NCBI RefSeq assembly: GCF_002584535.1
Contig: NZ_NUOT01000074.1
Coordinates: 39,890-103,889 of the forward strand
Direction: 5' to 3'
Length of the DNA: 64,000 nt
DNA from: Bacillus cereus
GTDB taxonomy: Bacteria; Bacillota; Bacilli; Bacillales; Bacillaceae_G
Below are positions 1 to 64,000 of the stretch, one piece after another (position 1 is the stretch's first letter; each line of letters opens with the position of its first letter). A program made the position numbers and the translations under genes. The notes under the pieces were generated by a model. The model was not told where the DNA came from and ran no database searches. It saw only the letters and a program-made list of their open reading frames with translations.

Positions 1-735
1 TTCATACCAAGGGCGCACACGATTTCCAATAAATTCTTCTACAAAATCATTTACGGGACTATGTATGATTCCTTCTGGTGTATCTAATTGAACGATCTTC
101 CCTTTTTTCATCACACAAATTCGGTCACCAAGTGTTAACGCTTCTTGCATATCATGTGTCACGAACACAATGGTTTTTTGGATTTTTTTCTGCAATTTTA
201 CAATATCCTTTTGCAACTGTTCTCGGCTTAATGGATCTAGCGCACTAAATGGTTCATCCATCAGAACAATTTTCGGGTTGGCAGCTAGTGCTCTTACAAC
301 TCCTACACGCTGCTTTTGTCCACCAGATAATTCATCAGGCATACGATTTCTGTACACATCTGGATCTAATCCAACCATATCAAGTAACTCATCCACACGC
401 TCCCGAACTTTTTCTTTACTCCATTTTCTCATTTCAGGTACAATCGCAATATTTTCGGCAATTGTCATATGAGGAAACAAGGCAATCTGTTGCAGAACGT
501 ACCCAATGTTCCAACGTAATTCATGAATATTGTATTCTTGAATATCTTTTCCGTCGATAGAAATTGAGCCTTCTGTCGTTTCAATTAAACGATTAATCAT
601 TTTCATCGTGGTCGTCTTTCCGCAACCACTCGGACCTATGAGGACAAAAAACTCCCCTTTTTTAATTTCTAAATGCAACGAGTCTACCACTTTCGTTCCA
701 TTGTACACCTTTGAAACGTGTTCAAATCGAATCAC
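1..735 (-). CDS. Osmoprotectant (glycine betaine/carnitine/choline) ABC transporter ATP-binding subunit, OpuBA/OpuCA type, 3' end outside window
   Basis: This is the ATPase that energises import of quaternary-amine osmoprotectants at the inner face of the membrane. The visible 245 codons show a Walker A (GPSGCGKTT, about residues 34-42), the signature LSGGQKQR, a Walker B ending in MDEPFSALD and the switch histidine in FVTHDM. The order and spacing match the OpuBA/OpuCA/ProV group; the early text (VIRFEHVSKVYNGTKVV) is typical of it. The start is GTG at 735, preceded by AAGGGAG at 7 nt. The protein runs off the window, so the C-terminal CBS domains that separate OpuCA from OpuBA cannot be seen. 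Substrate specificity is inferred from family only. Confidence 0.9.
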   Translation of the reverse strand, partial: MIRFEHVSKVYNGTKVVDSLHLEIKKGEFFVLIGPSGCGKTTTMKMINRLIETTEGSISIDGKDIQEYNIHELRWNIGYVLQQIALFPHMTIAENIAIVPEMRKWSKEKVRERVDELLDMVGLDPDVYRNRMPDELSGGQKQRVGVVRALAANPKIVLMDEPFSALDPLSREQLQKDIVKLQKKIQKTIVFVTHDMQEALTLGDRICVMKKGKIVQLDTPEGIIHSPVNDFVEEFIGNRVRPWYE

Positions 736-813
736 AAATACAACTCCCTTATTATCATTTCTTTCATTCTGATAGAATCTTATCTTCTTTTCAAATGATA
801 CGCTTTTTATTCA

Positions 814-840
814 TGAAAAAAGAGCCCTTACTTGAGCTCT
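814..840 (-). terminator. Rho-independent terminator of the YdcF gene
   Basis: On the minus strand AGAGCT and a near-complementary GGGCTCT flank a short loop, followed by a T-run. It overlaps the stop codon of the YdcF-family gene. Confidence 0.75.
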
Positions 841-1396
841 AATGATCGAATAATGTTGTTTTAATAATTGCTGCATACTCACGTATATAAGCTTTCTTCT
901 TTGAGCGCTTTGGCGTTGGTGCTGCAAGTGATTCCATTTGCATACCTAAACGTTTAGCAATAATTTTTGTTCGATATAGATGATATGTATTACTTACAAC
1001 CACCGCGTGCGTTACATGATATAATTCCATGCTAAACTTTAGATTTTCATAAGTACTTGTCGAGCGATCTTCAATGAAAATACGTCCATCTTCAATTCCA
1101 TGTTGTATTAAATAATTTCGCATGCTGTGAGCCTCAGGAATATCCTCATCTTCACCTTGTCCTCCAGATACAATTACTTTTGTTTCCGGATGAGAATTTA
1201 AATACATTAAAGCTACATCTAACCGATTTTGAAGAGATAAAGAAGGTTTATCCCCAAATAATTTTGCACCTAAAATTAATACATATGGAGCGTTATCACT
1301 TACTTTTTCATAAGCAACTTTTTTCATTCGATATGTCATATACACAATGCATAAGGGTGGAAATAATAAGATAATAAATAGTATCCATTTGTTCAT
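839..1396 (-). CDS. YdcF/SanA family (DUF218) membrane-anchored protein
   Basis: A 185-aa protein with one N-terminal membrane segment (about residues 3-20) followed by a DUF218 domain. Family motifs are visible: the first strand ILGAK, the SGGQGEDE loop, the STSTYEN segment and the VSNTYHLYR motif. Proteins of this fold act at or outside the membrane; SanA-like members affect envelope permeability, but the reaction is not established. The ATG at 1396 has AAAGGGAG upstream at a slightly long spacing. It is a single gene with its own terminator. The family call is secure; the cellular role is not. Confidence 0.85.
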   Translation of the reverse strand: MNKWILFIILLFPPLCIVYMTYRMKKVAYEKVSDNAPYVLILGAKLFGDKPSLSLQNRLDVALMYLNSHPETKVIVSGGQGEDEDIPEAHSMRNYLIQHGIEDGRIFIEDRSTSTYENLKFSMELYHVTHAVVVSNTYHLYRTKIIAKRLGMQMESLAAPTPKRSKKKAYIREYAAIIKTTLFDH

Positions 1397-1459
1397 ATAT
1401 AAGCTTACACTCCCTTTCTTTATATTATATAGAAAAAGAAAGGGAGACAGAAGTATTTT

Positions 1460-1573
1460 TTAGTGACTGCGTTGTCCTGCGTTTTGAGCATTACGCCCTT
1501 TTTTAGAAGATGTATGGCACTGAGTTTGATTCCCTTTATGTTTCGCTGATCCTAACGCTTTTGTTTTTCCCAT
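1460..1573 (-). CDS. Small basic protein of 37 aa, spore-protein-like
   Basis: A short reading frame encodes MGKTKALGSAKHKGNQ followed by a Lys/Arg/Gln/Asn-rich tail ending NAQNAGQRSH. GAGGATG lies 9 nt before the ATG, a good ribosome binding site. The composition (no large hydrophobic run, many K, R, Q, N, G, one Cys) resembles the tiny minor spore proteins of Bacillus, but I cannot assign it to a named SASP family. Its isolated position and single-gene layout also fit a sporulation gene. Function is inferred from composition only. Confidence 0.6.
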   Translation of the reverse strand: MGKTKALGSAKHKGNQTQCHTSSKKGRNAQNAGQRSH

Positions 1574-1639
1574 TTTGTTTCACATCCTCTTTTTATATGG
1601 TTCCTTTATAGATTTTGTATTTTCTCTCTCGTCATACAA

Positions 1640-1850
1640 TGGTTTTATTGGAAGTTTCTCCTTATTTCAAGAATATTTTTGGGGTATCAAAATAAAGTGA
1701 AACTTCCAACAGTAGGGAGGTCTTCATCCCCAACTGTTGGTTAGTTGAACCAATCGGGCTTTTACGTGTAGTCGATCTTCCACCCAACTTCCTTGTTTCT
1801 CTCTGCATCTTGAGGTGAGGATATTCCTTCTCGTTTATTCGGGATAAAAG
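1640..1850 (-). mobile_element. Palindromic element resembling an IS200/IS605-type end (PATE-like), no transposase
   Basis: A strong hairpin (arms CCAACAGT 1706-1713 and ACTGTTGG 1733-1740, extended by a GGG/CCC pairing) is followed on the minus strand by GGAAGTTTCACTTTATTT and preceded by structured, non-coding text. This arrangement resembles right ends of Bacillus IS200/IS605 elements that carry guide-RNA scaffolds. No tnpA or tnpB is present here, so it would be a solo end or non-autonomous copy. Assignment is from memory of such ends, not from a search. Confidence 0.4.
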
Positions 1851-1941
1851 GTTACATTTAATGCATTCATTACCTGTTTATAATTTGATATATATTAAAT
1901 ACAACAAGAATATTGTAATATAGTGAAAAGGAGATGGTTTT

Positions 1942-2154
1942 ATGTTGAAAATAGGACAAAACAAAATACGTTTCATTTCAGGAATTAGCTTATTAATATT
2001 GGTTATGACTAATTCTTTTATAAAAAGTGATTCTTGGGTCATTTGTATAGATGTCATTTTAGTCTTGGTTAACTCATTTTTATTTATTATTTCTAGAGAT
2101 ATAACAAAAACCGATTTACTTAGAAAAAAAGAGAAGTTAGATGAAATGAAATAA
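1942..2154 (+). CDS. Small hypothetical membrane protein, 70 aa
   Basis: It encodes two predicted membrane helices (about residues 10-26 and 33-50) followed by a charged tail (KTDLLRKKEKLDEMK). AAAAGGAGATGG precedes the ATG at a good distance, which supports real translation. I do not recognise a family. It stands alone between the palindromic element and the DUF1801 gene, both intergenic regions being very AT-rich. Confidence 0.6.
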   Translation: MLKIGQNKIRFISGISLLILVMTNSFIKSDSWVICIDVILVLVNSFLFIISRDITKTDLLRKKEKLDEMK

Positions 2155-2309
2155 TTTTGTGTTATTTTTTGATGAAAATAGAAATTAAATTTTTATTCAA
2201 AAGTTTTTATTTCTTTTAAGAATACAAGAGATTCTGTAACTTTGATTCAAACTATGTATTATAATGAAATATGCGATAAAACCTATATCTAAAAAGGGGG
2301 GATTCTTTT

Positions 2310-2732
2310 ATGTACAAACTCAAAACAACAGAAACCAACAATAGTGTAATCGAGTTTATTGAAAATGTTGACAGCCTAAAAAAACGAGAAGACGCATATC
2401 AGTTATTAGATATATTTACTGAAACAACTGGTTATCCAGCAAAAATGTGGGGTCCAAGTATAATTGGATTTGGTACATATCATTATAAATATGCATCTGG
2501 TCATGAAGGGGATGCGCCATTAGTAGGCTTTTCACCCCGAAAAGCCAAGATTAGTTTATACTTCGCAACTGGTGATCCTGAGCGAGAAAACCTATTAAAG
2601 GACTTTGGAAAACATACATCTGGGAAATCGTGTGTATACATTAATAAAGTAGCAGACATTGATATTAATGTGCTAAAAGTGCTAATGAAACAATCTATAA
2701 ATTTTTTGAAAAAGACGTATCCGAATCATTAA
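2310..2732 (+). CDS. DUF1801 domain protein
   Basis: A 140-aa cytoplasmic protein. The pattern TGYPAKMWGPSIIGFGTYHYKYASG in two overlapping parts (residues about 41-65), followed by VGFSPRKAKISLYF and a C-terminal LGKH-like/INK segment, is the DUF1801 (YdhG/iron-chaperone-like fold) signature. No biochemical activity is established for this subgroup. The start follows AAAGGGGGGATTC and a strong terminator lies 18 nt after the stop, so it is a monocistronic unit. Confidence 0.85.
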   Translation: MYKLKTTETNNSVIEFIENVDSLKKREDAYQLLDIFTETTGYPAKMWGPSIIGFGTYHYKYASGHEGDAPLVGFSPRKAKISLYFATGDPERENLLKDFGKHTSGKSCVYINKVADIDINVLKVLMKQSINFLKKTYPNH

Positions 2733-2749
2733 TGTAATAATTAAGCATT

Positions 2750-2784
2750 AGGTATTTTGAACTCACATCAAAATACCTGTTTTT
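2750..2784 (+). terminator. Terminator after the DUF1801 gene
   Basis: AGGTATTTTG and CAAAATACCT form a perfect 10-bp stem with a 9-nt loop, followed by GTTTTT. Confidence 0.85.
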
Positions 2785-2836
2785 AGGTTAGTCCCTTATA
2801 AAATCTCATCAATAATAACAACTCAAAAAATACCAC

Positions 2837-3631
2837 TTAAATAGAAAGTGGTAAATTCAACTTTTTAGGAATATCAGCTTTAAGATGAGGCGTATATTGT
2901 ATAGAAAAAGAATATCCTTCTTGAACAAACGATATTTCATTATTATGAAAATGAAATGGTACATCGCTTCCTCTTAGATGTTTCTGGACCATTTGAATGA
3001 ACTCAAGACTCGGCGTCCCAAATGAAATATGCATTTTCGGCGGCAAAGCTTTCATTGCAATTGGAATCCAAGGTCTTCCTTTCCAGCTTGCAACAACATG
3101 AGCCGTACCACCAACTACAAAGTTAAATATTTCACCATCTTCAAATGTTTTCATAAATAAATTGGATTTTAGCCACTCTCTATATACTGGCACACTTTTT
3201 ACTGGGCATCCTACTTCTCTTAAGTACAAAATGTTCAAAGGTGTGTATGGAATTAAAACATCTTCTTCAATATATTTATGTGCAATAATTTCAAGAAGAT
3301 TTCCATCTCCATCACGAAAATATAAATTTAATCGACCATCCTCTTCGTCAATTTCATGACCGTCTTCCCACCTTACAATAAGCAAACCTGATTCTTGAAT
3401 CCACTTTACTGTTTCATAGAACTTTGAAAATGGTACTTGAAAAGCAAAATGAGCAGGAGAAAGTGGTTCATATGATTCTTCAAAAACTAATGAAACATAT
3501 GGAGTTAATTTAAAACTTATTTGTTTATTTGTTTTTGATAAAATTGGAATTCCAAGACATTTTGCATATACTTGTTCTACCCCCTGAATAGATACTGTCT
3601 GTAATTTCAACTCTGAAAAATGTGTAATCAT
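2837..3631 (-). CDS. VOC (glyoxalase/bleomycin-resistance fold) family protein, two-domain
   Basis: The product of about 264 aa shows two vicinal-oxygen-chelate repeats. The first (residues about 5-122) contains HFAFQVPFSKFYE and ends in FRDGDGNLLEIIAH, the usual terminal strand with a metal-binding Glu. The second half (about 130-255) is more divergent. Single-chain two-repeat forms occur among extradiol dioxygenase-like and CppA-type VOC proteins. Substrate unknown. Two in-frame ATGs occur; the second (3631) is better placed behind GGGGGAATGAGG than the first (3637). Monocistronic. Confidence 0.8.
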   Translation of the reverse strand: MITHFSELKLQTVSIQGVEQVYAKCLGIPILSKTNKQISFKLTPYVSLVFEESYEPLSPAHFAFQVPFSKFYETVKWIQESGLLIVRWEDGHEIDEEDGRLNLYFRDGDGNLLEIIAHKYIEEDVLIPYTPLNILYLREVGCPVKSVPVYREWLKSNLFMKTFEDGEIFNFVVGGTAHVVASWKGRPWIPIAMKALPPKMHISFGTPSLEFIQMVQKHLRGSDVPFHFHNNEISFVQEGYSFSIQYTPHLKADIPKKLNLPLSI

Positions 3632-3813
3632 CCTCATTCCCCCACCGTGTTTTCAATCAATACGATAAATTTAGCAAACTACTCATTCGTTTATATTATG
3701 AATCTGCAACCAGTTTTAATGGTATCGTTTTCATATTTACCTAAGAGCCAATGGACAATTGACCATTAACTCCTAAAAACTCATCTTAAGATTCGTAACA
3801 AAGCAAACGCTTA

Positions 3814-4350
3814 TCATTCCACCCCTAATTGCTTTTTCACTTCTTTATACACGCTCATATATGCTTTTAACTCTTTGAAAAGATCATGAATTAATGGTTT
3901 TGCGTCCTCACTGAGCTCACCATCTTGCACGTATAAACCGTCTAATACAACTTGCTTTGGAATTGCATTCGCATATACGCCTCGCGCGACAATACGCATA
4001 CTATTAAGTGCGTTTATACCGCCTTTTCCACCGCCTGCAACTGCCAATAGAGCAACTGGTTTATGGACAAATTCACTGCTGCTTAAGAAATCTAATGCGT
4101 TTTTTAGCGCACCGCTCATTGCATTATGATACTCAGGTGTGCAAAGGATTACACCATCAGCTTCTTTTACTAATTTTTTCAATTTCGTTACTGCTTCTAA
4201 TTCTCGTTGTGATTCTTCCCCATTATATAAAGGCAACTGTTCTGTTGCTAAATCATATAATTCCCCTGCAAATTGCTCTGCAATATATTTTGCAATGACA
4301 CGAGTTCTCCCAAACTTACGTGGTGTTCCGTTAATTACGACTAATTTCAT
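3814..4350 (-). CDS. azr: NADPH-dependent FMN reductase, azobenzene reductase-like (YhdA type)
   Basis: A 178-aa flavodoxin-fold enzyme that uses NAD(P)H and FMN to reduce azo dyes, quinones or chromate in the cytoplasm. The FMN-phosphate loop NGTPRKFGRTR (residues 7-17), the isoalloxazine-contact motif CTPEYHNAMSG (about 90-100) and the AGGGKGG segment match the YhdA/Azr family, and length is normal. The ATG at 4350 has GGAGAGAAAC upstream. It is not linked to the downstream two-component operon, which has its own terminator between them. Physiological substrate is inferred. Confidence 0.85.
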   Translation of the reverse strand: MKLVVINGTPRKFGRTRVIAKYIAEQFAGELYDLATEQLPLYNGEESQRELEAVTKLKKLVKEADGVILCTPEYHNAMSGALKNALDFLSSSEFVHKPVALLAVAGGGKGGINALNSMRIVARGVYANAIPKQVVLDGLYVQDGELSEDAKPLIHDLFKELKAYMSVYKEVKKQLGVE

Positions 4351-4455
4351 GTGTGTTTCTCTCCTTTGTTTTAAGTTCTACCTCTATAATATCAGAATAT
4401 TCTATGCGAAAATCAGCAAATAGAGGGAAAGGCTTTGAGAAAATAGTATGAAAAT

Positions 4456-4487
4456 TAAAAAACGAACTCATACTTTTGTATGAGTTC
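4456..4487 (-). terminator. Terminator of the yhcYZ-like operon
   Basis: A perfect 10-bp stem (GAACTCATAC / GTATGAGTTC, loop of four) is followed on the minus strand by GTTTTTTAA. Confidence 0.9.
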
Positions 4488-4499
4488 TTGATATATCAA

Positions 4500-4655
4500 T
4501 TAATCATTCTTTACAACAGCATGTCCGCCAAACTGATTTCGGAGTGCTGAAACAACTTTTCCGTGGAATGTATCATCTTTTTGAGAACGATAACGCATGA
4601 ACATTGACATTGCAATAACTGGAGAAGACGCTTGTAATATAACTTCTTCTCCCAT
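4500..4655 (-). CDS. Small 51-aa protein, third gene of the yhcYZ-like operon
   Basis: The frame MGEEVILQASSPVIAMSMFM continues for 51 codons to a stop just before the operon terminator. GGAAGGACC lies 6-7 nt before the ATG, and it begins only 12 nt after the response regulator's stop, so it should be co-transcribed. It contains no obvious membrane segment or metal motif; the C-terminal half (SALRNQFGGHAVVKND) is amphipathic. I do not recognise the family. Its position makes a link to the two-component system likely but unproven. Confidence 0.65.
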   Translation of the reverse strand: MGEEVILQASSPVIAMSMFMRYRSQKDDTFHGKVVSALRNQFGGHAVVKND

Positions 4656-4667
4656 AATAGGTCCTTC

Positions 4668-5303
4668 CTATACAACCCCATGCTTCACAGCATACAACGC
4701 AGCTTGCGTCCGATCATCTACCTGCAATTTCGCAAGTACATTTGAAACATGTGTTTTTACAGTCTGTTCTGTAATATAAAGCTCTGCTGCTATTTCTTTA
4801 TTACTTCTTCCTTTCGCAATCTCACAAAGTACTTCTCTTTCTCTTTTTGTCAGCATAAATAAACTATCCTGCTTTTCCTCTTTCACTACTGGTCTTCCTA
4901 ACAAAGCAGGAGTTACTTTCGGATGAAGATTCGCATTTCCTTGATATACAGCGATAATAGAAGCAACCAGTTGATCTGGCTGTACTTCTTTTAGTTGATA
5001 GCCATCCGCGCCCGCTTCTAGTGCCGGAAGAACATAATCTTGCTCTGAGAAGCTACTTAACATAAGTATTTTAATTGTGGCGTCATATTGTTTCAAACGT
5101 TTTGTCGCTTCAATCCCATCCATCTTTGGCATTGATAAATCCATTAATACTACATCTGGCCTTTCTTTTCGAATCAACTCTAACGCCTCTTCCCCATTCT
5201 CTGCTTCTCCTATTATTTCAAATTCCTCTTTCGTTTTTAAGAAGAATACAAGCCCTCTCCTAACGATATGATGATCCTCTACAAGTAATAGTTTAATTTT
5301 CAA
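4668..5303 (-). CDS. yhcZ: NarL/FixJ-family response regulator (YhcZ-like)
   Basis: Receiver domain (LLLVEDHHIVRRG at the start; phospho-acceptor Asp in VVLMDLSMPKMDG near residue 53; LSSFSEQD; switch Lys in YQLKEV), then a LuxR-type helix-turn-helix (LTKREREVLCEIAKGRSNKE to KTHVSNVLAKL). It is expected to bind DNA when phosphorylated by the upstream kinase. The best start is TTG at 5303, 6-7 nt behind GGGAG; a longer frame from 5321 overlaps the kinase stop but lacks a site. Gap to the kinase is 14 nt. Symbol by family resemblance to Bacillus subtilis YhcZ. Confidence 0.88.
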   Translation of the reverse strand: MKIKLLLVEDHHIVRRGLVFFLKTKEEFEIIGEAENGEEALELIRKERPDVVLMDLSMPKMDGIEATKRLKQYDATIKILMLSSFSEQDYVLPALEAGADGYQLKEVQPDQLVASIIAVYQGNANLHPKVTPALLGRPVVKEEKQDSLFMLTKREREVLCEIAKGRSNKEIAAELYITEQTVKTHVSNVLAKLQVDDRTQAALYAVKHGVV

Positions 5304-5317
5304 TGAACTTCTCCCTT

Positions 5318-6436
5318 TCAAACCGGTAATTGAATCTCAATCTTTGTTCCCTGTCCTAGCTTCGTTCTTATTCGAAATGTTCCTTTCAATAGTTCAATTC
5401 GTTCTTTCATACTTTTTAAACCAAGCGCTGAATCTCTAACTTTTTCTTTAACAAACCCAATGCCGTCATCTTCAATTTGAAAGTTCAACTTACTATTTTC
5501 TGTTTTTAAGTAAACTGATACTCTCTCACACGAAGCGTGTTTTTTACAATTATGCAATGCTTCCTGACTTATACGCCACAGCACTTCTTCTATTTCATCA
5601 CCAATTGAAATAACTCCATCAATTCGAATTGTTACTTGAATACCTAATAACTTTCCGTAATTCTGCACTGCTTCTGCCAGCCCTTTTTCTAATCCCTCTG
5701 GTCGTAATTGCCAAATTAATAACGTCATCTCTTCTAGCGCTTCTTGTGATAATTCCCCCATATAACTAAGCATACCTTGCAATTCTTTATCCTTTGTCAT
5801 ATCAAGAGTACCTCTAGCCGTTAACATTATGGAAAATAGCAATTGTTTCACCGAATCGTGTAAATCGCGTGCAAGTCGATTTCTCTCCGCTACAACTACA
5901 TATTTACGCTCTTTCTCGACTAACTTAATTCGTTGTATTGTTGTTCCGATTTGGAATGCAATCGCTTCTAATAAGGCTAGTTCTTCCTCTGAAAAATACG
6001 TTTTATGTGGGGAAGCAACATTAAGTAAACCGAACTTCTCGCTACCAGCACGAAGAGGAATCGTCGCATGATGTGTAATCTCTTCTGTCTCTCCCCAATT
6101 ATATTCAATGGCATCTTCAATTCGCTTACACTCAATGATATTTGTTGCCTTTTCTAAACGTCCATTTACGAATCGATTCACGCACCAACAATCCCCTTCA
6201 CACATCGGTTTTTTTTCATTCCATGTGAGTGCTGGAGGCAAATTCCTATCAACAAGCATACGGTGCGTTCCTTTTTCATCAATAAAAAATACCCAGCCTG
6301 TTTGTAGATTCATCACTTGTAATAATGTATGTAATACTTCCTCTAACATTTCCTGTAAATCAGTTGCCTCATTTAACAACTCCGCAATTTCTTTCAATGC
6401 TTCTAACCGCCGCATTTCCTTTTCATCATAATTCAT
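5318..6436 (-). CDS. yhcY: GAF-domain sensor histidine kinase (YhcY-like)
   Basis: A soluble sensor kinase without membrane segments. The N-terminal GAF domain (about residues 10-170) contains clustered cysteines (PMCEGDCWC and later IIECKRIE), suggesting a metal or redox ligand, as proposed for related sensors; this is inference. The HisKA_3 phospho-acceptor is the His in RLARDLHDSVKQ, followed by a HATPase_c domain (EALHNCKKHA N-box; DDGIGF G1 box; LGLKSMKER; LGQGTKIEI). Translation probably begins at ATG 6436, behind GGTGATG. The response regulator follows 14 nt downstream, making a classical NarL-type pair. Confidence 0.88.
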   Translation of the reverse strand: MNYDEKEMRRLEALKEIAELLNEATDLQEMLEEVLHTLLQVMNLQTGWVFFIDEKGTHRMLVDRNLPPALTWNEKKPMCEGDCWCVNRFVNGRLEKATNIIECKRIEDAIEYNWGETEEITHHATIPLRAGSEKFGLLNVASPHKTYFSEEELALLEAIAFQIGTTIQRIKLVEKERKYVVVAERNRLARDLHDSVKQLLFSIMLTARGTLDMTKDKELQGMLSYMGELSQEALEEMTLLIWQLRPEGLEKGLAEAVQNYGKLLGIQVTIRIDGVISIGDEIEEVLWRISQEALHNCKKHASCERVSVYLKTENSKLNFQIEDDGIGFVKEKVRDSALGLKSMKERIELLKGTFRIRTKLGQGTKIEIQLPV

Positions 6437-6487
6437 GTTCATCACCAATTATCATTATAACATTAAGAAATTTCTAAATACTACAAA

Positions 6488-6516
6488 CAAAAAAAGAAGC
6501 TAAATACATCAGCTTC
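6488..6516 (-). terminator. Terminator at the end of the decayed hsp20
   Basis: GAAGCT and AGCTTC form a 6-bp stem with a 9-nt loop, followed on the minus strand by a run of eight T. Confidence 0.7.
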
Positions 6517-6780
6517 AGTTTAGGTAATGAGACAGTAAGAACACCGTCTTTAAATGCTGCCGCAATTCTTTCTTGATTCACAAATACCTCTCTTTCAAAA
6601 TCGACTTGAATGTTTTCTTTTTGAAATCCTGGTAAATCTGCTTGCACAATATATTGATCAGAATCCTTTGGAACATCCACTTTAAAACTATTCATGTTCA
6701 TTGGTTTAGAGAAAATATCAAGGTCCAAACTGAGCAACACCATTTTGACGATTTACTAGCTTTTGAAATATATTACGCAT
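6500..6780 (-). pseudogene. Decayed Hsp20/alpha-crystallin gene
   Basis: The ATG at 6780 begins MRNIFQKLVNRQNGVAQFGP and hits a stop where related proteins continue WSDIFSKP. Translation resumes in another frame at DIFSKPMNMNSFKVDV and YIVQADLPGFQKENIQVDFE. The text then jumps to ERIAAAFKDGVLTVSLPK, so most of the central alpha-crystallin strands are missing. There are thus one frameshift near 6725 and an internal deletion near 6585. The relic abuts its own terminator. A functional chaperone is not expected; the intact Hsp20 of this window is at 24915. Confidence 0.8.
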
Positions 6781-7049
6781 TTTCTATTCCTTCTTATAGA
6801 TATCAATGAACGATGATCTCTTTCTGTCTTTATTAAATTAATTAGTCAAAAAGGGTCGAATTATTTGTTTGATATTTTAATCATGTATTTTTCAATCTAA
6901 ATATATTATGGTATGTGAAATTTCAATATTTAAAAGGTATATTGTCTCGTCACAGCTCTAAAAGTTAAATCGTAGAAAGGTATACAGTAATACACTATAG
7001 AATACATAATTGGGAATTTCTAATCTATTTTCATTTGGAGGATAACACT

Positions 7050-7499
7050 ATGGGGTATATTGAAGATTTACGTAAAATTGTAGGTCCACATCCACTTAAT
7101 TTAGCAGGGGTTGCTGTTGCTGTTCTAAATGAGCAAGGACAAATTTTACTTCAGAAAAGACAAAGTGGTATTTGGGGCGTTCCTGGTGGTTTTATTGAAT
7201 TAGGTGAATCAGCAGAAGATGCAGGAAGACGTGAAGTTTTCGAAGAAACTGGCATTGAGATAGGAGAACTTAATTTAGTAAGTGTTTTTTCTGGAAAAGA
7301 GTTTTTGGTAAAATTACCGAACGGTGATGAATTTTATCCCATCACAATCGCTTATATGTGTAAAGAAATAAAAGGTGGCGTATTACAAGCTGATGGTATT
7401 GAATCTTTAGAAGTTAAATTTTTCAGCTTGCATCAATTACCAGAAAATATTAGTCCATTTATTAAAAAGCTCATTCAACAACAAGTTGTATCCATATAG
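7050..7499 (+). CDS. Nudix hydrolase
   Basis: A 149-aa pyrophosphohydrolase acting on a nucleoside-diphosphate-linked substrate in the cytoplasm. The Nudix box is complete: G-FIELG-E-SAEDAGR-REVFEETGI, with the Mg-binding Glu pair. The N-terminal MGYIEDLRKIVGPHP is typical of a Bacillus ADP-ribose/unknown-substrate subgroup. ATG 7050 sits 8 nt after GGAGG; an upstream TTG at 7035 would overlap that site and is unlikely. Single gene with a terminator. Substrate not predictable. Confidence 0.9.
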   Translation: MGYIEDLRKIVGPHPLNLAGVAVAVLNEQGQILLQKRQSGIWGVPGGFIELGESAEDAGRREVFEETGIEIGELNLVSVFSGKEFLVKLPNGDEFYPITIAYMCKEIKGGVLQADGIESLEVKFFSLHQLPENISPFIKKLIQQQVVSI

Positions 7500-7506
7500 A
7501 ACATAT

Positions 7507-7538
7507 AAAAAAGACTTTTATTTTTAAAAGTCTTTTTT
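7507..7538. terminator. Bidirectional terminator between the Nudix gene and the nicotinamidase 3' fragment
   Basis: GACTTTTA/TAAAAGTC perfect 8-bp stem with A-rich left and T-rich right flanks serves both converging units. Confidence 0.85.
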
Positions 7539-7564
7539 ACATAACTCTCATTTTTTAGTTTTCT

Positions 7565-7693
7565 TCACTCCACTGTAGCATGTAAACAAGACTTAAAGTG
7601 CCCAATTGCAAACTCATGTCCTTGCTCATTAAAAGAGGCCACTGCTTTTTCGTGTACAACGATATGAAACCCTTTATTATAGGCATCAGAACA
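7565..7693 (-). pseudogene. 3' fragment of a split nicotinamidase/isochorismatase-family gene
   Basis: On the minus strand the frame reads C-S-DAYNKGFHIVVHEKAVASF, then NEQGHEFAIGHFKSCLHATVE and stop at 7565. This is the C-terminal third of a cysteine hydrolase of the isochorismatase fold. The matching 5' part (16482-16895) ends exactly at the catalytic-Cys region VGVCTDIC, in the same orientation and order. About four codons (normally VLHTA-like) are lost at the joint. I infer one ancestral gene interrupted by the DNA between. No start codon or ribosome site belongs to this piece. Confidence 0.85.
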
Positions 7694-7807
7694 CAAATGT
7701 ATGAATACATGGTATATCTTAAAAACGCCTTCGAGCTTGTCGGAACAAGATTTTTCACAACTTATAATGCAAATTTATTTCAAAAGGACAAAATGGTATA
7801 TAAATTT
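7692..7807. repeat. Dispersed repeat, copy A (116 bp)
   Basis: Begins CACAAATGTATGAATACATG and ends AAATGGTATATAAATTT. It aligns along its whole length, at roughly 80-85% identity by eye, with 13854-13970. It lies exactly at the left edge of the insertion that splits the nicotinamidase gene. No coding function is apparent. Confidence 0.85.
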
Positions 7808-8032
7808 GCTTAGCATATGTTTTTTTTAATATGTTGATGGGACTTCTTAAAGGCTGAATTAATATAATTTTTACAAACAAAAATGGACCTTTAAAAGAGG
7901 TCCTTTATTTCTTACAAAAAATCAACACTATTATTTAAACATAGTCTAATCAAAAGAAAAACCAAAGACCACTGTATTTTCAGTCTTTAGTTTTTCTCAT
8001 GTAATTAAAGCATCTGCGACAAAAACAAAATA
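7808..8032. other. Non-coding stretch with two terminator-like hairpins
   Basis: Two hairpins are visible: GGACC/GGTCC near 7885-7905 followed by TTTATTT, and AAAGAC/GTCTTT near 7963-7990 followed by AGTTTTT. No reading frame with a ribosome site is seen. They may be terminators of genes lost from the insertion. Confidence 0.5.
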
Positions 8033-8163
8033 TTATGGTTTAATGATAACTTTCCCACCTACTCTTGTCATCGCTATTGCTTCAGTCACTTTGGTGCCGT
8101 TAGTTGATGTATCTCTATAAAAGGCATCCAACGCTTCATCAAACCACTCTGCGTCTTTTAATT
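8033..8163 (-). pseudogene. C-terminal remnant of an unidentified enzyme
   Basis: A clean frame without start codon reads ASKLKDAEWFDEALDAFYRD, then STNGTKVTEAIAMTRVGGKVIIKP and stop at 8033. The ending VGGKVIIKP resembles the last strand of zinc-type or quinone-type dehydrogenases, but this is too short to be sure. It is cut at about 8163, where the oppositely oriented nuclease remnant begins, so both pieces appear truncated at one deletion joint. Confidence 0.45.
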
Positions 8164-8593
8164 TACTAGCTTATGTGTAATGTAGATGGTCAGATGATAA
8201 ATAAGATGTTACTAAAAAAGGGATTAGCAAGGGTTGCTTATGTATATGCACCAAACACAACTCACATCGATGAGTTTTATGCAATTCAAAAAGAAGCACA
8301 GAAAAAAGGAATTGGGATATGGAGTATTGAAGACTATGCTGCTAATGATTTCAATACAAGTTCTTCAACAAACTCTAATCATCCTAAAACAAATTCTACC
8401 CCCCTCTCAAAACAATTCAAACGATAATAAAGAAAGCAATGTAGTTTGCAAGGGAAAAATCAAAGGCAATGCAAACAGCAAAATTTATCATGTTCCTGAC
8501 GGGGATTTTTATAATAAAACAACGAATAACATTGTCTGGTTTTGCACAGAAAAAGAAGCGCAAGAAAATGGATATGTAAAATCAAAACGTTAA
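8164..8593 (+). pseudogene. Truncated, frameshifted thermonuclease (SNase-like) gene
   Basis: The piece starts mid-domain at LLAYV; one extra A near 8178 (GTGTAATGTA for GTGTATGTA) breaks the frame. It continues DGQMINKMLLKKGLARVAYVY and KGIGIWSIEDYA, the C-terminal half of a staphylococcal-nuclease domain. A second frameshift near the C-run at 8400 leads into KIYHVPDGDFYNKTTNNIVWF, the small YHVPGG-type tail found on many secreted SNase proteins. Signal peptide and catalytic Arg/Asp residues are absent, so it is inactive. Confidence 0.8.
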
Positions 8594-8620
8594 AAAAGCA
8601 CTTAAAAAAGTGCTTTTTTT
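8592..8620 (+). terminator. Terminator between nuclease relic and defence operon
   Basis: AAGCACTT/AAGTGCTT stem with flanking A and T runs; can act in both directions and also closes the defence operon ending at 8647. Confidence 0.85.
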
Positions 8621-8646
8621 CATTAACTATATCATGCATCTTGATA

Positions 8647-10473
8647 TTACACTCGTTGGTGAAACAGCTCATGATAAACATCTACTACTTTTTTGATTGC
8701 TTCTGCAATTCCAAGATGGAAACCATTCTTTTCTTCTAATGGTGTTAATTCCATTAAACGGACTTGATTACTTTCCATAGGGTCTTTAGGCTGTATATTA
8801 CCCTCATTCTTCGGATAAACTGCCCAAACTTCGTGCACCGTTCTAAATACACGCCAGTTACCTGGGGATTCATTTTTATATAAGAAAGGAGAATCCATAT
8901 TGTCACGATAAGAAATTAACTGACGCATAACATCATTCTTTTTTCTCTTTGCATTAGTCCATATGGCATGTACAGGTCTGTATTTAAAATCAACCATAAT
9001 TGTTCCAATATATTCATTATCTTCGTATATATCCATTCGAGCATCCGGTCGATTATGCGTTCCATTCGCATAAATCGGTTTATCCAGAACTGTTTTTTCC
9101 TTATCGAATGGTAATCTTTCATCATAAACCAAACGCAATCGAATATTCTCTTTCTTAAATTCAATTACTGTTCCTGGTTCTAAAAAAGGAACTGTAATTG
9201 TTTTTGAATTAGGATGGGTATCAAAAATCCAACCCTTTACCACTTCAAAGCCAACAGTTTCTTTTTGTAATCCGTCTATCAATTGTAAAAACCCCCAAAT
9301 TTCATACAATAAATCTGTTCGTTTCCAATAGTAGTCGTAATTGGTATCCAGTGTAATGGATAACTCTTCATTTTTTAACAAGCGATACAGTTGATATAAC
9401 TGTCTGTATCTTAAGTCCAAATGCAAGACATGAGGAATGCTCAACACTTGTGTCTCTTCTACTTCTTCTATCCAATCTTCTTTTAATACAAGCAAGCATT
9501 CACTTCTCACACGTCGAACAAATCGTTCATATTCTATCAATTCATCTAATACTTTAGAGTTCAATCGAACTTTAATGTGTTCATCGTGATGAAAACGTCG
9601 TTCATCTTTAATCTCTCGTTGTATTTTTTCTTTATGACTATGGAGATATTCCAATAATTCGTTCATTTCTCGCGAGATAAAACGCACGATATTTTTAATC
9701 CATTGATTCTCTAATAAGTTATGATTTCGAGTATGTTTAGGTGTGTAAACGTAATCTCTACTTTCTAGATGCCGAGAACGATAGCGGATACTAGTAGCAT
9801 CAACAATTCCAGCTTTTCCTTCTGGCACTAAATTATATTCCTTACGAATCCGCATACGAGGTTCGGTTTGAATCATTTTTAAAGAATTAATCCATTTCAA
9901 GTAATCTCTTTTAACGATATATAACTTTCGAAGAATATGAATGGGAATAGGAAGGGAGCTATTAATTCCAAGACTTGCATTTTTCCTTACCAAGTCTTGT
10001 GCTAGTCCATTCAACGTTTCTTCCACTTCATCACGCATTGAAACCCATTGTTCTTCTGTGATTTGTTTTGGTTGTACCTTGAGCCAAGAATAGTAAGATA
10101 CATTTTTTACAACTACTTTGATACGATAATGTCCAGGAATCAGTGGATAATATCCATCGCGATTGTCTGAATCCTTACCATTATTATATAGATATACAGG
10201 ACTTATTTCAGAAGATATATATGCAATATCATCTTCCCCAAATTCTAAATCCCGTTCTGGGAGGGTATCCAACCCATCCATATAAAGACGGGCTGTTTCA
10301 TCCTCACAAATAAATTCTAATAATAAATGTTTGTTTTCTACGACTTCGGGTACGTTTTCATCTTCCATTCGATACAAAAGCGTTTCATCTTGTACGAAGT
10401 TAGTAACAGGTATTTCTTTTTCGCTTGGGTGATTAGGATTTTGACGAAAAATAACTTTAAACGGTATGACCAT
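8647..10473 (-). CDS. McrC-like nuclease subunit (DUF2357 plus PD-(D/E)XK), third gene of defence operon
   Basis: The 608-aa product has a central DUF2357-type region (KHTRNHNLLENQWIKNIVRF and helical text, about residues 130-330). Its C-terminal PD-(D/E)XK nuclease core has Asp in RPDARMDIY (about 477/481), DFK (about 495-497) after a strand, and a following QLISYRD helix with Gln near 518. Known McrC-type proteins cut DNA or RNA when driven by their McrB partner; that role is inferred here. The ATG lies 17 nt inside the end of the upstream AAA gene, indicating translational coupling. The operon ends at the hairpin at 8592-8620. The target specificity cannot be read from this subunit. Confidence 0.85.
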   Translation of the reverse strand: MVIPFKVIFRQNPNHPSEKEIPVTNFVQDETLLYRMEDENVPEVVENKHLLLEFICEDETARLYMDGLDTLPERDLEFGEDDIAYISSEISPVYLYNNGKDSDNRDGYYPLIPGHYRIKVVVKNVSYYSWLKVQPKQITEEQWVSMRDEVEETLNGLAQDLVRKNASLGINSSLPIPIHILRKLYIVKRDYLKWINSLKMIQTEPRMRIRKEYNLVPEGKAGIVDATSIRYRSRHLESRDYVYTPKHTRNHNLLENQWIKNIVRFISREMNELLEYLHSHKEKIQREIKDERRFHHDEHIKVRLNSKVLDELIEYERFVRRVRSECLLVLKEDWIEEVEETQVLSIPHVLHLDLRYRQLYQLYRLLKNEELSITLDTNYDYYWKRTDLLYEIWGFLQLIDGLQKETVGFEVVKGWIFDTHPNSKTITVPFLEPGTVIEFKKENIRLRLVYDERLPFDKEKTVLDKPIYANGTHNRPDARMDIYEDNEYIGTIMVDFKYRPVHAIWTNAKRKKNDVMRQLISYRDNMDSPFLYKNESPGNWRVFRTVHEVWAVYPKNEGNIQPKDPMESNQVRLMELTPLEEKNGFHLGIAEAIKKVVDVYHELFHQRV

Positions 10474-12409
10474 ATAAACGTAACTCCTTCGCTTTTTCCG
10501 CTATCAATTTTCTTGTTTGTTTAAATTCATATGAATCTGGCATATTAGATAATAATTCTAATAGTTTACTATTTTCTACTTGCTTTGTATCAGGATTATA
10601 TTGACCAAGTAATTCAGTAAATTGTTCATCCGACCCGCGGACTTTTGTTAGAACACGTTGTACTAACTGAATATCAAAAGCTTCTTCTCTACTAAGAGGA
10701 GCGTTTAGCGGAATGTTATTTAGGAAATTGCTGATTTGACGAATAATACGCCATCCGATTCCCAAGTTTCGACTGCAATTTTGCAATTCAATGTGCAAAT
10801 CCCAGAGGAACTTAGATTCATTTTCATGTAATGAAATTTCACGTTCTTTTCTTTTGAATGTTTCGTATTCATCAAATGTAAATGGCTCTGACTTCGGTAT
10901 AATTGGTTCTTGTTTACGCTGTTCTTCCATTTGTAGCACATTGGAGTATGGCTGCATGTTTAAAGTAATTACATTTGCTCGGTCTAATACCTTATCAGAG
11001 AATTGGAATGTAGATTCATCAAGATTTACAGTTCCTACAAAAATCACGTTACTTCCTATACGTAAAGTAGGTGGAAATACATTTTGGTTGTAGATTCTTG
11101 CACTAAACTCTTCATTATACAAACGCAAGATTCGTTTATTTTCTTCCAACTCAAGTACCGATAAGAATTGTGAGAAATAATGTTCAACGCGTGCAAGATT
11201 CATTTCGTCAAAGCAAACGATATGCAAGTCTTCACCATATTCATTAGCACGAGCTAAGATATTCATCACGCCGGAATCTCCTGGGCGATATACGTTATGT
11301 AATGTATCTAAATACCCAATTACATCTGCATCATCTTGCCAAAACGGACGAACCGGTACAAATAGCATTTGGTCCTTGTTTAGTTTCACAGCATTTGCAT
11401 AACATTGGACAAGCTTTGATTTTCCAGTACCACTCATACCAGCTAAAATTACAAGACTTCCCGTTTTCATTGCAGTATGGAAATTATATAAATCTTTAGT
11501 GTCGTAATAGAGTCCTAAACGTTTGCATTCATTTTGAAATGCTTCCATAAACTCATGTTCTCTGTATCCAATAGAGTGTTCTTCTGGTGTAACAGTCTCT
11601 ACAGGTCCTTCATCTATTAATTGCTCTTTTGGAGCGTCTGGTGCTTCTAATCCACCAATAGGTTCTCCATGTTCTTCAAGCAAACCTTGCAATTCATCGT
11701 ATTGGTTTGATTCCATAAAAAGAACCTGTTCATGCACATAACTATTCATGACATATTCCGTTTGTAAATTGATGGAATTTACTTGATTTGATGATGTATA
11801 GAATCGAAAACCACCATGAGCGTAATCATGTTTTTCAAATGAACCGTATAGTGTATATTCTTGCTTGTCTGGTTGATGTTTCCATAAAATCATAGTTGGA
11901 GTATCGTCATCATCTTTAGGAATTTGTTTATTGTCTCCTATATATTTCTTACCCTGTAATTGTTGTTCAAATACCTCTTTTGTACGCTCAGTTGTTTCTT
12001 CTGAAAAAATTGGAATCGGGTCCAAAAATATACCAGGGGCAAAAGAATCAGACTTCTTAACAATACTTACATCCCTTGCAACATGATACTCCATTCCTCC
12101 ACTTGGTTTTTTTAAATCTACTTTAAAAAAGAGTATGTAGCGATTCAAAAAATCGCGAAGCGCTTGCTTTCTGTCGAAGTCGCTTTTAGTAATATCATCA
12201 TAAAAACCCCAATTATTTAACTCCTCCGCATAACAACATACATCTCTTATTTGTCGAGGGAAACTTTCAGGCGGCGTAGAAACGATTCGTATATAAAATT
12301 GTAAATTATCGTTTCGATTGATAATAACAGAACTTCTTCCTGTTGAAACCTCTCCGTCATTTGCTAAAATCCCTGCAATATCAAAATCCCATTTTTTTGC
12401 TCCGTACAT
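10457..12409 (-). CDS. McrB-like AAA+ NTPase subunit, second gene of defence operon
   Basis: A 650-aa motor protein. Residues about 1-280 form an unrecognised N-terminal region, presumably the specificity module. The AAA+ core follows: Walker A GMSGTGKS (324-331), a long insert, Walker B IVCFDEMN (397-404), and GTVNLDES (459-466) in the place where McrB has its MNTADR-type signature, then LDRA with the arginine finger candidate. Whether it uses GTP or ATP cannot be told. The ATG follows the first gene's stop by one base, with its ribosome site (GAGAGAGGG) inside that gene, and it overlaps the nuclease gene by 17 nt. The three proteins are expected to work as one complex. Confidence 0.88.
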   Translation of the reverse strand: MYGAKKWDFDIAGILANDGEVSTGRSSVIINRNDNLQFYIRIVSTPPESFPRQIRDVCCYAEELNNWGFYDDITKSDFDRKQALRDFLNRYILFFKVDLKKPSGGMEYHVARDVSIVKKSDSFAPGIFLDPIPIFSEETTERTKEVFEQQLQGKKYIGDNKQIPKDDDDTPTMILWKHQPDKQEYTLYGSFEKHDYAHGGFRFYTSSNQVNSINLQTEYVMNSYVHEQVLFMESNQYDELQGLLEEHGEPIGGLEAPDAPKEQLIDEGPVETVTPEEHSIGYREHEFMEAFQNECKRLGLYYDTKDLYNFHTAMKTGSLVILAGMSGTGKSKLVQCYANAVKLNKDQMLFVPVRPFWQDDADVIGYLDTLHNVYRPGDSGVMNILARANEYGEDLHIVCFDEMNLARVEHYFSQFLSVLELEENKRILRLYNEEFSARIYNQNVFPPTLRIGSNVIFVGTVNLDESTFQFSDKVLDRANVITLNMQPYSNVLQMEEQRKQEPIIPKSEPFTFDEYETFKRKEREISLHENESKFLWDLHIELQNCSRNLGIGWRIIRQISNFLNNIPLNAPLSREEAFDIQLVQRVLTKVRGSDEQFTELLGQYNPDTKQVENSKLLELLSNMPDSYEFKQTRKLIAEKAKELRLYGHTV

Positions 12410-12410
12410 G

Positions 12411-13616
12411 CTACAAAACCCTCTCTCTTATTCTGTTATTTTGGTTTAATAACTCTTTTACTTGATTGAAATTTTTACAAATGTTGATTTTAGTTTTGTC
12501 GATTTGTGAATACGAATCGTTTGCATTCAATAGAAATTGGTCTTTATTATCGAGTTCGTATGATAAAACCCAATAAGATTCACAGTCGAGTGGGAATTGA
12601 TAATCATGGACAGCACCTGCCTCTACAAATTTAAATTCGATTTTTTCATTATCAAATTGGTTTGTATATACGGGTTTTCCAATTACAAGAATTCGAGTTT
12701 TATTTGTTTGATTCAAAGTTGCTTTAATTTCAGTCGTTGTTTTGTTATCAGAACCTTCCTTTGTTAGTTCTTGCAATTGTTTCTCATGCAATTGTTTCTC
12801 GTTCATTTGTTTTGCATGTAAATGATTTAATTGACCTTGCAAATCTTTTATTGTTTCTTCGTACTCTGCTTTTTCTTTATTCCATTTTTCTTGTTTCCCC
12901 TTATACTCGTTAGTTATTGTTTCATTTTCTTTCGATAACTCGTTATACAATCGGTTTTTTTCATTTAGTTTTTCAGTGGTTTTCTTATTGCCTTCTTTTA
13001 TATCATCTATTTTTTTCTTATGATTTTCATCACGTTTTTCCAACTCCTTCGTCAGGTTTTCTACCTTTTGTTCGAGTTGTTGTATCTTCTTTTGGTCTTT
13101 TTTAGAGGTCGTCGTTACCTCTTTTGGTTTTTCGTTAGGAATTGGTTTTTGTTTTGTCATCGGTTTTTTATCGTTCGATTCAGTGTTTTCTGATTTAAGT
13201 GTAATGGATTCATTCGGAAGATTTAATAATTCGCTCTGTTCATCTTTTAAAAGTGCATACAATTGGACTGCCTTTTTTTCTTGGTCTTCAGAAAATAGTT
13301 TTGCAAATACCGTAGCAGCATTAATGTGCTCTGCAATATTTACTAGTTCGTTTACCTCTTTATCTACCAACGATAATCCATCTAGTAGGCTTGGCGCAAT
13401 TCCTTTGGACCAGGACATCAATTTTGGTAAATACTTTGTGTCAAGCAAGTTTGAAATAAGCATATTTCTATTTGTTTTATTAGCTTTATTAACGATAGAC
13501 TGAATTTTATTTTTTCGGACGCCATTAACTGGAATTTCTGTTTTTTCGTATATTTGAGCCAAAACTTCATTACTAAATCTAGGTAGCAACCATCGCCACA
13601 CATCTTTACTAGACAT
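12411..13616 (-). CDS. Coiled-coil protein, first gene of McrBC-like defence operon
   Basis: A 401-aa protein with three parts. Residues about 1-130 form a helical N-terminal domain; a Lys/Glu/Gln-rich linker and long coiled coil (about 160-300) follow, with heptad-like text such as KIQQLEQKVENLTKELEKR. The C-terminal domain (about 308-395) starts with the strand TRILVIGKP and resembles a divergent DUF2325-like Rossmann fold (inference). AGAAGGGA precedes ATG 13616. It lies immediately upstream of, and nearly fused to, the AAA gene. Coiled-coil partners are known in the CoCoNuT branch of type IV restriction systems; I cannot confirm that this protein belongs there. Confidence 0.8.
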   Translation of the reverse strand: MSSKDVWRWLLPRFSNEVLAQIYEKTEIPVNGVRKNKIQSIVNKANKTNRNMLISNLLDTKYLPKLMSWSKGIAPSLLDGLSLVDKEVNELVNIAEHINAATVFAKLFSEDQEKKAVQLYALLKDEQSELLNLPNESITLKSENTESNDKKPMTKQKPIPNEKPKEVTTTSKKDQKKIQQLEQKVENLTKELEKRDENHKKKIDDIKEGNKKTTEKLNEKNRLYNELSKENETITNEYKGKQEKWNKEKAEYEETIKDLQGQLNHLHAKQMNEKQLHEKQLQELTKEGSDNKTTTEIKATLNQTNKTRILVIGKPVYTNQFDNEKIEFKFVEAGAVHDYQFPLDCESYWVLSYELDNKDQFLLNANDSYSQIDKTKINICKNFNQVKELLNQNNRIRERVL

Positions 13617-14164
13617 ACAGTCCCTTCTTTCTAAAAGTGATATTGTTTTTTTGTGTGTCTGAATCCGTTTACATAATTATCACTCCCCTCACAATTGATA
13701 TTTCTAACCGTTTATTCCTATTATGTTAAGAGTCTATAAGAATATAAAGATAGAAAATATACATAACAAAATTTTTCTTGTTCAATGAGTAATATTCTCA
13801 TTCGTTATTTCCGATAAAGTCCTTAATAAAAGATAAGAAAATATTTCCTGAATCACAAATGTATGATTACATGATATATCTAAAAAAACACCTTCGAGCC
13901 TGTGTGAACAATTCTTTTTGCAACTTATAATACAAATTTATTCCAAAAGGACGAAATGGTATATAAATCTACCGCCTTTCAATACAATGCGACCATGAAT
14001 TAGTTTTACATTATCCCCCTCCTACGGCGTGCAGCTCTTTTTTAATCAACTAACGGTCTTTATTCAAATTGGCTCTGTTAAATTTTAATGTTGATAATTG
14101 AGTAAATTAGAGGGAAACCCTTATATTTGGATTTCCTGTTTTTATACTTTCGACTTTTTCGCTG
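13617..14164. other. Promoter region of the defence operon and non-coding DNA with repeat copy B
   Basis: No gene seen. The first 150 bases upstream of the coiled-coil gene are AT-rich and should hold its promoter, but I see no clear operator. Repeat copy B is at 13854-13970. A possible insertion-sequence terminus beginning GGCTCTGTTAAATTT lies at about 14072. Confidence 0.5.
13854..13970. repeat. Dispersed repeat, copy B (117 bp)
   Basis: Begins CACAAATGTATGATTACATG and ends GGTATATAAATCT, same orientation as copy A at 7692-7807. The mismatches are scattered, so the copies are not recent. Confidence 0.85.
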
Positions 14165-14446
14165 TTAAGAAACATTTTTTAGCCAAGTAATAATTCGAAG
14201 TACCTGAAATGGTTCAAACCAAGTAATTAAAAACATCACAACGAAGAAAGAAATAAGTGATATGAATTTTAATGTTCCTTTTTCCCGTTTAGCAACTGCT
14301 ATAAAACTTAGTGCAATTCCAACTAAAAAAGAAATAAAACTAAAAAGGACAATCGGTTCAGAATAGCCATCTATTTTCCAATTTAATCCGAATAATAATA
14401 GCCCTATAAACATCAAGACCACCGAAAATACACTAAATTTTCTAAT
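14165..14446 (-). CDS. Small membrane protein of about 93 aa, apparent ATT start
   Basis: Three hydrophobic segments (FIGLLLFGLNW, a central IVLFSFISFLVGIALSFIAV and a third ISFFVVMFLITWF) mark a multi-pass membrane protein; I do not recognise a family. The only good ribosome site, GGAGGTG at 14452-14458, points to an ATT codon at 14446, giving IRKFSVFSVVLMF. GTG 14422 and ATG 14413 are the first conventional starts but lack a site. Either translation uses ATT, or an original ATG has mutated. It sits between the defence operon and a transposase relic. Confidence 0.55.
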   Translation of the reverse strand: MRKFSVFSVVLMFIGLLLFGLNWKIDGYSEPIVLFSFISFLVGIALSFIAVAKREKGTLKFISLISFFVVMFLITWFEPFQVLRIITWLKNVS

Positions 14447-14591
14447 AATTACACCTCCAAATATGATTTTACCATTTTAAGGAGTAAACGATAATTATTT
14501 TTTGTGCATAAGAATTAACAATTACACGATAAACTTAAGCTCTCATATGTATCAATCATTTCATACACAAATGAAGATAGGAGAAACTCTT

Positions 14592-15140
14592 TTATATTAT
14601 GTTTAGTGCTTTCGTTACTGCAACTATCAACAAATAAAAACCAAGCAAGTTATCGAGATATTTTGTAGCCACGCCTTTAAATCGGTCTATTCATTGTTTC
14701 ATACGAGAATGGAGACCATTTACATTTTGAATGTGATACAAGCCTTTAATAACGTACTTACCATCATTTGACTTAATTCTGTAATGTTCATTCCCCTTTT
14801 CTTTAGCGTAGGTTTTGTACACTCTCCAAGTATCTGTAACAAGTACATTATTAGGGGTCAGTTTAGAGCCAATCATAGTATCCACCTTATTTTTGACAAC
14901 ACGCCCCAAACAAGCAACTTTTGAGACAGTTGCTTGTTTGGGGCTAATGCCTATATGTTTGAATTTTCCACCTCGCTTACGGAGTTTGCGTTCCGTAATG
15001 CCACGTTGCCCTTTTTGAGAGTATAGGAAATAAGTCTCATCAACTTCAACGATACCATCAAATTGCTCAAACTCCATTTGTTTTAATGCACTTAACAATT
15101 TGTGCCTCCAATATAAAAGTGTTTCACTTTATAAAACCGA
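14592..15140 (-). pseudogene. IS1595-family (ISXO2-like) transposase relic
   Basis: The text YWRHKLLSALKQMEFEQF, then GIVEVDETYFLYSQKGQRG, is diagnostic of IS1595 transposases and includes the first catalytic Asp. VTDTWRVYKTYAKEKG, NVNGLHSRMKQ and, beyond a TGA at 14691-14693, IDRFKGVATKYL follow. The TGA replaces the Trp that family members carry there. The zinc-ribbon N-terminus is gone (stop codon just upstream of YWRH). A perfect inverted repeat at 14903-14944 replaces normal coding text. The element is dead; clear terminal repeats were not identified. Confidence 0.85.
14903..14944. repeat. Perfect 17-bp inverted repeat with 8-nt loop inside the transposase relic
   Basis: GCCCCAAACAAGCAACT at 14903-14919 and its exact complement AGTTGCTTGTTTGGGGC at 14928-14944 flank TTTGAGAC. 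Both arms lie within the transposase frame. Confidence 0.95.
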
Positions 15141-15164
15141 GTTCTAATGATTCTTTCATAGCTT

Positions 15165-16070
15165 TTAAAGCAGCAAATCCGTTGAGTTAACAATATGAAT
15201 TCCATATGTTAGTTTTAATTGCTCAAATGCTTTTTCCGTTTCCTCTTCATAACTAGGAATAGGACTCATACAATCATTTAATAGATAAATATTGGAGGTT
15301 ACAGAACGGTCATCTGTATAATGTTCAACAATTTGCTTTACTGATTCTAAGACACAGTGAGATTTGGCTTCTCCTGCAATAATGATTTTTTTGTAAGATT
15401 TTAATGAATTTAAAAATTCATAATTCCCTTCATCGCCCACTGCATATTCAGGCTTAATCATCCCATACATTTCACTTAATGGATTTTTTCCCTTTACGAT
15501 TTTTTCTATTTTGGTGTTTCGAGCAATAGAGTGGAAATGAATCATATTAGAAAATTGACCTTCTAATGCCGCCCCATTAGTTCCTTCAATGCAGTGATAT
15601 GTCCAAATACACAGTTGCTTCTTACCTATTTTTTCGAGATTACGCAGATAGTCTAAGCTTTCTTTTTGCTTTTCCACCGCTATCCAAATCCCCTCCTCTA
15701 CATCATCTAATTTAATAATAGTAAATGGGGCTGGGTGATTCCCTTCTCTATCCACCCACCAACAAGGGTGAAAAATTTGATGTAAGTCATGGGTATCTAA
15801 TGACACTGCGATAGTGGTAATTTTATTTAAGTTCTTATAGATAAAATTTGTGATATTTCGAATATCTCGATGAGAATTTGGAACCCCTAATTCTCCGTTC
15901 TCCATAAAATCATTTTGAAAGTCAATCCCAATAACCATTACTCGTTCCTTATCTTCGCTCGCAGGAACTAATTCCTCTGCCTTTGCCAAAACAAGTAAAT
16001 CATTTAGTTTCATTCTGTTTGTTCTACCAATTTCATCAATCCTAACAATGTCGTCAAATCTTGTCTTCAA
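15165..16070 (-). CDS. Cysteine hydrolase, nicotinamidase-like (isochorismatase superfamily)
   Basis: A 301-aa enzyme with the superfamily triad in place: Asp in VIGIDFQNDFM (near residue 51), a conserved stretch IWTYHCIEGTNG, and Cys in AGEAKSHCVLES (near 240). Nicotinamidases deamidate nicotinamide in NAD salvage; the size and extra segments suggest a divergent member whose substrate I cannot name. The stop at 15165 may be premature. One base out of frame, the sequence continues FAALKAMKESLELGFIK to a stop at 15124, which looks like an original C-terminus lost by a one-base change. It lies inside the insertion that splits another nicotinamidase-family gene. Confidence 0.8.
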   Translation of the reverse strand: MKTRFDDIVRIDEIGRTNRMKLNDLLVLAKAEELVPASEDKERVMVIGIDFQNDFMENGELGVPNSHRDIRNITNFIYKNLNKITTIAVSLDTHDLHQIFHPCWWVDREGNHPAPFTIIKLDDVEEGIWIAVEKQKESLDYLRNLEKIGKKQLCIWTYHCIEGTNGAALEGQFSNMIHFHSIARNTKIEKIVKGKNPLSEMYGMIKPEYAVGDEGNYEFLNSLKSYKKIIIAGEAKSHCVLESVKQIVEHYTDDRSVTSNIYLLNDCMSPIPSYEEETEKAFEQLKLTYGIHIVNSTDLLL

Positions 16071-16481
16071 CTTAATTCATCTCCTATCTCAATGTTTTTT
16101 AATTTACAATTTAGGATACTACTGTGCAAAAAGGAAACAGTTTCAATACGAAAACATACGTTCTGTTTAACTACGAAAAAAATAGCTCATTCTAGAGTCT
16201 GTTTTTATGTATATAAGTATCAAGGTTTAGTCACGGCCCATTAAACTACAACAACATTTACTGTAACAACAATATACAAAACACTGATTAGTTGTTCTAA
16301 AGAGTCTTTTCAGATTCTGTTATTAGCTAAATAATTTCTTTACTTTCACATACATATTTTAACATTAGTGATTAATAAAAGCTAACCATATCCTTCAATT
16401 GCAAACAGATAGTTAATTGAAGGATTATTATGAGATATTACTGTAATAATAAGCTTTGAAGGGAAAGTGGATTCCTAATAT
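16071..16481. other. Gene-free right end of the insertion
   Basis: No frame with a ribosome site. A 10-bp inverted repeat (TCCTTCAATT 16391-16400, AATTGAAGGA 16415-16424) could be a weak terminator. The segment ends with TATTCATA (16479-16486), which mirrors TATGAATA at the left edge. Confidence 0.6.
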
Positions 16482-16895
16482 TCATAAACAAATATCCGTA
16501 CATACGCCAACAAGGTGCACTTCCTGTATTCCTCTTTCCCTTAATTTCATTTCTAAGTCCGTTCCAACAAAAGCACTATAACGTGTTTTGTCCATATAGT
16601 ATACATTCTCATTATCTTGATATTTTTCATACAGATCTTGCAACTCTCCGTATAAATCTCTTCCTTTTGTACCCGCTATATTATGTGGTGGAAATAATTG
16701 TGTCTCTGGATGATAGGAATCATTCTTTTCATGTTTATCAATAGTAAACACAACATAATCTCCGTTTTCAATATACTCCTTCGTAATCGCTACAAGATGC
16801 TCTTCAATATCTTGCCCTGCCTTTCCACACGTTAAAGCACCATTTTCTGCTACAAAATCATATGTATAATCAATATTTATAAGCGCCCGCTTCAT
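16482..16895 (-). pseudogene. 5' fragment of the split nicotinamidase/isochorismatase-family gene
   Basis: ATG 16895 (behind GGAGGAGAAT) begins MKRALINIDYTYDFVAENG, with the catalytic Asp and GALTCGKAGQ. It continues to HEKNDSYHPETQLFPPHN (metal-binding His/Asp region) and REREGI-like text, and breaks at VGVCTDIC, directly after the catalytic Cys, followed by an accidental Leu and stop. The rest of the fold is at 7565-7693, 8.8 kb away in the same orientation. The truncated 137-residue product would lack the last strands and helices and is probably inactive. Confidence 0.85.
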
Positions 16896-17200
16896 CACTT
16901 ATTCTCCTCCCTACTTGTTTCACGCTAAACAATAGAAAACGAGTTTTAACGACTCAATATATTTTATTCGACATTTTCAAACAAATCCCTACGAAGCATT
17001 TATATATAAGATACAGGTATTTGTCATTTTTATTTGATTTGGATATATCGATTGGAATACGTCGGTAATATTGCACTTTTTATTATCATCCAGTAAGATC
17101 CTTTCGCTTGACAATCCCATTTTACGAAAAACAGATAAAACAAAAAGTACACTACTTTTTCAGTAGTGTACTTTTTATTATGCATAACATGTTAGCTATT
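16896..17200. other. Intergenic region, only a terminator seen
   Basis: AT-rich, without a supported reading frame; holds the lipoprotein gene's terminator at 17142-17176 and presumably the promoter of the split gene. Confidence 0.6.
17142..17176 (-). terminator. Terminator of the lipoprotein gene
   Basis: AAAAAGTACACTACT and AGTAGTGTACTTTTT form a long perfect stem with T-runs on either strand. Confidence 0.9.
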
Positions 17201-17689
17201 TTAAAACGCTGGTTTATTTTCAAATTTAGCCTGCACAAAATTAATAACTTTTCCTGATGGATCATTATTTTCAAATTGAACTGCCGTTATTGTATGGTAG
17301 CCTGTCTCTAACGTGCTTTGTTTTAATTCTACTGTTGTCTGCGTCATGTTAGTAACATGATGTTTATCTTCAAATATTTTATCTACGAATACAAATGTCT
17401 CTTTATCATTTTGAAAATGAGTAAGTTCTAATTCAACTTGCTGAATGAGGGCGTCTTTCTTTACAAATACAGTTGGTATATTCCCACCCTCTGAAGTGCC
17501 ATCTGGTGTAATTACTTTTACTCTTCCCTCGCCAATCGGCATTGTCCCCTCAGGAAAAGGCGTTACACTCTCTTCACTTGCATTCACAACTTGTTCTTCT
17601 TTTACCGGCTGGGTTTCTTCTTTTCCGTTTGAGACACCACACCCAACCAATAACAAAGCAGACGATCCAGCGATTATGAATTTTTTCAA
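17201..17689 (-). CDS. Lipoprotein of unknown function
   Basis: A 162-aa exported protein. A short signal peptide ends in the lipobox LLVGC (Cys near residue 17), then an acidic, Gln/Glu-rich linker and a beta-rich domain (about 60-160) with VKVITPDGTSEGGNIPTVF and TQTTVELKQSTLETGYHTI. TTG at 17689 is the likely start, placed behind GGGGGGATG. It should be anchored on the outer face of the membrane. I recognise no named family; the all-beta C-terminal half could bind a ligand or a partner protein. Confidence 0.75.
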   Translation of the reverse strand: MKKFIIAGSSALLLVGCGVSNGKEETQPVKEEQVVNASEESVTPFPEGTMPIGEGRVKVITPDGTSEGGNIPTVFVKKDALIQQVELELTHFQNDKETFVFVDKIFEDKHHVTNMTQTTVELKQSTLETGYHTITAVQFENNDPSGKVINFVQAKFENKPAF

Positions 17690-17904
17690 AATTCATCCCC
17701 CCTGTAAATTTATTCTTTATTTATTATACAGAAATAACTATCTGTTCTAAGCTCAGTTTTTTTAAACTTCCGTGAACAAACATTCTGTTCATCACTACTG
17801 TACCATATTTTCTTTTTTAACATCATTAATTTTTTCAAGAAATAATTAGAAATTCCTTCTTATTCCTCATTTTAGCCCATTATTAGTAAAAAATATCCCC
17901 TTCT

Positions 17905-17953
17905 AAAAAAATTAGAAAAGACATTGGATGCACCAATGTCTTTTCTAATTTTT
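17905..17953 (-). terminator. Terminator of the nitroreductase gene
   Basis: AATTAGAAAAGACATTGG and its complement form an 18-bp stem followed by T-rich sequence. Confidence 0.9.
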
Positions 17954-17964
17954 CGCACAGCACT

Positions 17965-18618
17965 CTAAAAAATAAACTTTGTAATATCCTCAACTTCTTT
18001 TCGCGCTAGTTTTTTCGCTTGATCTTTCGGATAACCAAGTGAAATTACCATATTGATTTGTTTCTCAGGCTCAATTTGTAAATATTGTCGCAGTTGATTT
18101 TGAGCCAATAACACAGGTCCTGTCATTGGACAAGTCCCAAGTCCTCTTGCATATGCTGCTAACATTAAATTTTGTGCAGCTAAACAGCTACTCTTAATCC
18201 CTTCTTCTTCCCATACTGAATTTGGAACGAAGTCAATCGGATCAAATATTTTTTCGCGAAACTTAGATTCGTATGGTGTAGCTAAGCATACAATTAAAAC
18301 TGGTGCATCAGAAAAAGCTGTTGCATATGGTCCAAACGAACGTGTAAGTAATTTACCTGCTTTTTCTTCACCTTTTTCCGTTGCTTGTGCAGCCAACTTA
18401 TGTAAAGCATCCCATGTCATTTGTTCAATTTTTTTAATTTTATCCCGATTCATAATGACAATAAATTCCCACGTTTGTGAATTCGTATCACTTGGTGCGT
18501 AACGAGCACAATCAATAATTTCTTCTATATCACGAACAGATACTTCTTGCTCTGTGAATTTTCGGACACTTCGTCTTCCGTGAATTATTTCTTTAAATGC
18601 TTCATATTTCATATACAT
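17965..18618 (-). CDS. Nitroreductase family protein
   Basis: A 217-aa FMN-dependent oxidoreductase that takes electrons from NAD(P)H to reduce nitro compounds, quinones or similar. The N-terminal motif IHGRRSVRKFTEQEV binds FMN phosphate, APSDTNSQTWEFIVI is the second FMN-contact motif, and LAAQNLMLAAYARGLGTCPM with SLGYPKDQ are typical C-terminal motifs. ATG 18618 lies 5 nt behind AAGGGGATTCT, preferred over longer frames. It is downstream of dat on the same strand, but with about 100 nt between, probably separately transcribed. Substrate unknown. Confidence 0.88.
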   Translation of the reverse strand: MYMKYEAFKEIIHGRRSVRKFTEQEVSVRDIEEIIDCARYAPSDTNSQTWEFIVIMNRDKIKKIEQMTWDALHKLAAQATEKGEEKAGKLLTRSFGPYATAFSDAPVLIVCLATPYESKFREKIFDPIDFVPNSVWEEEGIKSSCLAAQNLMLAAYARGLGTCPMTGPVLLAQNQLRQYLQIEPEKQINMVISLGYPKDQAKKLARKEVEDITKFIF

Positions 18619-18714
18619 AGAATCCCCTTTTATAGCGTTTTCAGAAATCACCTTACGATCAATTATACCACAAAAAAAAGCTGGAAGAATACCAGCTCCT
18701 CTTTCCTCTCACGT

Positions 18715-19593
18715 TCAATTAGTAACTTTAAAAGGTGCAATACTCTCCTCATAAGAAGCTTGTAACCGCTTCGTAACTGGCCCCCTTTCTCCATTACCAA
18801 ATTGCTCGGCTCCTATTTGAATGACAGGAAATATTTCAAGAGGTGTTGCGGTAAAAAAGCATTCATCTGCTTTGTATACTTCTTGTAATGAAAACTCGCG
18901 CTCTTCTACTTCAATATGTAGGGCTTTTGCTAATGAAATGACATGATGACGAGTAATCCCATGTAAAATAAAATGATCTGCAGGGTGCGTAATCACCTTA
19001 TTATTTTTTATAATAAAGAAATTTGAATGACACCCTTCTGTTACAATCCCATCTCGAACTAATATTGCTTCTTGATACCCTTCTTCATTAATTTTATTCT
19101 TAATCATAATATTAGGTAGTAGATTTAAAGATTTGATATGGCAAAATTTCCAGCGAATATCTTCTTCCACTGTTACTTTGATACCCTTTTCCATAGTAGT
19201 AATTGGTCTTGGGAATGGTACAATATTTGCAAAGTACATTGGCTCTAAATGAGAGTTGTATATATGATTTCTCGGCTGCACGCCTCTTGAAATTTGAATA
19301 TACACATTACCATCTTCTTGAAATTGATTTTTCTCAATTAATTGATGAAGTTGCTGAATTAATTCTTCTTTTGTAAAGGGTGGAACAAGATGAATTTCCT
19401 TCATAGATTTAAAAAATCGCTCTAAATGTAAATCTAGCAAGTGAGGTTTCCCGTTGTATAAACGAAATACTTCATATATCCCATCCCCAAATTGTAGACC
19501 TCTCTCTTCTAATGCAACCATTGGCTGTTCTTCCTTGGTATTTACAATTTTACCATTAAACAAAATCCAATCTTTGTGAGCACCATTCATCAT
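18715..19593 (-). CDS. dat: D-amino-acid transaminase
   Basis: A 292-aa PLP enzyme of fold type IV that interconverts D-alanine and D-glutamate with their keto acids, feeding peptidoglycan synthesis. Key residues: the Lys of HIKSLNLLPN (Schiff-base lysine near 150), the EVFRLYNGKPH substrate loop, the Glu in IVTEGCHSNFFI, and the HGITRHHVI helix that holds the phosphate. Length is slightly above the 280-290 usual. ATG 19593 (or the next codon) follows GGAGTGAAGA. Assignment over branched-chain or aminodeoxychorismate relatives rests on the residue pattern. Confidence 0.88.
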   Translation of the reverse strand: MMNGAHKDWILFNGKIVNTKEEQPMVALEERGLQFGDGIYEVFRLYNGKPHLLDLHLERFFKSMKEIHLVPPFTKEELIQQLHQLIEKNQFQEDGNVYIQISRGVQPRNHIYNSHLEPMYFANIVPFPRPITTMEKGIKVTVEEDIRWKFCHIKSLNLLPNIMIKNKINEEGYQEAILVRDGIVTEGCHSNFFIIKNNKVITHPADHFILHGITRHHVISLAKALHIEVEEREFSLQEVYKADECFFTATPLEIFPVIQIGAEQFGNGERGPVTKRLQASYEESIAPFKVTN

Positions 19594-19675
19594 TTCTTCA
19601 CTCCTTTACTTTTATTAATTCCATTTTACAACTTTCCCCTGTTTAACAGAAAGAATTTTCTGTTATTTGAGACTT

Positions 19676-19712
19676 AAAAAACACATCACCCTTTAAATAG
19701 TGATGTGTTTTT
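19676..19712 (-). terminator. Terminator of the siderophore-binding protein gene
   Basis: AAAACACATCAC/GTGATGTGTTTT stem followed by T-run; it sits between the binding protein and dat. Confidence 0.85.
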
Positions 19713-19723
19713 CTCTACTTTAC

Positions 19724-20683
19724 TTATTTCAAAAAGTATTTTTCAATGTCATCTAGCATAAGGTTCGCAGCTTTAATGCCGCCAGCTGTATTCCAAATAA
19801 CTTCATCTACTTCAAATACTTTATTATTTTTGGAAGCTTGTAACTGTTTAAAGAGTGGGTCTTCTGTCCATTCTTTCGCTATTGTATTTCCTTCATTCGA
19901 TTTCTTAGCATCTTTATCGGATGTGAAATAGAATAAGTAGTCTCCATCCATATTCGGAATTTGTTCTTTTGTAACACCTTTTATCGCAAAATCATCCTTA
20001 TCTTGAAGTGGTGGTCTCTTAAATCCAATATCATTTAACACTACACCAGAGAATGAATTCTTTTGATAAATACGAACGTCACCTGGAACGAATCGAATAA
20101 TTGAAACTTTAGATTCTACTTTATCTCCTAGTTTCTCTTTTATTCCTTCAATACGCTTCTTATAATCACCAAGAGCTTTTTGCCCTTCTTTTTCTTTATT
20201 TACAGCTTTTGTGTATAACGTAAAGTTTTCTTTCCAATCTCCGCGCAGTGTTTCAGCATAAACAGTAGGTGCAATCTCTTTTAATTGTTCATATACTTTT
20301 TCATGACGCATTTTATTCCCAATAATTAAATCAGGCTTTAGTTTCATAATTGCCTCTAAGTTAACATCACGCTCAGTTCCTACAACTTTTGTATCTTTCA
20401 ATTCTTTCGCTACATGTGGATACCATTCATCACCAGCTCTTGGTTTTGTAGAACCAACCGGTGTAACTCCGACCGCTAAAAGTGCCTCGGCGCCTTCATT
20501 TGTTAGGACAACCACTCTTTTAGGTGTCCCCGTAATCGTTGTTTCTCCCATCGCATGCTTAATTACATACGAATCTTTTCCTTTTGCTTCATTCGTTTCT
20601 TTCTTCTCTTCTTTGCCACACCCTGCAATCATAACCATTAACATTACGATGCAGAGCATAAAGATATTTTTAGTTCGAATCAT
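19724..20683 (-). CDS. Iron-siderophore ABC transporter substrate-binding lipoprotein (FeuA/YfiY class)
   Basis: A 319-aa lipoprotein with lipobox VMIAGC, followed by a class III periplasmic-binding fold. Motifs include TPKRVVVLTNEGAEALLAVG, PDLIIGNKMRHEKVYEQL and the C-terminal WNTAGGIKAANLMLDDIEKYF. Members capture ferric siderophores at the cell surface and hand them to a permease. No permease or ATPase gene is adjacent, so this is an orphan binding protein sharing a transporter elsewhere. AGGAGG precedes the ATG, and a Fur-box-like sequence lies just upstream (20699-20717), predicting iron-repressed expression. Confidence 0.88.
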   Translation of the reverse strand: MIRTKNIFMLCIVMLMVMIAGCGKEEKKETNEAKGKDSYVIKHAMGETTITGTPKRVVVLTNEGAEALLAVGVTPVGSTKPRAGDEWYPHVAKELKDTKVVGTERDVNLEAIMKLKPDLIIGNKMRHEKVYEQLKEIAPTVYAETLRGDWKENFTLYTKAVNKEKEGQKALGDYKKRIEGIKEKLGDKVESKVSIIRFVPGDVRIYQKNSFSGVVLNDIGFKRPPLQDKDDFAIKGVTKEQIPNMDGDYLFYFTSDKDAKKSNEGNTIAKEWTEDPLFKQLQASKNNKVFEVDEVIWNTAGGIKAANLMLDDIEKYFLK

Positions 20684-20698
20684 ACTTCCTCCTAGATG

Positions 20699-20717
20699 AA
20701 ATTGATTATCATTGACA
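20699..20717 (-). promoter_or_regulatory. Putative Fur box
   Basis: AAATTGATTATCATTGACA resembles the Fur 19-mer (core TGATTATCATT matches well) and is located immediately upstream of the siderophore-binding protein gene. Confidence 0.7.
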
Positions 20718-20874
20718 TTTTAAAGGTTAATGTATTGAATAAATGTTGTCAATATATTTTAAAAAACTTTTCTAGCATATATTTCCTCAAAAAAATCCCT
20801 CCCTCTAAATTCTTCTGTCTGCAAGACATTCGAGGCAGGGTATTATTCGATTCTATTCATAATCTTTTCATATT

Positions 20875-21855
20875 TTAATATTGATCATATTTGATATAAG
20901 ATGGATCATTATATATCCACTGATTTCCTCCTAGGTTTAGCCAACCATTTTGGTTTGCGTATACTAAATAGGATTCTGGATAATTTAACTGATGGATTAC
21001 TGATGATGATGTCGATGGACCACTTCTTAAATTTACGTTCGTTCCTAGAATATTTGCCACTCCAATCGGGCTTCCATCACTATTCCCGTATTTCACGTAA
21101 TCAATATATGATGGATCATTATATATCCATTGGCCTGCGCCTAAATCTAGCCAACCGTTACTTTCTTGATAAACTACATAGGATTCTGGATAATTTAACT
21201 GACGAATTACTGGGGATGATGTTGATGGGCCGCTTCTTAAATTTACGTTCTGCCCACGGATATATGCCACCCCTTTTGTTTGAGGAGTTGGATTTGGAGG
21301 ATTTTGGTTTTCCGTTAACCCTAAAATTGCAGCGATTCCTTTTGCATACGCTTGACATAGATCTTCTATAAACTGCGGATTTTTTAATAAATTTGCATCA
21401 AAGGTTGTATCAATAAATGCTGTTTCTGTTAATAATGCATCCATAGTCGTTTCCCTTAGTACTGCGTAATTGGCCTTTTTCGCACCACGATCACTCAAAC
21501 CGTATTTTGTTAAAACAGGATTAACTGCCGCATGCATCTTTTGTTGTTTAGCTGCTGCAGAACTACTATCTGATAGTCCATTATAAATATAACTTTCAAA
21601 ACCTGTTCCGCCGCCGCTATTAATATGAAATGAGATGAAGTAATCTGCTCCGAAAGAATTAGCAATATTGGCACGTTCTGATAACGGGATAAAGACATCA
21701 CTATCGCGTGTCATCTTAATATTAATTGTATAATTTGCAAGTAAAATATCTCGAACACGCTTAGCAATTTGAAGTGTTAAATCTTTTTCTTGCAAACCGT
21801 TACCAACAGCACCGGAATCGTATCCACCATGACCTGCGTCTATAACTAATTTCAT
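20875..21855 (-). CDS. N-acetylmuramoyl-L-alanine amidase with two SH3b repeats
   Basis: A 326-aa cell-wall hydrolase. Residues 1-175 form an Amidase_3 domain: zinc ligands in IDAGHGGYDSGAVG (His 9), Glu in GNGLQEKD, His in YFISFHINS, and the catalytic Glu in LLTETAFID. A Pro-rich linker (NPPNPTPQ) leads to two SH3-type repeats beginning NVNLRSGPSTSS (about 208-255 and 278-326) that should bind wall polymer. The repeats are about 80% alike. No signal peptide is present, as in phage-type and mother-cell lysis amidases, so release may depend on lysis or a holin. AAAGGAAATGG precedes the ATG. Confidence 0.9.
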   Translation of the reverse strand: MKLVIDAGHGGYDSGAVGNGLQEKDLTLQIAKRVRDILLANYTINIKMTRDSDVFIPLSERANIANSFGADYFISFHINSGGGTGFESYIYNGLSDSSSAAAKQQKMHAAVNPVLTKYGLSDRGAKKANYAVLRETTMDALLTETAFIDTTFDANLLKNPQFIEDLCQAYAKGIAAILGLTENQNPPNPTPQTKGVAYIRGQNVNLRSGPSTSSPVIRQLNYPESYVVYQESNGWLDLGAGQWIYNDPSYIDYVKYGNSDGSPIGVANILGTNVNLRSGPSTSSSVIHQLNYPESYLVYANQNGWLNLGGNQWIYNDPSYIKYDQY

Positions 21856-21943
21856 ATGCCATTTCCTTTCTGTATTTAATAGAGCATATAATTATGCTCG
21901 TCCTATTTTATGTACAACATAAAAAGTTGGTTACAAAACAAAT

Positions 21944-21971
21944 AAAAAAACCCCCTTATGTAAGGCGGTTT
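21944..21971 (-). terminator. Terminator of the 111-aa membrane protein gene
   Basis: AACCGCCTTA/TAAGGGGGTT near-perfect stem followed by seven T on the minus strand, overlapping the stop. Confidence 0.8.
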
Positions 21972-22291
21972 CCATCATCTCGATTAAGCCAATTTAAAAT
22001 AAATATGTACGACTGATAATGAACATGTCGTATACAAAACAAACAAAATAAAATAGCTATTCCAATGCCACTATATATTAAGCCAAACTTCAAAAAAATA
22101 TTTAACATTGGCGGAAAATTTATCGTATTTTGCAATAAATATAAAGTGAAAAACAAAATAAAAAATACGGGAATGTATTGCCATTCATACGGCTTGCGTT
22201 TTTTACGCATCATTTTCCGAATGAAAATTTGGCAAAGTTCTGCCACAACAAAACACCCCCCTATTAGTAAAAAACCCGACGTCATCGTCAT
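21956..22291 (-). CDS. Hypothetical membrane protein, 111 aa
   Basis: Three hydrophobic helices (about residues 3-22, 39-55 and 65-90) with a Lys/Arg-rich loop MRKKRKPYEW between the first two, so the loop is probably cytoplasmic. I recognise no family. The frame has a plausible start and its own terminator, and the hydrophobic periodicity looks genuine. Neighbouring genes (amidase, acetyltransferase) give no functional hint. Confidence 0.7.
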   Translation of the reverse strand: MTMTSGFLLIGGCFVVAELCQIFIRKMMRKKRKPYEWQYIPVFFILFFTLYLLQNTINFPPMLNIFLKFGLIYSGIGIAILFCLFCIRHVHYQSYIFILNWLNRDDGNRLT

Positions 22292-22341
22292 ACATCCACC
22301 TGCCTTATATTCATTTCTTATCTCAGGTATCCTTTTTCCTT

Positions 22342-22701
22342 CTAGAAGCGCTTTATGTATATTTCACCATTCCATATAAAGCCGAGTCCCTCTGTAAAAG
22401 ATTTAGCTTGTTCAGTTAGATCTCCTTTTAGTACCTGGATATCTTTTATATCTCTATGCTTCATCATTTCTTCAAATGTAAAGTAAGCATTTGTTCCATA
22501 TCCGTAACCTTGGTAATCAAAATGAATAATTAAATTAGATAATACAGCGTGTTCACCTTGTACTGTATAATCCATTACACCAATATATGTATCATCAATT
22601 TTTATACAATATTGAACTTTCTTCCTATTAAAACCATGAGAAGCAAACATTTCTTCAACAACTCTTTTTGTCTCTGTATTCACTTTTTCAAACGTAATCA
22701 T
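22342..22701 (-). CDS. GNAT-like acetyltransferase, 119 aa
   Basis: A short protein with GNAT topology: IGVMDYTVQGEHAVLSNLIIHFDYQGYGYG resembles the strand 4 / motif A region where acetyl-CoA binds (Q-x-x-G-x-G/A variant QGYGYG), and AKSFTEGLGFIWNGEIYIKRF is the typical C-terminal ...F.e.LGF... ending. It lacks the usual N-terminal arm length and could be a degenerate member. The substrate is unknown. Single gene, with GGGTGG ahead of the ATG. Confidence 0.75.
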   Translation of the reverse strand: MITFEKVNTETKRVVEEMFASHGFNRKKVQYCIKIDDTYIGVMDYTVQGEHAVLSNLIIHFDYQGYGYGTNAYFTFEEMMKHRDIKDIQVLKGDLTEQAKSFTEGLGFIWNGEIYIKRF

Positions 22702-22752
22702 ATGTTGTCCACCCTCTTACTATTAGTGTATCAAGCATAATACATATTTATG

Positions 22753-22790
22753 AAAAAAACCTTAAGGTCGTATATGACCTTAAGGTTTTT
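22753..22790 (-). terminator. Terminator of asnB
   Basis: AAAACCTTAAGGTC/GACCTTAAGGTTTT perfect stem, T-run on the minus strand. Confidence 0.9.
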
Positions 22791-22794
22791 CTAC

Positions 22795-24696
22795 TTAAAC
22801 TAAGCTATACGCACGCTTTGTTTCTTCATGAAACTCATTTGTATCGTATTTATGCTCTACATAAATTTGATGCCATACCATAAACGCAAGTACTGTCCAA
22901 ATTTTACGGCTATAATCACCTTTATCCGCACAGTGTGCTTCCAGTAAGTTTAATACGTACTGTTTGTCGATTAAATGCTCTGTTTTACTTTCTTTAATAA
23001 TATTAACAGCCCAATCATGCATTTCATCTTTTAACCAGTGACGAATTGGTACTGGGAAGCCTAGCTTTTTGCGATCTAATACATGATCTGGAACGATTCC
23101 TCGCACTGCTTCGCGTAAAATTGCTTTTGTTGTCCCATTTGCAATTTTTAATTCTGTTGGAATTTTAGACGCAACGTCAAACACTTCTTTATCTAAGAAC
23201 GGTACACGAAGTTCTAATGAATTTGCCATCGTCATTTTATCAGCTTTTAATAAAATGTCGCCACGTAGCCATGTAAACATGTCGATATATTGCATTTTGC
23301 TAACATCGTCATAATCCTTAATTTCATTGTACAATGGTTTCGTGATATCCATATAGTTTACACTTTCATTGTAATACTTCATTAGCTCAGCTTTTTCTTC
23401 TTCACGGAAGATTTTCGCATTACCATAGTAACGTTCTTCAATTGGTGTACATCCACGCTCTAAGAAGCTTTTCCCTTTAAATCCTTCTTTAAGCGCACCA
23501 CTTAATGCTTTTAAAACGCTTTTCCCTGGAGTAGGGATGTAAGAGAACATTTTTAAAGAATTTGGCTCGCGATAAATGTTATATCCACCAAACAGCTCGT
23601 CTGCACCTTCACCAGAAAGAACTACTGTTACATGCTTACGAGCTTCCTTTGCAACGAAGTACAATGGTACAGCAGCTGGATCAGCTAAAGGATCGTCCAT
23701 GTGCCAAATGATTTTTGGGAATTCATTCATGAATTCTTTTGCTGTAATGAAGACACTATGGTTTGTTACACCTAGTTTTTCTGCAGTTTCTTTTGCAACA
23801 TCAACTTCACTGAAGCCGCGGCGTTCGAAACCAACAGAGAATGTTAAAAGGTTTGGATTCATTTCTCTTGCAATAGAAGCAATGATAGATGAATCAATAC
23901 CACCAGATAAGAATGAACCTACTGGTACGTCACTACGCATATGCACTTTTACAGAATCGTACAATACATCACGAATCGCTTGAATGTGCTCCTCTTTTGT
24001 TGCACTTGAAGCATTGAAATACGGTTTCCAGTAACGATGAATTTCCATTTCTTTACCGATTTCTTTTACGAAATAATGACCAGGTTCAATTTTATTAATA
24101 TCAACAGTTAGTGTTTCTGGCTCTGGTCCATATTGGTACGTAAAGTAATGTTGCAATGAAGTTGGGTTTACCCCTTTGTCTTGCATTACATGCATAATAC
24201 TTTTCTTTTCAGAAGCAAAGAATGTTGTATCACCTTGCTGTGCGATATATAGTGGCTTAATACCGAAGTGGTCACGTGCACCGAAAAGTTTCTTTTCTTC
24301 ACGATCCCAAATCATAAATGCAAACATACCACGTAAGTAATCTACACATTTTTCTTTCATATGTGCATACAATGCAATGATAACTTCTGTATCAGATTGT
24401 GTTGCAAATGTTGCGCCTTTTTCAAGTAACATTTCACGTAATTCTACATAATTGTAAATTTCACCATTAAAAATAATTACATATCGATCATTTTCATACG
24501 TTAGTGGCTGATGTCCTGCCTCTAAGTCAATGATACTTAAACGGCGGAAGCCAAATTGTACATGTTCATCACGAAAATATCCTTCGTCATCTGGACCACG
24601 GTGGAAAATAATCGTGTTCATATTTTCAAATTGATGTTTTTCTGTTTCTGAAAACTCTCTAGGGTTTTCACATAAACATCCTACAAAACCACACAT
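22795..24696 (-). CDS. asnB: Asparagine synthase (glutamine-hydrolysing)
   Basis: A 633-aa two-domain enzyme that makes asparagine from aspartate, ATP and glutamine. The N-terminal class II glutaminase domain begins with the nucleophile Cys2 (MCGFVGCL) and contains RGPDDEGYF, IDLEAGHQPL and IIFNGEIYNY; the C-terminal synthetase domain has the PP-loop SGGIDSSIIA, SGEGADELFGGY and the end motif WTVLAFMVWHQ. The 633-aa length matches the AsnB group. Translation starts at ATG 24696, after AAGAGGG-type sequence. It is divergent from the Hsp20 gene, alone in its unit. Confidence 0.95.
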   Translation of the reverse strand: MCGFVGCLCENPREFSETEKHQFENMNTIIFHRGPDDEGYFRDEHVQFGFRRLSIIDLEAGHQPLTYENDRYVIIFNGEIYNYVELREMLLEKGATFATQSDTEVIIALYAHMKEKCVDYLRGMFAFMIWDREEKKLFGARDHFGIKPLYIAQQGDTTFFASEKKSIMHVMQDKGVNPTSLQHYFTYQYGPEPETLTVDINKIEPGHYFVKEIGKEMEIHRYWKPYFNASSATKEEHIQAIRDVLYDSVKVHMRSDVPVGSFLSGGIDSSIIASIAREMNPNLLTFSVGFERRGFSEVDVAKETAEKLGVTNHSVFITAKEFMNEFPKIIWHMDDPLADPAAVPLYFVAKEARKHVTVVLSGEGADELFGGYNIYREPNSLKMFSYIPTPGKSVLKALSGALKEGFKGKSFLERGCTPIEERYYGNAKIFREEEKAELMKYYNESVNYMDITKPLYNEIKDYDDVSKMQYIDMFTWLRGDILLKADKMTMANSLELRVPFLDKEVFDVASKIPTELKIANGTTKAILREAVRGIVPDHVLDRKKLGFPVPIRHWLKDEMHDWAVNIIKESKTEHLIDKQYVLNLLEAHCADKGDYSRKIWTVLAFMVWHQIYVEHKYDTNEFHEETKRAYSLV

Positions 24697-24914
24697 TCTT
24701 CTTACCCTCTTTCAGTTTTCATTCTGTTTCTATACTACTATATCAACCCTATTTATACTAGCATAATCAACTCAATATGGCGATAAAAACTATAAAAAAA
24801 TCACTCCATTTCACATTTTACCCAATTTTTTTGAACAAACATGAAAAATAGGCACTCACATTTGCACACATTTGTCATATGATATTGCAAATTGATTTCT
24901 AGGAGGCAAAAAAC

Positions 24915-25382
24915 ATGAGTGATGAAAAAAAAGATTCTTCGTCTCGTCCACCAATTCGTAGTTACTTAAAGCAAATCGATGATTTTTTTGAACAAACACC
25001 ATTGCGTGATGTAATTGCAGATATGAATCACTTTTTTCAAAAAGGAAACCGTTTATTAACATTTCCTGTAGACCTATATGAAGCTGGTGAAGACCTAGTC
25101 ATAAAAGCAGAACTCCCAGGCGTTCAAAAGGAACAAATCCAAATAGAAATTCAAAGCGAATACTTAAAAATCTCTGTTACGGAAGATTTCATGGAAGAAA
25201 CAAAAGATGAAGTTTCACATAATTACTATCGCCGTGAGCGCTCCATGTCAGGAGCTTCTCGCATGATTAAACTTCCATATTTAATTGAGAAAAAAAACGC
25301 AAAAGCTTCCTATCAAAATGGCATTTTAGAAATCCGCGCTCCAAAACTTCCACAACAGCACGACATTTTATCGATAGATTAA
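24915..25382 (+). CDS. Hsp20/alpha-crystallin family small heat-shock protein (coat-protein-like)
   Basis: A 155-aa protein: an Arg/Ser-rich N-terminal arm, an alpha-crystallin domain (about residues 55-140) with VDLYEAGEDLVIKAELPGV and KASYQNGILEIRAPK, and a short tail lacking a clear I-x-I motif. It should act as a holdase. The arrangement is like Bacillus CotP/CotM-type spore-coat-associated small Hsps, but vegetative roles are possible. TAGGAGGCAAAAAAC ahead of ATG 24915 is an excellent ribosome site. Unlike the relic at 6500-6780 it is intact. Confidence 0.88.
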   Translation: MSDEKKDSSSRPPIRSYLKQIDDFFEQTPLRDVIADMNHFFQKGNRLLTFPVDLYEAGEDLVIKAELPGVQKEQIQIEIQSEYLKISVTEDFMEETKDEVSHNYYRRERSMSGASRMIKLPYLIEKKNAKASYQNGILEIRAPKLPQQHDILSID

Positions 25383-25406
25383 CCATTATATATTTTTCCA
25401 TATACA

Positions 25407-25435
25407 AAAAGAAGGATGCTCAGCATCCTTCTTTT
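25407..25435. terminator. Bidirectional terminator between hsp20 and sco
   Basis: AAAAGAAGGATGCT/AGCATCCTTCTTTT, near-perfect palindrome between two converging genes. Confidence 0.9.
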
Positions 25436-26018
25436 ATTTCAATAACCGTTCCATATCACGTAAAATATCTTCATATGGTGTATTGCTCATTCCGCTATAC
25501 TTTTTCATTACCTTACCTTCTTGATCGACTAAGAAAAATGATGTTCCGTGGATAACTTGCCCATTCTCTGGTTTATCTACAAGTGATTGGAAATTATCCT
25601 TTGAGAATTTCTTGATATCTTCTAATGAGTACCCTGTTAGCAAGTTCCAATTACTTGTATCTTCTGTGAATTTTTGTATAAATGTTTTCAAATTCTCTGG
25701 CTTATCAAGTTCAGGGTCTACACTAAATGAAACGAATTGCACATCTAGCTTTTTCTCTTTTGCCATCTTCTGCAACTTTGCCATATTCGCAGTCATTGGA
25801 GGGCAAACCGTTTGACAATTTGTAAACATAAAATCAGCCACCCATACTTTTCCTTTTAAATCTTTTGTTCCAAACTGTTTACCGTCTTGATTTATGTATT
25901 CAAAAGTTTCTAAATCCCAATTTAATGGTTTACGGAGTTTTGACCCTGAGCCGCATCCTGCAAGTATAAAGAAGCAAAAAACAACTATGAGACCAATCAG
26001 CTTTTGATAACGCTTCAT
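25434..26018 (-). CDS. SCO1/SenC family lipoprotein (copper delivery to cytochrome oxidase)
   Basis: A 194-aa thioredoxin-fold protein with lipobox ILAGC. The copper site is intact: Cys-x3-Cys in FTNCQTVCPP and a distant His in QVIHGTSFFLVD. Such proteins help metallate the CuA centre of cytochrome c oxidase on the outer membrane face or protect it from oxidants. The ATG at 26018, behind GAGAGGTTTG, gives a proper signal peptide; a longer upstream frame would bury it and is unlikely. Bacillus subtilis YpmQ is the model relative. Confidence 0.88.
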   Translation of the reverse strand: MKRYQKLIGLIVVFCFFILAGCGSGSKLRKPLNWDLETFEYINQDGKQFGTKDLKGKVWVADFMFTNCQTVCPPMTANMAKLQKMAKEKKLDVQFVSFSVDPELDKPENLKTFIQKFTEDTSNWNLLTGYSLEDIKKFSKDNFQSLVDKPENGQVIHGTSFFLVDQEGKVMKKYSGMSNTPYEDILRDMERLLK

Positions 26019-26364
26019 TTTCAAACCTCTCTTCTCTTTCTTTAATTTATGTATGACATGCTTATCATAACAAAAGTAAACACTATGAGAAAATTGTTTA
26101 TCGCATTTGTTCACGAAATCGTACGAATTTAGGTATGTTACTTCCTATTTTTGAGCGAATTACTAGACAATTATTTCATTGTTTACTAATATCATTCCCT
26201 TCTTACTTCTTTACATAACGATTTTCAATAAGTCACTCACTTTGTAAAGATGGCCGCACTATTTTTTTTACAATTTTTTAATCGACAATCAATTTTTCTC
26301 ACTTTTTTCCTTTACAACATTTCGGTACAATACAACTACAGAGATTTTAAATGAGGTGATGTTC
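26019..26364. other. Divergent intergenic region
   Basis: 346 bp between the Sco gene and the MBL-fold gene; very AT-rich, should contain both promoters. A TACAAT hexamer lies about 35 nt before the rightward start. No small gene or hairpin stands out. Confidence 0.5.
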
Positions 26365-27342
26365 ATGGTAAAACGGTATGAAAACATGGATAATGTTAGT
26401 ACAAAAAAACCAATTCGTTCCTTTTTACGTTGGCGTAAAGAACGAAAACAAAGCAAAAAAGATTTTTCTTATTTAGTAGAACAATCACCTGTCAAGCATA
26501 CTCAGTTTTTACGAACGAACACTAAAAAAACAACGATTACATGGATAGGTCATTCAACATTTCTTATACAAACGAATGGACTCAACATTTTAACAGATCC
26601 AGTATGGTCAAACAAAATAAAACTTGTGCCAAGGTTAACGAATCCCGGCCTTACATTACAGGAATTGCCCCAAATTGATATTGTCCTTATTTCACACGGT
26701 CATTATGATCATTTAGATTTTGCCACACTTCGTCAATTGAATTCAGATGTTCTATACTTAGTACCTACTGGATTAAAAAAGTTATTTACAAAAAAAAAGT
26801 TTCTGCGAGTAGAAGAATATAATTGGTGGGAATTCACAAAAATTAATGATGTAGACTTTCACTTCGTACCAGCGCAGCACTGGACGAGAAGATCATTGTT
26901 TGATATGAACACTTCCCACTGGGGTGGGTGGGTTTTAAATAATGGTACAACAGATGAAACGATTTATTTTTGCGGTGATAGCGGCTATTTCCGAGGATTC
27001 AAAGAAATTGGCAACCAATTTTCTATTGATATTGCCTTAATGCCTATTGGTGCATACGAACCAGAATGGTTTATGAAAGTATCACATGTTTCTCCAGAGG
27101 AAGCAGTACAAGCTTTTCTAGATGTAAAAGCAATGCATTTCATCCCAATGCATTACGGTACGTTTGCACTTGCTGATGAGACGCCTAAAGAGGCAATTAC
27201 ACGACTTCGTAATAACTGGAACTTACGTATGTTACCGTGGGACCAACTTCATGTATTGTTTCTTGGGCAGACATATATTTCGACCCCATCCAAAAATAAG
27301 AAAAAAGAGCATACCCAAGCGTTCAAACATCTTAATGTATAA
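26365..27342 (+). CDS. MBL-fold metallohydrolase, NAPE-PLD/UlaG-like
   Basis: A 325-aa cytoplasmic metal-dependent hydrolase. The metallo-beta-lactamase motifs are TWIGHSTFLIQTNGLNILTDPVW, read in two parts (strands and first ligand region), SHGHYDHLD (the HxHxDH zinc motif), PAQHWTRRS, CGDSGYFRGF and MPMHYGTFALADE with the last His. This arrangement is that of N-acyl-phosphatidylethanolamine phospholipase D-like enzymes; a lipid-phosphodiester substrate is inferred. ATG 26365 follows GAGGTGATG; the upstream GTG and ATG lack a site. Confidence 0.87.
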   Translation: MVKRYENMDNVSTKKPIRSFLRWRKERKQSKKDFSYLVEQSPVKHTQFLRTNTKKTTITWIGHSTFLIQTNGLNILTDPVWSNKIKLVPRLTNPGLTLQELPQIDIVLISHGHYDHLDFATLRQLNSDVLYLVPTGLKKLFTKKKFLRVEEYNWWEFTKINDVDFHFVPAQHWTRRSLFDMNTSHWGGWVLNNGTTDETIYFCGDSGYFRGFKEIGNQFSIDIALMPIGAYEPEWFMKVSHVSPEEAVQAFLDVKAMHFIPMHYGTFALADETPKEAITRLRNNWNLRMLPWDQLHVLFLGQTYISTPSKNKKKEHTQAFKHLNV

Positions 27343-27394
27343 CAACCTTTTTTGAAAATACATTATATAGAGAAAAAACAAAAAGGGTGTTTTC

Positions 27395-27475
27395 ATGGAA
27401 AAATATTTACAAAAACGTTGCATCATTAGCGGAAGCGCCTTGATTACTCTTCTTATCTCATATTTTCTATATTAG
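27395..27475 (+). CDS. Membrane micropeptide, 26 aa
   Basis: MEKYLQKRCIISGSALITLL continues ISYFLY: a charged head and one hydrophobic helix. AAAAAGGGTG lies 7 nt ahead of the ATG, and a strong terminator begins right after the stop. Single-span peptides of this kind are common in Bacillus; function unknown. Confidence 0.5.
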   Translation: MEKYLQKRCIISGSALITLLISYFLY

Positions 27476-27476
27476 T

Positions 27477-27521
27477 AAAAAAAAAGCTACTTGAATGATT
27501 TCATTCAAGTAGCTTTTTTTT
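27477..27521. terminator. Bidirectional terminator between micropeptide and degV
   Basis: AAAGCTACTTGAATG/CATTCAAGTAGCTTT perfect 15-bp stem with flanking A and T runs. Confidence 0.92.
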
Positions 27522-28362
27522 ACTCTGCTAAATACATAAATCCAATTGCGCCTGGTCCTGTATGAGTACTAATAACTGGAGTTGTATAAAAAATTTCTGA
27601 TTGTGTAAACCCACTAATTTTTTCAACAGCTGCTTTTACGCTTTCTGCTAGGGGAATTGCTTTTGCATGAGGAATAGCAACTGCCTTTATTACTTTTCCT
27701 GCCGTCTCTTCTTCAAATAGTTTGGATAATGTTTTTACGATTTGTCCTTGACTACGCACTTTTGTTACAGGATTATATACACCCTCATCTAGACTAGCAA
27801 TCGGTTTAATATTCAATAAAGAACCAATGAATGCTTTTCCTTTTCCAATACGTCCACCTTTTACTAGATTTTCTAACGTATCCACAACTACATACAAACG
27901 AGTATTCTTTCTTACTTCATCAAGACGATTTAAAATATCTTCTAACGAGCGCTCCTCTTGAGCCATTTTCGCAGCTTCAATTACTTGATATGCTAAAGCA
28001 TGTGTAATAAATTGAGAATCAACAACAGTAACTTTTGTTTCTGTCATTGATGCAGCACTATTTGCCGTTGCAACTGTACCACTCATTCCACTTGTCATAT
28101 GTATAGAAAGTACCTGACTGCCATCTTCTCCTAGCTTTTCATACATTTCTACAAATGATCCCATAGCAGGTTGTGATGTTTTTGGTAATTCTTCTGATTT
28201 TATCATTTCCTCAATAAATTCATCAGGTTGTAAATCTATACGATCTAAATATGTTTGTCCATTTACAGAAATAGATAATGGGATAACATGAATATCATAT
28301 TTCTCAATCACATCTTGTGATAAATCTGCCGTTGAATCTGTTACAATTTTTATTTTTTGCAT
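27520..28362 (-). CDS. DegV family fatty-acid-binding protein
   Basis: A 280-aa protein that binds a fatty acid between two domains; members such as FakB present it to the kinase FakA for phosphorylation. Motifs are KIKIVTDSTADLSQDV at the start, DRIDLQPDEFIEEM, SGMSGTVATANSAA (carboxylate-binding Thr/Ser), and TGPGAIGFMYL at the C-terminus. ATG 28362 follows GGAAAGGGAAG; a start 7 codons upstream would cover that site. Monocistronic. Confidence 0.9.
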   Translation of the reverse strand: MQKIKIVTDSTADLSQDVIEKYDIHVIPLSISVNGQTYLDRIDLQPDEFIEEMIKSEELPKTSQPAMGSFVEMYEKLGEDGSQVLSIHMTSGMSGTVATANSAASMTETKVTVVDSQFITHALAYQVIEAAKMAQEERSLEDILNRLDEVRKNTRLYVVVDTLENLVKGGRIGKGKAFIGSLLNIKPIASLDEGVYNPVTKVRSQGQIVKTLSKLFEEETAGKVIKAVAIPHAKAIPLAESVKAAVEKISGFTQSEIFYTTPVISTHTGPGAIGFMYLAE

Positions 28363-28470
28363 ATTTTTTTCTTCCCTTTCCAATACGCTCTCCTTGTTAT
28401 TATACTAGTATTCACAATGCTTTCAACAGTTTGAGCTTATTTTCGACAAAATTCTTTGGTTTTTATGCCC

Positions 28471-28505
28471 AAAAAGAAAATGACAGAGCACATTTGCCCT
28501 GTCTC
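28471..28505 (-). terminator. Likely terminator of the 83-aa gene
   Basis: GACAGGGC / GCTCTGTC imperfect stem followed by ATTTTCTTTTTG on the minus strand. Confidence 0.6.
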
Positions 28506-28514
28506 TATTTTAGA

Positions 28515-28766
28515 TTATGCATTTTTTTCAAGTGAATTTGTTTGATACACATTTGAATAATCATTCCACTTTAAGCAACTTTGTAAATATTCGCGAAAAG
28601 AGTATGAGAATCTCGGTTGTTTTTGTTTTTGAATTTTAGCAATAAATAGTTGAAGACGTGACTGAATTAGAAATGCTAACGGATGTTGTGCGTGTAAGAC
28701 AGGGATTTCAAATATTTTGACACAATTCCCTGTTGAATGGGTGAAATAAAAACTTTTCATGATCAC
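28515..28766 (-). CDS. Hypothetical protein, 83 aa
   Basis: A basic, soluble-looking protein (KSFYFTHSTGNCVKIFEIPV at the start, RFSYSFREYLQSCLKWNDY near the end). AGAGGATT lies 8 nt before a GTG at 28766; ATG two codons later is the alternative. It stands alone with a terminator. I recognise no family; coding status rests on the ribosome site and codon appearance. Confidence 0.55.
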   Translation of the reverse strand: MIMKSFYFTHSTGNCVKIFEIPVLHAQHPLAFLIQSRLQLFIAKIQKQKQPRFSYSFREYLQSCLKWNDYSNVYQTNSLEKNA

Positions 28767-28908
28767 GATATCAATCCTCTTTTTTGTTGGATTTATAACT
28801 TTAGTATAAACTTACATTGGTGAAAAGTTTGTCTAAATTTCGGGGATTCCACAATTTTTTTCTTCTTTATATTGTATACGATTACAAGTATAGTATAACA
28901 AATATATT

Positions 28909-28939
28909 AAAAAAGTGCCTTCATAATGAGGCACTTTTT
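28909..28939 (-). terminator. Terminator of the tat operon
   Basis: AAAAAGTGCCT/AGGCACTTTTT stem with T-run. Confidence 0.9.
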
Positions 28940-29664
28940 GATTCTTTATTCATTTCTCGTTTCATTTTCCTCTTATACACAAACTTTGATGCTGTAATAC
29001 TTAATTCATAAATTACAAGAAGAGGTACCGCTACTGAAAAATCAGAAATAAAGTCTGGTGGCGTAATACAAACAGCAATTACAATTAAAATGAAATATGC
29101 GTATCTTCTCACTTTTTGTAGTGCTATCGGATTGAGAACTCCTATGCTTGTTAAAAACATTGCGATGACGGGAAGTTCAAAAATCACTGCAAACGGTACA
29201 GTCATATTCATAACAAATGAAAAGTACTTATCCGTTGTAAACATTGTCTGAAACATATCCTCACCGAGACTCATTAAAAATTGTAAAATAAATGGCAAAA
29301 TAAGAAAATAACCGAAACAAAGTCCTCCAATAAACAATAAAAATAATGCCGGTATATACAGAATTGTCATTTTTCGTTCATGTTCATGTAATGCTGGCTT
29401 TACAAATAGCCAAATTTGTAAAGCTGCAACTGGTATTGTACAGACAATTGAAAAGACAGCTGCAATTACAAAATAAATCCATAAAATATCACTCGGACCT
29501 AAAACAGTTAATTTCATATTCAAATCTTTTACGATAAAATTATATATTTCTTTCGTAAATGAAAAGCCAATGACAATAAAAATCAGAAACGTCAGCGCTG
29601 TTATAATGAGTCGCTTCCTTAACTCTCCAAGGTGTTCTATGACACTCATCTCTTGATTGTTCAT
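28921..29664 (-). CDS. tatC: Twin-arginine translocase subunit TatC
   Basis: A six-helix membrane protein (about 247 aa) that recognises twin-arginine signal peptides. The N-terminal MSVIEHLGELRKRL is the TatC signature (EHL.ELR.R), FVKPALHEHERK carries the periplasm-proximal loop pattern, and PFAVIFELPVIAMFL the conserved F-E-P region. ATG 29664 is preferred; an ATG 21 nt earlier is possible. tatA lies 46 nt upstream in the same unit, giving a minimal two-component Tat system as in other Firmicutes. Confidence 0.92.
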   Translation of the reverse strand: MNNQEMSVIEHLGELRKRLIITALTFLIFIVIGFSFTKEIYNFIVKDLNMKLTVLGPSDILWIYFVIAAVFSIVCTIPVAALQIWLFVKPALHEHERKMTILYIPALFLLFIGGLCFGYFLILPFILQFLMSLGEDMFQTMFTTDKYFSFVMNMTVPFAVIFELPVIAMFLTSIGVLNPIALQKVRRYAYFILIVIAVCITPPDFISDFSVAVPLLVIYELSITASKFVYKRKMKREMNKESKSASL

Positions 29665-29710
29665 TCTTCTCACCACATTCCCCATTCACTATACGGCATA
29701 GAAACAAAAT

Positions 29711-29875
29711 TTATTTTTTTTCATCTGTATCATCGTGTAAACCTTTTGCAGACCTTTTAAACTCTTTTAATGTCTCCCCAAAAGCTCGTCCAATTTCAGG
29801 TAACTTTTTTGGACCAAAAATAATTAAAGCGAGTACTAAAATTAATATCAATCCTGGAACCCCAATATTTGGCAT
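29711..29875 (-). CDS. tatA: Sec-independent translocase subunit TatA/E
   Basis: A 54-aa protein: a short outside end MPNIGVPG, one membrane helix (about 8-21), the [11 protein letters not shown] hinge with the invariant Phe-Gly, and an amphipathic helix ([15 protein letters not shown]). It polymerises to form the Tat pore with TatC, encoded next. AGGGGGAAG sits ahead of ATG 29875. Slightly shorter than average but complete. Confidence 0.93.
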
Positions 29876-30066
29876 ATGACTTCCCCCTTAATCTCACTTA
29901 ATTTTATTTTGTCAAAAAAGTTTGTAAACGTCAATGTATCCGCTGTCTTTTGTCAAAAAAATTCGAAAATATAATCACTTAAACAATTTTCATTTTCTAT
30001 TTCTTTTGTATATGATAAGGTAAAGAAAATACATCTTATTTCATTAACTGAGAAAGGATTTAAACC

Positions 30067-30723
30067 ATGGCGCAAAAAATAACACGAATGACACAGTTCG
30101 TCAAAGAAGAGATTGCTAATGCGATTACCCATGGCATTGGTGCTATTTTAAGCATTCCTGCCCTTATCATATTAATTGTTCATGCTTCGAAGCATGGCAC
30201 AGCCTCTGCTGTTGTTGCATTTACTGTTTACGGTGTGAGCATGTTTCTACTATATTTATTTTCTACGCTATTACATAGCATCCATCATCCAAAAGTAGAA
30301 AAATTATTTACGATTTTAGACCACTCTGCTATTTACCTATTAATAGCTGGCACCTATACACCGTTTTTACTTATTACACTGCGTGGCCCACTTGGTTGGA
30401 CATTACTTGCAATTATTTGGACGCTTGCTATCGGTGGGATTATCTTTAAAATTTTCTTTGTACGCCGTTTTATTAAAATGTCAACACTGTGCTACGTCAT
30501 TATGGGCTGGCTCATTATTGTCGCTATCAAACCACTTTATGAAAATTTAACTGGGCACGGATTCTCACTATTGTTAACCGGCGGGATTTTATATTCAGTA
30601 GGGGCTATATTCTTTCTTTGGGAAAAACTCCCCTTCAACCACGCGATTTGGCACCTTTTTGTATTAGGTGGTAGCACAATGATGTTTTTCTGTGTATTGT
30701 TTTATGTATTGCCTGTTGCATAA
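30067..30723 (+). CDS. Hemolysin III / PAQR family membrane protein
   Basis: A 218-aa seven-helix membrane protein. The conserved N-terminal EEIANAITHGIGAILSIPAL, the metal-site residues in YLFSTLLHSIHHP and LDHSAIYLLIAGTYTPFLL, and the C-terminal HAIWHLFVLGGS with two His mark the HlyIII/PAQR family. Characterised members are membrane hydrolase-like or haemolytic, but the function in Bacillus is not settled. ATG 30067 follows GAGAAAGGATTTAAAC. Divergent from the tat operon. Confidence 0.92.
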   Translation: MAQKITRMTQFVKEEIANAITHGIGAILSIPALIILIVHASKHGTASAVVAFTVYGVSMFLLYLFSTLLHSIHHPKVEKLFTILDHSAIYLLIAGTYTPFLLITLRGPLGWTLLAIIWTLAIGGIIFKIFFVRRFIKMSTLCYVIMGWLIIVAIKPLYENLTGHGFSLLLTGGILYSVGAIFFLWEKLPFNHAIWHLFVLGGSTMMFFCVLFYVLPVA

Positions 30724-30757
30724 AAAAATCTCAGCTTGAACAAGCTGAGATTTTTTT
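30722..30757. terminator. Bidirectional terminator between hlyIII and plsC
   Basis: AAAAAATCTCAGCTTG/CAAGCTGAGATTTTTT palindrome between converging genes. Confidence 0.92.
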
Positions 30758-30758
30758 A

Positions 30759-31478
30759 TTACTTATGTAGTTGAGCTGCAATAATATCTTTCGTATATTG
30801 CGTTAATTCTTTTACATCCATACTTGCGTATTGTTCAGGTGTAATTGGTTTGGAAATGGTTACCGTTGCATGCGCAGGCTTCATGCGGTTTCCATTTGCT
30901 TCAAACATCTTATATGTCCCATCTAATGTTACGGGTAAGATAGCGACACCAGACTTTACCGCAAGATGAAAACTCCCTGCTTTAAATTCTCCCATTTCAC
31001 AGCCCTTGCTGCGTGTTCCTTCTGGAAAAATTACAATCGAATGACCATTTTTTAAAAGTTCAATTCCGTCTTTAATGGCTTGAAGAGACTGACGACGATT
31101 ACTACGATCCATAAATACACAATTCATCAATTCCATCCAAGTTGGTACAAGCGGAAATTTCTTAATTTCTGCTTTTGAAACAAATCCAATTGGTTTATTT
31201 AAGTACCCAAGTAAAACGGGAATATCCATGTCACTTTGATGATTACTTACAACAAGTACAGGCTTATCTTTTGGCACATTTTCAAGTCCGTTTACTTGTA
31301 CAGTCGATCCGGCTACACGAACCATTTTCTTACCAAACCAGCTTGTTGTTTTATGCACAAGGCGATCTTTTTCTTGTGGCGACATCGTATTTGCTTTACG
31401 CTTTATACGCCATAGCCTCGGTGTAATACCAATTACAATTAAGATTAAATAAAAGATTTTAAAAAACGTTTGAATCAT
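30759..31478 (-). CDS. plsC: 1-acyl-sn-glycerol-3-phosphate acyltransferase
   Basis: A 239-aa membrane-associated enzyme that acylates lysophosphatidic acid to phosphatidic acid. An N-terminal membrane helix (about 3-20) precedes the acyltransferase blocks: VSNHQSDMDIP (HX4D catalytic motif), MDRSNRR, VIFPEGTRSKG (substrate-binding EGTR) and GVAILPVTLDGTYK. Length and motif order are standard PlsC. It starts with ATG 31478 behind GGTGGGGG-type sequence. Confidence 0.92.
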   Translation of the reverse strand: MIQTFFKIFYLILIVIGITPRLWRIKRKANTMSPQEKDRLVHKTTSWFGKKMVRVAGSTVQVNGLENVPKDKPVLVVSNHQSDMDIPVLLGYLNKPIGFVSKAEIKKFPLVPTWMELMNCVFMDRSNRRQSLQAIKDGIELLKNGHSIVIFPEGTRSKGCEMGEFKAGSFHLAVKSGVAILPVTLDGTYKMFEANGNRMKPAHATVTISKPITPEQYASMDVKELTQYTKDIIAAQLHK

Positions 31479-31541
31479 ATAGAACCCCCACCTATTATCT
31501 TTCCGTCATTAATTATACTAGACAAACGAAGGAAAAAGAAG

Positions 31542-31576
31542 AAAAAATGTCCAAACGACAAGCGTTTGGACATTTT
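31542..31576 (-). terminator. Terminator of azoR
   Basis: AAAAATGTCCAAACG/CGTTTGGACATTTTT perfect 15-bp stem. Confidence 0.92.
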
Positions 31577-31589
31577 TGAGTTTTCTATA

Positions 31590-32225
31590 TTAGAAATGTT
31601 TTGCTACTTCACGTGCATTTGCAATTGCTGCTTCTTTAATTTCTTGTGCTTGTTCAGGATTTGCATTCATTCCTTCAACTGCAAGGTATTCTGTATCAGA
31701 TACACCCATAAATCCTAATACAGCATTTAAGTGGTTACGTCCAAAGTCCATTGCTGCATATGCTCCTTCAGAGTAAATGCCACCTGTAGCTTGAATGTGA
31801 AGTGCTTTTTTACCTTCTAATAATCCAACTGGACCATTTTCAGTATATTTAAATGTTTTACCTGCGATAGATAGGTTATCTAAGTATGCTTTTACTACTG
31901 GTGGATAGCTGAAGTTCCACATTGGTGTTACAAATACATAACGATCTGCAGTCATAAATGTTTCTAAGTTTGTATTCATTGCTGCAATTTTTTGTTGTTG
32001 GCTTTCACTTAACGCCTCAAAGCCTTCACCTGCTGCAAATTTCCCCCAAGCTGCAAATACTTCTGCATCAATTTCTGGTACTGTTGTGTTAAATAGATCA
32101 ATTGTTACCACTTCATCTTGTGGGTGTTCATTTTTATACGTTTCGATAAATGCTTCCCCTACTGCCATACCGAAAGATGCTTCTGCTGAATTTGGATTTG
32201 CTGTAATAAATAGTACTTTTGTCAT
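31590..32225 (-). CDS. azoR: FMN-dependent NADH-azoreductase
   Basis: A 211-aa flavodoxin-like quinone/azo reductase that lowers electrophile stress. The N-terminus KVLFITANPNSAEASFGMAV binds FMN, VTPMWNFSYPPVVKAYLD is the AzoR isoalloxazine loop, and ATGGIYSEG is the third contact. GGGAGAGAATAA precedes the ATG. The promoter between 32302 and 32330 is bracketed by inverted repeats of the TTACTT/AAGTAA type (see that entry), suggesting control by a thiol- or quinone-sensing MarR/DUF24 repressor such as YodB. Confidence 0.93.
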   Translation of the reverse strand: MTKVLFITANPNSAEASFGMAVGEAFIETYKNEHPQDEVVTIDLFNTTVPEIDAEVFAAWGKFAAGEGFEALSESQQQKIAAMNTNLETFMTADRYVFVTPMWNFSYPPVVKAYLDNLSIAGKTFKYTENGPVGLLEGKKALHIQATGGIYSEGAYAAMDFGRNHLNAVLGFMGVSDTEYLAVEGMNANPEQAQEIKEAAIANAREVAKHF

Positions 32226-32284
32226 TTTTATTCTCTCCCTTAATTAATATCTTTAATTTGAGATTTTTTATTTAAAAGTAAATC

Positions 32285-32361
32285 ACTTACCTTATGTAAG
32301 TATCATACAAAATCATTCTTTTTTTGTCAATAAAAAATAGTTACTTTTTTTTTGTAAGTAA
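32285..32361 (-). promoter_or_regulatory. azoR promoter flanked by two inverted-repeat operators
   Basis: On the minus strand TTGACA (32330-32325), a 17-nt spacer and TATGAT (32307-32302) form a near-ideal sigma-A promoter. ACTTAC-N5-GTAAGT (32285-32301) covers the start-site side; TTACTT-N9-AAGTAA (32341-32361) lies just upstream of the -35 box. The half-sites are related to YodB/CatR-type operators of Bacillus quinone-response genes (from memory). Confidence 0.75.
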
Positions 32362-32416
32362 ATAAACCTTTCATCTCCTTTCATTAAATCTTCACATTTC
32401 ATTATGAAATCTACAC

Positions 32417-32455
32417 GAAAAAAAGCTATCTCCCATTTAAGGAGATAGCTTTTTC
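32417..32455 (-). terminator. Terminator of pbpC
   Basis: AAAGCTATCTCC/GGAGATAGCTTT stem with T-run on the minus strand. Confidence 0.9.
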
Positions 32456-32462
32456 TTAAGTA

Positions 32463-34448
32463 TTACTTTTGAAAAACATGTTTCACTTTTTCACCAGGAA
32501 CATTACTTCCACCCCGGCCCTTCACATCTTCAATCATCATTGTAACAATCATATTCGGTGAATTTACGTCAAAAGCAGCGAACCATCCAAGTTCTTTTCC
32601 ATCTGCTTCCTTCGATTCTTTCAACTCAGCTGTTCCCGTTTTTCCAGCGAGAGTCATACCGTCAATTTTAGCAATTTTCCCTGTGCCATCTTCATCATTA
32701 ATTACTTTTGTTAACGCATTTTTTAATATCTCTTGGTTTCCCTTAGAAATCACATTTTCTTTCCAAGGTTTAACTTGTTTATCATCTTTAATAAGGTGTG
32801 GAGACGGTATATTCCCTTCATTAACAATTGGTGCATACGTTAATGCTAAATGAAGAGGCGTCATTAATACTTTGCCTTGTCCATACCCTGTATCGGCCAT
32901 TTGAATATCATTTTTAATACCATCTTTTGCAATTGTTGAAACTGGGAATGGGTATTCAATTGGTAATTTTTCATCAAATCCGAATTTCTTTGCTTCGCTC
33001 ACAAATTTATCTTTACCAATTTTTATCGCTTGTTGTGCAAAGTAAATGTTATCAGAATACTTCATTGCTTTATCAAAATCAATTGGACTTGCATCTTTTA
33101 CACGTGTTACATAATAATTTCCCCATGAAGAATCTTTTGTCCATTGTAATCCTTCAATTTTCAATTCCTCTTTTGGATCAATTGTTTTCGTTTCAAGACC
33201 GATTGCACCTGTAATTGCTTTAAATACAGAACCTGGTGCCGATGCTTGTGTAAAGCGATTCGTCATTGGCTTTTTCAGATCATTATCCCACGCTTCACGT
33301 TGTGCTTTTGACGCACCTCTTACCATTATATTCGGGTTATATGCAGGGCTACTTACAAGCGCAATTGTTTCACCAGTTTGCGGATTGATGGCTGCACTTG
33401 AACCAGCCTCTCCCTTCATTTCATTAAAGATTTTTTCTTGAACTGTACTATCAATTGTTAAAGTAATATTTTTTCCATCTTTTGCTTCTTTTTTAGCTAA
33501 GTCTTTCATCTCTTTCCCTTGTGCATCCTCCATAAAGACACGACCACCTTTTTCGCCGCGCAATTCAGCTTCAAATACTTGTTCTAATCCAGCTTTCCCA
33601 ACTGGATCATCCGCTTGATAACCTTTTTTCTGAAGGGTCTTTAAATCTTCTGCATTCACTTTTCCCATGTATCCCGTTAAGTGTGCTGAAGCTTCTCCTA
33701 ATGGATATGTACGAACTTTTACTGGACGAGATGAGACTCCTGGTAAATTCATATAATCATTTTGCGTTGCACCTTCTTGTAAAATACCGAGTGGTACAAA
33801 ATAATCTGGTTTCACCCATTTAGCTGTAAGCTTTTGATCAATTTCCTCTACAGACATATTAAGTAATTTTGCTACTATTTCTTTCGTCTGCGGTGCAGCG
33901 TCTCCTAATTGTCCTGGAATCATGCCAATTTCAGACGCCTTTCCATTCGTTGCGAGCCCTTTTCCATTACGATCATATATTTCTCCGCGCTTCGCTTGAA
34001 CTGTTTGCATACGTATTTTACTGTCTTTTGTCATCCCTGGAAAAATAAAATCTGGAGTCCAATCTATTTTCCAAGATTCTTTATCTCCATCTTTTTCTTT
34101 CACAAGTTTTGCTTCGTCCGAGAAGGAAATTTTCCCGCCAACTGTATCCATACTCACCTTAAAAGGAACTGGTCCTTTATCTTCTTTATCTTCTTTAACT
34201 TTTCCTGTTTCTACTTTTAAATTTTTAACTTCAATACCTGCATAAATCTTTTCATACTTCTCTGTAAAATCTTTTTTTGAAATGGTTTTTTTTGCATTTT
34301 CTGATAATTGATCATACATATCTGCAAACTTTTGCTTATTCCACGCTTTTGCATATGTATCAAATGCTTGTTCTGGCTTCTCTTCTTTCTCACACCCAAC
34401 TAGCATGAGTGTAAAACAAAGAAAAAGCAATCCCCATAATTTTTTCAA
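32463..34448 (-). CDS. pbpC: Class B penicillin-binding protein 3, MecA-like transpeptidase
   Basis: A 661-aa lipoprotein transpeptidase of cell-wall synthesis. Lipobox LMLVGC; an NTF2-like MecA_N domain (about 25-140, EQAFDTYAKAWNKQKFADMY); a PBP dimerisation domain (RGEIYDRNGKGLA); and the penicillin-binding domain with SVFK (active-site Ser in APGSVFKAITG), SDN (YSDNIYF) and KTG (AGKTGTAELK). This is the layout of Bacillus subtilis PbpC and staphylococcal PBP2a, so low beta-lactam affinity is possible but not shown. GGAGGAGAATCG precedes the ATG. Single-gene unit. Confidence 0.93.
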   Translation of the reverse strand: MKKLWGLLFLCFTLMLVGCEKEEKPEQAFDTYAKAWNKQKFADMYDQLSENAKKTISKKDFTEKYEKIYAGIEVKNLKVETGKVKEDKEDKGPVPFKVSMDTVGGKISFSDEAKLVKEKDGDKESWKIDWTPDFIFPGMTKDSKIRMQTVQAKRGEIYDRNGKGLATNGKASEIGMIPGQLGDAAPQTKEIVAKLLNMSVEEIDQKLTAKWVKPDYFVPLGILQEGATQNDYMNLPGVSSRPVKVRTYPLGEASAHLTGYMGKVNAEDLKTLQKKGYQADDPVGKAGLEQVFEAELRGEKGGRVFMEDAQGKEMKDLAKKEAKDGKNITLTIDSTVQEKIFNEMKGEAGSSAAINPQTGETIALVSSPAYNPNIMVRGASKAQREAWDNDLKKPMTNRFTQASAPGSVFKAITGAIGLETKTIDPKEELKIEGLQWTKDSSWGNYYVTRVKDASPIDFDKAMKYSDNIYFAQQAIKIGKDKFVSEAKKFGFDEKLPIEYPFPVSTIAKDGIKNDIQMADTGYGQGKVLMTPLHLALTYAPIVNEGNIPSPHLIKDDKQVKPWKENVISKGNQEILKNALTKVINDEDGTGKIAKIDGMTLAGKTGTAELKESKEADGKELGWFAAFDVNSPNMIVTMMIEDVKGRGGSNVPGEKVKHVFQK

Positions 34449-34593
34449 TCGATTCTCCTCCTTTAGCTAAACAAAGAATTTATAAATGGAAATCTTTCTT
34501 TTATAGAATTTTGCTAAAATCCTAAAACTTACAACCTCTCCCATTATATCACCAAGAAAGTTCATCCATAAAGTCTTATCTTGTTATCCAAAT

Positions 34594-34630
34594 AAAAAGA
34601 TTGATGTGAACATCCCACATCAATCTTTTT
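34594..34630 (-). terminator. Terminator of the thyA-folA operon
   Basis: AAAAAGATTGATGTG/CACATCAATCTTTTT stem. Confidence 0.9.
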
Positions 34631-34634
34631 ATAA

Positions 34635-35123
34635 TTATTGTTGTTTTTCATATATGTGATAGTAGTATGTATATGGATTCTTTTCGTCCGTAACGCCTTT
34701 TTCTACAAAAACTTCTTTCCACTCTTTCATATTCATTTCTGGGAAGAAAGTATCCCCTCCAAATGAATGGTGAATCTTCGTTATATAAAGTTTGTTTACA
34801 TATGGTAAAAATAATTCGTAAATTTGCGCTCCGCCAAATATGAAAATTTCTTCCTCATTTTTACATAGCTCAAATACTTCTTCTACTGAATGCGCAATTT
34901 CACAACCTTCTACATGATAATTCATATTACGCGTTACAATAATATTTCGTCTTCCTGGAAGTGGCCTTCCGATTGCCTCATAATTTTTTCTTCCCATAAT
35001 AAGTGAGTGACCCATTGTTGTCTTCTTAACATATTGCAATTCACTTGGTAAATGCCATGGTAACTTATTATCCTTACCGATAACTTTTTCTTCATCCATT
35101 GCGACCATAAATGAAATAATCAT
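34635..35123 (-). CDS. folA: Dihydrofolate reductase
   Basis: A 162-aa enzyme reducing dihydrofolate to tetrahydrofolate with NADPH. MIISFMVAMDEEKVIGKDNKLPWHLP (in two parts) is the classical N-terminus with Met-20 loop, PWHLP and the acidic substrate residue Glu 27 in LPSELQY; MGRKNYEAIGRPLPGR and IFGGAQIYELFLPYVN bind NADPH. Placed 20 nt after thyA on the same transcript, the usual pairing because ThyA produces dihydrofolate. AAAAGGAGATG supports the start. Confidence 0.96.
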   Translation of the reverse strand: MIISFMVAMDEEKVIGKDNKLPWHLPSELQYVKKTTMGHSLIMGRKNYEAIGRPLPGRRNIIVTRNMNYHVEGCEIAHSVEEVFELCKNEEEIFIFGGAQIYELFLPYVNKLYITKIHHSFGGDTFFPEMNMKEWKEVFVEKGVTDEKNPYTYYYHIYEKQQ

Positions 35124-35143
35124 ATTTTCATCTCCTTTTATGT

Positions 35144-36100
35144 TTACACTGCGACAGGCGCTTTAATTGCAGGATGTGGATCATAGCCTTCTAATGTTAA
35201 ATCCTCCATTTCAAAATCAAAAACAGACTTTACATCTGCATTCAATTTTAACGTCGGGAATGGGCGTGGTTCACGCGCTAATTGCTTTTCCACTTGCTCG
35301 AAATGATTTGTGTAGATATGCGCGTCTCCAATTGTATGAACAAACTCTCCTACTTCTAAGCCACATTCATGCGCAATTAAATGTGTTAGCAACGAATAGC
35401 TTGCAATATTAAATGGAATGCCAAGGAAAATATCACCGCTTCGTTGATACAACTGACATGATAGTTTTCCGTCTGCTACGTAAAACTGGAATAGCGTGTG
35501 ACATGGAGGCAATGCCATGCTTGGCACATCTTCAGGATTCCATGCAGAAACGAGTAAACGACGAGAATCTGGTGTTTTCTTAATCATTTCAATTACATCT
35601 TTTAACTGATCAAGTGTTTCTCCAGCTGTTGTTTTCCACGCGCGCCATTGCTTTCCATACACATCTCCTAAAGAACCATATTGCTTTGCAAAATCATCAT
35701 CTTCTAATACATTCTTTTTAAACAATTCCATTTGCTCATCATAGTGTTTCTTAAATTCTTCATCCTGCTGAGAACGAAGTCCAAAGTCTGTCATATCTGG
35801 TCCTTTATAAGAATCACTTTCCACCCAGTTTTTAAACGCCCATTCATTCCAAATATTATTGTTATTTTGAAGCAAATAACGAATGTTTGTATCACCTTTC
35901 ATAAACCAAAGAAGCTCACTGGCTACTAAGCGGAATGGTACACGTTTTGTCGTTAATAAAGGAAATCCTTCACTAAGGTTAAAACGCATTTGATATCCAA
36001 ATACAGATACAGTCCCTGTTCCTGTACGATCTTCTTTTTTTGTACCATGCTCCATAACATGGCGGCATAAATTTAAGTATTCATATTCAGCATGTTTCAT
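35144..36100 (-). CDS. thyA: Thymidylate synthase
   Basis: A 318-aa enzyme that methylates dUMP to dTMP using methylene-tetrahydrofolate. [19 protein letters not shown] at the start, [18 protein letters not shown] for phosphate binding, the catalytic Cys in [33 protein letters not shown] (Arg/Asn contacts) and the C-terminal [13 protein letters not shown] are all present. It belongs to the long (about 318 aa) ThyA/ThyB type with the extra insert near residues 90-145. ATG 36100 follows AGAGGG; longer frames upstream are not preferred. folA follows directly. Confidence 0.96.
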
Positions 36101-36357
36101 ATGTAAGAAAAACCCTCTTTCGCATCTATTTCCTATATGGAGTTTATCATACAAAAAATAATTCTGCATGCAAAACTCTCCGTAAAACATATAAAAAAAC
36201 ATTTCAATATAATAAGTATTAACTGAATTTTAATTTGGAATCTCAATTTTAATGAATCTTACAAAATTCTTAACTTTTCATCTTTTCAGAGGGATTTAAC
36301 TTCTTATCAAAGAAAATATAGTGCGGAAGTATAAAATAATATTTGGAGGTTAGAAGC

Positions 36358-37815
36358 ATGAGTAAAACAAAAATCCCTGTTGTTTGTACATTACAAACAA
36401 CAATTGAAAAAATGATGAAAGATTTACACGTCCCTGGGGCTGCTGTAGCAGTAATAAAAGATAGTGAGGTCATTGTTTCAGAAGGATTTGGCTATCGAAA
36501 TTTAGAACAGAAAGAGCCGGTTACTCCTCAAACACATTTTGCAATTGGATCTGCGACAAAAGCGTTTGGTACGCTTTCTTTAAGCTTATTAGCAGGGCAG
36601 AAAAAGTTTGATTGGGATGCTCCTGTCCAAGCTTATATTCCTACATTCTCTTTATCCGATGTATTTGCAAGCTCGCAAATTACAGCTCGAGATTTAGCTT
36701 CCCACCGCTCTGGCGTAAGTCGTCATGATGCTCTTTGGTACAACTCTTCCTTAAAGCGAAAAGAACTCGTTGAAAAAATAAAACATTTATCACTCGATGC
36801 TCCATTCCGTACCGCTTTCTTATATAACAATTTAATGTATGCAACAATTAGCTATATGGTAGAAAACATTACAGATCGGACATGGGAACAATACGCCAAA
36901 GAACATATATTAGAACCACTTCAAATGGAACAAACAAACTTCTCTGTCATAGACTCACAAGATACGAATGACTATGCTTTTCCTTACGTTGAGAAAGATG
37001 GGGAAATACAAGAAGTACCATTCCGTAATATTGACACTGTAGGAGCTGCTGGATGCATCAATTCTACAATTGAAGATATGGCAAATTGGGTGCTGTTCCA
37101 TCTAAATCAAGGAAAAATTGGAGAGCATGAATTACTATCTTCTGAACTACTACAACAAATGTATACACCGCACAATACAATTCCTGATCAACCTATTTTA
37201 TCTACACCTGAATCTCCATTAAATAGTTATGGTCTTGGCTGGTTTATTAGTGCTTATCGAGGTTATAAAGTGATCCATCACGGCGGAAATATCGATGGTT
37301 TTACAGCACTTGTTTCATTCATTCCAAAAGAAAATATAGGTCTTGTTATATTAACCAACTCTGGAAATACATTACTTCCTAGTTATCTTGCAAATCAAAT
37401 TTATGATGAACTCCTTGGATTAGAAACAATTGATTGGCATAAGCGCGCTATAGAAGACACCGCTAAATTGAAGGAAATGATGAAAGAAGTAAACCAATCA
37501 CTTCCAGAGCAAGTAAAAGGAACAGTGCCTTCTCATACATTAGGAGACTATACTGGAACATTTGAACATCCAGCTTATGGAACACTAGAAGTATATAAGC
37601 AAAATGAAGAGTTATCTTTACAATTTACAGAAATGAAAGTCCAATTACAGCATTATCACTACGATATGTTTTGTGCAACATTAGACTTATTCCAAACAGA
37701 AATGAATGTGTTGCTTGCTTATGAGATGAATACAAATGGGGAATTCCAAGCGATTCAATTACACGTACCAGTTATGTTAAGTACACAACCTCTAGCATTT
37801 ACAAAAATAAAATAA
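36358..37815 (+). CDS. Serine hydrolase of the beta-lactamase class C / PBP4* family
   Basis: A 485-aa protein with the SxxK motif in AIGSATKAFG (Ser near 66), a Tyr-x-Asn in LYNNLMYATI, and HHGGNIDGFT in place of KTG, followed by a C-terminal lipocalin-like extension (about 385-485). No signal peptide is present, so it is likely cytoplasmic, acting as an esterase or D-amino peptidase rather than a true beta-lactamase. ATG 36358 lies 9 nt after GGAGG. Divergent from thyA-folA. Confidence 0.88.
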   Translation: MSKTKIPVVCTLQTTIEKMMKDLHVPGAAVAVIKDSEVIVSEGFGYRNLEQKEPVTPQTHFAIGSATKAFGTLSLSLLAGQKKFDWDAPVQAYIPTFSLSDVFASSQITARDLASHRSGVSRHDALWYNSSLKRKELVEKIKHLSLDAPFRTAFLYNNLMYATISYMVENITDRTWEQYAKEHILEPLQMEQTNFSVIDSQDTNDYAFPYVEKDGEIQEVPFRNIDTVGAAGCINSTIEDMANWVLFHLNQGKIGEHELLSSELLQQMYTPHNTIPDQPILSTPESPLNSYGLGWFISAYRGYKVIHHGGNIDGFTALVSFIPKENIGLVILTNSGNTLLPSYLANQIYDELLGLETIDWHKRAIEDTAKLKEMMKEVNQSLPEQVKGTVPSHTLGDYTGTFEHPAYGTLEVYKQNEELSLQFTEMKVQLQHYHYDMFCATLDLFQTEMNVLLAYEMNTNGEFQAIQLHVPVMLSTQPLAFTKIK

Positions 37816-37830
37816 AAATACCGATATACA

Positions 37831-37864
37831 AAATAGAGGGAGTACTATACTTCCCTCTATTTTT
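37831..37864 (+). terminator. Terminator of the serine hydrolase gene
   Basis: AATAGAGGGA/TCCCTCTATT stem with TTTTATT tail. Confidence 0.88.
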
Positions 37865-38004
37865 ATTGTTCTAACCGAGCCCACATTTCAACATTAGGCG
37901 TATAAGAAACTTCTACGACAAAACCGTTCGAATCATAAAAATCCACTGTATATTGGTTACCCAAAATTCAATGTGATAAATACCTGGTTCAAACTGCTGC
38001 ATCC
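37863..38004 (-). pseudogene. Frameshifted remnant, VOC-like protein C-terminus
   Basis: On the minus strand MQQFEPGIYHIEFW is followed, one frame over, by NQYTVDFYDSNGFVVEVSY and TPNVEMWARLEQ with stop at 37863. The pattern (HIEF, then D..G..VEV) looks like the last half of a glyoxalase-fold protein with one frameshift near 37960. Too short to assign further. Confidence 0.5.
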
Positions 38005-38022
38005 CCTTTTCTTTCTATCATT

Positions 38023-38655
38023 TTAATACATTGACTCAACGACATGTAAAATTTCATTCGGTGTATTTACCATATAATCTGGAGAATCTTCCTTGACCGT
38101 TTCTATCACATCATATCCCCATCCAACCCATATCACATTTACTCCAACTTTTTTACATGCAACAATATCTCGTTGTTCATCTCCAACATATAACATATCT
38201 TTTTCTGTTATTTTTTTTGTTTTTAAAAATTTCTTGATGATTTTATCTTTACCAAACAGATTTTTCGAACAAAAAACTTCTTGAATATTTTCTATTTGAT
38301 TATTATGTAAAAACGTTCTAATATGCTCTTCTGAATTAGAAGATATTACTGCTATTTTATACCCCTTCCTATCTAATTCATCTAATACTTCCTTCATTCC
38401 ATGAAATAAAACTAAATCTTTAATAGCTGGCTGATATAGCTTATAAAATTCTAGCGCTAATACAGGTAATTTATACAGTGGTACATGCAGCTGTTTACAT
38501 CTTTCCGGAATAGATAACTTTCTCAAAGGCTCAATTTCTTCTTCACTTACTGTTTTATACCCATGTTTTTCAGCAAGTTGATTATAAATAGGCACAAATA
38601 TATCTTGTGAATCTACTAATGTACCATCAAAGTCAAATACAATATATTTCAACAT
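38023..38655 (-). CDS. HAD-superfamily hydrolase, phosphoglycolate phosphatase-like
   Basis: A 210-aa phosphatase of HAD subfamily I. Motif I DFDGTLVDSQD with both catalytic Asp, motif II ISSNSEEHIRTF (Ser/Thr), Lys in SKNLFGKDKII and motif III YVGDEQRDIVACKKVG are intact; an alpha-helical cap (about 15-85) follows motif I. The substrate is probably a small phosphate ester. ATG 38655 sits behind AAAGGAGTATTC. Not co-transcribed with ypjP, which has its own terminator. Confidence 0.88.
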   Translation of the reverse strand: MLKYIVFDFDGTLVDSQDIFVPIYNQLAEKHGYKTVSEEEIEPLRKLSIPERCKQLHVPLYKLPVLALEFYKLYQPAIKDLVLFHGMKEVLDELDRKGYKIAVISSNSEEHIRTFLHNNQIENIQEVFCSKNLFGKDKIIKKFLKTKKITEKDMLYVGDEQRDIVACKKVGVNVIWVGWGYDVIETVKEDSPDYMVNTPNEILHVVESMY

Positions 38656-38747
38656 AATGAATACTCCTTTATCCTCTTTTTCAAACAAATCTAAACATCA
38701 TTCTATTCGCTGTTAAGGCCTACTTCACCTTCACATCTATAAAAACA

Positions 38748-38780
38748 AAAAAGAACAAGGGCATCGCCCTTGTTCTTTTT
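38748..38780 (-). terminator. Terminator of ypjP
   Basis: AAAAGAACAAGGGC/GCCCTTGTTCTTTT stem. Confidence 0.9.
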
Positions 38781-38782
38781 CA

Positions 38783-39358
38783 CTAAGACAGCCATTTCGG
38801 CGGCATATTCGTATTCCAATAAATATCTCCTAGCTCATGGTGCGCTGTATAACCATCATCAAAGCGGTGGTAATGGAAATTAAAATAATATCCATTTTGC
38901 GGTGGATGATCACGTCTTACATGAAAACGCAGTAAGTCGTTTCCTGTTTTTGTGTCATATACATGAAAAATCTTTTCATTATTACCACCTGCTGGTTTTT
39001 GTGAAATTGCTAATGATTGTAATGACTCTTCTGGTAAATCTGTAGCAAGCTCTGCAATTGCCTCTTCTATTTTAGGTAAAATAATATCTTTAAACTCATC
39101 TTCAATGACAGGACCGATTTTAGAACCAAACTTTTGCATAGATTGTTTTTCAGCCTCTTGCATTGCATATGTGATAAAGGTATCTGCGGTTAACCTCTCA
39201 CGATCTTGTTCATATGTATAGGACGTCTGCTCCAAATTTTGTTGCCTTGTAGGCTTGTCCGCTTTTGCATTATCAAGCAAAATAGAAGGAGGCGTCACTA
39301 AGCCAAATGTAAACACAGTAATTAATGCGACTAACGTTTTTCTAAACCAATTTGGCAT
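38783..39358 (-). CDS. ypjP: YpjP-like protein
   Basis: A 191-aa exported protein: signal-like N-terminus MPNWFRKTLVALITVFTFGL, then a helical stretch (TFITYAMQEAEKQSMQKFG) and a C-terminal domain with FHVRRDHPPQNGYYFNFHYH and LGDIYWNTNMPPKW. In Bacillus subtilis ypjP lies next to thymidylate synthase and dihydrofolate reductase genes, and here it lies 2.5 kb from them, which supports the name. The function is unknown. GGAGGGAATAAAAA precedes the ATG. Confidence 0.8.
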   Translation of the reverse strand: MPNWFRKTLVALITVFTFGLVTPPSILLDNAKADKPTRQQNLEQTSYTYEQDRERLTADTFITYAMQEAEKQSMQKFGSKIGPVIEDEFKDIILPKIEEAIAELATDLPEESLQSLAISQKPAGGNNEKIFHVYDTKTGNDLLRFHVRRDHPPQNGYYFNFHYHRFDDGYTAHHELGDIYWNTNMPPKWLS

Positions 39359-39536
39359 TTTTTATTCCCTCCTCTTTCACTACTTATATTTCTATAACGG
39401 TTGTTTCTTCCATTATACAAAATGATGCTAATTTTTGCACTTTACAAATTTATTAATTTTCATATTTTTTTCATTTGAATATGGAATAGTAAGATTTCAT
39501 ACAATATAAATACAACTATAGTGAGGAGGATTTTTT

Positions 39537-39614
39537 ATGACTCTAGATGTCATGTACTCCGTCGTAAGCATTTTTGTTCTCTTATATTTTATTTACCAGT
39601 CTATTACAGATTAA
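39537..39614 (+). CDS. Membrane micropeptide, 25 aa
   Basis: MTLDVMYSVVSIFVLLYFIY then QSITD: one hydrophobic helix. The ribosome site is excellent (GAGGAGGA, 7 nt before ATG) and a terminator follows directly, so it looks like a free-standing expressed small gene. Family not recognised. Confidence 0.6.
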   Translation: MTLDVMYSVVSIFVLLYFIYQSITD

Positions 39615-39638
39615 AAAAGAGCCATTCTGGCTCTTTTT
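39613..39638. terminator. Bidirectional terminator
   Basis: AAAAAGAGCCA/TGGCTCTTTTT stem between the micropeptide and the ABC permease gene. Confidence 0.88.
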
Positions 39639-40835
39639 CTATGGCAAAAATACAATCCAGCCTATTACGATTAATAAGAAAATACCAATGATGATAGCTG
39701 GTAATAAATAAAACTGTGCGAGTATAACTGTTCCATAAATCAAAACAGCTGGAATAAACAAACACATCGTTGCCCTTCCTTTTAACCATAATAACTTCCC
39801 TTGCTCACAATACAATTGGAGAAACATTTTCTTTGCAAACTCATTCCATTGATCACCAGAATAACGTGCAATTGCAACACAGGAAAATACGATAATAATA
39901 AGCGCAATCCACCATGGTGTTACTTTTATAGATGTTGCACTCATCAAGATAATTTTAATATAAAAACTTAAAGAAGTACCTGATCGAAAATACTCCTTTA
40001 TAAATGATTCAATAATACGCGAATCCGATTTTTTTCCCAGTATATGCTTCGAGCGTGGAAACAACCATGGTCTTGAATTATTACTTGGCTTCGTAGTTTG
40101 ACCACTAAAGTGCATAATTTCCCTCGTCCAGCGCATACTCTCTTCCTTTTCTTTTTCAACTTCCTTAAAAAAGAAACGTTGATAGTTCATTTTTTGTTTT
40201 ATCAATATCAAACTAATTCCAATCAATGCAATGATAAATAACACTGCATATACTGGATGTTTAAAACCTAAAAACACACCACTTCCCAAGCAAATAAAAC
40301 TCATAAAAAATACGATAATCTTTACAATCCATGATACCCAGCGCTTTCCACCACGCACATCTATATATCTTACCAATAGTGATAACATGCACCGAAAAAC
40401 GGTAAAGGACAGCCAAAATAATACAACTTGTAAAAGAGAAGCCCCCATACTCTTAACCAATATAGGTAACATAATGAGCGTTACAATACTATTCATTATA
40501 CTTATTCGAATACATGTATATATCATTCCACACTTTATTAACTTTTGCATATGAACTGGATGTTGAATTAAAAACAGGCTATCTGCTTGTTCAAAAAACG
40601 AACGCATCCCTCTTGAATATGTAGCAAAGAAAAACACAAACAAACCTATTAAAAAATAAGCAGGTTCTTCAACTGTTAATTCTCGTGTCCATAATGAACG
40701 GTAATAGATTCCACTAAATATAACCGCTGGAATTATAATATATAGAGCTACCGTCCAATCCGTAACAGATCGAATCGATTTCCATTTCCTCTGCCATTCA
40801 TAACGTAACCTTTTATAAAATTGTTGTTTCATCAT
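39639..40835 (-). CDS. ABC transporter permease, EcsB/YthQ-like
   Basis: A 398-aa integral membrane protein with about eight hydrophobic segments in pairs (for example LIGLFVFFFATYSRG, IVKIIVFFMSFICLGSGVFL and, at the end, LPAIIIGIFLLIVIGWIVFLP). It partners the ATPase encoded immediately upstream, overlapping it by 23 nt. The pair resembles Bacillus subtilis YthP/YthQ, an EcsAB-type exporter. The substrate is not known. A cytoplasmic linker (about 215-270) is rich in Lys/Glu. Confidence 0.82.
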   Translation of the reverse strand: MMKQQFYKRLRYEWQRKWKSIRSVTDWTVALYIIIPAVIFSGIYYRSLWTRELTVEEPAYFLIGLFVFFFATYSRGMRSFFEQADSLFLIQHPVHMQKLIKCGMIYTCIRISIMNSIVTLIMLPILVKSMGASLLQVVLFWLSFTVFRCMLSLLVRYIDVRGGKRWVSWIVKIIVFFMSFICLGSGVFLGFKHPVYAVLFIIALIGISLILIKQKMNYQRFFFKEVEKEKEESMRWTREIMHFSGQTTKPSNNSRPWLFPRSKHILGKKSDSRIIESFIKEYFRSGTSLSFYIKIILMSATSIKVTPWWIALIIIVFSCVAIARYSGDQWNEFAKKMFLQLYCEQGKLLWLKGRATMCLFIPAVLIYGTVILAQFYLLPAIIIGIFLLIVIGWIVFLP

Positions 40836-41538
40836 GTTGTTCCCGCCTTACGATTGCATCAAAACAATCTAATAATGACCTTTCCGGCATTTCTGCTAAC
40901 GATTGAATCGTTTCTAAATTCCCATTTGCTACTAAAGTACCTTGTGAAATAAGTAAAAATCGTTCACATATTCTTTCGGCTGTATCCAATACGTGCGTAC
41001 AAAGTAAAATTCCTGCGCCTCGCTCTTTCTCTTTATATAAGAAATTTAAAAATTCTCGTGTTGCTACTGGATCTAATCCAATAAACGGCTCATCGATAAT
41101 ATAAAAGTCTGGTTCCGTTAAAAACGCTAAAATCAACATCGATTTTTGTTTCATACCTTTTGAAAAATTCGATAAATATTCGTGTTTATGCTTCTCCATT
41201 CGAAATGTATGTAAAAACTCCTGTGCCCGCTCCTCCCAGCTCCCTGCTTCACACCCACGTGCAGCCATTAACAATTCAATGTGCTCCCATAGCGTTAAGT
41301 AATCATAATATGTTGGATGTTCCGGTACATAGGCATACGGATTCTCTTTTTCACCAAATAAAATTTCGCCATCCATATGCGCAAGCAAGCCAAGCATTGA
41401 TTTAATCGTCGTACTTTTTCCAGCGCCATTTGCACCAATAAGAGCGACTAATTCACCTTTTCCAATTGAAAATGCTATGTCATGGATTGTTTTTTCTCCT
41501 GCTTCATAACCCGCCGATTGAATATTGACCTGTAACAA
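40813..41538 (-). CDS. ABC transporter ATP-binding protein, EcsA/YthP-like
   Basis: A 241-aa ATPase: Walker A GANGAGKSTT (about 36-45), a short signature LSNFSKGMKQK (divergent from LSGGQ, as usual for this branch), Walker B FYIIDEPFIGLD and the His in LLCTHVLDTAE. The first gene of a two-gene operon with the permease at 39639. The divergent signature and the partner indicate an exporter rather than an importer. The ATG follows GAAGAGGGGAAG. Confidence 0.9.
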   Translation of the reverse strand: MLQVNIQSAGYEAGEKTIHDIAFSIGKGELVALIGANGAGKSTTIKSMLGLLAHMDGEILFGEKENPYAYVPEHPTYYDYLTLWEHIELLMAARGCEAGSWEERAQEFLHTFRMEKHKHEYLSNFSKGMKQKSMLILAFLTEPDFYIIDEPFIGLDPVATREFLNFLYKEKERGAGILLCTHVLDTAERICERFLLISQGTLVANGNLETIQSLAEMPERSLLDCFDAIVRREQHDETTIL

Positions 41539-41726
41539 ATTACTTCCCCTCTTCCCACTTACAATAAAATCCAGGGGAATTATAACATATTTCCCCTTAA
41601 AATATCATTCTATATATCTAATATATTAAATATTCATATTCGTATTATTAGCAGGAAAAAACGATTTTTAACAGAATATTTAACATTTGGAGTTGTTAAT
41701 TTACATTTATAGATGGAGTTGAGAGA

Positions 41727-42158
41727 ATGGAATCTCACATTCGAAAAGCGACTGTGAATGATATAGAAGCACTTTGTTCACTCACGAAAGAATTAAAAGG
41801 CTCTAATATTTCTCATGTCGACATGCAAAACCGCTTACAATTTGTTGAAATGAGTCCGTTTGATTTCTTATATGTTTACGAAGAAGATAATGTGATATTC
41901 GGATTCCTCGGATTTCGCATACGAGAAAACTTAGAAGATGTAACACGATATGGGGAGATATCCATTATTAGTGTTGATCTGTCAGCACGCCGAAAAGGGA
42001 TTGGCCAAATTTTAATGGATTATGCAGAACAACTAGCAAAAAAACATAACTGTATTGGAACATGGCTTGTAAGTGGTACACAAAGAAAAGAAGCTCATCC
42101 GTTCTATAAAAAATTAGGCTACGAAGTAAATGGTTATCGATTTGTAAAATACTTTTAA
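41727..42158 (+). CDS. GNAT family N-acetyltransferase
   Basis: A 143-aa acetyl-CoA-dependent transferase with the pattern IRKATVNDIEALCSL at the N-terminus, GFLGFRIRENLEDVTRYG, the acetyl-CoA loop SARRKGIGQILMDYAE (R-x-x-G-x-G/A) and the terminal HPFYKKLGYEVNGYRFVK. The small substrate is unknown. A GTTGAGAGA sequence lies ahead of the ATG. The HAD gene follows 26 nt downstream, probably co-transcribed. Confidence 0.88.
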   Translation: MESHIRKATVNDIEALCSLTKELKGSNISHVDMQNRLQFVEMSPFDFLYVYEEDNVIFGFLGFRIRENLEDVTRYGEISIISVDLSARRKGIGQILMDYAEQLAKKHNCIGTWLVSGTQRKEAHPFYKKLGYEVNGYRFVKYF

Positions 42159-42184
42159 TCTACTAGCTGAAAGGAATTATTATT

Positions 42185-42724
42185 ATGACAAACATTCAAG
42201 CAATATTTATCGATCGTGATGGAACCATTGGAGGAGATACTACCGTACATTATCCTGGTGAATTTACCTTATTTCCCTTTACACATGACGCTTTACGTGC
42301 ATTAAAAGCACAGAATATAAAACTATTTTCCTTTACAAATCAACCTGGTATTGCTGATGGGAAAGCAACTATAGAAGATTTTATTCAAGAATTGGAATCA
42401 TTCGGTTTTGATGATGTATACCTTTGTCCTCACAGACATGGAGATGGATGTGAATGCCGAAAACCAAGTACAGGTATGCTCTTGCAAGCAGCAGAAAAAC
42501 ATGTGCTAGATTTAACAAAATGTATTGTCATCGGTGATCGCTGGACTGATATCGTTGCTGGTATAAATGTGAATGCAACAACGATCTTAGTTCAAACCGG
42601 AGCTGGATATGATGCTTTGCACACATATCGCGATAAATGGGCTGATATGGAACCAGATTATATTGCAGAAAACTTTCAAGATGCTGTCAACTGGATTCTG
42701 CTGCAACATATAATACAATTTTAA
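42185..42724 (+). CDS. HAD-IIIA family phosphatase (histidinol-phosphatase/GmhB-like)
   Basis: A 179-aa hydrolase: motif I FIDRDGTIGG with the nucleophile and acid Asp, motif II SFTNQPGIADG, a Cys/His zinc-type cluster CPHRHGDGCECRKPS as in GmhB-type enzymes, and motif III IGDRWTDIVAG. The spacing is that of HisB-N/GmhB phosphatases; the natural substrate may be a sugar or heptose-like bisphosphate (inferred). AAAGGAATTATT precedes the ATG, shortly after the acetyltransferase gene. Confidence 0.87.
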   Translation: MTNIQAIFIDRDGTIGGDTTVHYPGEFTLFPFTHDALRALKAQNIKLFSFTNQPGIADGKATIEDFIQELESFGFDDVYLCPHRHGDGCECRKPSTGMLLQAAEKHVLDLTKCIVIGDRWTDIVAGINVNATTILVQTGAGYDALHTYRDKWADMEPDYIAENFQDAVNWILLQHIIQF

Positions 42725-42757
42725 AGAATAACCTTCTTCTCAACAATTAGTACCACA

Positions 42758-42806
42758 TAAAAAGCTTAACACATTTATCAAGCGTAATATGTTAAGCTTT
42801 TTATTT
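42758..42806 (+). terminator. Terminator after the GNAT-HAD operon
   Basis: AAAAAGCTTAACA/TGTTAAGCTTTTT stem with a long loop and T-rich tail. Confidence 0.82.
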
Positions 42807-42822
42807 TTTATATACAAATATA

Positions 42823-43140
42823 CTAACAATCACAAATAATATTGTACGTTGTATTCATAGAAATTGGTACAATAACTGGGATAAAACCAAATGATTCACA
42901 TAAATAAACCCCTAATACTTCAACCATTTCAGCAAAAAATAAATATAGATTTCCTGGGCTCATGTAGAAATCAATTAATTGCACTGGCTTATCACAAGGT
43001 GTGGATTTAGGTATGGATTCTGTGGCAAAACAACTTCACCCTATCATATATAAGTTATAAGAACAGACGAGTTAGCTTGTACAATAGCAACATATGTTGA
43101 ATGATAGCGTTCTGTTTGTGTTTTCACCTGCATCCATATT
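42823..43140 (-). pseudogene. Decayed gene, unidentified
   Basis: Minus-strand text shows several in-frame stretches interrupted by stops and shifts: KTQTERYHSTYVAIVQANSS, VVLPQNPYLNPHLV, and DFYMSPGNLYLFFAEMVEVL continuing CESFGFIPVIVPISMNTTYN to a stop at 42823. The sequence is coding-like but broken at least twice. I do not recognise the family. The adjacent acetyltransferase gene is intact. Confidence 0.4.
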
Positions 43141-43144
43141 AACT

Positions 43145-43585
43145 TTAGAATGTTAGTTCATAATGAAAATAGCGATTATCCCTCAAATAACCATTTTCAG
43201 CATATAATCGCTGGGCTGATTTGTTATCTATTTCTGTTTGCAGTTTTAATCCTTTGGCGCCATTCTCTAATGCGAAGATTCTAGCTGCTTCTAATAATTT
43301 CTTTCCAATTCCAGCTCCGCGTTTACTTTCTTGTACAAAAAGGTCATTTAATATCCATAACTCTTTCATCGAAACCGATGAAAAAGAAGGGTACAATTGG
43401 GTAAATCCAAGGTATTGGCCATCCTCTACTGCTACAAAAATAATAGATTCTTCTCTTTCTATGCGATTACGCAAAAACATTTTTGCTTCTTCTACATTCG
43501 ATTCCTGTCTATAGAACATGCGATAATTATTAAATACAACCGCTAATCCATCTAAATCTGTAATTTTTGCTTCATATATTTTCAT
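43145..43585 (-). CDS. GNAT family N-acetyltransferase
   Basis: A 146-aa acetyltransferase with MKIYEAKITDLDGLAVVF, LYPSFSSVSMKELWILNDLF, the acetyl-CoA-binding loop SKRGAGIGKKLLEAA and KLQTEIDNKSAQRLYAENGYL, all usual GNAT motifs. ATG 43585 follows GGGAGCGG and overlaps the stop of trmO in an ATGA arrangement, so the two genes are translationally coupled. The substrate is unknown. Confidence 0.9.
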   Translation of the reverse strand: MKIYEAKITDLDGLAVVFNNYRMFYRQESNVEEAKMFLRNRIEREESIIFVAVEDGQYLGFTQLYPSFSSVSMKELWILNDLFVQESKRGAGIGKKLLEAARIFALENGAKGLKLQTEIDNKSAQRLYAENGYLRDNRYFHYELTF

Positions 43586-44055
43586 TTTGTTCCGCTCCCT
43601 TTCCAATACTCTTTCATAATGTTCGTTGCCCATTCGGGTTGTGTAATTCCATCATTCGGTACAAACTCTCTCATAACGGGTTTTATATCCAATATAGGTG
43701 TGCCATCAATTGCATCTAATCCTTCAACTACAATTGATTTTCCTTCTCGCCTTACAACTTTTGCAATTGTCGCTCCTAATCGATTTGGACGATTTTTCCC
43801 TCGCTGTGCAAAAATACCTACTTTCGGATATTCCTTATTATTTCGTGGATGTCTAGCCGAATATTGAATCTGTTCATCTTTCACTTTATGAAAATAAAAG
43901 ATTACTTCAATATGCGAAAAACTTTCAATTCCTTGTATACTCTCTTCTGCATATGCATCAGTTAACGTAATAAGAGATTGTACATCTCCCCATTCATCAT
44001 CCATTATCATTTTTCTTTCATTATGTACAAAAGCAATTGGCTGAAGTGAAAACAT
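43582..44055 (-). CDS. TrmO/TsaA-family tRNA methyltransferase
   Basis: A 157-aa protein with the TsaA beta-barrel signature: FVHNERKMI near the start, GIESFSHIEVIFYFH, RHPRNNKEYPKVGIFAQRG (the binding motif for S-adenosylmethionine) and KNRPNRLGATIAKVV. Characterised TrmO adds the N6 methyl of m6t6A37 in tRNA-Thr. The protein is shorter than the Escherichia coli enzyme but covers the catalytic barrel, as usual in Bacillus. First gene of a two-gene unit with the GNAT gene. Confidence 0.87.
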   Translation of the reverse strand: MFSLQPIAFVHNERKMIMDDEWGDVQSLITLTDAYAEESIQGIESFSHIEVIFYFHKVKDEQIQYSARHPRNNKEYPKVGIFAQRGKNRPNRLGATIAKVVRREGKSIVVEGLDAIDGTPILDIKPVMREFVPNDGITQPEWATNIMKEYWKGSGTK

Positions 44056-44150
44056 CCATACTCCCCCTTTTTGTAACCACTTTCATTATAAAATATTTTC
44101 TGAATGTTTTCCATCTATACAATCACATCAGTTTACATAATAAAATTATG

Positions 44151-44876
44151 TTATTGTATTTTATTCTCTTGTACTGCATCCAAATAGCTACCTAAGGAAA
44201 TATTCACAGCTTCAACAGCATGTATAAAAGTTGTATCAAATAAAGGAACTTGAGTATCCTCCTGTTTTACTAATAACCCTATTTCCGTACACCCTAATAT
44301 AATTCCTTCTGCTCCATTTTGTACTAAACTATGTATTATTTTTTTATAGGAATCTCTTGATGTTTGATTAATCTTTCCTAAACATAACTCGTTATATATG
44401 ATTCTATTTACTATTTCCCTTTCTGTTTGATTTGGTATTATTACTTTCATACCCTTTTCTTCTATACGTGATTTGTAAAAATCTTGTTCCATCGTATATT
44501 TCGTTCCAAGTAAACCAACTGATCGAATTCCTTGTTTTTTTATTTCCATAGCTGTTGCATCTGCAATATGTAAAATAGGGATACTCACTTTCCCTTTAAT
44601 ATTACCAATCACCTTATGCATTGTATTCGTACAAATAACAATGAAGTCTGCACCAGCTTTCTCAAGAGAATATGCAGCTTCTCCCAATACGCTTCCTGCT
44701 TGTTCCCAATCACCCTCAGATTGATATTGTTCAATCTCTTCAAAATCAACGCTATATAAAAGACATTTTGCTGAATGTAATCCTCCTAACCTGTTCTTTA
44801 CTTCTTCATTGATAATACGATAATATTCTGCTGAAGACTCCCAGCTCATTCCACCAATAAGACCCATCACTTTCAT
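44151..44876 (-). CDS. Aspartate/glutamate racemase family protein (amino acid racemase)
   Basis: A 241-aa PLP-independent racemase. GLIGGMSWESSAEYYRIINE is the family start. The two catalytic Cys lie in ADFIVICTNTMHKV (near 81) and GIILGCTEIGLLV (near 193), both conserved. ILHIADATA and AVGLLGTKYTM-like text (SVGLLGTKYTMEQDFYK) complete the pattern. It could make D-aspartate, D-glutamate or other D-amino acids; RacX-type broad specificity is possible. GGAGGAGAATAATT precedes the ATG. Confidence 0.9.
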   Translation of the reverse strand: MKVMGLIGGMSWESSAEYYRIINEEVKNRLGGLHSAKCLLYSVDFEEIEQYQSEGDWEQAGSVLGEAAYSLEKAGADFIVICTNTMHKVIGNIKGKVSIPILHIADATAMEIKKQGIRSVGLLGTKYTMEQDFYKSRIEEKGMKVIIPNQTEREIVNRIIYNELCLGKINQTSRDSYKKIIHSLVQNGAEGIILGCTEIGLLVKQEDTQVPLFDTTFIHAVEAVNISLGSYLDAVQENKIQ

Positions 44877-44942
44877 AATTATTCTCCTCCTTGTTTGGAA
44901 TAACAGATTATTTTTCTATTATTATTATATATTTTCCATACA

Positions 44943-44983
44943 ATAAAACACGACTTTCACTTAAACTTTAAAGTCGTGTTTTA
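44943..44983 (-). terminator. Terminator of the GntP/alcohol dehydrogenase operon
   Basis: AAAACACGACTT/AAGTCGTGTTTT stem with T-run on the minus strand. Confidence 0.85.
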
Positions 44984-45000
44984 TCCAACTATCACAAATA

Positions 45001-46449
45001 TTATACAATTCCCGTTAAGCTATAAACACTAATCACCACAAAAACAGCCAATGTTTTAATAATCGTAATTGCAAAAATATCACGATATGATTGTTTATGT
45101 GTTAATCCAGTTACTGCCAACAATGTGATAACGGCACCATTATGCGGTAATGTATCCATGCCTCCTGATGCCATTGAAATAACTCTATGCATGACCTCAA
45201 ATGGAATATTATATTGTTCAGCTGCCGCAATATATTTCTCTGACATCGCACTTAAAGCGATTCCCATACCTCCTGATGCTGATCCAGTAATCCCGGCAAG
45301 AACGTTTGTAGTCACTGCGCCATTTACAAGTGGATTGGTGAACGTTGTAGAAATACTATCTCGAATGACACCAAAACCAGGTAATGCTGCTATAACTCCT
45401 CCAAATCCATATTCAGCTCCCGTATTCATAGCAGCAAGCAATGCACCACCAATACTTGCATTTAAGCCAGCTTGAAACCCTGTAACTAAGCGTTTCCAAT
45501 TTAAAATTATCGTTGTAATAATTCCGATTAAAAGAGCCAGTTCCACAGACCATACGCCTAGCACACCGGTAAGCTCCACTTTACCAAACGCCTTTAATCC
45601 AATCGATGAAAAATCAAACCCCTTTGGATACCAGGTTGGAATCAATACTGTAAACACTTTATTCATTACCCCTACTAAAATAAGTGGTACAAAAGCAAGT
45701 ACTTGACGAAGCGGTGTGATTTCAGAAGCAGGAATAGCTGGCTTTATATTTTGTTCTGTTTCTGTTGTAGCAGCCATTTCAGGATTTTCATCTCCAAACC
45801 CATAATATCCTTCGCCACTTTCTTCGGCCTTTTTTCGTCTTCTTTCTAAATACAACATACCAACAAGAAATACAAAGATTGCCCCAATAATTCCAAGAAA
45901 TGGTGCTGCATAAATGTCTGTTTTAAAAAACGTGGTTGGAATAACGTTTTGAATTTGCGGTGTCCCTGGAAGCGCATCCATTGTAAACGTAATCGCTCCA
46001 AGAGCAATTGTTCCCGGTATTAATCGTTTTGGAATATTAGCCTCTCGAAATAAATTAGCTGCAAATGGATATACCGCAAAAGCAACTACAAATAAACTAA
46101 CACCACTATAAGTTAATATAGCCCCCATTAGAACTATTGCTAGCATGGATCGTTTCACACCTACTAGCTGAATAATAGTTTTTGCAATAGACTCCGCAAT
46201 ACCTGACATTTCTACTACCTTACCGAAAATGGCTCCGAGTAAGAATACAGGAAAATATAATTTAATAAATCCAACCATTTTTTCCATAAAGATATTAGAG
46301 AAAAAAGGTAATACGTGACTTGGTTCTGTTAATAAAACCGCAAATAGTGCACAAATTGGAGCAAACAATATAACTGAAAAACCACGATAGGCAACAAACA
46401 TCAGCATGCAAAGAGCCAATAATATAATTACTAATTCCATCTCCTGCAC
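45001..46449 (-). CDS. GntP family permease, paralogue 1
   Basis: A 482-aa membrane transporter with 12 or so hydrophobic segments and family motifs YFPVFLLGAIFGKVVEMSG, TMDALPGTPQIQNVIPTTFF, GFGGVIAALPGFGVI and MASGGMDTLPHNGAVIT. The GntP family imports gluconate or other carboxylates with protons; this branch near short-chain hydroxy-acid transporters is inferred from the neighbouring dehydrogenase. It closely matches the protein at 47808 (about 85% over the first 190 residues by eye). Downstream of the dehydrogenase in one operon. Confidence 0.9.
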   Translation of the reverse strand: MQEMELVIILLALCMLMFVAYRGFSVILFAPICALFAVLLTEPSHVLPFFSNIFMEKMVGFIKLYFPVFLLGAIFGKVVEMSGIAESIAKTIIQLVGVKRSMLAIVLMGAILTYSGVSLFVVAFAVYPFAANLFREANIPKRLIPGTIALGAITFTMDALPGTPQIQNVIPTTFFKTDIYAAPFLGIIGAIFVFLVGMLYLERRRKKAEESGEGYYGFGDENPEMAATTETEQNIKPAIPASEITPLRQVLAFVPLILVGVMNKVFTVLIPTWYPKGFDFSSIGLKAFGKVELTGVLGVWSVELALLIGIITTIILNWKRLVTGFQAGLNASIGGALLAAMNTGAEYGFGGVIAALPGFGVIRDSISTTFTNPLVNGAVTTNVLAGITGSASGGMGIALSAMSEKYIAAAEQYNIPFEVMHRVISMASGGMDTLPHNGAVITLLAVTGLTHKQSYRDIFAITIIKTLAVFVVISVYSLTGIV

Positions 46450-46496
46450 CCCTTTTCATTTCCGAGGAAATATTTCAAAAATATTCAGAATTTTCA

Positions 46497-47699
46497 CTAT
46501 ACACTCACGGAAGTTTCATATTGATAGTCAAAACATATACGATATAATTTTTTCACCTCATGATAAGAAGGAATGCGTGGATTGTTACTCGGACTTCCAC
46601 TAGCTAGTGCATCTTTCGCCATTTTTGAAAGAGCATTTTCAAATTCAACCTGATCAATTCCATACTCTTTAAGATTCGGGATACGTAGATCCAAACAAAG
46701 TTTCTTTATTTCAAAAATCGCATGATTAGCAACCTCTTCGTCAGGAAGTAAATGTAAATCTGGATTGATGTACCGTCCGATATCTGCAAGTCGCTTGACG
46801 CAACAAACCTTTGTGAAATCTAAAACTGCTGGTAATAACATCGCATTTGATATCCCATGGGGTACATGAAATAGTGCTCCGATTGGACGTGACATTCCAT
46901 GAACTAAAGTGACCGACGCATTTGAAAAGGCAATGCCAGCTTGTAAGGAAGCAATCATCATTGCTTCTCGTGCTTCTATATTTGTCCCATTTTCATAAGC
47001 AATCCGCAAATGTTTCATAATCGTTCCAATTGCCGCAAGTGCTAATACATCTGTAAGCGGCTGTGAAAATCTAGAAAGATATGCTTCAATTGCATGACAT
47101 AGTGCATCAATACCTGTTGCTGCAGTAATATTCTGCGGAACAGAACGTGTCAATAAAGGATCGATAATCGCTATTTGTGGTGTGAAATTTGTGTGCTTAA
47201 TCATCATTTTGACATCTGTTTTTGTATTTGTAATCACAGCAACACTTGTAACTTCTGAGCCTGTACCAGATGTTGTTGGAATTGCAATAAGAGGTAAGGC
47301 TTGCTTTTCTATTTCTACTTGATTTTGAACATAATCTTCAATCTCTCCCCCATTTGCAAACAGAACTGCTACAGCCTTTGCTGCATCAATACAACTTCCT
47401 CCACCAAGTCCAATAACCAAATCACATTTTGACTCTGCACATATCGTTAACGCTTCCGAAACATGAATATTTGTTGGTTCGGCATTTACATTTTCATAGG
47501 TAATAACATCTATTTTTTTTGCTTTTAGTAGTTTCACGCACGCATCAATATAGCCAAGCTTTTTCATAATAGAATCACTGATAATGAAAGCTCTTTTTCC
47601 TAGCTTAATTGCTTGTTCTCCTAATTTATCTAGTGAATTTCTCCCATATAAAACGTTCTTTGGCATACGAAATTCTGCGATTTCTTGCAAGTAACCCAC
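46497..47699 (-). CDS. Iron-containing alcohol dehydrogenase
   Basis: A 400-aa NAD(P)-dependent enzyme of the group III alcohol dehydrogenases. The N-terminal Rossmann part has DLVIGLGGGSCIDAAKAVA (nucleotide phosphate loop) and PTTSGTGSEVTSVAVI; the helical part carries the Fe ligands in TGIDALCHAIEAYLSR and HGMSRPIGALFHVPHGISNA. Flanked by two GntP permeases, it probably oxidises or reduces the imported hydroxy acid (4-hydroxybutyrate-type or similar), which is inference. GGTGGG-type ribosome site before the ATG. Middle gene of a three-gene unit. Confidence 0.9.
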   Translation of the reverse strand: MGYLQEIAEFRMPKNVLYGRNSLDKLGEQAIKLGKRAFIISDSIMKKLGYIDACVKLLKAKKIDVITYENVNAEPTNIHVSEALTICAESKCDLVIGLGGGSCIDAAKAVAVLFANGGEIEDYVQNQVEIEKQALPLIAIPTTSGTGSEVTSVAVITNTKTDVKMMIKHTNFTPQIAIIDPLLTRSVPQNITAATGIDALCHAIEAYLSRFSQPLTDVLALAAIGTIMKHLRIAYENGTNIEAREAMMIASLQAGIAFSNASVTLVHGMSRPIGALFHVPHGISNAMLLPAVLDFTKVCCVKRLADIGRYINPDLHLLPDEEVANHAIFEIKKLCLDLRIPNLKEYGIDQVEFENALSKMAKDALASGSPSNNPRIPSYHEVKKLYRICFDYQYETSVSV

Positions 47700-47807
47700 C
47701 CCTTCTTTCCCTACTAAATATTTTATAATGTGAACCTTCTACTACATAAATTATCAAATTTAATATTCTACTTCGCTTTATTATTTCCTCCCAGACTAAT
47801 AATTTTA

Positions 47808-49256
47808 TTAGTAAATTCCTGTAAATGTATAAACAGCAATTACTAAAAATACAGCAATCGTTTTCAATATTGTCACAGCAAATATATCACGATACGATTG
47901 TTTATGTGTCAATCCTGTAACAGTAAGGATTGTAATAATTGCCCCATTATGTGGCAGTGTATCCATTCCTCCGGATGCCATAGAGACAATACGATGCATA
48001 ACTTCAAGCGGAATATGATATTGTTCTGCCGCTGCAATAAATTTATCACCCATAGCACTTAAAACAATTCCCATGCCTCCTGAAGCCGAACCTGTAATAC
48101 CAGCAAGAATATTTGTTGTTACCGCTCCATTCACGAGTGGATTCGTAAACGTTGCAGAAATGCTATCTCGCATAATCGCAAACCCTGGAAGCGCTGCAAT
48201 CACACCACCAAAACCAAATTCCGCTCCTGTATTCATTGTTGCCAGCAACGCTCCTCCAATACTTGTATTCAGTCCTGCTTGGAACCCTGTCACCACACGC
48301 TTCCAATATAATAATAGCGTTGTTATAATTCCAATGATAAGTGCTAATTCTACCGACCAAATACCAAGTACTGCACTTAGCTCTACCTTACCAAACGCTT
48401 TCATTCCAATTGAAGAAAAATCAAAACCATTTGGATACCACTTCGGTATTGTGATTGTAAAAACCTTATTCATAACCCCTACCAAAATAAGTGGTATAAA
48501 TGCTACGACTTGCTGTAATCTCGAAATTTCAATACTTTGAAGAGCAGTATGATTCTTTTGCTCTAACTCTAGTGATGCAGCCATTTCAGAACCCCCATCT
48601 TCAAAACCAAAATAGCCTTCTCCAGCTGCTTTCGCCTTCTTACGTCTACTCTCTAAATAGATCGATCCTAACGTTAAGACAAAAATAGCCCCAATAATAC
48701 CAAGTATTGGCGCTGCATAAATATCTGTTTTAAAAAATGTTGTCGGGATTACATTTTGAATTTGCGGTGATCCTGGGAGTGCATCCATTGTAAATGTGAC
48801 AGCTCCAAGAACGATTGTTCCAGGTATTAAGCGCTTCGGAATATTCGCTTGACGAAACAGTTTTGCAGCAAATGGATATACTGCAAATACAACAACATAA
48901 ACACTGACACCGCTATAAGTTAAAACAGCCCCCATTAAAACGATAGCCAAAATGGTCCGTTTTTCACCCACTATCTCAATAATTGTCTTAGCAATGGAAT
49001 CTGCAATTCCAGACATTTCTACTACTTTACCAAAAATTGCACCAAGTAAGAAAACTGGAAAATATAATTTAATAAATCCTACCATTTTCTCCATAAAAAT
49101 ATTTGAAAAGAAAGGTAGTACAAAACTAGGTTCCGTTAAGAATACTGCAAATAGAGCAAAAATTGGTGCAAATAAAATAACTGAAAATCCCCTATAGGCA
49201 ACAAACATAAGTAAACTAAGTGCTAATAAAATAATAACTAGTTCCACTTCTCTCAC
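47808..49256 (-). CDS. GntP family permease, paralogue 2
   Basis: Also 482 aa, with the same membrane layout and motifs as the permease at 45001 (SGIADSIAKTIIEIVGEKR, TMDALPGSPQIQN, MASGGMDTLPHNGAIIT). First gene of the unit; AGAGGTGAGAGAAG precedes the ATG. Divergence from its paralogue is concentrated in the central hydrophilic loop (about 205-250), suggesting that the transport core is under constraint. Both permeases probably carry related substrates handled by the dehydrogenase between them. Confidence 0.9.
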   Translation of the reverse strand: MREVELVIILLALSLLMFVAYRGFSVILFAPIFALFAVFLTEPSFVLPFFSNIFMEKMVGFIKLYFPVFLLGAIFGKVVEMSGIADSIAKTIIEIVGEKRTILAIVLMGAVLTYSGVSVYVVVFAVYPFAAKLFRQANIPKRLIPGTIVLGAVTFTMDALPGSPQIQNVIPTTFFKTDIYAAPILGIIGAIFVLTLGSIYLESRRKKAKAAGEGYFGFEDGGSEMAASLELEQKNHTALQSIEISRLQQVVAFIPLILVGVMNKVFTITIPKWYPNGFDFSSIGMKAFGKVELSAVLGIWSVELALIIGIITTLLLYWKRVVTGFQAGLNTSIGGALLATMNTGAEFGFGGVIAALPGFAIMRDSISATFTNPLVNGAVTTNILAGITGSASGGMGIVLSAMGDKFIAAAEQYHIPLEVMHRIVSMASGGMDTLPHNGAIITILTVTGLTHKQSYRDIFAVTILKTIAVFLVIAVYTFTGIY

Positions 49257-49412
49257 CTCTATTTAATTGAAAATTCAATCCTTTCACCCTAGATTTTTTC
49301 TATGTATTACAAAATATCGTTTTTATAACACTCCAAACCCTAACATTCCTCCCCCTTTTCCAACAAAATTTTTATGATTAAAATAGCATATTTATTACTA
49401 TTCTATTACATA

Positions 49413-49476
49413 TAAAAAATCCCTTTAAACGAAAACAATTTAACTATCGCTCGTTATAAAGGGATTTTCCTTTTTG
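49413..49476 (-). terminator. Terminator of the HAD phosphatase gene at 49479
   Basis: AAAATCCCTTTA/TAAAGGGATTTT arms with a long loop, T-rich end on the minus strand. Confidence 0.75.
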
Positions 49477-49478
49477 TT

Positions 49479-50144
49479 TTATATTTTAAAACTTTTGTCT
49501 TTTGCACAAAAGCTTCGCAACTCTTCGACATGTTTCACAATATGCGTCGCTCCTGCTTCTTGTAATTCTTTTTCACTCCCATATCCATACAATACACCGA
49601 TAGAATCAATTCCATTACAATTCGCTCCTATCATGTCATGCTTTCTATCCCCAATCATTACTACCTCTTCTCTTTGCAGCTCTGGATTGGTATGCAAAAT
49701 ATATTCAATAATTTCATCTTTCTTGATTCGGGTTCCATCTAAATTACTACCTACTATTTCTTCAAAGAAATGAATCAAATTAAAGTGTTCTAACACTTGT
49801 TTTGCAAATACAGTAGGCTTGGAAGTTGCAACAAATAATCGTTTCTCTTCATCTTTTAATTCTTGTAAAATATACGGAATCCTCTCATATACACAATTCT
49901 CAAGTAGGCCGCTTCGCTTTAGATATTCACGAAAATAAGTAACAGCTTGCTCTACTTGCTTTTCGTCCATTCTGTATCTACCTGCAAACGAATGCTGAAT
50001 TGGTGGACCAATGAAAGAATCTAGCTCTTTCTGATTCAGTTCTTCTATTCCCATTTTTCGCAATGCATATAAAACCGAATTTACAATTCCTTCTTTCGGA
50101 TCTGTTAATGTTCCATCTAAATCAAATAGAAAAGTTGTATACAT
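49479..50144 (-). CDS. HAD-superfamily phosphoglycolate phosphatase-like hydrolase
   Basis: A 221-aa phosphatase with motif I FLFDLDGTLTDPKEG, a helical cap containing FIGPPIQHSFAGRY, motif II VATSKPTVFAKQVL and motif III MIGDRKHDMIGANCNG, then GVLYGYGSEKELQEAGA, the tail usual in Gph/PpaX-type enzymes. Cytoplasmic. Substrate is probably a small phosphorylated metabolite. Monocistronic; GGGGTGGAG precedes the ATG. Confidence 0.9.
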   Translation of the reverse strand: MYTTFLFDLDGTLTDPKEGIVNSVLYALRKMGIEELNQKELDSFIGPPIQHSFAGRYRMDEKQVEQAVTYFREYLKRSGLLENCVYERIPYILQELKDEEKRLFVATSKPTVFAKQVLEHFNLIHFFEEIVGSNLDGTRIKKDEIIEYILHTNPELQREEVVMIGDRKHDMIGANCNGIDSIGVLYGYGSEKELQEAGATHIVKHVEELRSFCAKDKSFKI

Positions 50145-50306
50145 AATTCTCCACCCCTAATTGACAAATCACCATCCTTTCTATATTATCAAAATATTCA
50201 TTCGTTTTGAACTTTTATTTTTTCGTGCACGTTATTACTCAACTCAAAGGTAGATATCGTTCTGTTGTATGATGAGCATAATTTCATAGAAACATGGTGA
50301 CCAAAA

Positions 50307-51104
50307 ATGATGACAACATTAATTTTTATAATGACTTTCACGATTATCATCCATGCAGTCGAAACAAGTTCTTATAGCATTCGGCTTGCAGGTGTTCGTT
50401 TAAAGAAAATTGCCGTTGCATTATCTGTAGTTGGAATGGTATTACTTATTTCACGAACATCCAACTTGCTACAAGCTTTTTTACTTGGTGGCATTATCGA
50501 TCAAGCGAAGAGTGGCGCTTCAATTAATTTAGAAAGTACAATGCGCCTTGTTTTATTATCCGCTTCTATCGGTACACTGCTCGCAATCATTCTATATCCA
50601 ACTTTAACAAAACTCTTTGGATATGTAATTCAGCGCTTCGAAACAGATGGTTCATTCATTCGAATGATGAAAACAAACAATGTGCAAAAATTGAAGTATA
50701 CAAAAAAATATGTTAGATTTCCAAAATTCGAAATGATCCACCGTATGCGAGTGGGCGGCATTCCAAAACGAATTATGTTAATTAATATGTTTGCAACCGC
50801 AATTTATACTGCGGGGGTCCTTTCCGCCTTATATGCTTCTTATTTAAATCCGGCTTATGCAACGAAAGCAATCACGGCTTCTGGCCTTATTAATGGATTT
50901 GCTACAATCTTATTAACTGTGTTGCTAGATCCACGTATTGCCCTTTTAACAGAGCGAGCGCTTCAATCAGAAAATGGTGCTGATACAATGAGTAAGATGT
51001 TTGGTTGGCTTATGATTTCAAGATTTCTTGGTACATTATTAGCACAGCTCATATTTGTACCTGGTGCATATTGGATTTTATGGATTATTAAACTTACGCA
51101 GTGA
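50307..51104 (+). CDS. amj: Lipid II flippase Amj
   Basis: A 265-aa membrane protein with six to seven helices; HAVETSSYSIRLAGVRLKKIA and VVGMVLLISRTSNLLQAFLLG are characteristic of Amj (Bacillus subtilis YdaH), the alternate lipid II flippase that substitutes for MurJ in peptidoglycan synthesis. ATG 50307 is followed by a second ATG; GTGACC precedes. In Bacillus subtilis amj responds to envelope stress through sigma-M; no such promoter was verified here. A short in-frame relic follows before the next gene. Confidence 0.88.
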   Translation: MMTTLIFIMTFTIIIHAVETSSYSIRLAGVRLKKIAVALSVVGMVLLISRTSNLLQAFLLGGIIDQAKSGASINLESTMRLVLLSASIGTLLAIILYPTLTKLFGYVIQRFETDGSFIRMMKTNNVQKLKYTKKYVRFPKFEMIHRMRVGGIPKRIMLINMFATAIYTAGVLSALYASYLNPAYATKAITASGLINGFATILLTVLLDPRIALLTERALQSENGADTMSKMFGWLMISRFLGTLLAQLIFVPGAYWILWIIKLTQ

Positions 51105-51182
51105 ATGATGCTTCTCATTATGGCAGCTCGATTAACAGAAGCAATACTTAATGAAGAGTATATTTAATAAGGAGAGAAATGT

Positions 51183-51758
51183 ATGTATATTAAAACAGAG
51201 CAGGATATTATTAAACTCATACAAAACGATACTTGGATGATGAAAATATTACAGACCGCAAAAACCCTACAACTTCCTGATTGGTGGGTTTGCGCTGGAT
51301 TTGTTCGTTCTAAAATTTGGGATGTTCTTCATGGATATGACGTAAGAACGCCAACGCCAGACATAGATATCATCTATTTTGACCCATTACATATTAGTGA
51401 ATCCACCGAAAAAAAATTAGAAAATAGGCTTAAACATATAGATTCTACAATTCCGTGGTCCGTGAAAAATCAAGCTCGCATGCATGTAGTCAATAACATG
51501 CCCCCTTATTTATCTTCAGTCGATGCCATTTCTAAATTCTCAGAAACAGCGACTGCTCTTGGAGTCACATTAGATGAACAAGATAATGTGGTGCTAACTG
51601 CCCCTTGCGGAATAGAAGACGTTCTCACACTGCAAGTGAAGCCAACACCTCATTTCCTCGAAACGAAAGAGCTCACAAATATGTATGAAACGAGATTACA
51701 AAAAAAGAATTGGCAGAGTAAATGGCCTAACATTACAATCTTCCATCCTGAAATTTAA
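51183..51758 (+). CDS. Nucleotidyltransferase-fold family protein (DUF925-like)
   Basis: A 191-aa protein. WWVCAGFVRSKIWDVLHGYD followed by TPDIDIIYFDP has the nucleotidyltransferase-like G(F)V-R-x12-D-x-D pattern of the YitT-unrelated DUF925 group; the C-terminal TAPCGIEDVLTLQVKPTPHF is also characteristic. Whether it transfers nucleotides is untested. GGAGAGAAATGT sits ahead of ATG 51183. Alone with a terminator. Confidence 0.85.
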   Translation: MYIKTEQDIIKLIQNDTWMMKILQTAKTLQLPDWWVCAGFVRSKIWDVLHGYDVRTPTPDIDIIYFDPLHISESTEKKLENRLKHIDSTIPWSVKNQARMHVVNNMPPYLSSVDAISKFSETATALGVTLDEQDNVVLTAPCGIEDVLTLQVKPTPHFLETKELTNMYETRLQKKNWQSKWPNITIFHPEI

Positions 51759-51766
51759 ACATAAAG

Positions 51767-51802
51767 AAAAAAGGTGCTTCTCATTTTTAGGAAGCACCTT
51801 TT
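51767..51802. terminator. Bidirectional terminator between nucleotidyltransferase and hydrolase genes
   Basis: AAAAGGTGCTTC/GAAGCACCTTTT stem. Confidence 0.88.
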
Positions 51803-51808
51803 CCTAAT

Positions 51809-52759
51809 TCACTTCAAAAAATCAATGACAGTTTCTGCGAATCGATCTGCCGCTTCATAATGCGGTGTATGACCACATTCTTCAAAAACTATGACTTTAC
51901 CACTTTGTACGTCTCTTTTGAACGTTTTAATTTGTTCTTCACACATTACCACATCGTGTTTTCCTATGATGAGCAACATCGGGTTCTCCACATCTTTTAA
52001 TTTTGATAATATCGATTGATAAATTTCCCCTTCCCCTTTCAATCTTGTAAAATGAATTTCGGAACGATCATAAAACTCTTCCCATTCTTCTTCACTATAT
52101 AAGCTATAATCCGTTTCATCCTCGACATAATTATAAATTTCCATTCTTTTATCCCCTAATTCATCGCTTAATTTCGAATAAGCTTCTAGTAATTCTACTG
52201 AACTAGCATTACTTTCTGCAATAGCCATACATTCATTCCCTTGCTTTTCTTTTCCATACTTCTTTAGTAAAACTCCTGTCCTTTTCAATAAAGCTCTACT
52301 TGTTAATGCAAAATCAAAAGTAGGGCCTTCAAAGATAATCTTTTGAATAGATTGTGGATACATTGTTGCATATAACAACGCTAGAAAACCACCAAAGGAA
52401 TGCCCAATAACAGACCATCTTTCAATTCGTAACATCTTCCTTAACTCTTCACAATCTTCGATAAGATCCTGCAATCCAAACTGCTCTTGCTTCCCAATTT
52501 CATCCGAACGTCCTACCCCACGTTGATCAATGGCAATAAGCCGAAAAGTATCTTGTAATCTATGTGCTTGATGGTAGGTGAAATCAAAACACATCTCACC
52601 AGGACCTCCATGAAGATACAATACAGGATGATTTTCTCCTGATCCATACGTCTCCACATATAGCTTTTTCCCACGTACTTTCATCATTTTGCCTTGTAAT
52701 AATACTTCCTTTTCTTGTTTGATCTCTTTGTCCTCCAATTTTTCATCTTTTGATCTCAT
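51809..52759 (-). CDS. Alpha/beta-fold hydrolase, proline iminopeptidase-like
   Basis: A 316-aa soluble hydrolase. VLYLHGGPGEMCFDFTYH is the HGGPG oxyanion motif, AIDQRGVGRSDE precedes it in strand order, the nucleophile Ser lies in VIGHSFGGFLALLYA, the acid Asp in LLIIGKHDVVM and the His in FEECGHTPHYE. The pattern fits peptidase family S33. The start is uncertain: ATG 52759 lacks a good ribosome site, and ATG near 52684 (MMKVRGKKLYVETYG) is a possible alternative. Confidence 0.87.
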   Translation of the reverse strand: MRSKDEKLEDKEIKQEKEVLLQGKMMKVRGKKLYVETYGSGENHPVLYLHGGPGEMCFDFTYHQAHRLQDTFRLIAIDQRGVGRSDEIGKQEQFGLQDLIEDCEELRKMLRIERWSVIGHSFGGFLALLYATMYPQSIQKIIFEGPTFDFALTSRALLKRTGVLLKKYGKEKQGNECMAIAESNASSVELLEAYSKLSDELGDKRMEIYNYVEDETDYSLYSEEEWEEFYDRSEIHFTRLKGEGEIYQSILSKLKDVENPMLLIIGKHDVVMCEEQIKTFKRDVQSGKVIVFEECGHTPHYEAADRFAETVIDFLK

Positions 52760-52882
52760 ATACGATTAGGAGGGCCACGAATTCGTACACGTTATGTATC
52801 TGTAATATAACAATACATCTTTCTATCCTCCGTTTAAAAACGCTACATTCAATTTAAATAGTACCAATTGGATTTTACGTTT

Positions 52883-54661
52883 TTATAAAAAAGCTTCATC
52901 CACCGCTTTTTTCACCGCCTCTCCTCTTCCTGAGACTTGAAGTTTCATATAAATAGAAGAAGCATAATTTCTTACAGTACCTTCAGATAAAAACAACTTT
53001 GCTGCAATCTCTTTATAACGAAGTCCTTCTTTAAGACATCCTAATACATCCATTTCACGTGGAGTCAATTCATAAGGAGGCTTTTTCGGTATTGGACTAT
53101 ATTCTTTAAAAAAGCGAGTTGCCACATCCTGAGATAGCATTGTCCCACCTGAATGTACTAATCGAATAGCCGCTACTAACTCTTCTGGTTGAACAGATTT
53201 AAGTACATACCCCTCTGCTCCCGCTTCAATCGCTTCAGAAACACTAGAAGTATCCTCAAAAGTTGTGATCATAATTATTTTAGTATCTGGCCACCTATGC
53301 TTGATTTTCTTCATTGTTGTAATCCCATTCATCTCAGGCATTTGTATATCCATAAGAACAATATTTGGCTGCCTTTCTTCACATTGTTTTAAGGCTTGTA
53401 CCCCACTATTCGCAACCGATACGCGAAAACTGTATTTATCCAATAAAAGTTCTAAACTATCTGAAATAATAGGTTGATCATCTACTATTAATATATGAAT
53501 CTTATCTTGGGCAGATGATTCTTCTTTATGTAAGGTCGGAATCAAACAACTCACAATTGTCCCTGTATCCTTAGTCGAATCAATACTCAAATTCCCATGA
53601 TATTCACTTAGGCGTTCTCTCATTCCCGATAAACCAAAGCCCTCCTGCATAACTTCCATGCCTATACCGTTATCTTGTATTTGAAGCATCACATAATTTT
53701 TATGATATTGTAAAAGAACTTGTATCTTTTCAGCTCCCCCATGTCTTGTTGCATTTGTCATTGCCTCTTGTAAACACCGACAGAAAGTTCTCTTTAGTTT
53801 TTTAGCCATTGGATAATATTCTCCAACCGTACGGAAAACAACATGAACATTTGTATTACTTTTAAACTCCTCTATTAAGTTCAATAAAGACACATCTAAA
53901 TTTGATTCTTCTTGTGGATCCATTTCGTGAACCTGTCTTCGAATATTATCTAATACAGATCTTGATATATCTAATATTTCTTGTAATTTTTCCTCCCCCT
54001 CCTTGGTTGCTAGATGTGGTCGTAATGTTTCCATACTCAATATAACCGAAGTAAATTTATAGCCTATCGTATCATGTAATTCTCTTGCCATTCTATCCCT
54101 TTCCTCAAGCAGAGTTATTCTTTCTACCTGGGAAGAATATTGTTCTAAAATTGCATTCTTATCCTTGATCAAATTTAATTTTTGCTTTATGGCATCCATA
54201 GAATAAACAACTCTTTGTAGCAAATGACCTATGCCATATATAAAGAGAACATCAAATATACTTAGAAGCAGCTTATTACGATCAAACCCAAAATTAAAGA
54301 AAACCCCCAATACACAGATAATTATCATTGCAGGTAATGTATAAAAATTTAGTTTTCCACGGCAAAAAAATGCAAGCGTTAAAATTGCAGGGGATAAAAA
54401 TTGAGCCAAATGATACGTATAAGCAAAATAAAGCGAAAGTCCCCCCACTAAGATAATTTCTGTTACTACATATAATTCACTTCGTAATTTATATAACATG
54501 ACAGGTATGACATAAGACAAAACTGTACTTATAAAAACAATCTCAAGTGGAAAGTTTGGGTTATCTTGATATGTCAAAGTAACAATTGCAACAATCCAAG
54601 TAATCCGAACGAGTATCATTACCCATTCCTGCCAAATTAACTTATTTTTTATGTCATTCAA
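52883..54661 (-). CDS. One-polypeptide two-component protein: membrane histidine kinase fused to NarL-type response regulator
   Basis: A 592-aa protein. Residues 12-150 hold about five to six membrane helices; a coiled stretch leads to the HisKA_3 site RDRMARELHDTIGYKF (His 196), a HATPase_c domain (EAMTNATRHGGAEKI, QDNGIGME, FGLSGMRERL). Then, without a stop, comes a receiver domain (ILIVDDQPIISDSL, phospho-acceptor Asp 438 in VLMDIQMPEM, Lys in VLKSVQ) and a LuxR-type HTH (LTPREMDVLGCLKEGLRYKE). DesK/DesR- or LiaS/LiaR-type pairs normally occupy two genes. It diverges from an ABC exporter operon, its likely target. The HTH would be tethered to the membrane unless processed. Confidence 0.9.
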   Translation of the reverse strand: MNDIKNKLIWQEWVMILVRITWIVAIVTLTYQDNPNFPLEIVFISTVLSYVIPVMLYKLRSELYVVTEIILVGGLSLYFAYTYHLAQFLSPAILTLAFFCRGKLNFYTLPAMIIICVLGVFFNFGFDRNKLLLSIFDVLFIYGIGHLLQRVVYSMDAIKQKLNLIKDKNAILEQYSSQVERITLLEERDRMARELHDTIGYKFTSVILSMETLRPHLATKEGEEKLQEILDISRSVLDNIRRQVHEMDPQEESNLDVSLLNLIEEFKSNTNVHVVFRTVGEYYPMAKKLKRTFCRCLQEAMTNATRHGGAEKIQVLLQYHKNYVMLQIQDNGIGMEVMQEGFGLSGMRERLSEYHGNLSIDSTKDTGTIVSCLIPTLHKEESSAQDKIHILIVDDQPIISDSLELLLDKYSFRVSVANSGVQALKQCEERQPNIVLMDIQMPEMNGITTMKKIKHRWPDTKIIMITTFEDTSSVSEAIEAGAEGYVLKSVQPEELVAAIRLVHSGGTMLSQDVATRFFKEYSPIPKKPPYELTPREMDVLGCLKEGLRYKEIAAKLFLSEGTVRNYASSIYMKLQVSGRGEAVKKAVDEAFL

Positions 54662-54830
54662 CTTTCATATGCCTCCTATCCAAATGAACATTATACCTTT
54701 TCCCTATATTTCCTATTTTTTCATTTTCATCATAGCAAGGTTATGACACTTTGTCACTGCCTTATATTACATTCTTTTTGCTATGTTTGTAACCGAAACA
54801 CATCACTAATATTAAGGGAGTGAACAAAAT

Positions 54831-55748
54831 ATGTGTATTTTAAATGTACAAAACTTAACTAAGAAAATTGGAAGGCGGACACTCGTTAATCGAATATCAT
54901 TTGATGCTCAAAAAGGAGAAATTCTTGGTCTTCTAGGCCCCAATGGTGCTGGAAAAACAACCACAATTAAAATGATTGTTGGCTTAATCTCTAAAACAAG
55001 TGGAACAGTCACAATTAATAAAAAAGACACAAGCAAAGACTTCAAAGAAGCTATGAAAGATGTTGGGGTGATTGTTGAGAATCCTGATTTATACAAATTT
55101 TTATCTGGCTATGATAACCTCCTTCACTTTTCTAGAATGACACCTAATATTCCAAAAGAACGTTTGGATGTAGTTGTTTCTTTAGTTGGGTTAGAAAAAA
55201 GTATTCATAATAAAGTTTCCACTTATTCTTTAGGAATGAAACAGCGGCTTGCTCTTGCAATTGCTTTTGTACACAAACCTGCCCTTCTCATTTTAGATGA
55301 ACCTACAAATGGACTGGACCCTCAAGGAATTAGAGATTTAAGGTTTCATTTAAAACAACTAGCTACAGAAGAACAGGTAGCAATTGTTGTTTCAAGTCAT
55401 CTAATGGCCGAAATGGAAATGATGTGTGATCGCATCGCTATTATAGACAAAGGAAATCTAGTTGGTATACATGATATAAAGGATATTACAAAAGAACAGA
55501 TACAAGCTGTGCGATTTGAAGTAGACCGAACAGATTTAGCAATCCCACTCTTACAAAAATTAGTAATAGGTGAAGAAATCATAACAAGTCACAATGGCAT
55601 TACAATCAAAATAAGTAAAGAACATATACCTGAAATTTGCGATACATTAGCCAAAAATGGAGTGAATGTTTATGGCATTAAAACCATGAAAACAACTTTA
55701 GAAGACAAATTCATTGAAATGACTGGAGATGGCGTGCACAATGATTAA
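54831..55748 (+). CDS. ABC transporter ATP-binding protein (BcrA-type)
   Basis: A 305-aa ATPase with Walker A GPNGAGKTTTIK, signature YSLGMKQRLALA, Walker B LLILDEPTNGLDP and switch His in VVSSHLMAEM, followed by a C-terminal extension (about 215-305) seen in peptide-antibiotic exporters. AAGGGAGTGAAC precedes ATG 54831. First of three overlapping genes, divergent from the fused kinase-regulator, a layout common for antimicrobial-peptide sensing and resistance. Confidence 0.92.
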   Translation: MCILNVQNLTKKIGRRTLVNRISFDAQKGEILGLLGPNGAGKTTTIKMIVGLISKTSGTVTINKKDTSKDFKEAMKDVGVIVENPDLYKFLSGYDNLLHFSRMTPNIPKERLDVVVSLVGLEKSIHNKVSTYSLGMKQRLALAIAFVHKPALLILDEPTNGLDPQGIRDLRFHLKQLATEEQVAIVVSSHLMAEMEMMCDRIAIIDKGNLVGIHDIKDITKEQIQAVRFEVDRTDLAIPLLQKLVIGEEIITSHNGITIKISKEHIPEICDTLAKNGVNVYGIKTMKTTLEDKFIEMTGDGVHND

Positions 55749-56673
55749 TCTAATAAAAAATGAAAACATGAAAATTTTCAAACGAAAAAGAACTTGGATT
55801 ATGGTAGGTGTTATGGTTGTATTTATTTTCATTCAATTCCTAAACGTAAAGCTTTCCAGTCAAGTTAATTATGGGGATGACTGGAAGACATCTCTTATTG
55901 AAGAAAATGCATTGCTTCAAGTTGAAAAAGAATCTCTAAAATTACCTATTGAAAAAATGGAGAATGAAAAAAAACTTCTACTAAATAATTATTACATCGA
56001 CAGTAATATAAAACCAACAAACAATGCATGGTTCTTCACAATTGGACAAAGTACGAACTTTTTAATAGCTATCTCCATTCTTACACTCATAATAGCTGGT
56101 GAAATTGTTGCAAGTGAATTTCAATCCGGTACAATTAAATTTTTATTAACACGAACCGCGACTCGCACACAAATATATTTTTCTAAATATATTTCTACGT
56201 TATTATTTGGATTTTTCTTAATCATGATAACGTTTCTTCTTTCCATTCTATTTAGTGGCATTCTTTTAGGCTTTGATGGAATAAATGGTGAATACTTATT
56301 TGTCAAAGATCATGTCGTTCAAAAAACAAGCATCCTTCAGGCACTAATTGGCAGCTTATTATTTAAGATTCCTTACTTAATTATTGTTGCAACTTTAGCA
56401 TTTATGATTTCAGCGGCGTTTAAAAGTTCTACATTCTCTATCGTATTTTCTCTTTTAGTAGCAATTTCGGGTTTTGTCATGAGTATCTCATTAAAAGGTT
56501 TCAGTTGGACAAAATATTTCATCTTCTCTCATACGGATTTATCAAGTTTCGTATATGATAATCCTCCTGTAGAAGGTATGACTTTCGTTTTTTCTATACT
56601 GTTTATCTTAATTCATATATTCATCATGCATGGCATTGCATACCCTATATTCGTAAAAAAAGATGTCGCTTAA
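55741..56673 (+). CDS. ABC-2 type transporter permease
   Basis: A 310-aa membrane protein: an N-terminal helix (WIMVGVMVVFIFIQFL), an extracellular loop of about 75 residues, then five helices with the ABC-2 motif GEIVASEFQSGTIKFLLTR. ATG 55741 overlaps the end of the ATPase gene by 8 nt and uses GGAG within it. With the ATPase it should form an exporter; the large external loop is common in lantibiotic-type transporters. Substrate unknown. Confidence 0.88.
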   Translation: MINLIKNENMKIFKRKRTWIMVGVMVVFIFIQFLNVKLSSQVNYGDDWKTSLIEENALLQVEKESLKLPIEKMENEKKLLLNNYYIDSNIKPTNNAWFFTIGQSTNFLIAISILTLIIAGEIVASEFQSGTIKFLLTRTATRTQIYFSKYISTLLFGFFLIMITFLLSILFSGILLGFDGINGEYLFVKDHVVQKTSILQALIGSLLFKIPYLIIVATLAFMISAAFKSSTFSIVFSLLVAISGFVMSISLKGFSWTKYFIFSHTDLSSFVYDNPPVEGMTFVFSILFILIHIFIMHGIAYPIFVKKDVA

Positions 56674-56701
56674 ACTTTTTTTGAAGACTGGAGGAAATAC
56701 A

Positions 56702-57403
56702 TTGAAAAAAGGATTGATTTATTTCTGTATGTTAATAACTTTAATTCTTACTGGTTGTTCAAGTTCCGAAACTGAAACAAAGGAACAACAACTTGAGCTA
56801 CCTGCTACTGATGTTAAAACGTTAAAACTAGATAACCGAAATGGTAATATTGATATTTCCACAAATCCTAAATCAGACAAAATAGAAGCTTCTATAACTG
56901 CAAAAGCTAGAGGTATTAGCATGGATAAATTAAAGCTAGATCTTTCAGCCAAAAATGGAATTGCAACTTTAAACACTTCTTTTGATGGACAATTTTTTAG
57001 CAATAGTGAAACTTGGGTTGATGTCAAACTATCATTACCTAAGAACATAAAAGTAGAATTTAACGAAAATCATAGAGACGGCGATATCAAAGTCTCTAAC
57101 CTCGAATCAGATATTAATATACTTAATGTCAACGGTAATATTAACATTTCCAACGTTAATGGAACTGTAAGTGTAACAAATAGAGATGGAGATGTAGATA
57201 TTGCGCATACAAAGTCTGACATTAATCTTGATAATAATAACGGCAAAGTTGTTATTACGGATATAAAAGGATCTATAAGAGCGAAAATTGGAGATGGTTC
57301 AGCTGATATCAATAATATTGAAAAGCATGTTACCATCTTAGGTGCAAAAAGCGATAAAATAAAAGTAAATCATGTTAAAGGGAAAATAACTTTTAATAAA
57401 TAA
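56702..57403 (+). CDS. DUF4097 family lipoprotein
   Basis: A 233-aa exported beta-helix-like protein. TTG 56702 follows GGAGGAAATACA; this start gives a signal peptide with lipobox LILTGC. The body repeats N-G-N-I/D-I patterns (LDNRNGNIDIS, NVNGNINISNVNG, NRDGDVDI, NNNGKVVITDIKG), the hallmark of DUF4097 stacked strands. Such proteins often accompany LiaRS/ABC envelope-stress modules and are regulated by them. Third gene of the operon; its frame overlaps the permease end only if the wrong ATG (56663) is used. Confidence 0.85.
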   Translation: MKKGLIYFCMLITLILTGCSSSETETKEQQLELPATDVKTLKLDNRNGNIDISTNPKSDKIEASITAKARGISMDKLKLDLSAKNGIATLNTSFDGQFFSNSETWVDVKLSLPKNIKVEFNENHRDGDIKVSNLESDINILNVNGNINISNVNGTVSVTNRDGDVDIAHTKSDINLDNNNGKVVITDIKGSIRAKIGDGSADINNIEKHVTILGAKSDKIKVNHVKGKITFNK

Positions 57404-57424
57404 AATTGATTTACTTATACAGGC

Positions 57425-57467
57425 TAAAAACCAACCGCATTCTTTAATAATTCGGTTGGTTTTTTTC
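57425..57467 (+). terminator. Terminator of the ABC/DUF4097 operon
   Basis: AAAACCAACCG/CGGTTGGTTTT stem with long T-run. Confidence 0.9.
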
Positions 57468-57510
57468 CTTAAATACACCAAATATTTTCTTAATATTCAA
57501 TTATTTTTAT

Positions 57511-58851
57511 TTAAATAATCCCAATCACATTCAAAAAGACAATGACAATCGCAATTGGCGCAACATATCGAAGTAAAAACACCCAGCAAATAAATACTGA
57601 TTTCCTGTAATTCCCGCCAATAAAAAATTCTGCTTCCAGTACCTTTTTCTCCATTTTAAATGAGACGAAAATACTAATGAATAAAGCTCCAAGTGGCATT
57701 AATATATTACTAGATAAAAAGTCTACCGCGTCAAAAATATTTTTGCCGAAGATTGTTATATCATTCCATACACCAAATGAAAGTGCAGATGGGATACCTA
57801 TTAAGAAAATTAAAAATCCAATGATCCATGACAATTTCTTTCTTCTTTCTTGCTGTCCATTCGCTAGTGCTGAAACGACTGTTTCAAGTAGAGAAAATGC
57901 AGATGTTAGCGTTGCAAATGTAAATAGCGCAAGAAATACTGTTAAAAAGACATTTCCAAATGGAATTTGACTAAATACAGATGGTAATACAATAAATAAC
58001 AATCCTGGTCCTTCTGTTGGCTCCATTCCTAGTGAAAATACTGCTGGAAAAATAGCAAGCCCTGCAAATAGAGAAACAAACAGGTTCAGTCCAACAATCG
58101 TTACCGCTGAACGTGGTAAACTTTCTTTTTTATTTAAGTAAGAACTATACGTGACCATGATTGAAATTCCTATACTAATTGCAAAAAATGATTGTCCCAT
58201 TGCAAATAAAATACTTTCTGATGTGATTTTTGAGAAATCAGGCTGTAAGAAGAATTTGACCCCTTTCATCGCATCATCAAGTGTTAAAGAGCGAACAATA
58301 AGAGCTACAAACAGAACGAACAATGCTGGTAACATATATTTACTCGCTTTTTCAATTCCATTTTGTACACCTTTTGATACAACCCAAATCGTAATAAACA
58401 TAAAGGCAAAATGTCCAGTGATTGCCCAAACAGGATCCCCAATTGTTTCTGTAAATAAAGAACTATAATTTTGCTGCGGTGTAATCAATTGTCCAGTTAT
58501 TCCTCTGAATAAATAGATTAATACCCAGCCACCAACAACACTATAAAACGATAACAAAATAAAACATGTTCCAACGCCAAGGCGTCCAATCCAGTGCCAA
58601 CCTGTATTGGGTGCGATACTTTTAAATGCTCCAACTGCTTGTTTTTGTGTACTGCGCCCTATCATAAATTCAGCTATCAATAACGGAAGACCTATTAATA
58701 CCGTAAACAATATAAAGATCAAAAAGAATGCTCCTCCACCGCTCTTCCCAGCAATATAAGGAAATTTCCATATTGCTCCAAGTCCAATTGCAGATCCTGC
58801 TGCGGCCATTATAAAACCTAATTTCGAAGTCCATTGCTCCGTCTGTTTCAT
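57511..58851 (-). CDS. Sodium-dependent amino acid transporter (NSS/SNF family), predicted leucine carrier
   Basis: A 446-aa membrane transporter with 11-12 helices. The unwound helix-1 motif [17 protein letters not shown] (sodium and substrate binding), [12 protein letters not shown], and [17 protein letters not shown] in helix 6 are NSS/LeuT landmarks. The family couples sodium to uptake of neutral amino acids. The leader at 58938-59248 is a T-box riboswitch whose specifier appears to be CUC, so I predict leucine (or a related branched-chain amino acid) as substrate, expressed when tRNA-Leu is uncharged. TTAGGAGGAAAATAAG precedes the ATG. Confidence 0.9.
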
Positions 58852-58937
58852 CTTATTTTCCTCCTAATTAAATCCTTTTATATTAATAAATAAATATAAT
58901 TGACCAATCCAAATAAAACCTCCATTTCTTCCTATAT

Positions 58938-59248
58938 ATAATAAAAAATGGCCCAGCATCTCTTTATATAAAGAGACGCCAAGCCATTTACTTAACGCGG
59001 TACCACTCTCATTGATTCCATTATGAATCCACCTTAGCAGTAATCGTTTGATTACAAACCTGTTATCGAAGGTTAACCGTTAAGATTTACTAAGAATTAG
59101 ACTTCTGTTCCACCTTACTGCTCCTAGGCGAGTTCAGGATGTTATTTGACTATGTCACACCAACCCATAGCTCTCTGTACAAACACATGACCTTACTACT
59201 CCTATTCAACGCAATCTAATATTCTGAATATAATTTCTTTTGAAATTA
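58938..59248 (-). promoter_or_regulatory. T-box riboswitch leader, specifier CUC (leucine)
   Basis: The minus strand shows the conserved order: Stem I with AGUA-type bulge strand, AGAGAGC...GGGTTGGTG terminal-loop motif, specifier loop GAA-CTC-G (59127-59133 region), the T-box AGAGTGGTACCGCG at 59009-58996 and an antiterminator/terminator choice. The intrinsic terminator stem AATGGC...GCCATT carries a T-run (58944-58990). CTC is the specifier used by leucine leaders in Bacillus. It controls the NSS transporter gene 90 nt downstream. Confidence 0.9.
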
Positions 59249-59254
59249 CTACGA

Positions 59255-59283
59255 ATTATATCGGTTATATTTACGACTGTCAA
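59255..59283 (-). promoter_or_regulatory. Sigma-A promoter of the T-box leader
   Basis: TTGACA (59283-59278), a 17-nt spacer and TATAAT (59260-59255), both consensus, placed just upstream of the leader. Confidence 0.88.
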
Positions 59284-59440
59284 GCAAGATAATTATTTTT
59301 TTGTCGAAAAAGAGATTTTTTTATAGGTAAACTGCACGTAAAGCTCTATCTACTTCCCAAATCTTATGTTTGGGCAAATCAACAAATATTTACAAGTATT
59401 AGTTATATGGATGCACTTAACATTGTTTAAAACTATCTAA

Positions 59441-59658
59441 GTTAACCTTTTGGGATAGTTTTTGGTCCTGTTTTATTATTTACCATTGTTATTTTAGATC
59501 TGTATATGATGGTGTCAGGTATGAAACACCTATTAGAAAAAGACAGTAATTATTCTACAAACCCACTGCTCTTAAGTGTTTTATCAAAAGAAAAAAATCG
59601 AGAAGAAAAGGGAAATCCGCACCGTTTCAAACAAATATTCACCGCGAAAGAATCATAA
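59441..59658 (+). pseudogene. C-terminal remnant of an AI-2E/UPF0118-type membrane transporter
   Basis: The frame opens just after a TAA and reads PFGIVFGPVLLFTIVILDLY then MMVSGMKHLLEKDSNYSTNP to a stop at 59658. GIVFGPVLL-FTIVILDLY resembles the last membrane segment of AI-2E family exporters (G..lGPvll...l...lY). The upstream body is absent. An ATG at 59507 lacks a ribosome site. A terminator follows. Confidence 0.5.
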
Positions 59659-59668
59659 CTATTCTAGC

Positions 59669-59706
59669 AAAAAGAACCTTCGATATTACCACGAAGGTTC
59701 TTTTTT
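59669..59706. terminator. Terminator after the transporter remnant
   Basis: AAAAAGAACCTTCG/CGAAGGTTCTTTTT palindrome. Confidence 0.9.
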
Positions 59707-59773
59707 AGAAGATACATGTATATTCTAAATTCATATGTATTCCCTTTACTTTTTCTATGACTTTATTAGATTT

Positions 59774-60202
59774 TTAATCATCATGTAATCCATCTAATAG
59801 CTCTGAAAATGTATGACAAATAAGCTCTATAGCTGCTTCTCCTTCTTCCTCATGATCCCAAAATACAATTGTTGGTGATAATTTATCCGCACGATAGTCA
59901 AAACATATTAGATTTCCAAAAGGATCTTTCGCAAAAGGAATAATCCCCTCTATCTCAGGCTGTATAGGATCGTAAAACATCCCTATATTCATTTCTTCAC
60001 TTGTAAAACTTAATAAATCATTTATTACACCTTCTCCCCCAGTTACAAATTCAAAAGTATTTGGCTCTGGATATCCGCCATTATATTTTTTAACACATTC
60101 TTTATAATCGCTTGGAAAGTTTACTCCAAACGATTTCTCTATTTTATTTATTATTTGTTCATCTACTATTTCTTCTGAAAATAACCACTTGATTTCTCTC
60201 AT
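59774..60202 (-). CDS. SMI1/KNR4 family protein (probable immunity protein)
   Basis: A 142-aa protein of the SUKH superfamily: EKSFGVNFPSDYKECVKKYNG at the start and IIPFAKDPFGNLICFDYRAD in the middle are diagnostic. In polymorphic-toxin regions SUKH proteins neutralise toxin C-terminal domains, and the surroundings here are of that kind. ATG 60202 follows AAGGAAATGGGGC at suitable distance; the first ATG of the longer frame overlaps the site. No intact toxin is adjacent, so it looks like an orphan immunity gene. Confidence 0.88.
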   Translation of the reverse strand: MREIKWLFSEEIVDEQIINKIEKSFGVNFPSDYKECVKKYNGGYPEPNTFEFVTGGEGVINDLLSFTSEEMNIGMFYDPIQPEIEGIIPFAKDPFGNLICFDYRADKLSPTIVFWDHEEEGEAAIELICHTFSELLDGLHDD

Positions 60203-60408
60203 GATATGCCCCATTTCCTTTCTTTAATTGATGATCTTTCATTGTTTTCCTAATTTAATCAAATATAGCTTAATTAACTATGAATAAATATTGAGTCTTG
60301 AAAACATTCATGTTACATGCATTTAGCTTTTAATCTTTTAATTTGTTCTAATGCTGCACTATAGTAATCTTTAATTAACAAAATATGATTCATTCTAACG
60401 AAAAACAT

Positions 60409-60494
60409 TTATTTAATTGGGATTCCATAAACTCTCTTATACTTTCTACCATACTCACCATCAAAGGGCACATTAAATGTTTCGAAATAAACTA
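60409..60494 (-). pseudogene. Short toxin-like C-terminal remnant
   Basis: The minus strand reads VYFETFNVPFDGEYGRKYKR, VYGIPIK and stop at 60409, without start or ribosome site, directly downstream of the immunity gene at 60492. The short Tyr/Lys-rich end resembles tails of toxin domains. Family not identified. Confidence 0.4.
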
Positions 60495-60803
60495 TTCTTT
60501 TACTAAATAGCTTTCAGCTATATCAATATCATGAGTCAAATCTAATTCCGGAAACGTTTTATCTAGAGTCCTCAAACAAGTAATAAATTGAGGACTCTGT
60601 AAAATTTCAGATATATCCTCAAATACTTCGCTAATCCAATACAAGTCCTCTTTATCACACTGTTTTAAATATTGAATAGTTTCACTTTCATTTTCAGACA
60701 AAGTATCAGTTATTTTTTTCCAGCATTCTTGAATTCCATAATCATCATTTAATGCCTTGATTTTTCTTTCTTTCAATATTGACTTCATTTTATCTTTAAG
60801 CAT
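60492..60803 (-). CDS. Probable immunity protein, 103 aa
   Basis: A small acidic helical protein (MLKDKMKSILKERKIKALND; LDKTFPELDLTHDIDIAESY). TAGGAGGAAAAA before ATG 60803 is an excellent ribosome site. It begins only 10 nt after the stop of a toxin-like remnant (60813-60975), the normal order of toxin then immunity gene. The family name is not known to me; the role rests on composition, size and position. Confidence 0.7.
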   Translation of the reverse strand: MLKDKMKSILKERKIKALNDDYGIQECWKKITDTLSENESETIQYLKQCDKEDLYWISEVFEDISEILQSPQFITCLRTLDKTFPELDLTHDIDIAESYLVKE

Positions 60804-60812
60804 TTTTTCCTC

Positions 60813-60975
60813 CTATGGTTGTTTAGTTGCATCAGGAAATCATCCATTTTTCGAATCAAATTTTAACTTTGATTCATAGTTACTCTTTGGAGTTTCACGA
60901 AACTCTCTAAACCCTTTCCCTCCACAACTATATCTATATACCTGCTGCAGAGAAAGACTGCTTTCTAATACTATT
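60813..60975 (-). pseudogene. Toxin C-terminal remnant with TGA
   Basis: QQVYRYSCGGKGFREFRETP continues KSNYESKLKFDSKNG, then TGA (60840-60842), then FPDATKQP and TAG. Restoring Trp at the TGA gives one clean frame. No start codon is present; it is the tail of a larger, lost protein, followed closely by an immunity-type gene. Confidence 0.55.
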
Positions 60976-60992
60976 CAAACTACATTATCGAA

Positions 60993-61325
60993 CTATCTAT
61001 CTTGAAGTGTTTTTTCTTCATCAACTAATCTTCTAATATTATTTATACACTCCATTAAATTTATTTTTAATGAATTTAAATCGCTACATATCCTTTTTTC
61101 AACAGGGTCATCCCAATCGGAATTTTGTGTAACATATAATAAAAATGTTTTCAAACCTCCGTGCCAACCTATGTCAATTGCATAATTAAATGGATACTTC
61201 ACTAAAAGCATATCATCTGTCAATAAATCACTTTCTTCATCAAATCCTTCTAAAATCCTTCGGTCAAAACCATCATAAGCTACTTCACCTGGTCGAAAAT
61301 CAATACTTTCAAACATAGTATTCAA
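60993..61325 (-). CDS. Probable immunity protein, possibly 5'-damaged
   Basis: The protein of about 110 aa (MFESIDFRPGEVAYDGF; YPFNYAIDIGWHGGLKTFLL) could start at the ATG at 61325 or its neighbour. However, the same frame runs upstream as ARF-TGA-GDRNVDGKLTKWELNT, so the natural start may lie before the TGA at 61365-61367 and the present product may be a restart. A site GGGAG lies before the internal ATG. Family unnamed; role inferred from location among toxin remnants. Confidence 0.55.
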   Translation of the reverse strand: MNTMFESIDFRPGEVAYDGFDRRILEGFDEESDLLTDDMLLVKYPFNYAIDIGWHGGLKTFLLYVTQNSDWDDPVEKRICSDLNSLKINLMECINNIRRLVDEEKTLQDR

Positions 61326-61402
61326 CTCCCACTTAGTTAATTTTCCATCTACATTTCTATCCCCTCAGAATCTAGCAAAATAAGCAATTACAATTATAAA
61401 TT

Positions 61403-61777
61403 TTAATATTTTATTCCTTGATTATATCCACCTTTATATGGTAGTTCATTTTCAAAATCACATGAGGCAACTACTTGATAACCCTCTTTCCACAAAAACA
61501 CAAGTAATTTTCTGATTTCTTTTTTATAATCGCTGCTTTTATTACAATCAGATGTATCAATATCTAAAAAATATGGAAAGTAAAGAAAGCCATCTGGAAA
61601 TTCTTTCGATTTTTCTTCATCAAATTCTTTATTTTTTATAACATCAACACTGAAATAATCACCTTCTATAGAAAAAAATTTATCATGTTCCAAATGTAAA
61701 CAAAAAGAAATTTTTTCAGTTAACTCTTTAATTGATTGAATAGTATTTATAAAAACTTTACAATATAAATCTTCCAA
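61403..61777 (-). CDS. Probable immunity protein, 124 aa
   Basis: TTG 61777 lies 8 nt after AAGGAGGA, which also spans the stop of the upstream toxin pseudogene, so the start is set there rather than at an upstream GTG overlapping the toxin. The sequence MEDLYCKVFINTIQSIKELTE and YFSVDVIKNKEFDEEKSKEF, then FPYFLDIDTSDCN, resembles small immunity proteins coupled to contact-dependent toxins. It follows the nucleotidyltransferase-type toxin by 14 nt and is its likely antidote. Confidence 0.72.
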   Translation of the reverse strand: MEDLYCKVFINTIQSIKELTEKISFCLHLEHDKFFSIEGDYFSVDVIKNKEFDEEKSKEFPDGFLYFPYFLDIDTSDCNKSSDYKKEIRKLLVFLWKEGYQVVASCDFENELPYKGGYNQGIKY

Positions 61778-61790
61778 CCTATATTCCTCC

Positions 61791-62700
61791 TTATTTAATA
61801 GGTATATATGGTGGGTTATCAAATTTTCCACGCTCTAAAATTATAGATACATCAGCTTCTATCCCTAATAGATTTTCTATTTCTTTTCAGAGTCCTCTCA
61901 ATTTAGCTTCACCCGCTTGAATTTTTCCACTCTCTAAAGCATGAAGCATAGTTCTTTCTTTTACAGAACCTGGATTTGGAGTTCCAAAATATTTTTTTAC
62001 AAGTCCTTCAAATTGCTCTTTACTTACACGGACACCTATATCAATATCTGATGTTAATTTTGCAGTTCCTCCTGCTCTACTACCTTGTACAAAAAATGTC
62101 ATCACTTATGTTTCCTGATTCCCTCTTTAATAAGTTACTCATATTGGAAAACTGATCTTCTGTTAATCCCTGAGGAATTTTTAAACCGTTAGCTCCATTA
62201 CCAACATCCTTCTCACCAGTATCTTTCACATTCTGATACGCATCTTTCAGCAGGTTCTTTCCTCCACTAGGAATCTTGCCTGCACCTTGTGTCTCAAAAG
62301 CAAGGCCTCCACCAAATTCCGGCACATACTCTCCCAATTTTTTCATAGCATAACGAAATTCCTTACCAACTTCTATAAAATCATTTTTAACCTTTGTCTT
62401 CCCTTTATTTCATAGATCCCCTATTTTATTACTTAACCCTTTTGTCTTTGATACCAAGAAAGATACGCCTTCATGTAGCTTTCTTGATACTTTCTTCGCT
62501 CCATCAAGAAGAACTTTTCCGCCTTTTTCTATTGCTCGTATGACAATTTTTCCGCCATACTTAATTGCTTTTCCAGCAAGGTTCGCGGCTTTTTCAATTG
62601 ATACAAAGTTTAAAAGCGTCCAGCCTGCCGCAATGAGTCTTTCTTTTGTGGATAATTCTTTTTCAGTGACGGAGGCTTTAACGTTTACATGGGAAAATAC
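61791..62700 (-). pseudogene. Polymorphic toxin C-terminus (pre-toxin plus nucleotidyltransferase-type toxin domain), broken
   Basis: The frame starts mid-protein and reads ERLIAAGWTLLNFVSIEKAA and KAIKYGGKIVIRAIEKGG, typical of the pre-toxin region of LXG/RHS-type toxins. A TGA at 62410-62412 (DL*NKG) is the first lesion. The text continues KLGEYVPEFGGGLAFETQ and LTEDQFSNMSNLLKRESGN, then a one-base gain in a T-run near 62098 breaks the frame. The domain FVQGSRAGGTAKLTSDIDIG has the GSR..GTA..SDIDIG pattern of polymerase-beta nucleotidyltransferases. Another TGA (61887-61889) precedes the tail IEADVSIILERGKFDNP. The N-terminal delivery domain is missing. Confidence 0.75.
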
Positions 62701-63177
62701 AGTTACTTGATTAAAAATTTAAACAATGCGTCGTAATTTCCCTTTCCATATTTTTCCTTTTAATTATATCTATTTTTTCATTTAAATCAAAAAAGATATA
62801 CACAGCATACTCTCTAATATTTACCTAATATATCAAAATGATAATTATAACCCATTCACATTACGGACAAATATTATTCAATAAAATAACAGATAGACGT
62901 ACCCAAATAGACTGTGTTGATATAAAATTGATGATACAAAAAAACTGGAAGATTTATTATATCTTCCAGTTCAACTTGTTTAGATAAGTTCTCCGACATA
63001 TAACACGATAAAATAAGTCAACAGTCTCTTCATTTTTCTAACATCACTGTTAATTTATTTTATTTGGTATGATTTTTTGTCAGTGCACAAGGAACTCACA
63101 AAAGGTCAATGACTTTGTATATCTCTGAACTGCTTCTAACTTAACATGTACCTTCAGAATCTAACCAAATAGTTAAA
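62701..63177. other. Gene-free stretch with one terminator hairpin
   Basis: AT-rich, no supported frame. AACTGGAAGAT/ATCTTCCAGTT at 62938-62971 is a strong hairpin, probably the terminator of the unit upstream. Confidence 0.65.
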
Positions 63178-63665
63178 TTAATTTTTGAGATAAATCCTTT
63201 CTTCTTCAAGAAAAGTATTAAAGTTTTCTAATAAACTCTCTTGAGTAGAAAATAATTTTTGAGGCATATAATTTATGAGAGATACCATATCTTCTGGATA
63301 CCCAAAAGAATCATAAAAACTAGCTATTTTATTTAATAGCTCACGTTTGTCATTTGTATTACCTCTCACTTTAGATAAATAGACATACCTTAATTTTCTA
63401 TATTCTCTTTGCCACTCTGGATTATCTTTTTCAAAATCAGGAAAAAAAACTGTTTTTTTATCTCTGACATTAAATTAAATATGTTGTCTTCAGATACATC
63501 CCAAGCTAAATTATTAATTAGGGGGCTTTCTTCTCCTTTTTCCAATAATTCAATTGCGTAATCAGTCAAAACTGAGATATTAAAAAATCGCTCTTCTATA
63601 CCTATGTATATTGTTTTCCAATTATAGTTAATATCCTCTTTTTTTAAATCTTTTAAATTCAGCAT
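63178..63665 (-). pseudogene. DUF2247-like immunity gene with homopolymer frameshift
   Basis: ATG 63665 (behind AGGTGGAAA) gives INYNWKTIYIGIEERFFNIS, LTDYAIELLEKGEESP and NIFNLMSEIKKQFF. At a run of eight T the frame breaks. Read with six T (QFFPDFEKDNPEWQREYRK) it continues through KVRGNTNDKRELLNKIASFY to ERIYLKN at 63178. Restored, the protein would be about 161 aa and match the DUF2247 immunity type. Confidence 0.72.
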
Positions 63666-63676
63666 TATTTTCCACC

Positions 63677-63772
63677 TTATTTTTTTGGAATTTGATTTGG
63701 TGTCCCATTAAAAAAATCATTATAATCTTCAATTGTTAATTCATTAAGTTCTTCACAACCAAATCCTCCCAT
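63677..63772 (-). CDS. 31-aa peptide, likely toxin-tail remnant
   Basis: MGGFGCEELNELTIEDYNDF then FNGTPNQIPKK. AGGTGA lies before the ATG, so it may be translated, but the sequence reads like the C-terminal end of a nuclease-type toxin whose body is lost. It sits just upstream of the DUF2247-like gene, in toxin-immunity order. Confidence 0.4.
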   Translation of the reverse strand: MGGFGCEELNELTIEDYNDFFNGTPNQIPKK

Positions 63773-64000
63773 ACTTTTCACCTACTTTGTGCATATACTT
63801 AATTTAATATTAGGAGATTTTCTCGAAATTCCAAAATAACATTGTTACAGAAGTTACAATCTATAAAATTTTAACCCTTCGTGCACTTATACTATTATAA
63901 CGTGCCTACTCATATCTACCCTAATACGTAAAAAAGCACTTGTTGCCTTTGTAAAGTGAACCCCATTAATGGACATGAAAAAAACACCTCCTTAATTCGC
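63773..64000. other. Window end, nothing recognised
   Basis: AT-rich sequence without a supported gene; continues beyond the window. Confidence 0.5.

Follow-up and report, generated by a model that had tools for sequence, protein, structure and literature searches.

Three tightly coupled genes in a Bacillus cereus contig, located within the 64,000-nucleotide stretch of DNA analyzed here (hereafter, the window), raise the question whether an McrBC-like pair accompanied by a dedicated coiled-coil protein is a new variant or belongs to a family that is already described, and what it is likely to do. The open reading frames (ORFs) confirm the strand, sizes and spacing given in the sequence-only reading, with a gap of 1 nt (12410) between CnuA and CnuB and an overlap of 17 nt (10457-10473) between CnuB and CnuC:

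12411..13616, minus strand: CnuA-like gene, 401 aa (from ORF, structure model, coiled-coil proxy and conservation)
10457..12409, minus strand: CnuB-like AAA+ GTPase gene of the McrB family, 650 aa (from ORF, Pfam, PADLOC, model, Foldseek and motifs)
8647..10473, minus strand: CnuC-like gene, a McrC homolog, 608 aa (from ORF, Pfam and conserved nuclease residues)

Recurrence of the three-gene order

The relatives compared are the best 80 of 215 places and thus close kin of a Bacillota query. Upstream of the AAA gene, 76 of the 84 other operons have an ORF of 250 aa or more, and in 75 of these 76 it directly adjoins that gene (-83 to +25 nt). Coiled-coil-like runs, scored by a simple in-house rule that serves as a proxy, reach at least 42 residues in 74 of the 76 ORFs and at least 56 in 66, compared with 22 and 6, respectively, of the 348 other, non-overlapping ORFs of this minimum length from the same loci; when all mechanical ORFs were taken as the control, 6 of 400 reached 56. 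The recurrence of this order in other operons argues that the arrangement is not due to chance, and the conserved co-occurrence implied by a three-gene reading is borne out by the neighborhood survey, the upstream coiled-coil-like ORF being kept in 74 of the 84 other operons. The separate third gene in the window and in these 74 operons does not match the canonical two-gene mcrB-mcrC layout. Pairwise identities of CnuA, CnuB and CnuC correlate across 46 operons (r of 0.85, 0.85 and 0.82; 0 of 1000 permutations), which demonstrates joint inheritance. By record names, 78 of the 79 loci in this sample of close kin belong to Bacillota, the remaining one (L054) being a Methanobrevibacter MAG; among the best 80 of 215, the nearest CnuB proteins are those of Rossellomorea vietnamensis (70%) and Oceanobacillus profundus (69%). 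At the DNA level, a 1.9-kb gene of the window matches 59 of 61 genomes of one genus, with at most 71% identity among the high-scoring hits, and a 2.2-kb flank matches 144 of 193 genomes of one family, the best hit reaching 73% over about 450 bases.

Probable assignment to Type I-B CoCoNuT

The locus is very probably a Type I-B CoCoNuT, that is, a GTP-driven McrBC-like complex, most likely with a role in defense. The sections of Bell et al. 2024 (PMC11090510) that deal with this type describe a separate coiled-coil CnuA with a helical, PYD/CARD-like N-domain and a receiver-like C-domain, for which a phosphorylation mechanism was proposed; a CnuB GTPase that has no coiled coil and whose N-terminus carries a CSD-like OB fold, frequently together with a YTH-like domain; and a CnuC that combines an N-terminal IG-like beta-sandwich with DUF2357 and a PD-(D/E)xK nuclease. 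According to the same sections, Type I-B is found mainly in Bacillota, and the motif NxD, usually followed by E or D, marks the GTPase of that CoCoNuT branch (PMC11090510). The window locus shares the separate CnuA, the NxD(E) of CnuB, the CnuC domains and the mainly Bacillota relatives, and shows no departure in the features tested. The initial view of a CoCoNuT-related, McrBC-like complex encoded by three genes, one of them for a coiled-coil subunit of its own, stands, with gene order, motifs, nuclease residues and the CnuA model in agreement, whereas its description as a variant not fully described is superseded, since those sections already present the layout as Type I-B (PMC11090510). Type II and III CoCoNuTs, as characterized there, have a UPF1-like SF1 helicase, CnuH, nearby and a McrC nuclease that is often inactive or absent (PMC11090510); in contrast, the scan of 10 flanking ORFs gave no helicase family at E<=0.001, the three operon genes gave none above the cut-off, and the nuclease residues are kept.

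The CnuB GTPase and the CnuC nuclease

CnuB matches Pfam AAA_5 above the cut-off, and its structure model (mean pLDDT 88.2) consists of a beta-rich N-terminal domain (approximately residues 6-118), an alpha/beta domain (129-250) and the AAA+ motor (275-650), with no coiled coil. Among 84 CnuB proteins, coiled-coil-like runs of at least 56 residues occur in two, namely L048 (57) and L062 (124), the latter being a clear fusion in which the CnuA N-domain is joined to the GTPase (E 3.5e-38); L069, of 870 aa, is a probable second CnuA-CnuB fusion. These fusions, L069 less surely, suggest that the two proteins form a complex.

All 60 aligned CnuB sequences, the window included, retain Walker A (G-x-S-G-x-G-K), Walker B (D/E-E) and N462-x-D464, which is followed by E in 59 and by D in one. 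The text GTVNLDES in the window, which holds this motif (462-465) and had been read as the sign of a new variant, is the NxD-then-E signature, and that interpretation is rejected. The PADLOC model PDC-M26A (PDC presumably stands for phage-defense candidate) matches the window CnuB at E 3.3e-44 and all 60 CnuB at E<=0.01. For the window CnuC, PADLOC gives no match at E<=1, PDC-M26B included, and CnuA matches no PADLOC model below E 0.01. Across the family, the three PDC-M26B models match 13, 10 and 3 of 50 CnuC at E<=0.1.

The N-terminal 280 aa of the AAA protein, left unassigned in the sequence-only reading, form two folded domains in the model, at the place where the published description puts the CSD- and YTH-like domains; those names themselves find no sequence support, no such family appearing in the first 25 of the 49 matched. 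Profile searches of these domains against solved structures yielded nothing usable, the best match of the first domain being the sensor protein 3lic (E 0.005). Compared with the first 362 residues of the EVE-domain protein L096, the second domain scored a probability of 1.1%.

CnuC has approximately 115 residues ahead of DUF2357 (116-287), followed by a PD-(D/E)xK nuclease domain (389-556), with Pfam DUF2357 and PDDEXK_7 both above their cut-offs. At E<=0.1, DUF2357 matches 49 of 50 CnuC, PDDEXK_7 matches 48 and Pfam McrBC (PF10117) just 3. The catalytic PD (476-477) and the K of DxK (495-497) are kept in all 50, and at the acidic position of D/E-x-K 44 have D and 6 have E. Their conservation in all 50 CnuC examined leads us to think that DNA cutting is at least part of the output. 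Searched against the PDB as single sequences, neither CnuB nor CnuC had a match at E<=0.1; profile searches gave one P-loop stretch of excinuclease at E<=0.01 for CnuB and four weak matches for CnuC, the best being occludin (E 0.006).

Like E. coli McrBC, the locus pairs a McrB-type AAA+ fold with a partner that carries DUF2357 and PD-(D/E)xK, and Foldseek matches the CnuB model to 6hz4, which we take to be the McrB protein of E. coli (TM 0.53-0.54 by target). The same search places MCM helicases and dyneins among or above McrB, which counts against the Type I-B assignment. A classical Type IV restriction system that acts, like McrBC, on modified phage DNA, with CnuA as a specificity or assembly factor only, is a possibility to be taken seriously, although we do not favor it. 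The Foldseek match, the intact nuclease residues and nearly universal DUF2357 of CnuC, and a scan of 10 flanking ORFs of the window (2 of which are without any match) that revealed no methyltransferase are in its favor; the NxD in place of NxxD and the lack, for the N-terminal domains, of a sequence match to a solved structure that would mark a modified-base reader count against it. The NxD, the additional coiled-coil gene and the different N-terminal domains set the locus apart from E. coli McrBC.

The coiled-coil protein CnuA

The model of CnuA (mean pLDDT 85.6) is divided as follows:

residues 1-131: all-helical N-domain
residues 130-166: disordered linker
residues 169-288: long helix, predicted to be unbroken, with a 120-residue coiled-coil-like run by the simple rule
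residues 307-400: alpha/beta C-domain

Profile searches against solved structures gave the N-domain no more than weak matches or matches to designed proteins, with no death fold among them, and gave none for the C-domain; Foldseek of the whole model gave nothing at E<=0.001. Receiver-domain chains rank 14, 30 and 41, amid unrelated proteins, and the FleQ domain of FlrA ranks 19 and 27, all at E 1.0-1.8. The receiver-like domain retains IG-x-P and DEIW-x-L-x-Y signatures. No phospho-acceptor Asp is conserved in the 58 aligned CnuA, with Asp in at most 7 of 58 in any one of the columns 352-357 behind strand 3; this is a property of the aligned relatives and not of this locus alone, and it weakens the published phosphorylation idea. 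A possible DUF2325-like C-terminus, suggested previously, was not recovered: the window protein has no Pfam match at E<=1, and the family is absent from the first 25 of 110 families for the 58 CnuA.

The junction between CnuB and CnuC

Two features mark this junction:

10457..10473, minus strand: 17-nt CnuB/CnuC overlap, with the CnuC start inside a conserved C-terminal peptide of CnuB
10484..10489, minus strand: AAGGAG, resembling a ribosome-binding site, read in CnuB as its K-E codons and located 10 nt ahead of the start of CnuC

In 85 of 85 operons a start codon for CnuC is placed exactly 17 nt ahead of the CnuB end, and the E codon is GAG in 81 of 85, compared with 35% GAG among the E codons of CnuB genes. 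Codon choice at the junction preserves the start of CnuC and the sequence resembling a ribosome-binding site, and the conserved, dual-coded junction couples CnuB and CnuC at the DNA level.

Genomic surroundings

The operon is bracketed by an imperfect direct repeat (115 bp, 86%) and is followed by a hairpin:

7692..7805, plus strand: left copy of the repeat
13854..13968, plus strand: right copy of the repeat
8592..8619, no strand assigned: A/T-flanked hairpin directly behind CnuC, a possible bidirectional terminator (found by eye; the scanner did not report it)

A transposase remnant is located nearby, and repeat brackets and transposase remnants are frequent beside mobile defense genes. Plasmid records match CnuC (7) and CnuB (266, the majority distantly), and tblastn found none for CnuA; phage records yielded two CnuB matches, both to the AAA part. 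PADLOC applied to 129 flanking proteins of relatives at E<=1e-10 gave 88 families, each in a single protein, and thus no pointer to defense; with no control set and each family met once, the survey is not used as support.

These surroundings bear on a third reading, that the locus descends from McrBC but serves as a housekeeping or stress module rather than a defense system, which we consider improbable. Precedents are the Staphylococcus division protein PcdA, which shares a McrB-family AAA+ domain with CnuB (PMC10602043), and the hypothesis put forward for Pseudo-Type I-B in the CoCoNuT study (PMC11090510), and the genes flanking the relatives are mostly of ordinary families. Against this stand the relatives on plasmids and the repeats and transposase remnant around the window copy; furthermore, PcdA is described as carrying two EVE domains, as having Walker motifs that are degraded and as lacking a McrC partner (PMC10602043), whereas the Walker motifs and the partner are intact in this locus.

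Proposed mechanism

Under the favored assignment to Type I-B CoCoNuT, CnuB would form a ring, in line with the McrB hexamers mentioned in the source (PMC11090510), and its N-terminal domains would contact the nucleic acid that is targeted. CnuA, attached to CnuB, may act as a fast-evolving sensor or scaffold that signals infection by way of its helical N-domain and its alpha/beta C-domain, and phosphorylation is probably not the means. The DUF2357 stalk of CnuC would then enter the ring and stimulate GTP hydrolysis, after which the PD-(D/E)xK domain would cut nucleic acid. More speculatively, CnuA could be a ligand-sensing switch, not a phosphorylated regulator, such that binding of a phage-derived or signal molecule frees the CnuB-CnuC motor, and the dual-coded overlap would keep CnuB and CnuC in step so that the nuclease never builds up without its GTPase gate; we regard this as a doubtful, tentative extension.

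RNA binding or targeting is possible, as predicted in the relevant sections for CoCoNuTs as a whole from the CSD, YTH-like and death-like domains (PMC11090510). In its strong form, RNA-directed abortive infection, in which the CnuB N-domains attach to RNA or to the ribosome, CnuA brings about cell arrest and the cutting of DNA plays a secondary part, this account draws on that general prediction and seems to us rather unlikely: searches of the three genes and of 10 flanking ORFs revealed neither HEPN nor any other RNase family, and the McrC nuclease motif is kept.

Implications

Among the matches listed in the open-licence literature, we found no experimental or phage test of a Type I-B CoCoNuT. 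With its intact catalytic motifs and Bacillus-like host, the locus is a usable test case and adds one for this predicted defense family. Such operons can be recognized by a simple mark, the constant 17-nt overlap, and the missing acceptor Asp steers the search for the trigger of CnuA away from histidine kinases.

Identity of the operon

The operon consists of three minus-strand ORFs separated by a 1-nt gap (CnuA/CnuB) and a 17-nt overlap (CnuB/CnuC), exactly as the sequence-only reading had described them; gene order, motifs and coding junction are all observed:

12411-13616, minus strand: CnuA (ORF call)
10457-12409, minus strand: CnuB (ORF call; Pfam AAA_5 above the cut-off)
8647-10473, minus strand: CnuC (ORF call; Pfam DUF2357 and PDDEXK_7 above the cut-offs)

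Pfam yields only two weak matches for the window CnuA, both to coiled-coil families, and the DUF2325-like C-terminus previously proposed for this protein is absent from these matches. The nuclease motif of CnuC is conserved: all 50 sequences compared retain PD and the lysine of D/E-x-K, and the acidic position is occupied by D in 44 of them and by E in the other 6.

In the sections of the published description on which we draw, Type I-B CoCoNuTs are found mainly in Bacillota and encompass three proteins: CnuA, a coiled-coil protein encoded separately, has a PYD/CARD-like helical domain at its N-terminus and a REC domain at its C-terminus; CnuB contains a CSD and, often, YTH-like domains but no coiled coil; and CnuC joins DUF2357 and a nuclease to an IG-like domain (PMC11090510). 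The signature of the branch is NxD instead of NxxD, and the residue after it is usually E or D (PMC11090510). The GTVNLDES motif of the window CnuB, which had been taken to suggest an incompletely described variant, exactly fits this already published NxD(E) signature (PMC11090510), so that the suggestion is unsupported. N-x-D is present in all 60 aligned CnuB sequences, followed by E in 59 and by D in one. The window locus is an intact, well-formed member of an already described, predicted defence family. No experiment on a Type I-B system was seen among the open-licence papers listed by our literature searches; such tests may exist elsewhere.

Conservation of the upstream coiled-coil gene

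A contig scan with the CnuB alignment confirmed 215 places, of which the best 80 were kept, yielding 79 loci; together with five plasmid loci (L002-L006), these make up a comparison set of 84 operons besides the window, all close relatives and several of them near-duplicates. Another plasmid locus, L001, was excluded: its AAA gene, an Enterococcus faecium plasmid copy of CnuB (2629-5858), is interrupted by insertion sequences. CnuB has an upstream ORF of at least 250 aa in 76 of the 84 operons, located at -83 to +25 nt from CnuB in 75 of these 76; the three-gene co-occurrence, for which a survey of gene neighbourhoods had been proposed, is thus conserved. By our own simple measure, the length of the coiled-coil-like run in residues, 74 of the 76 upstream ORFs reach at least 42 and 66 reach at least 56, compared with 22 and 6, respectively, among 348 other, non-overlapping ORFs of the same minimum length from these loci. 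Runs of at least 56 residues occur in two of the 84 CnuB proteins (L062 and L048) and in three of the 84 CnuC proteins (L008, L080 and L084). Of the two upstream ORFs below 42, the one in L062 is a different gene, at a distance of 293 nt, and the one in L066 has a run of 37. Among the eight loci that lack an upstream ORF of this size, six have only 17-359 nt of sequence before CnuB (L026, L051, L059, L063, L070 and L075); the other two are L069, a probable fusion, and L084, where no such gene was seen.

Three loci show individual peculiarities. In L048 (Clostridium), CnuB carries a coiled-coil-like run of 57 residues despite the presence of a separate CnuA-like gene. L018 (Neobacillus rhizophilus; 198-1832 and from 9024 onwards) contains a second CnuC-like gene upstream, possibly a tandem of two systems. 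In L054 (a Methanobrevibacter MAG contig), the CnuB-CnuC junction has the same DNA sequence as in the Lactococcus plasmid locus L003, which reflects either contamination or recent transfer.

A constant overlap between CnuB and CnuC

In all 85 operons, the window included, a start codon precedes the final base of the CnuB stop codon by exactly 17 nt (ATG in 82, TTG in two and GTG in one). The longest mechanical CnuC ORF opens further upstream in five loci (L002, L006, L026, L056 and L080), in each of which the internal start at the 17-nt position is present as well. In 82 operons, the CnuB codon that supplies the AT of the ATG specifies N, Y or H and is always xAT, never xAC (background for Y, N, H and D in CnuB genes, 71%; P = 9e-13), and the codon at the Glu position four residues before it reads GAG in 81 operons, GAA in three and GGG in one (GAG background in CnuB genes, 35%; P = 2e-33), both P-values overstating independence because the operons are related. 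In the dereplicated set of 75 operons, the counts are 73 to 0 for xAT versus xAC and 72 to 2 for GAG versus GAA. Given that N, Y and H are unlike and share only the letters of the start codon, selection on the CnuC start, together with its ribosome-binding site, is the simplest reading of these codon choices. The main text of the family description mentions overlapping reading frames once, for systems in which the McrC nuclease is missing or inactive (PMC11090510).

Structural models of CnuA and CnuB

The models were each built from 58 sequences (CnuA: mean pLDDT 85.6, pTM 0.39; CnuB: mean pLDDT 88.2, pTM 0.59) and delineate the following parts:

CnuA, residues 1-131: helical domain
CnuA, residues 130-166: disordered linker
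CnuA, residues 169-288: single helix
CnuA, residues 307-400: alpha/beta domain
CnuB, residues 6-118: beta-rich domain
CnuB, residues 129-250: alpha/beta domain
CnuB, residues 275-650: AAA+ part

The Foldseek search with the CnuB model retrieved McrB (6hz4) twice (ranks 12 and 14; TM-scores of 0.53-0.54 by target length), outranked by E-value by MCM helicases and one dynein. None of the comparisons run confirmed a CSD or YTH domain in the N-terminal domains of CnuB.

Foldseek comparison of the CnuA model with solved structures gave no match at E<=0.001; at E-values of 1.0-1.8, the matches include, among unrelated proteins, three receiver-domain chains (ranks 14, 30 and 41) and, twice, the FleQ domain of FlrA (ranks 19 and 27). 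The C-terminal fold of CnuA may be receiver-like. Receiver domains carry their phospho-acceptor at the end of strand 3. Behind the third strand of CnuA (352-357), Asp occurs in at most 7 of the 58 sequences in any column; W349, within this strand, is retained in 47 of the 58. Because no acceptor Asp is conserved, phosphorylation is unlikely as the trigger of CnuA.

Divergence of the three proteins and a CnuA-CnuB fusion

Among 46 dereplicated operons, CnuA diverges fastest, with a mean pairwise identity of 20%, against 45% for CnuB and 31% for CnuC, and the identity matrices of the three proteins correlate at 0.82-0.85, values reached by none of 1000 permutations. These observations fit joint inheritance of the three genes and would also fit diversifying pressure on CnuA; rapid change is usual for coiled coils too. 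Profiles of the N-terminal and C-terminal domains of CnuA each match 64 of 79 upstream ORFs at E<1e-3, a partly circular result given that the profiles were built from 58 of the proteins searched; the ORFs missed come mostly from lactobacilli, plasmid copies and Kurthia or are short.

L062 (Neobacillus drentensis) encodes a fusion in which the GTPase is combined with the CnuA N-domain (E = 3.5e-38) and a 124-residue coiled-coil run; the profile search did not find the usual CnuB N-domains in this protein. In L069 (Metalysinibacillus jejuensis), an 870-aa protein carries the CnuB N-domains and the GTPase after a long extension that, judged by eye, looks helical and coiled. We consider this only a probable CnuA-CnuB fusion because the protein neither matches the profile of the CnuA N-domain at E<1e-3 nor contains a coiled-coil run of 56 residues by our measure.

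Genomic setting

Imperfect direct repeats, spaced 6.16 kb apart, flank the operon on both sides:

7692-7805: left copy of the direct repeat (115-bp, 86% identical)
8173-8427: SNase gene (staphylococcal-nuclease-like), N-terminally truncated, inside the repeats
13854-13968: right copy of the direct repeat (115-bp, 86% identical)
14691-15098: remnant of a mobile element (partial IS1595/ISXO2-like transposase), just outside the repeats
15165-16070: isochorismatase-like ORF, weak Pfam match
16482-16898: isochorismatase-like ORF, neighbour of the preceding one

No further long copy of the repeat was detected in the window or in the loci it was compared with. Relatives are found on plasmids of several genera, in accord with mobility. 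A pair consisting of a GAF-domain histidine kinase and a LuxR-type response regulator is encoded near the operon (4668-6448). The 129 proteins flanking the relatives are a mixed set that includes matches to 88 PADLOC families at E<=1e-10, each in a single protein, one of these families being PDC-M26A again; we do not count them as support for defence because the survey had no control.

Possible mechanism

We infer that the three proteins form a complex that would act as a nuclease gated by GTP: CnuA would serve as sensor or scaffold, CnuB would be both motor and reader, and CnuC would activate and cut; its trigger and substrate are likewise matters of prediction. The activity could amount to DNA restriction, to RNA targeting with abortive infection, or, less probably, to a role outside defence. 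Not all of these alternatives exclude the assignment to Type I-B, which concerns identity. Useful if modest additions to the description of this family are the constant 17-nt overlap, the lack of a conserved acceptor Asp and the CnuA-CnuB fusion.
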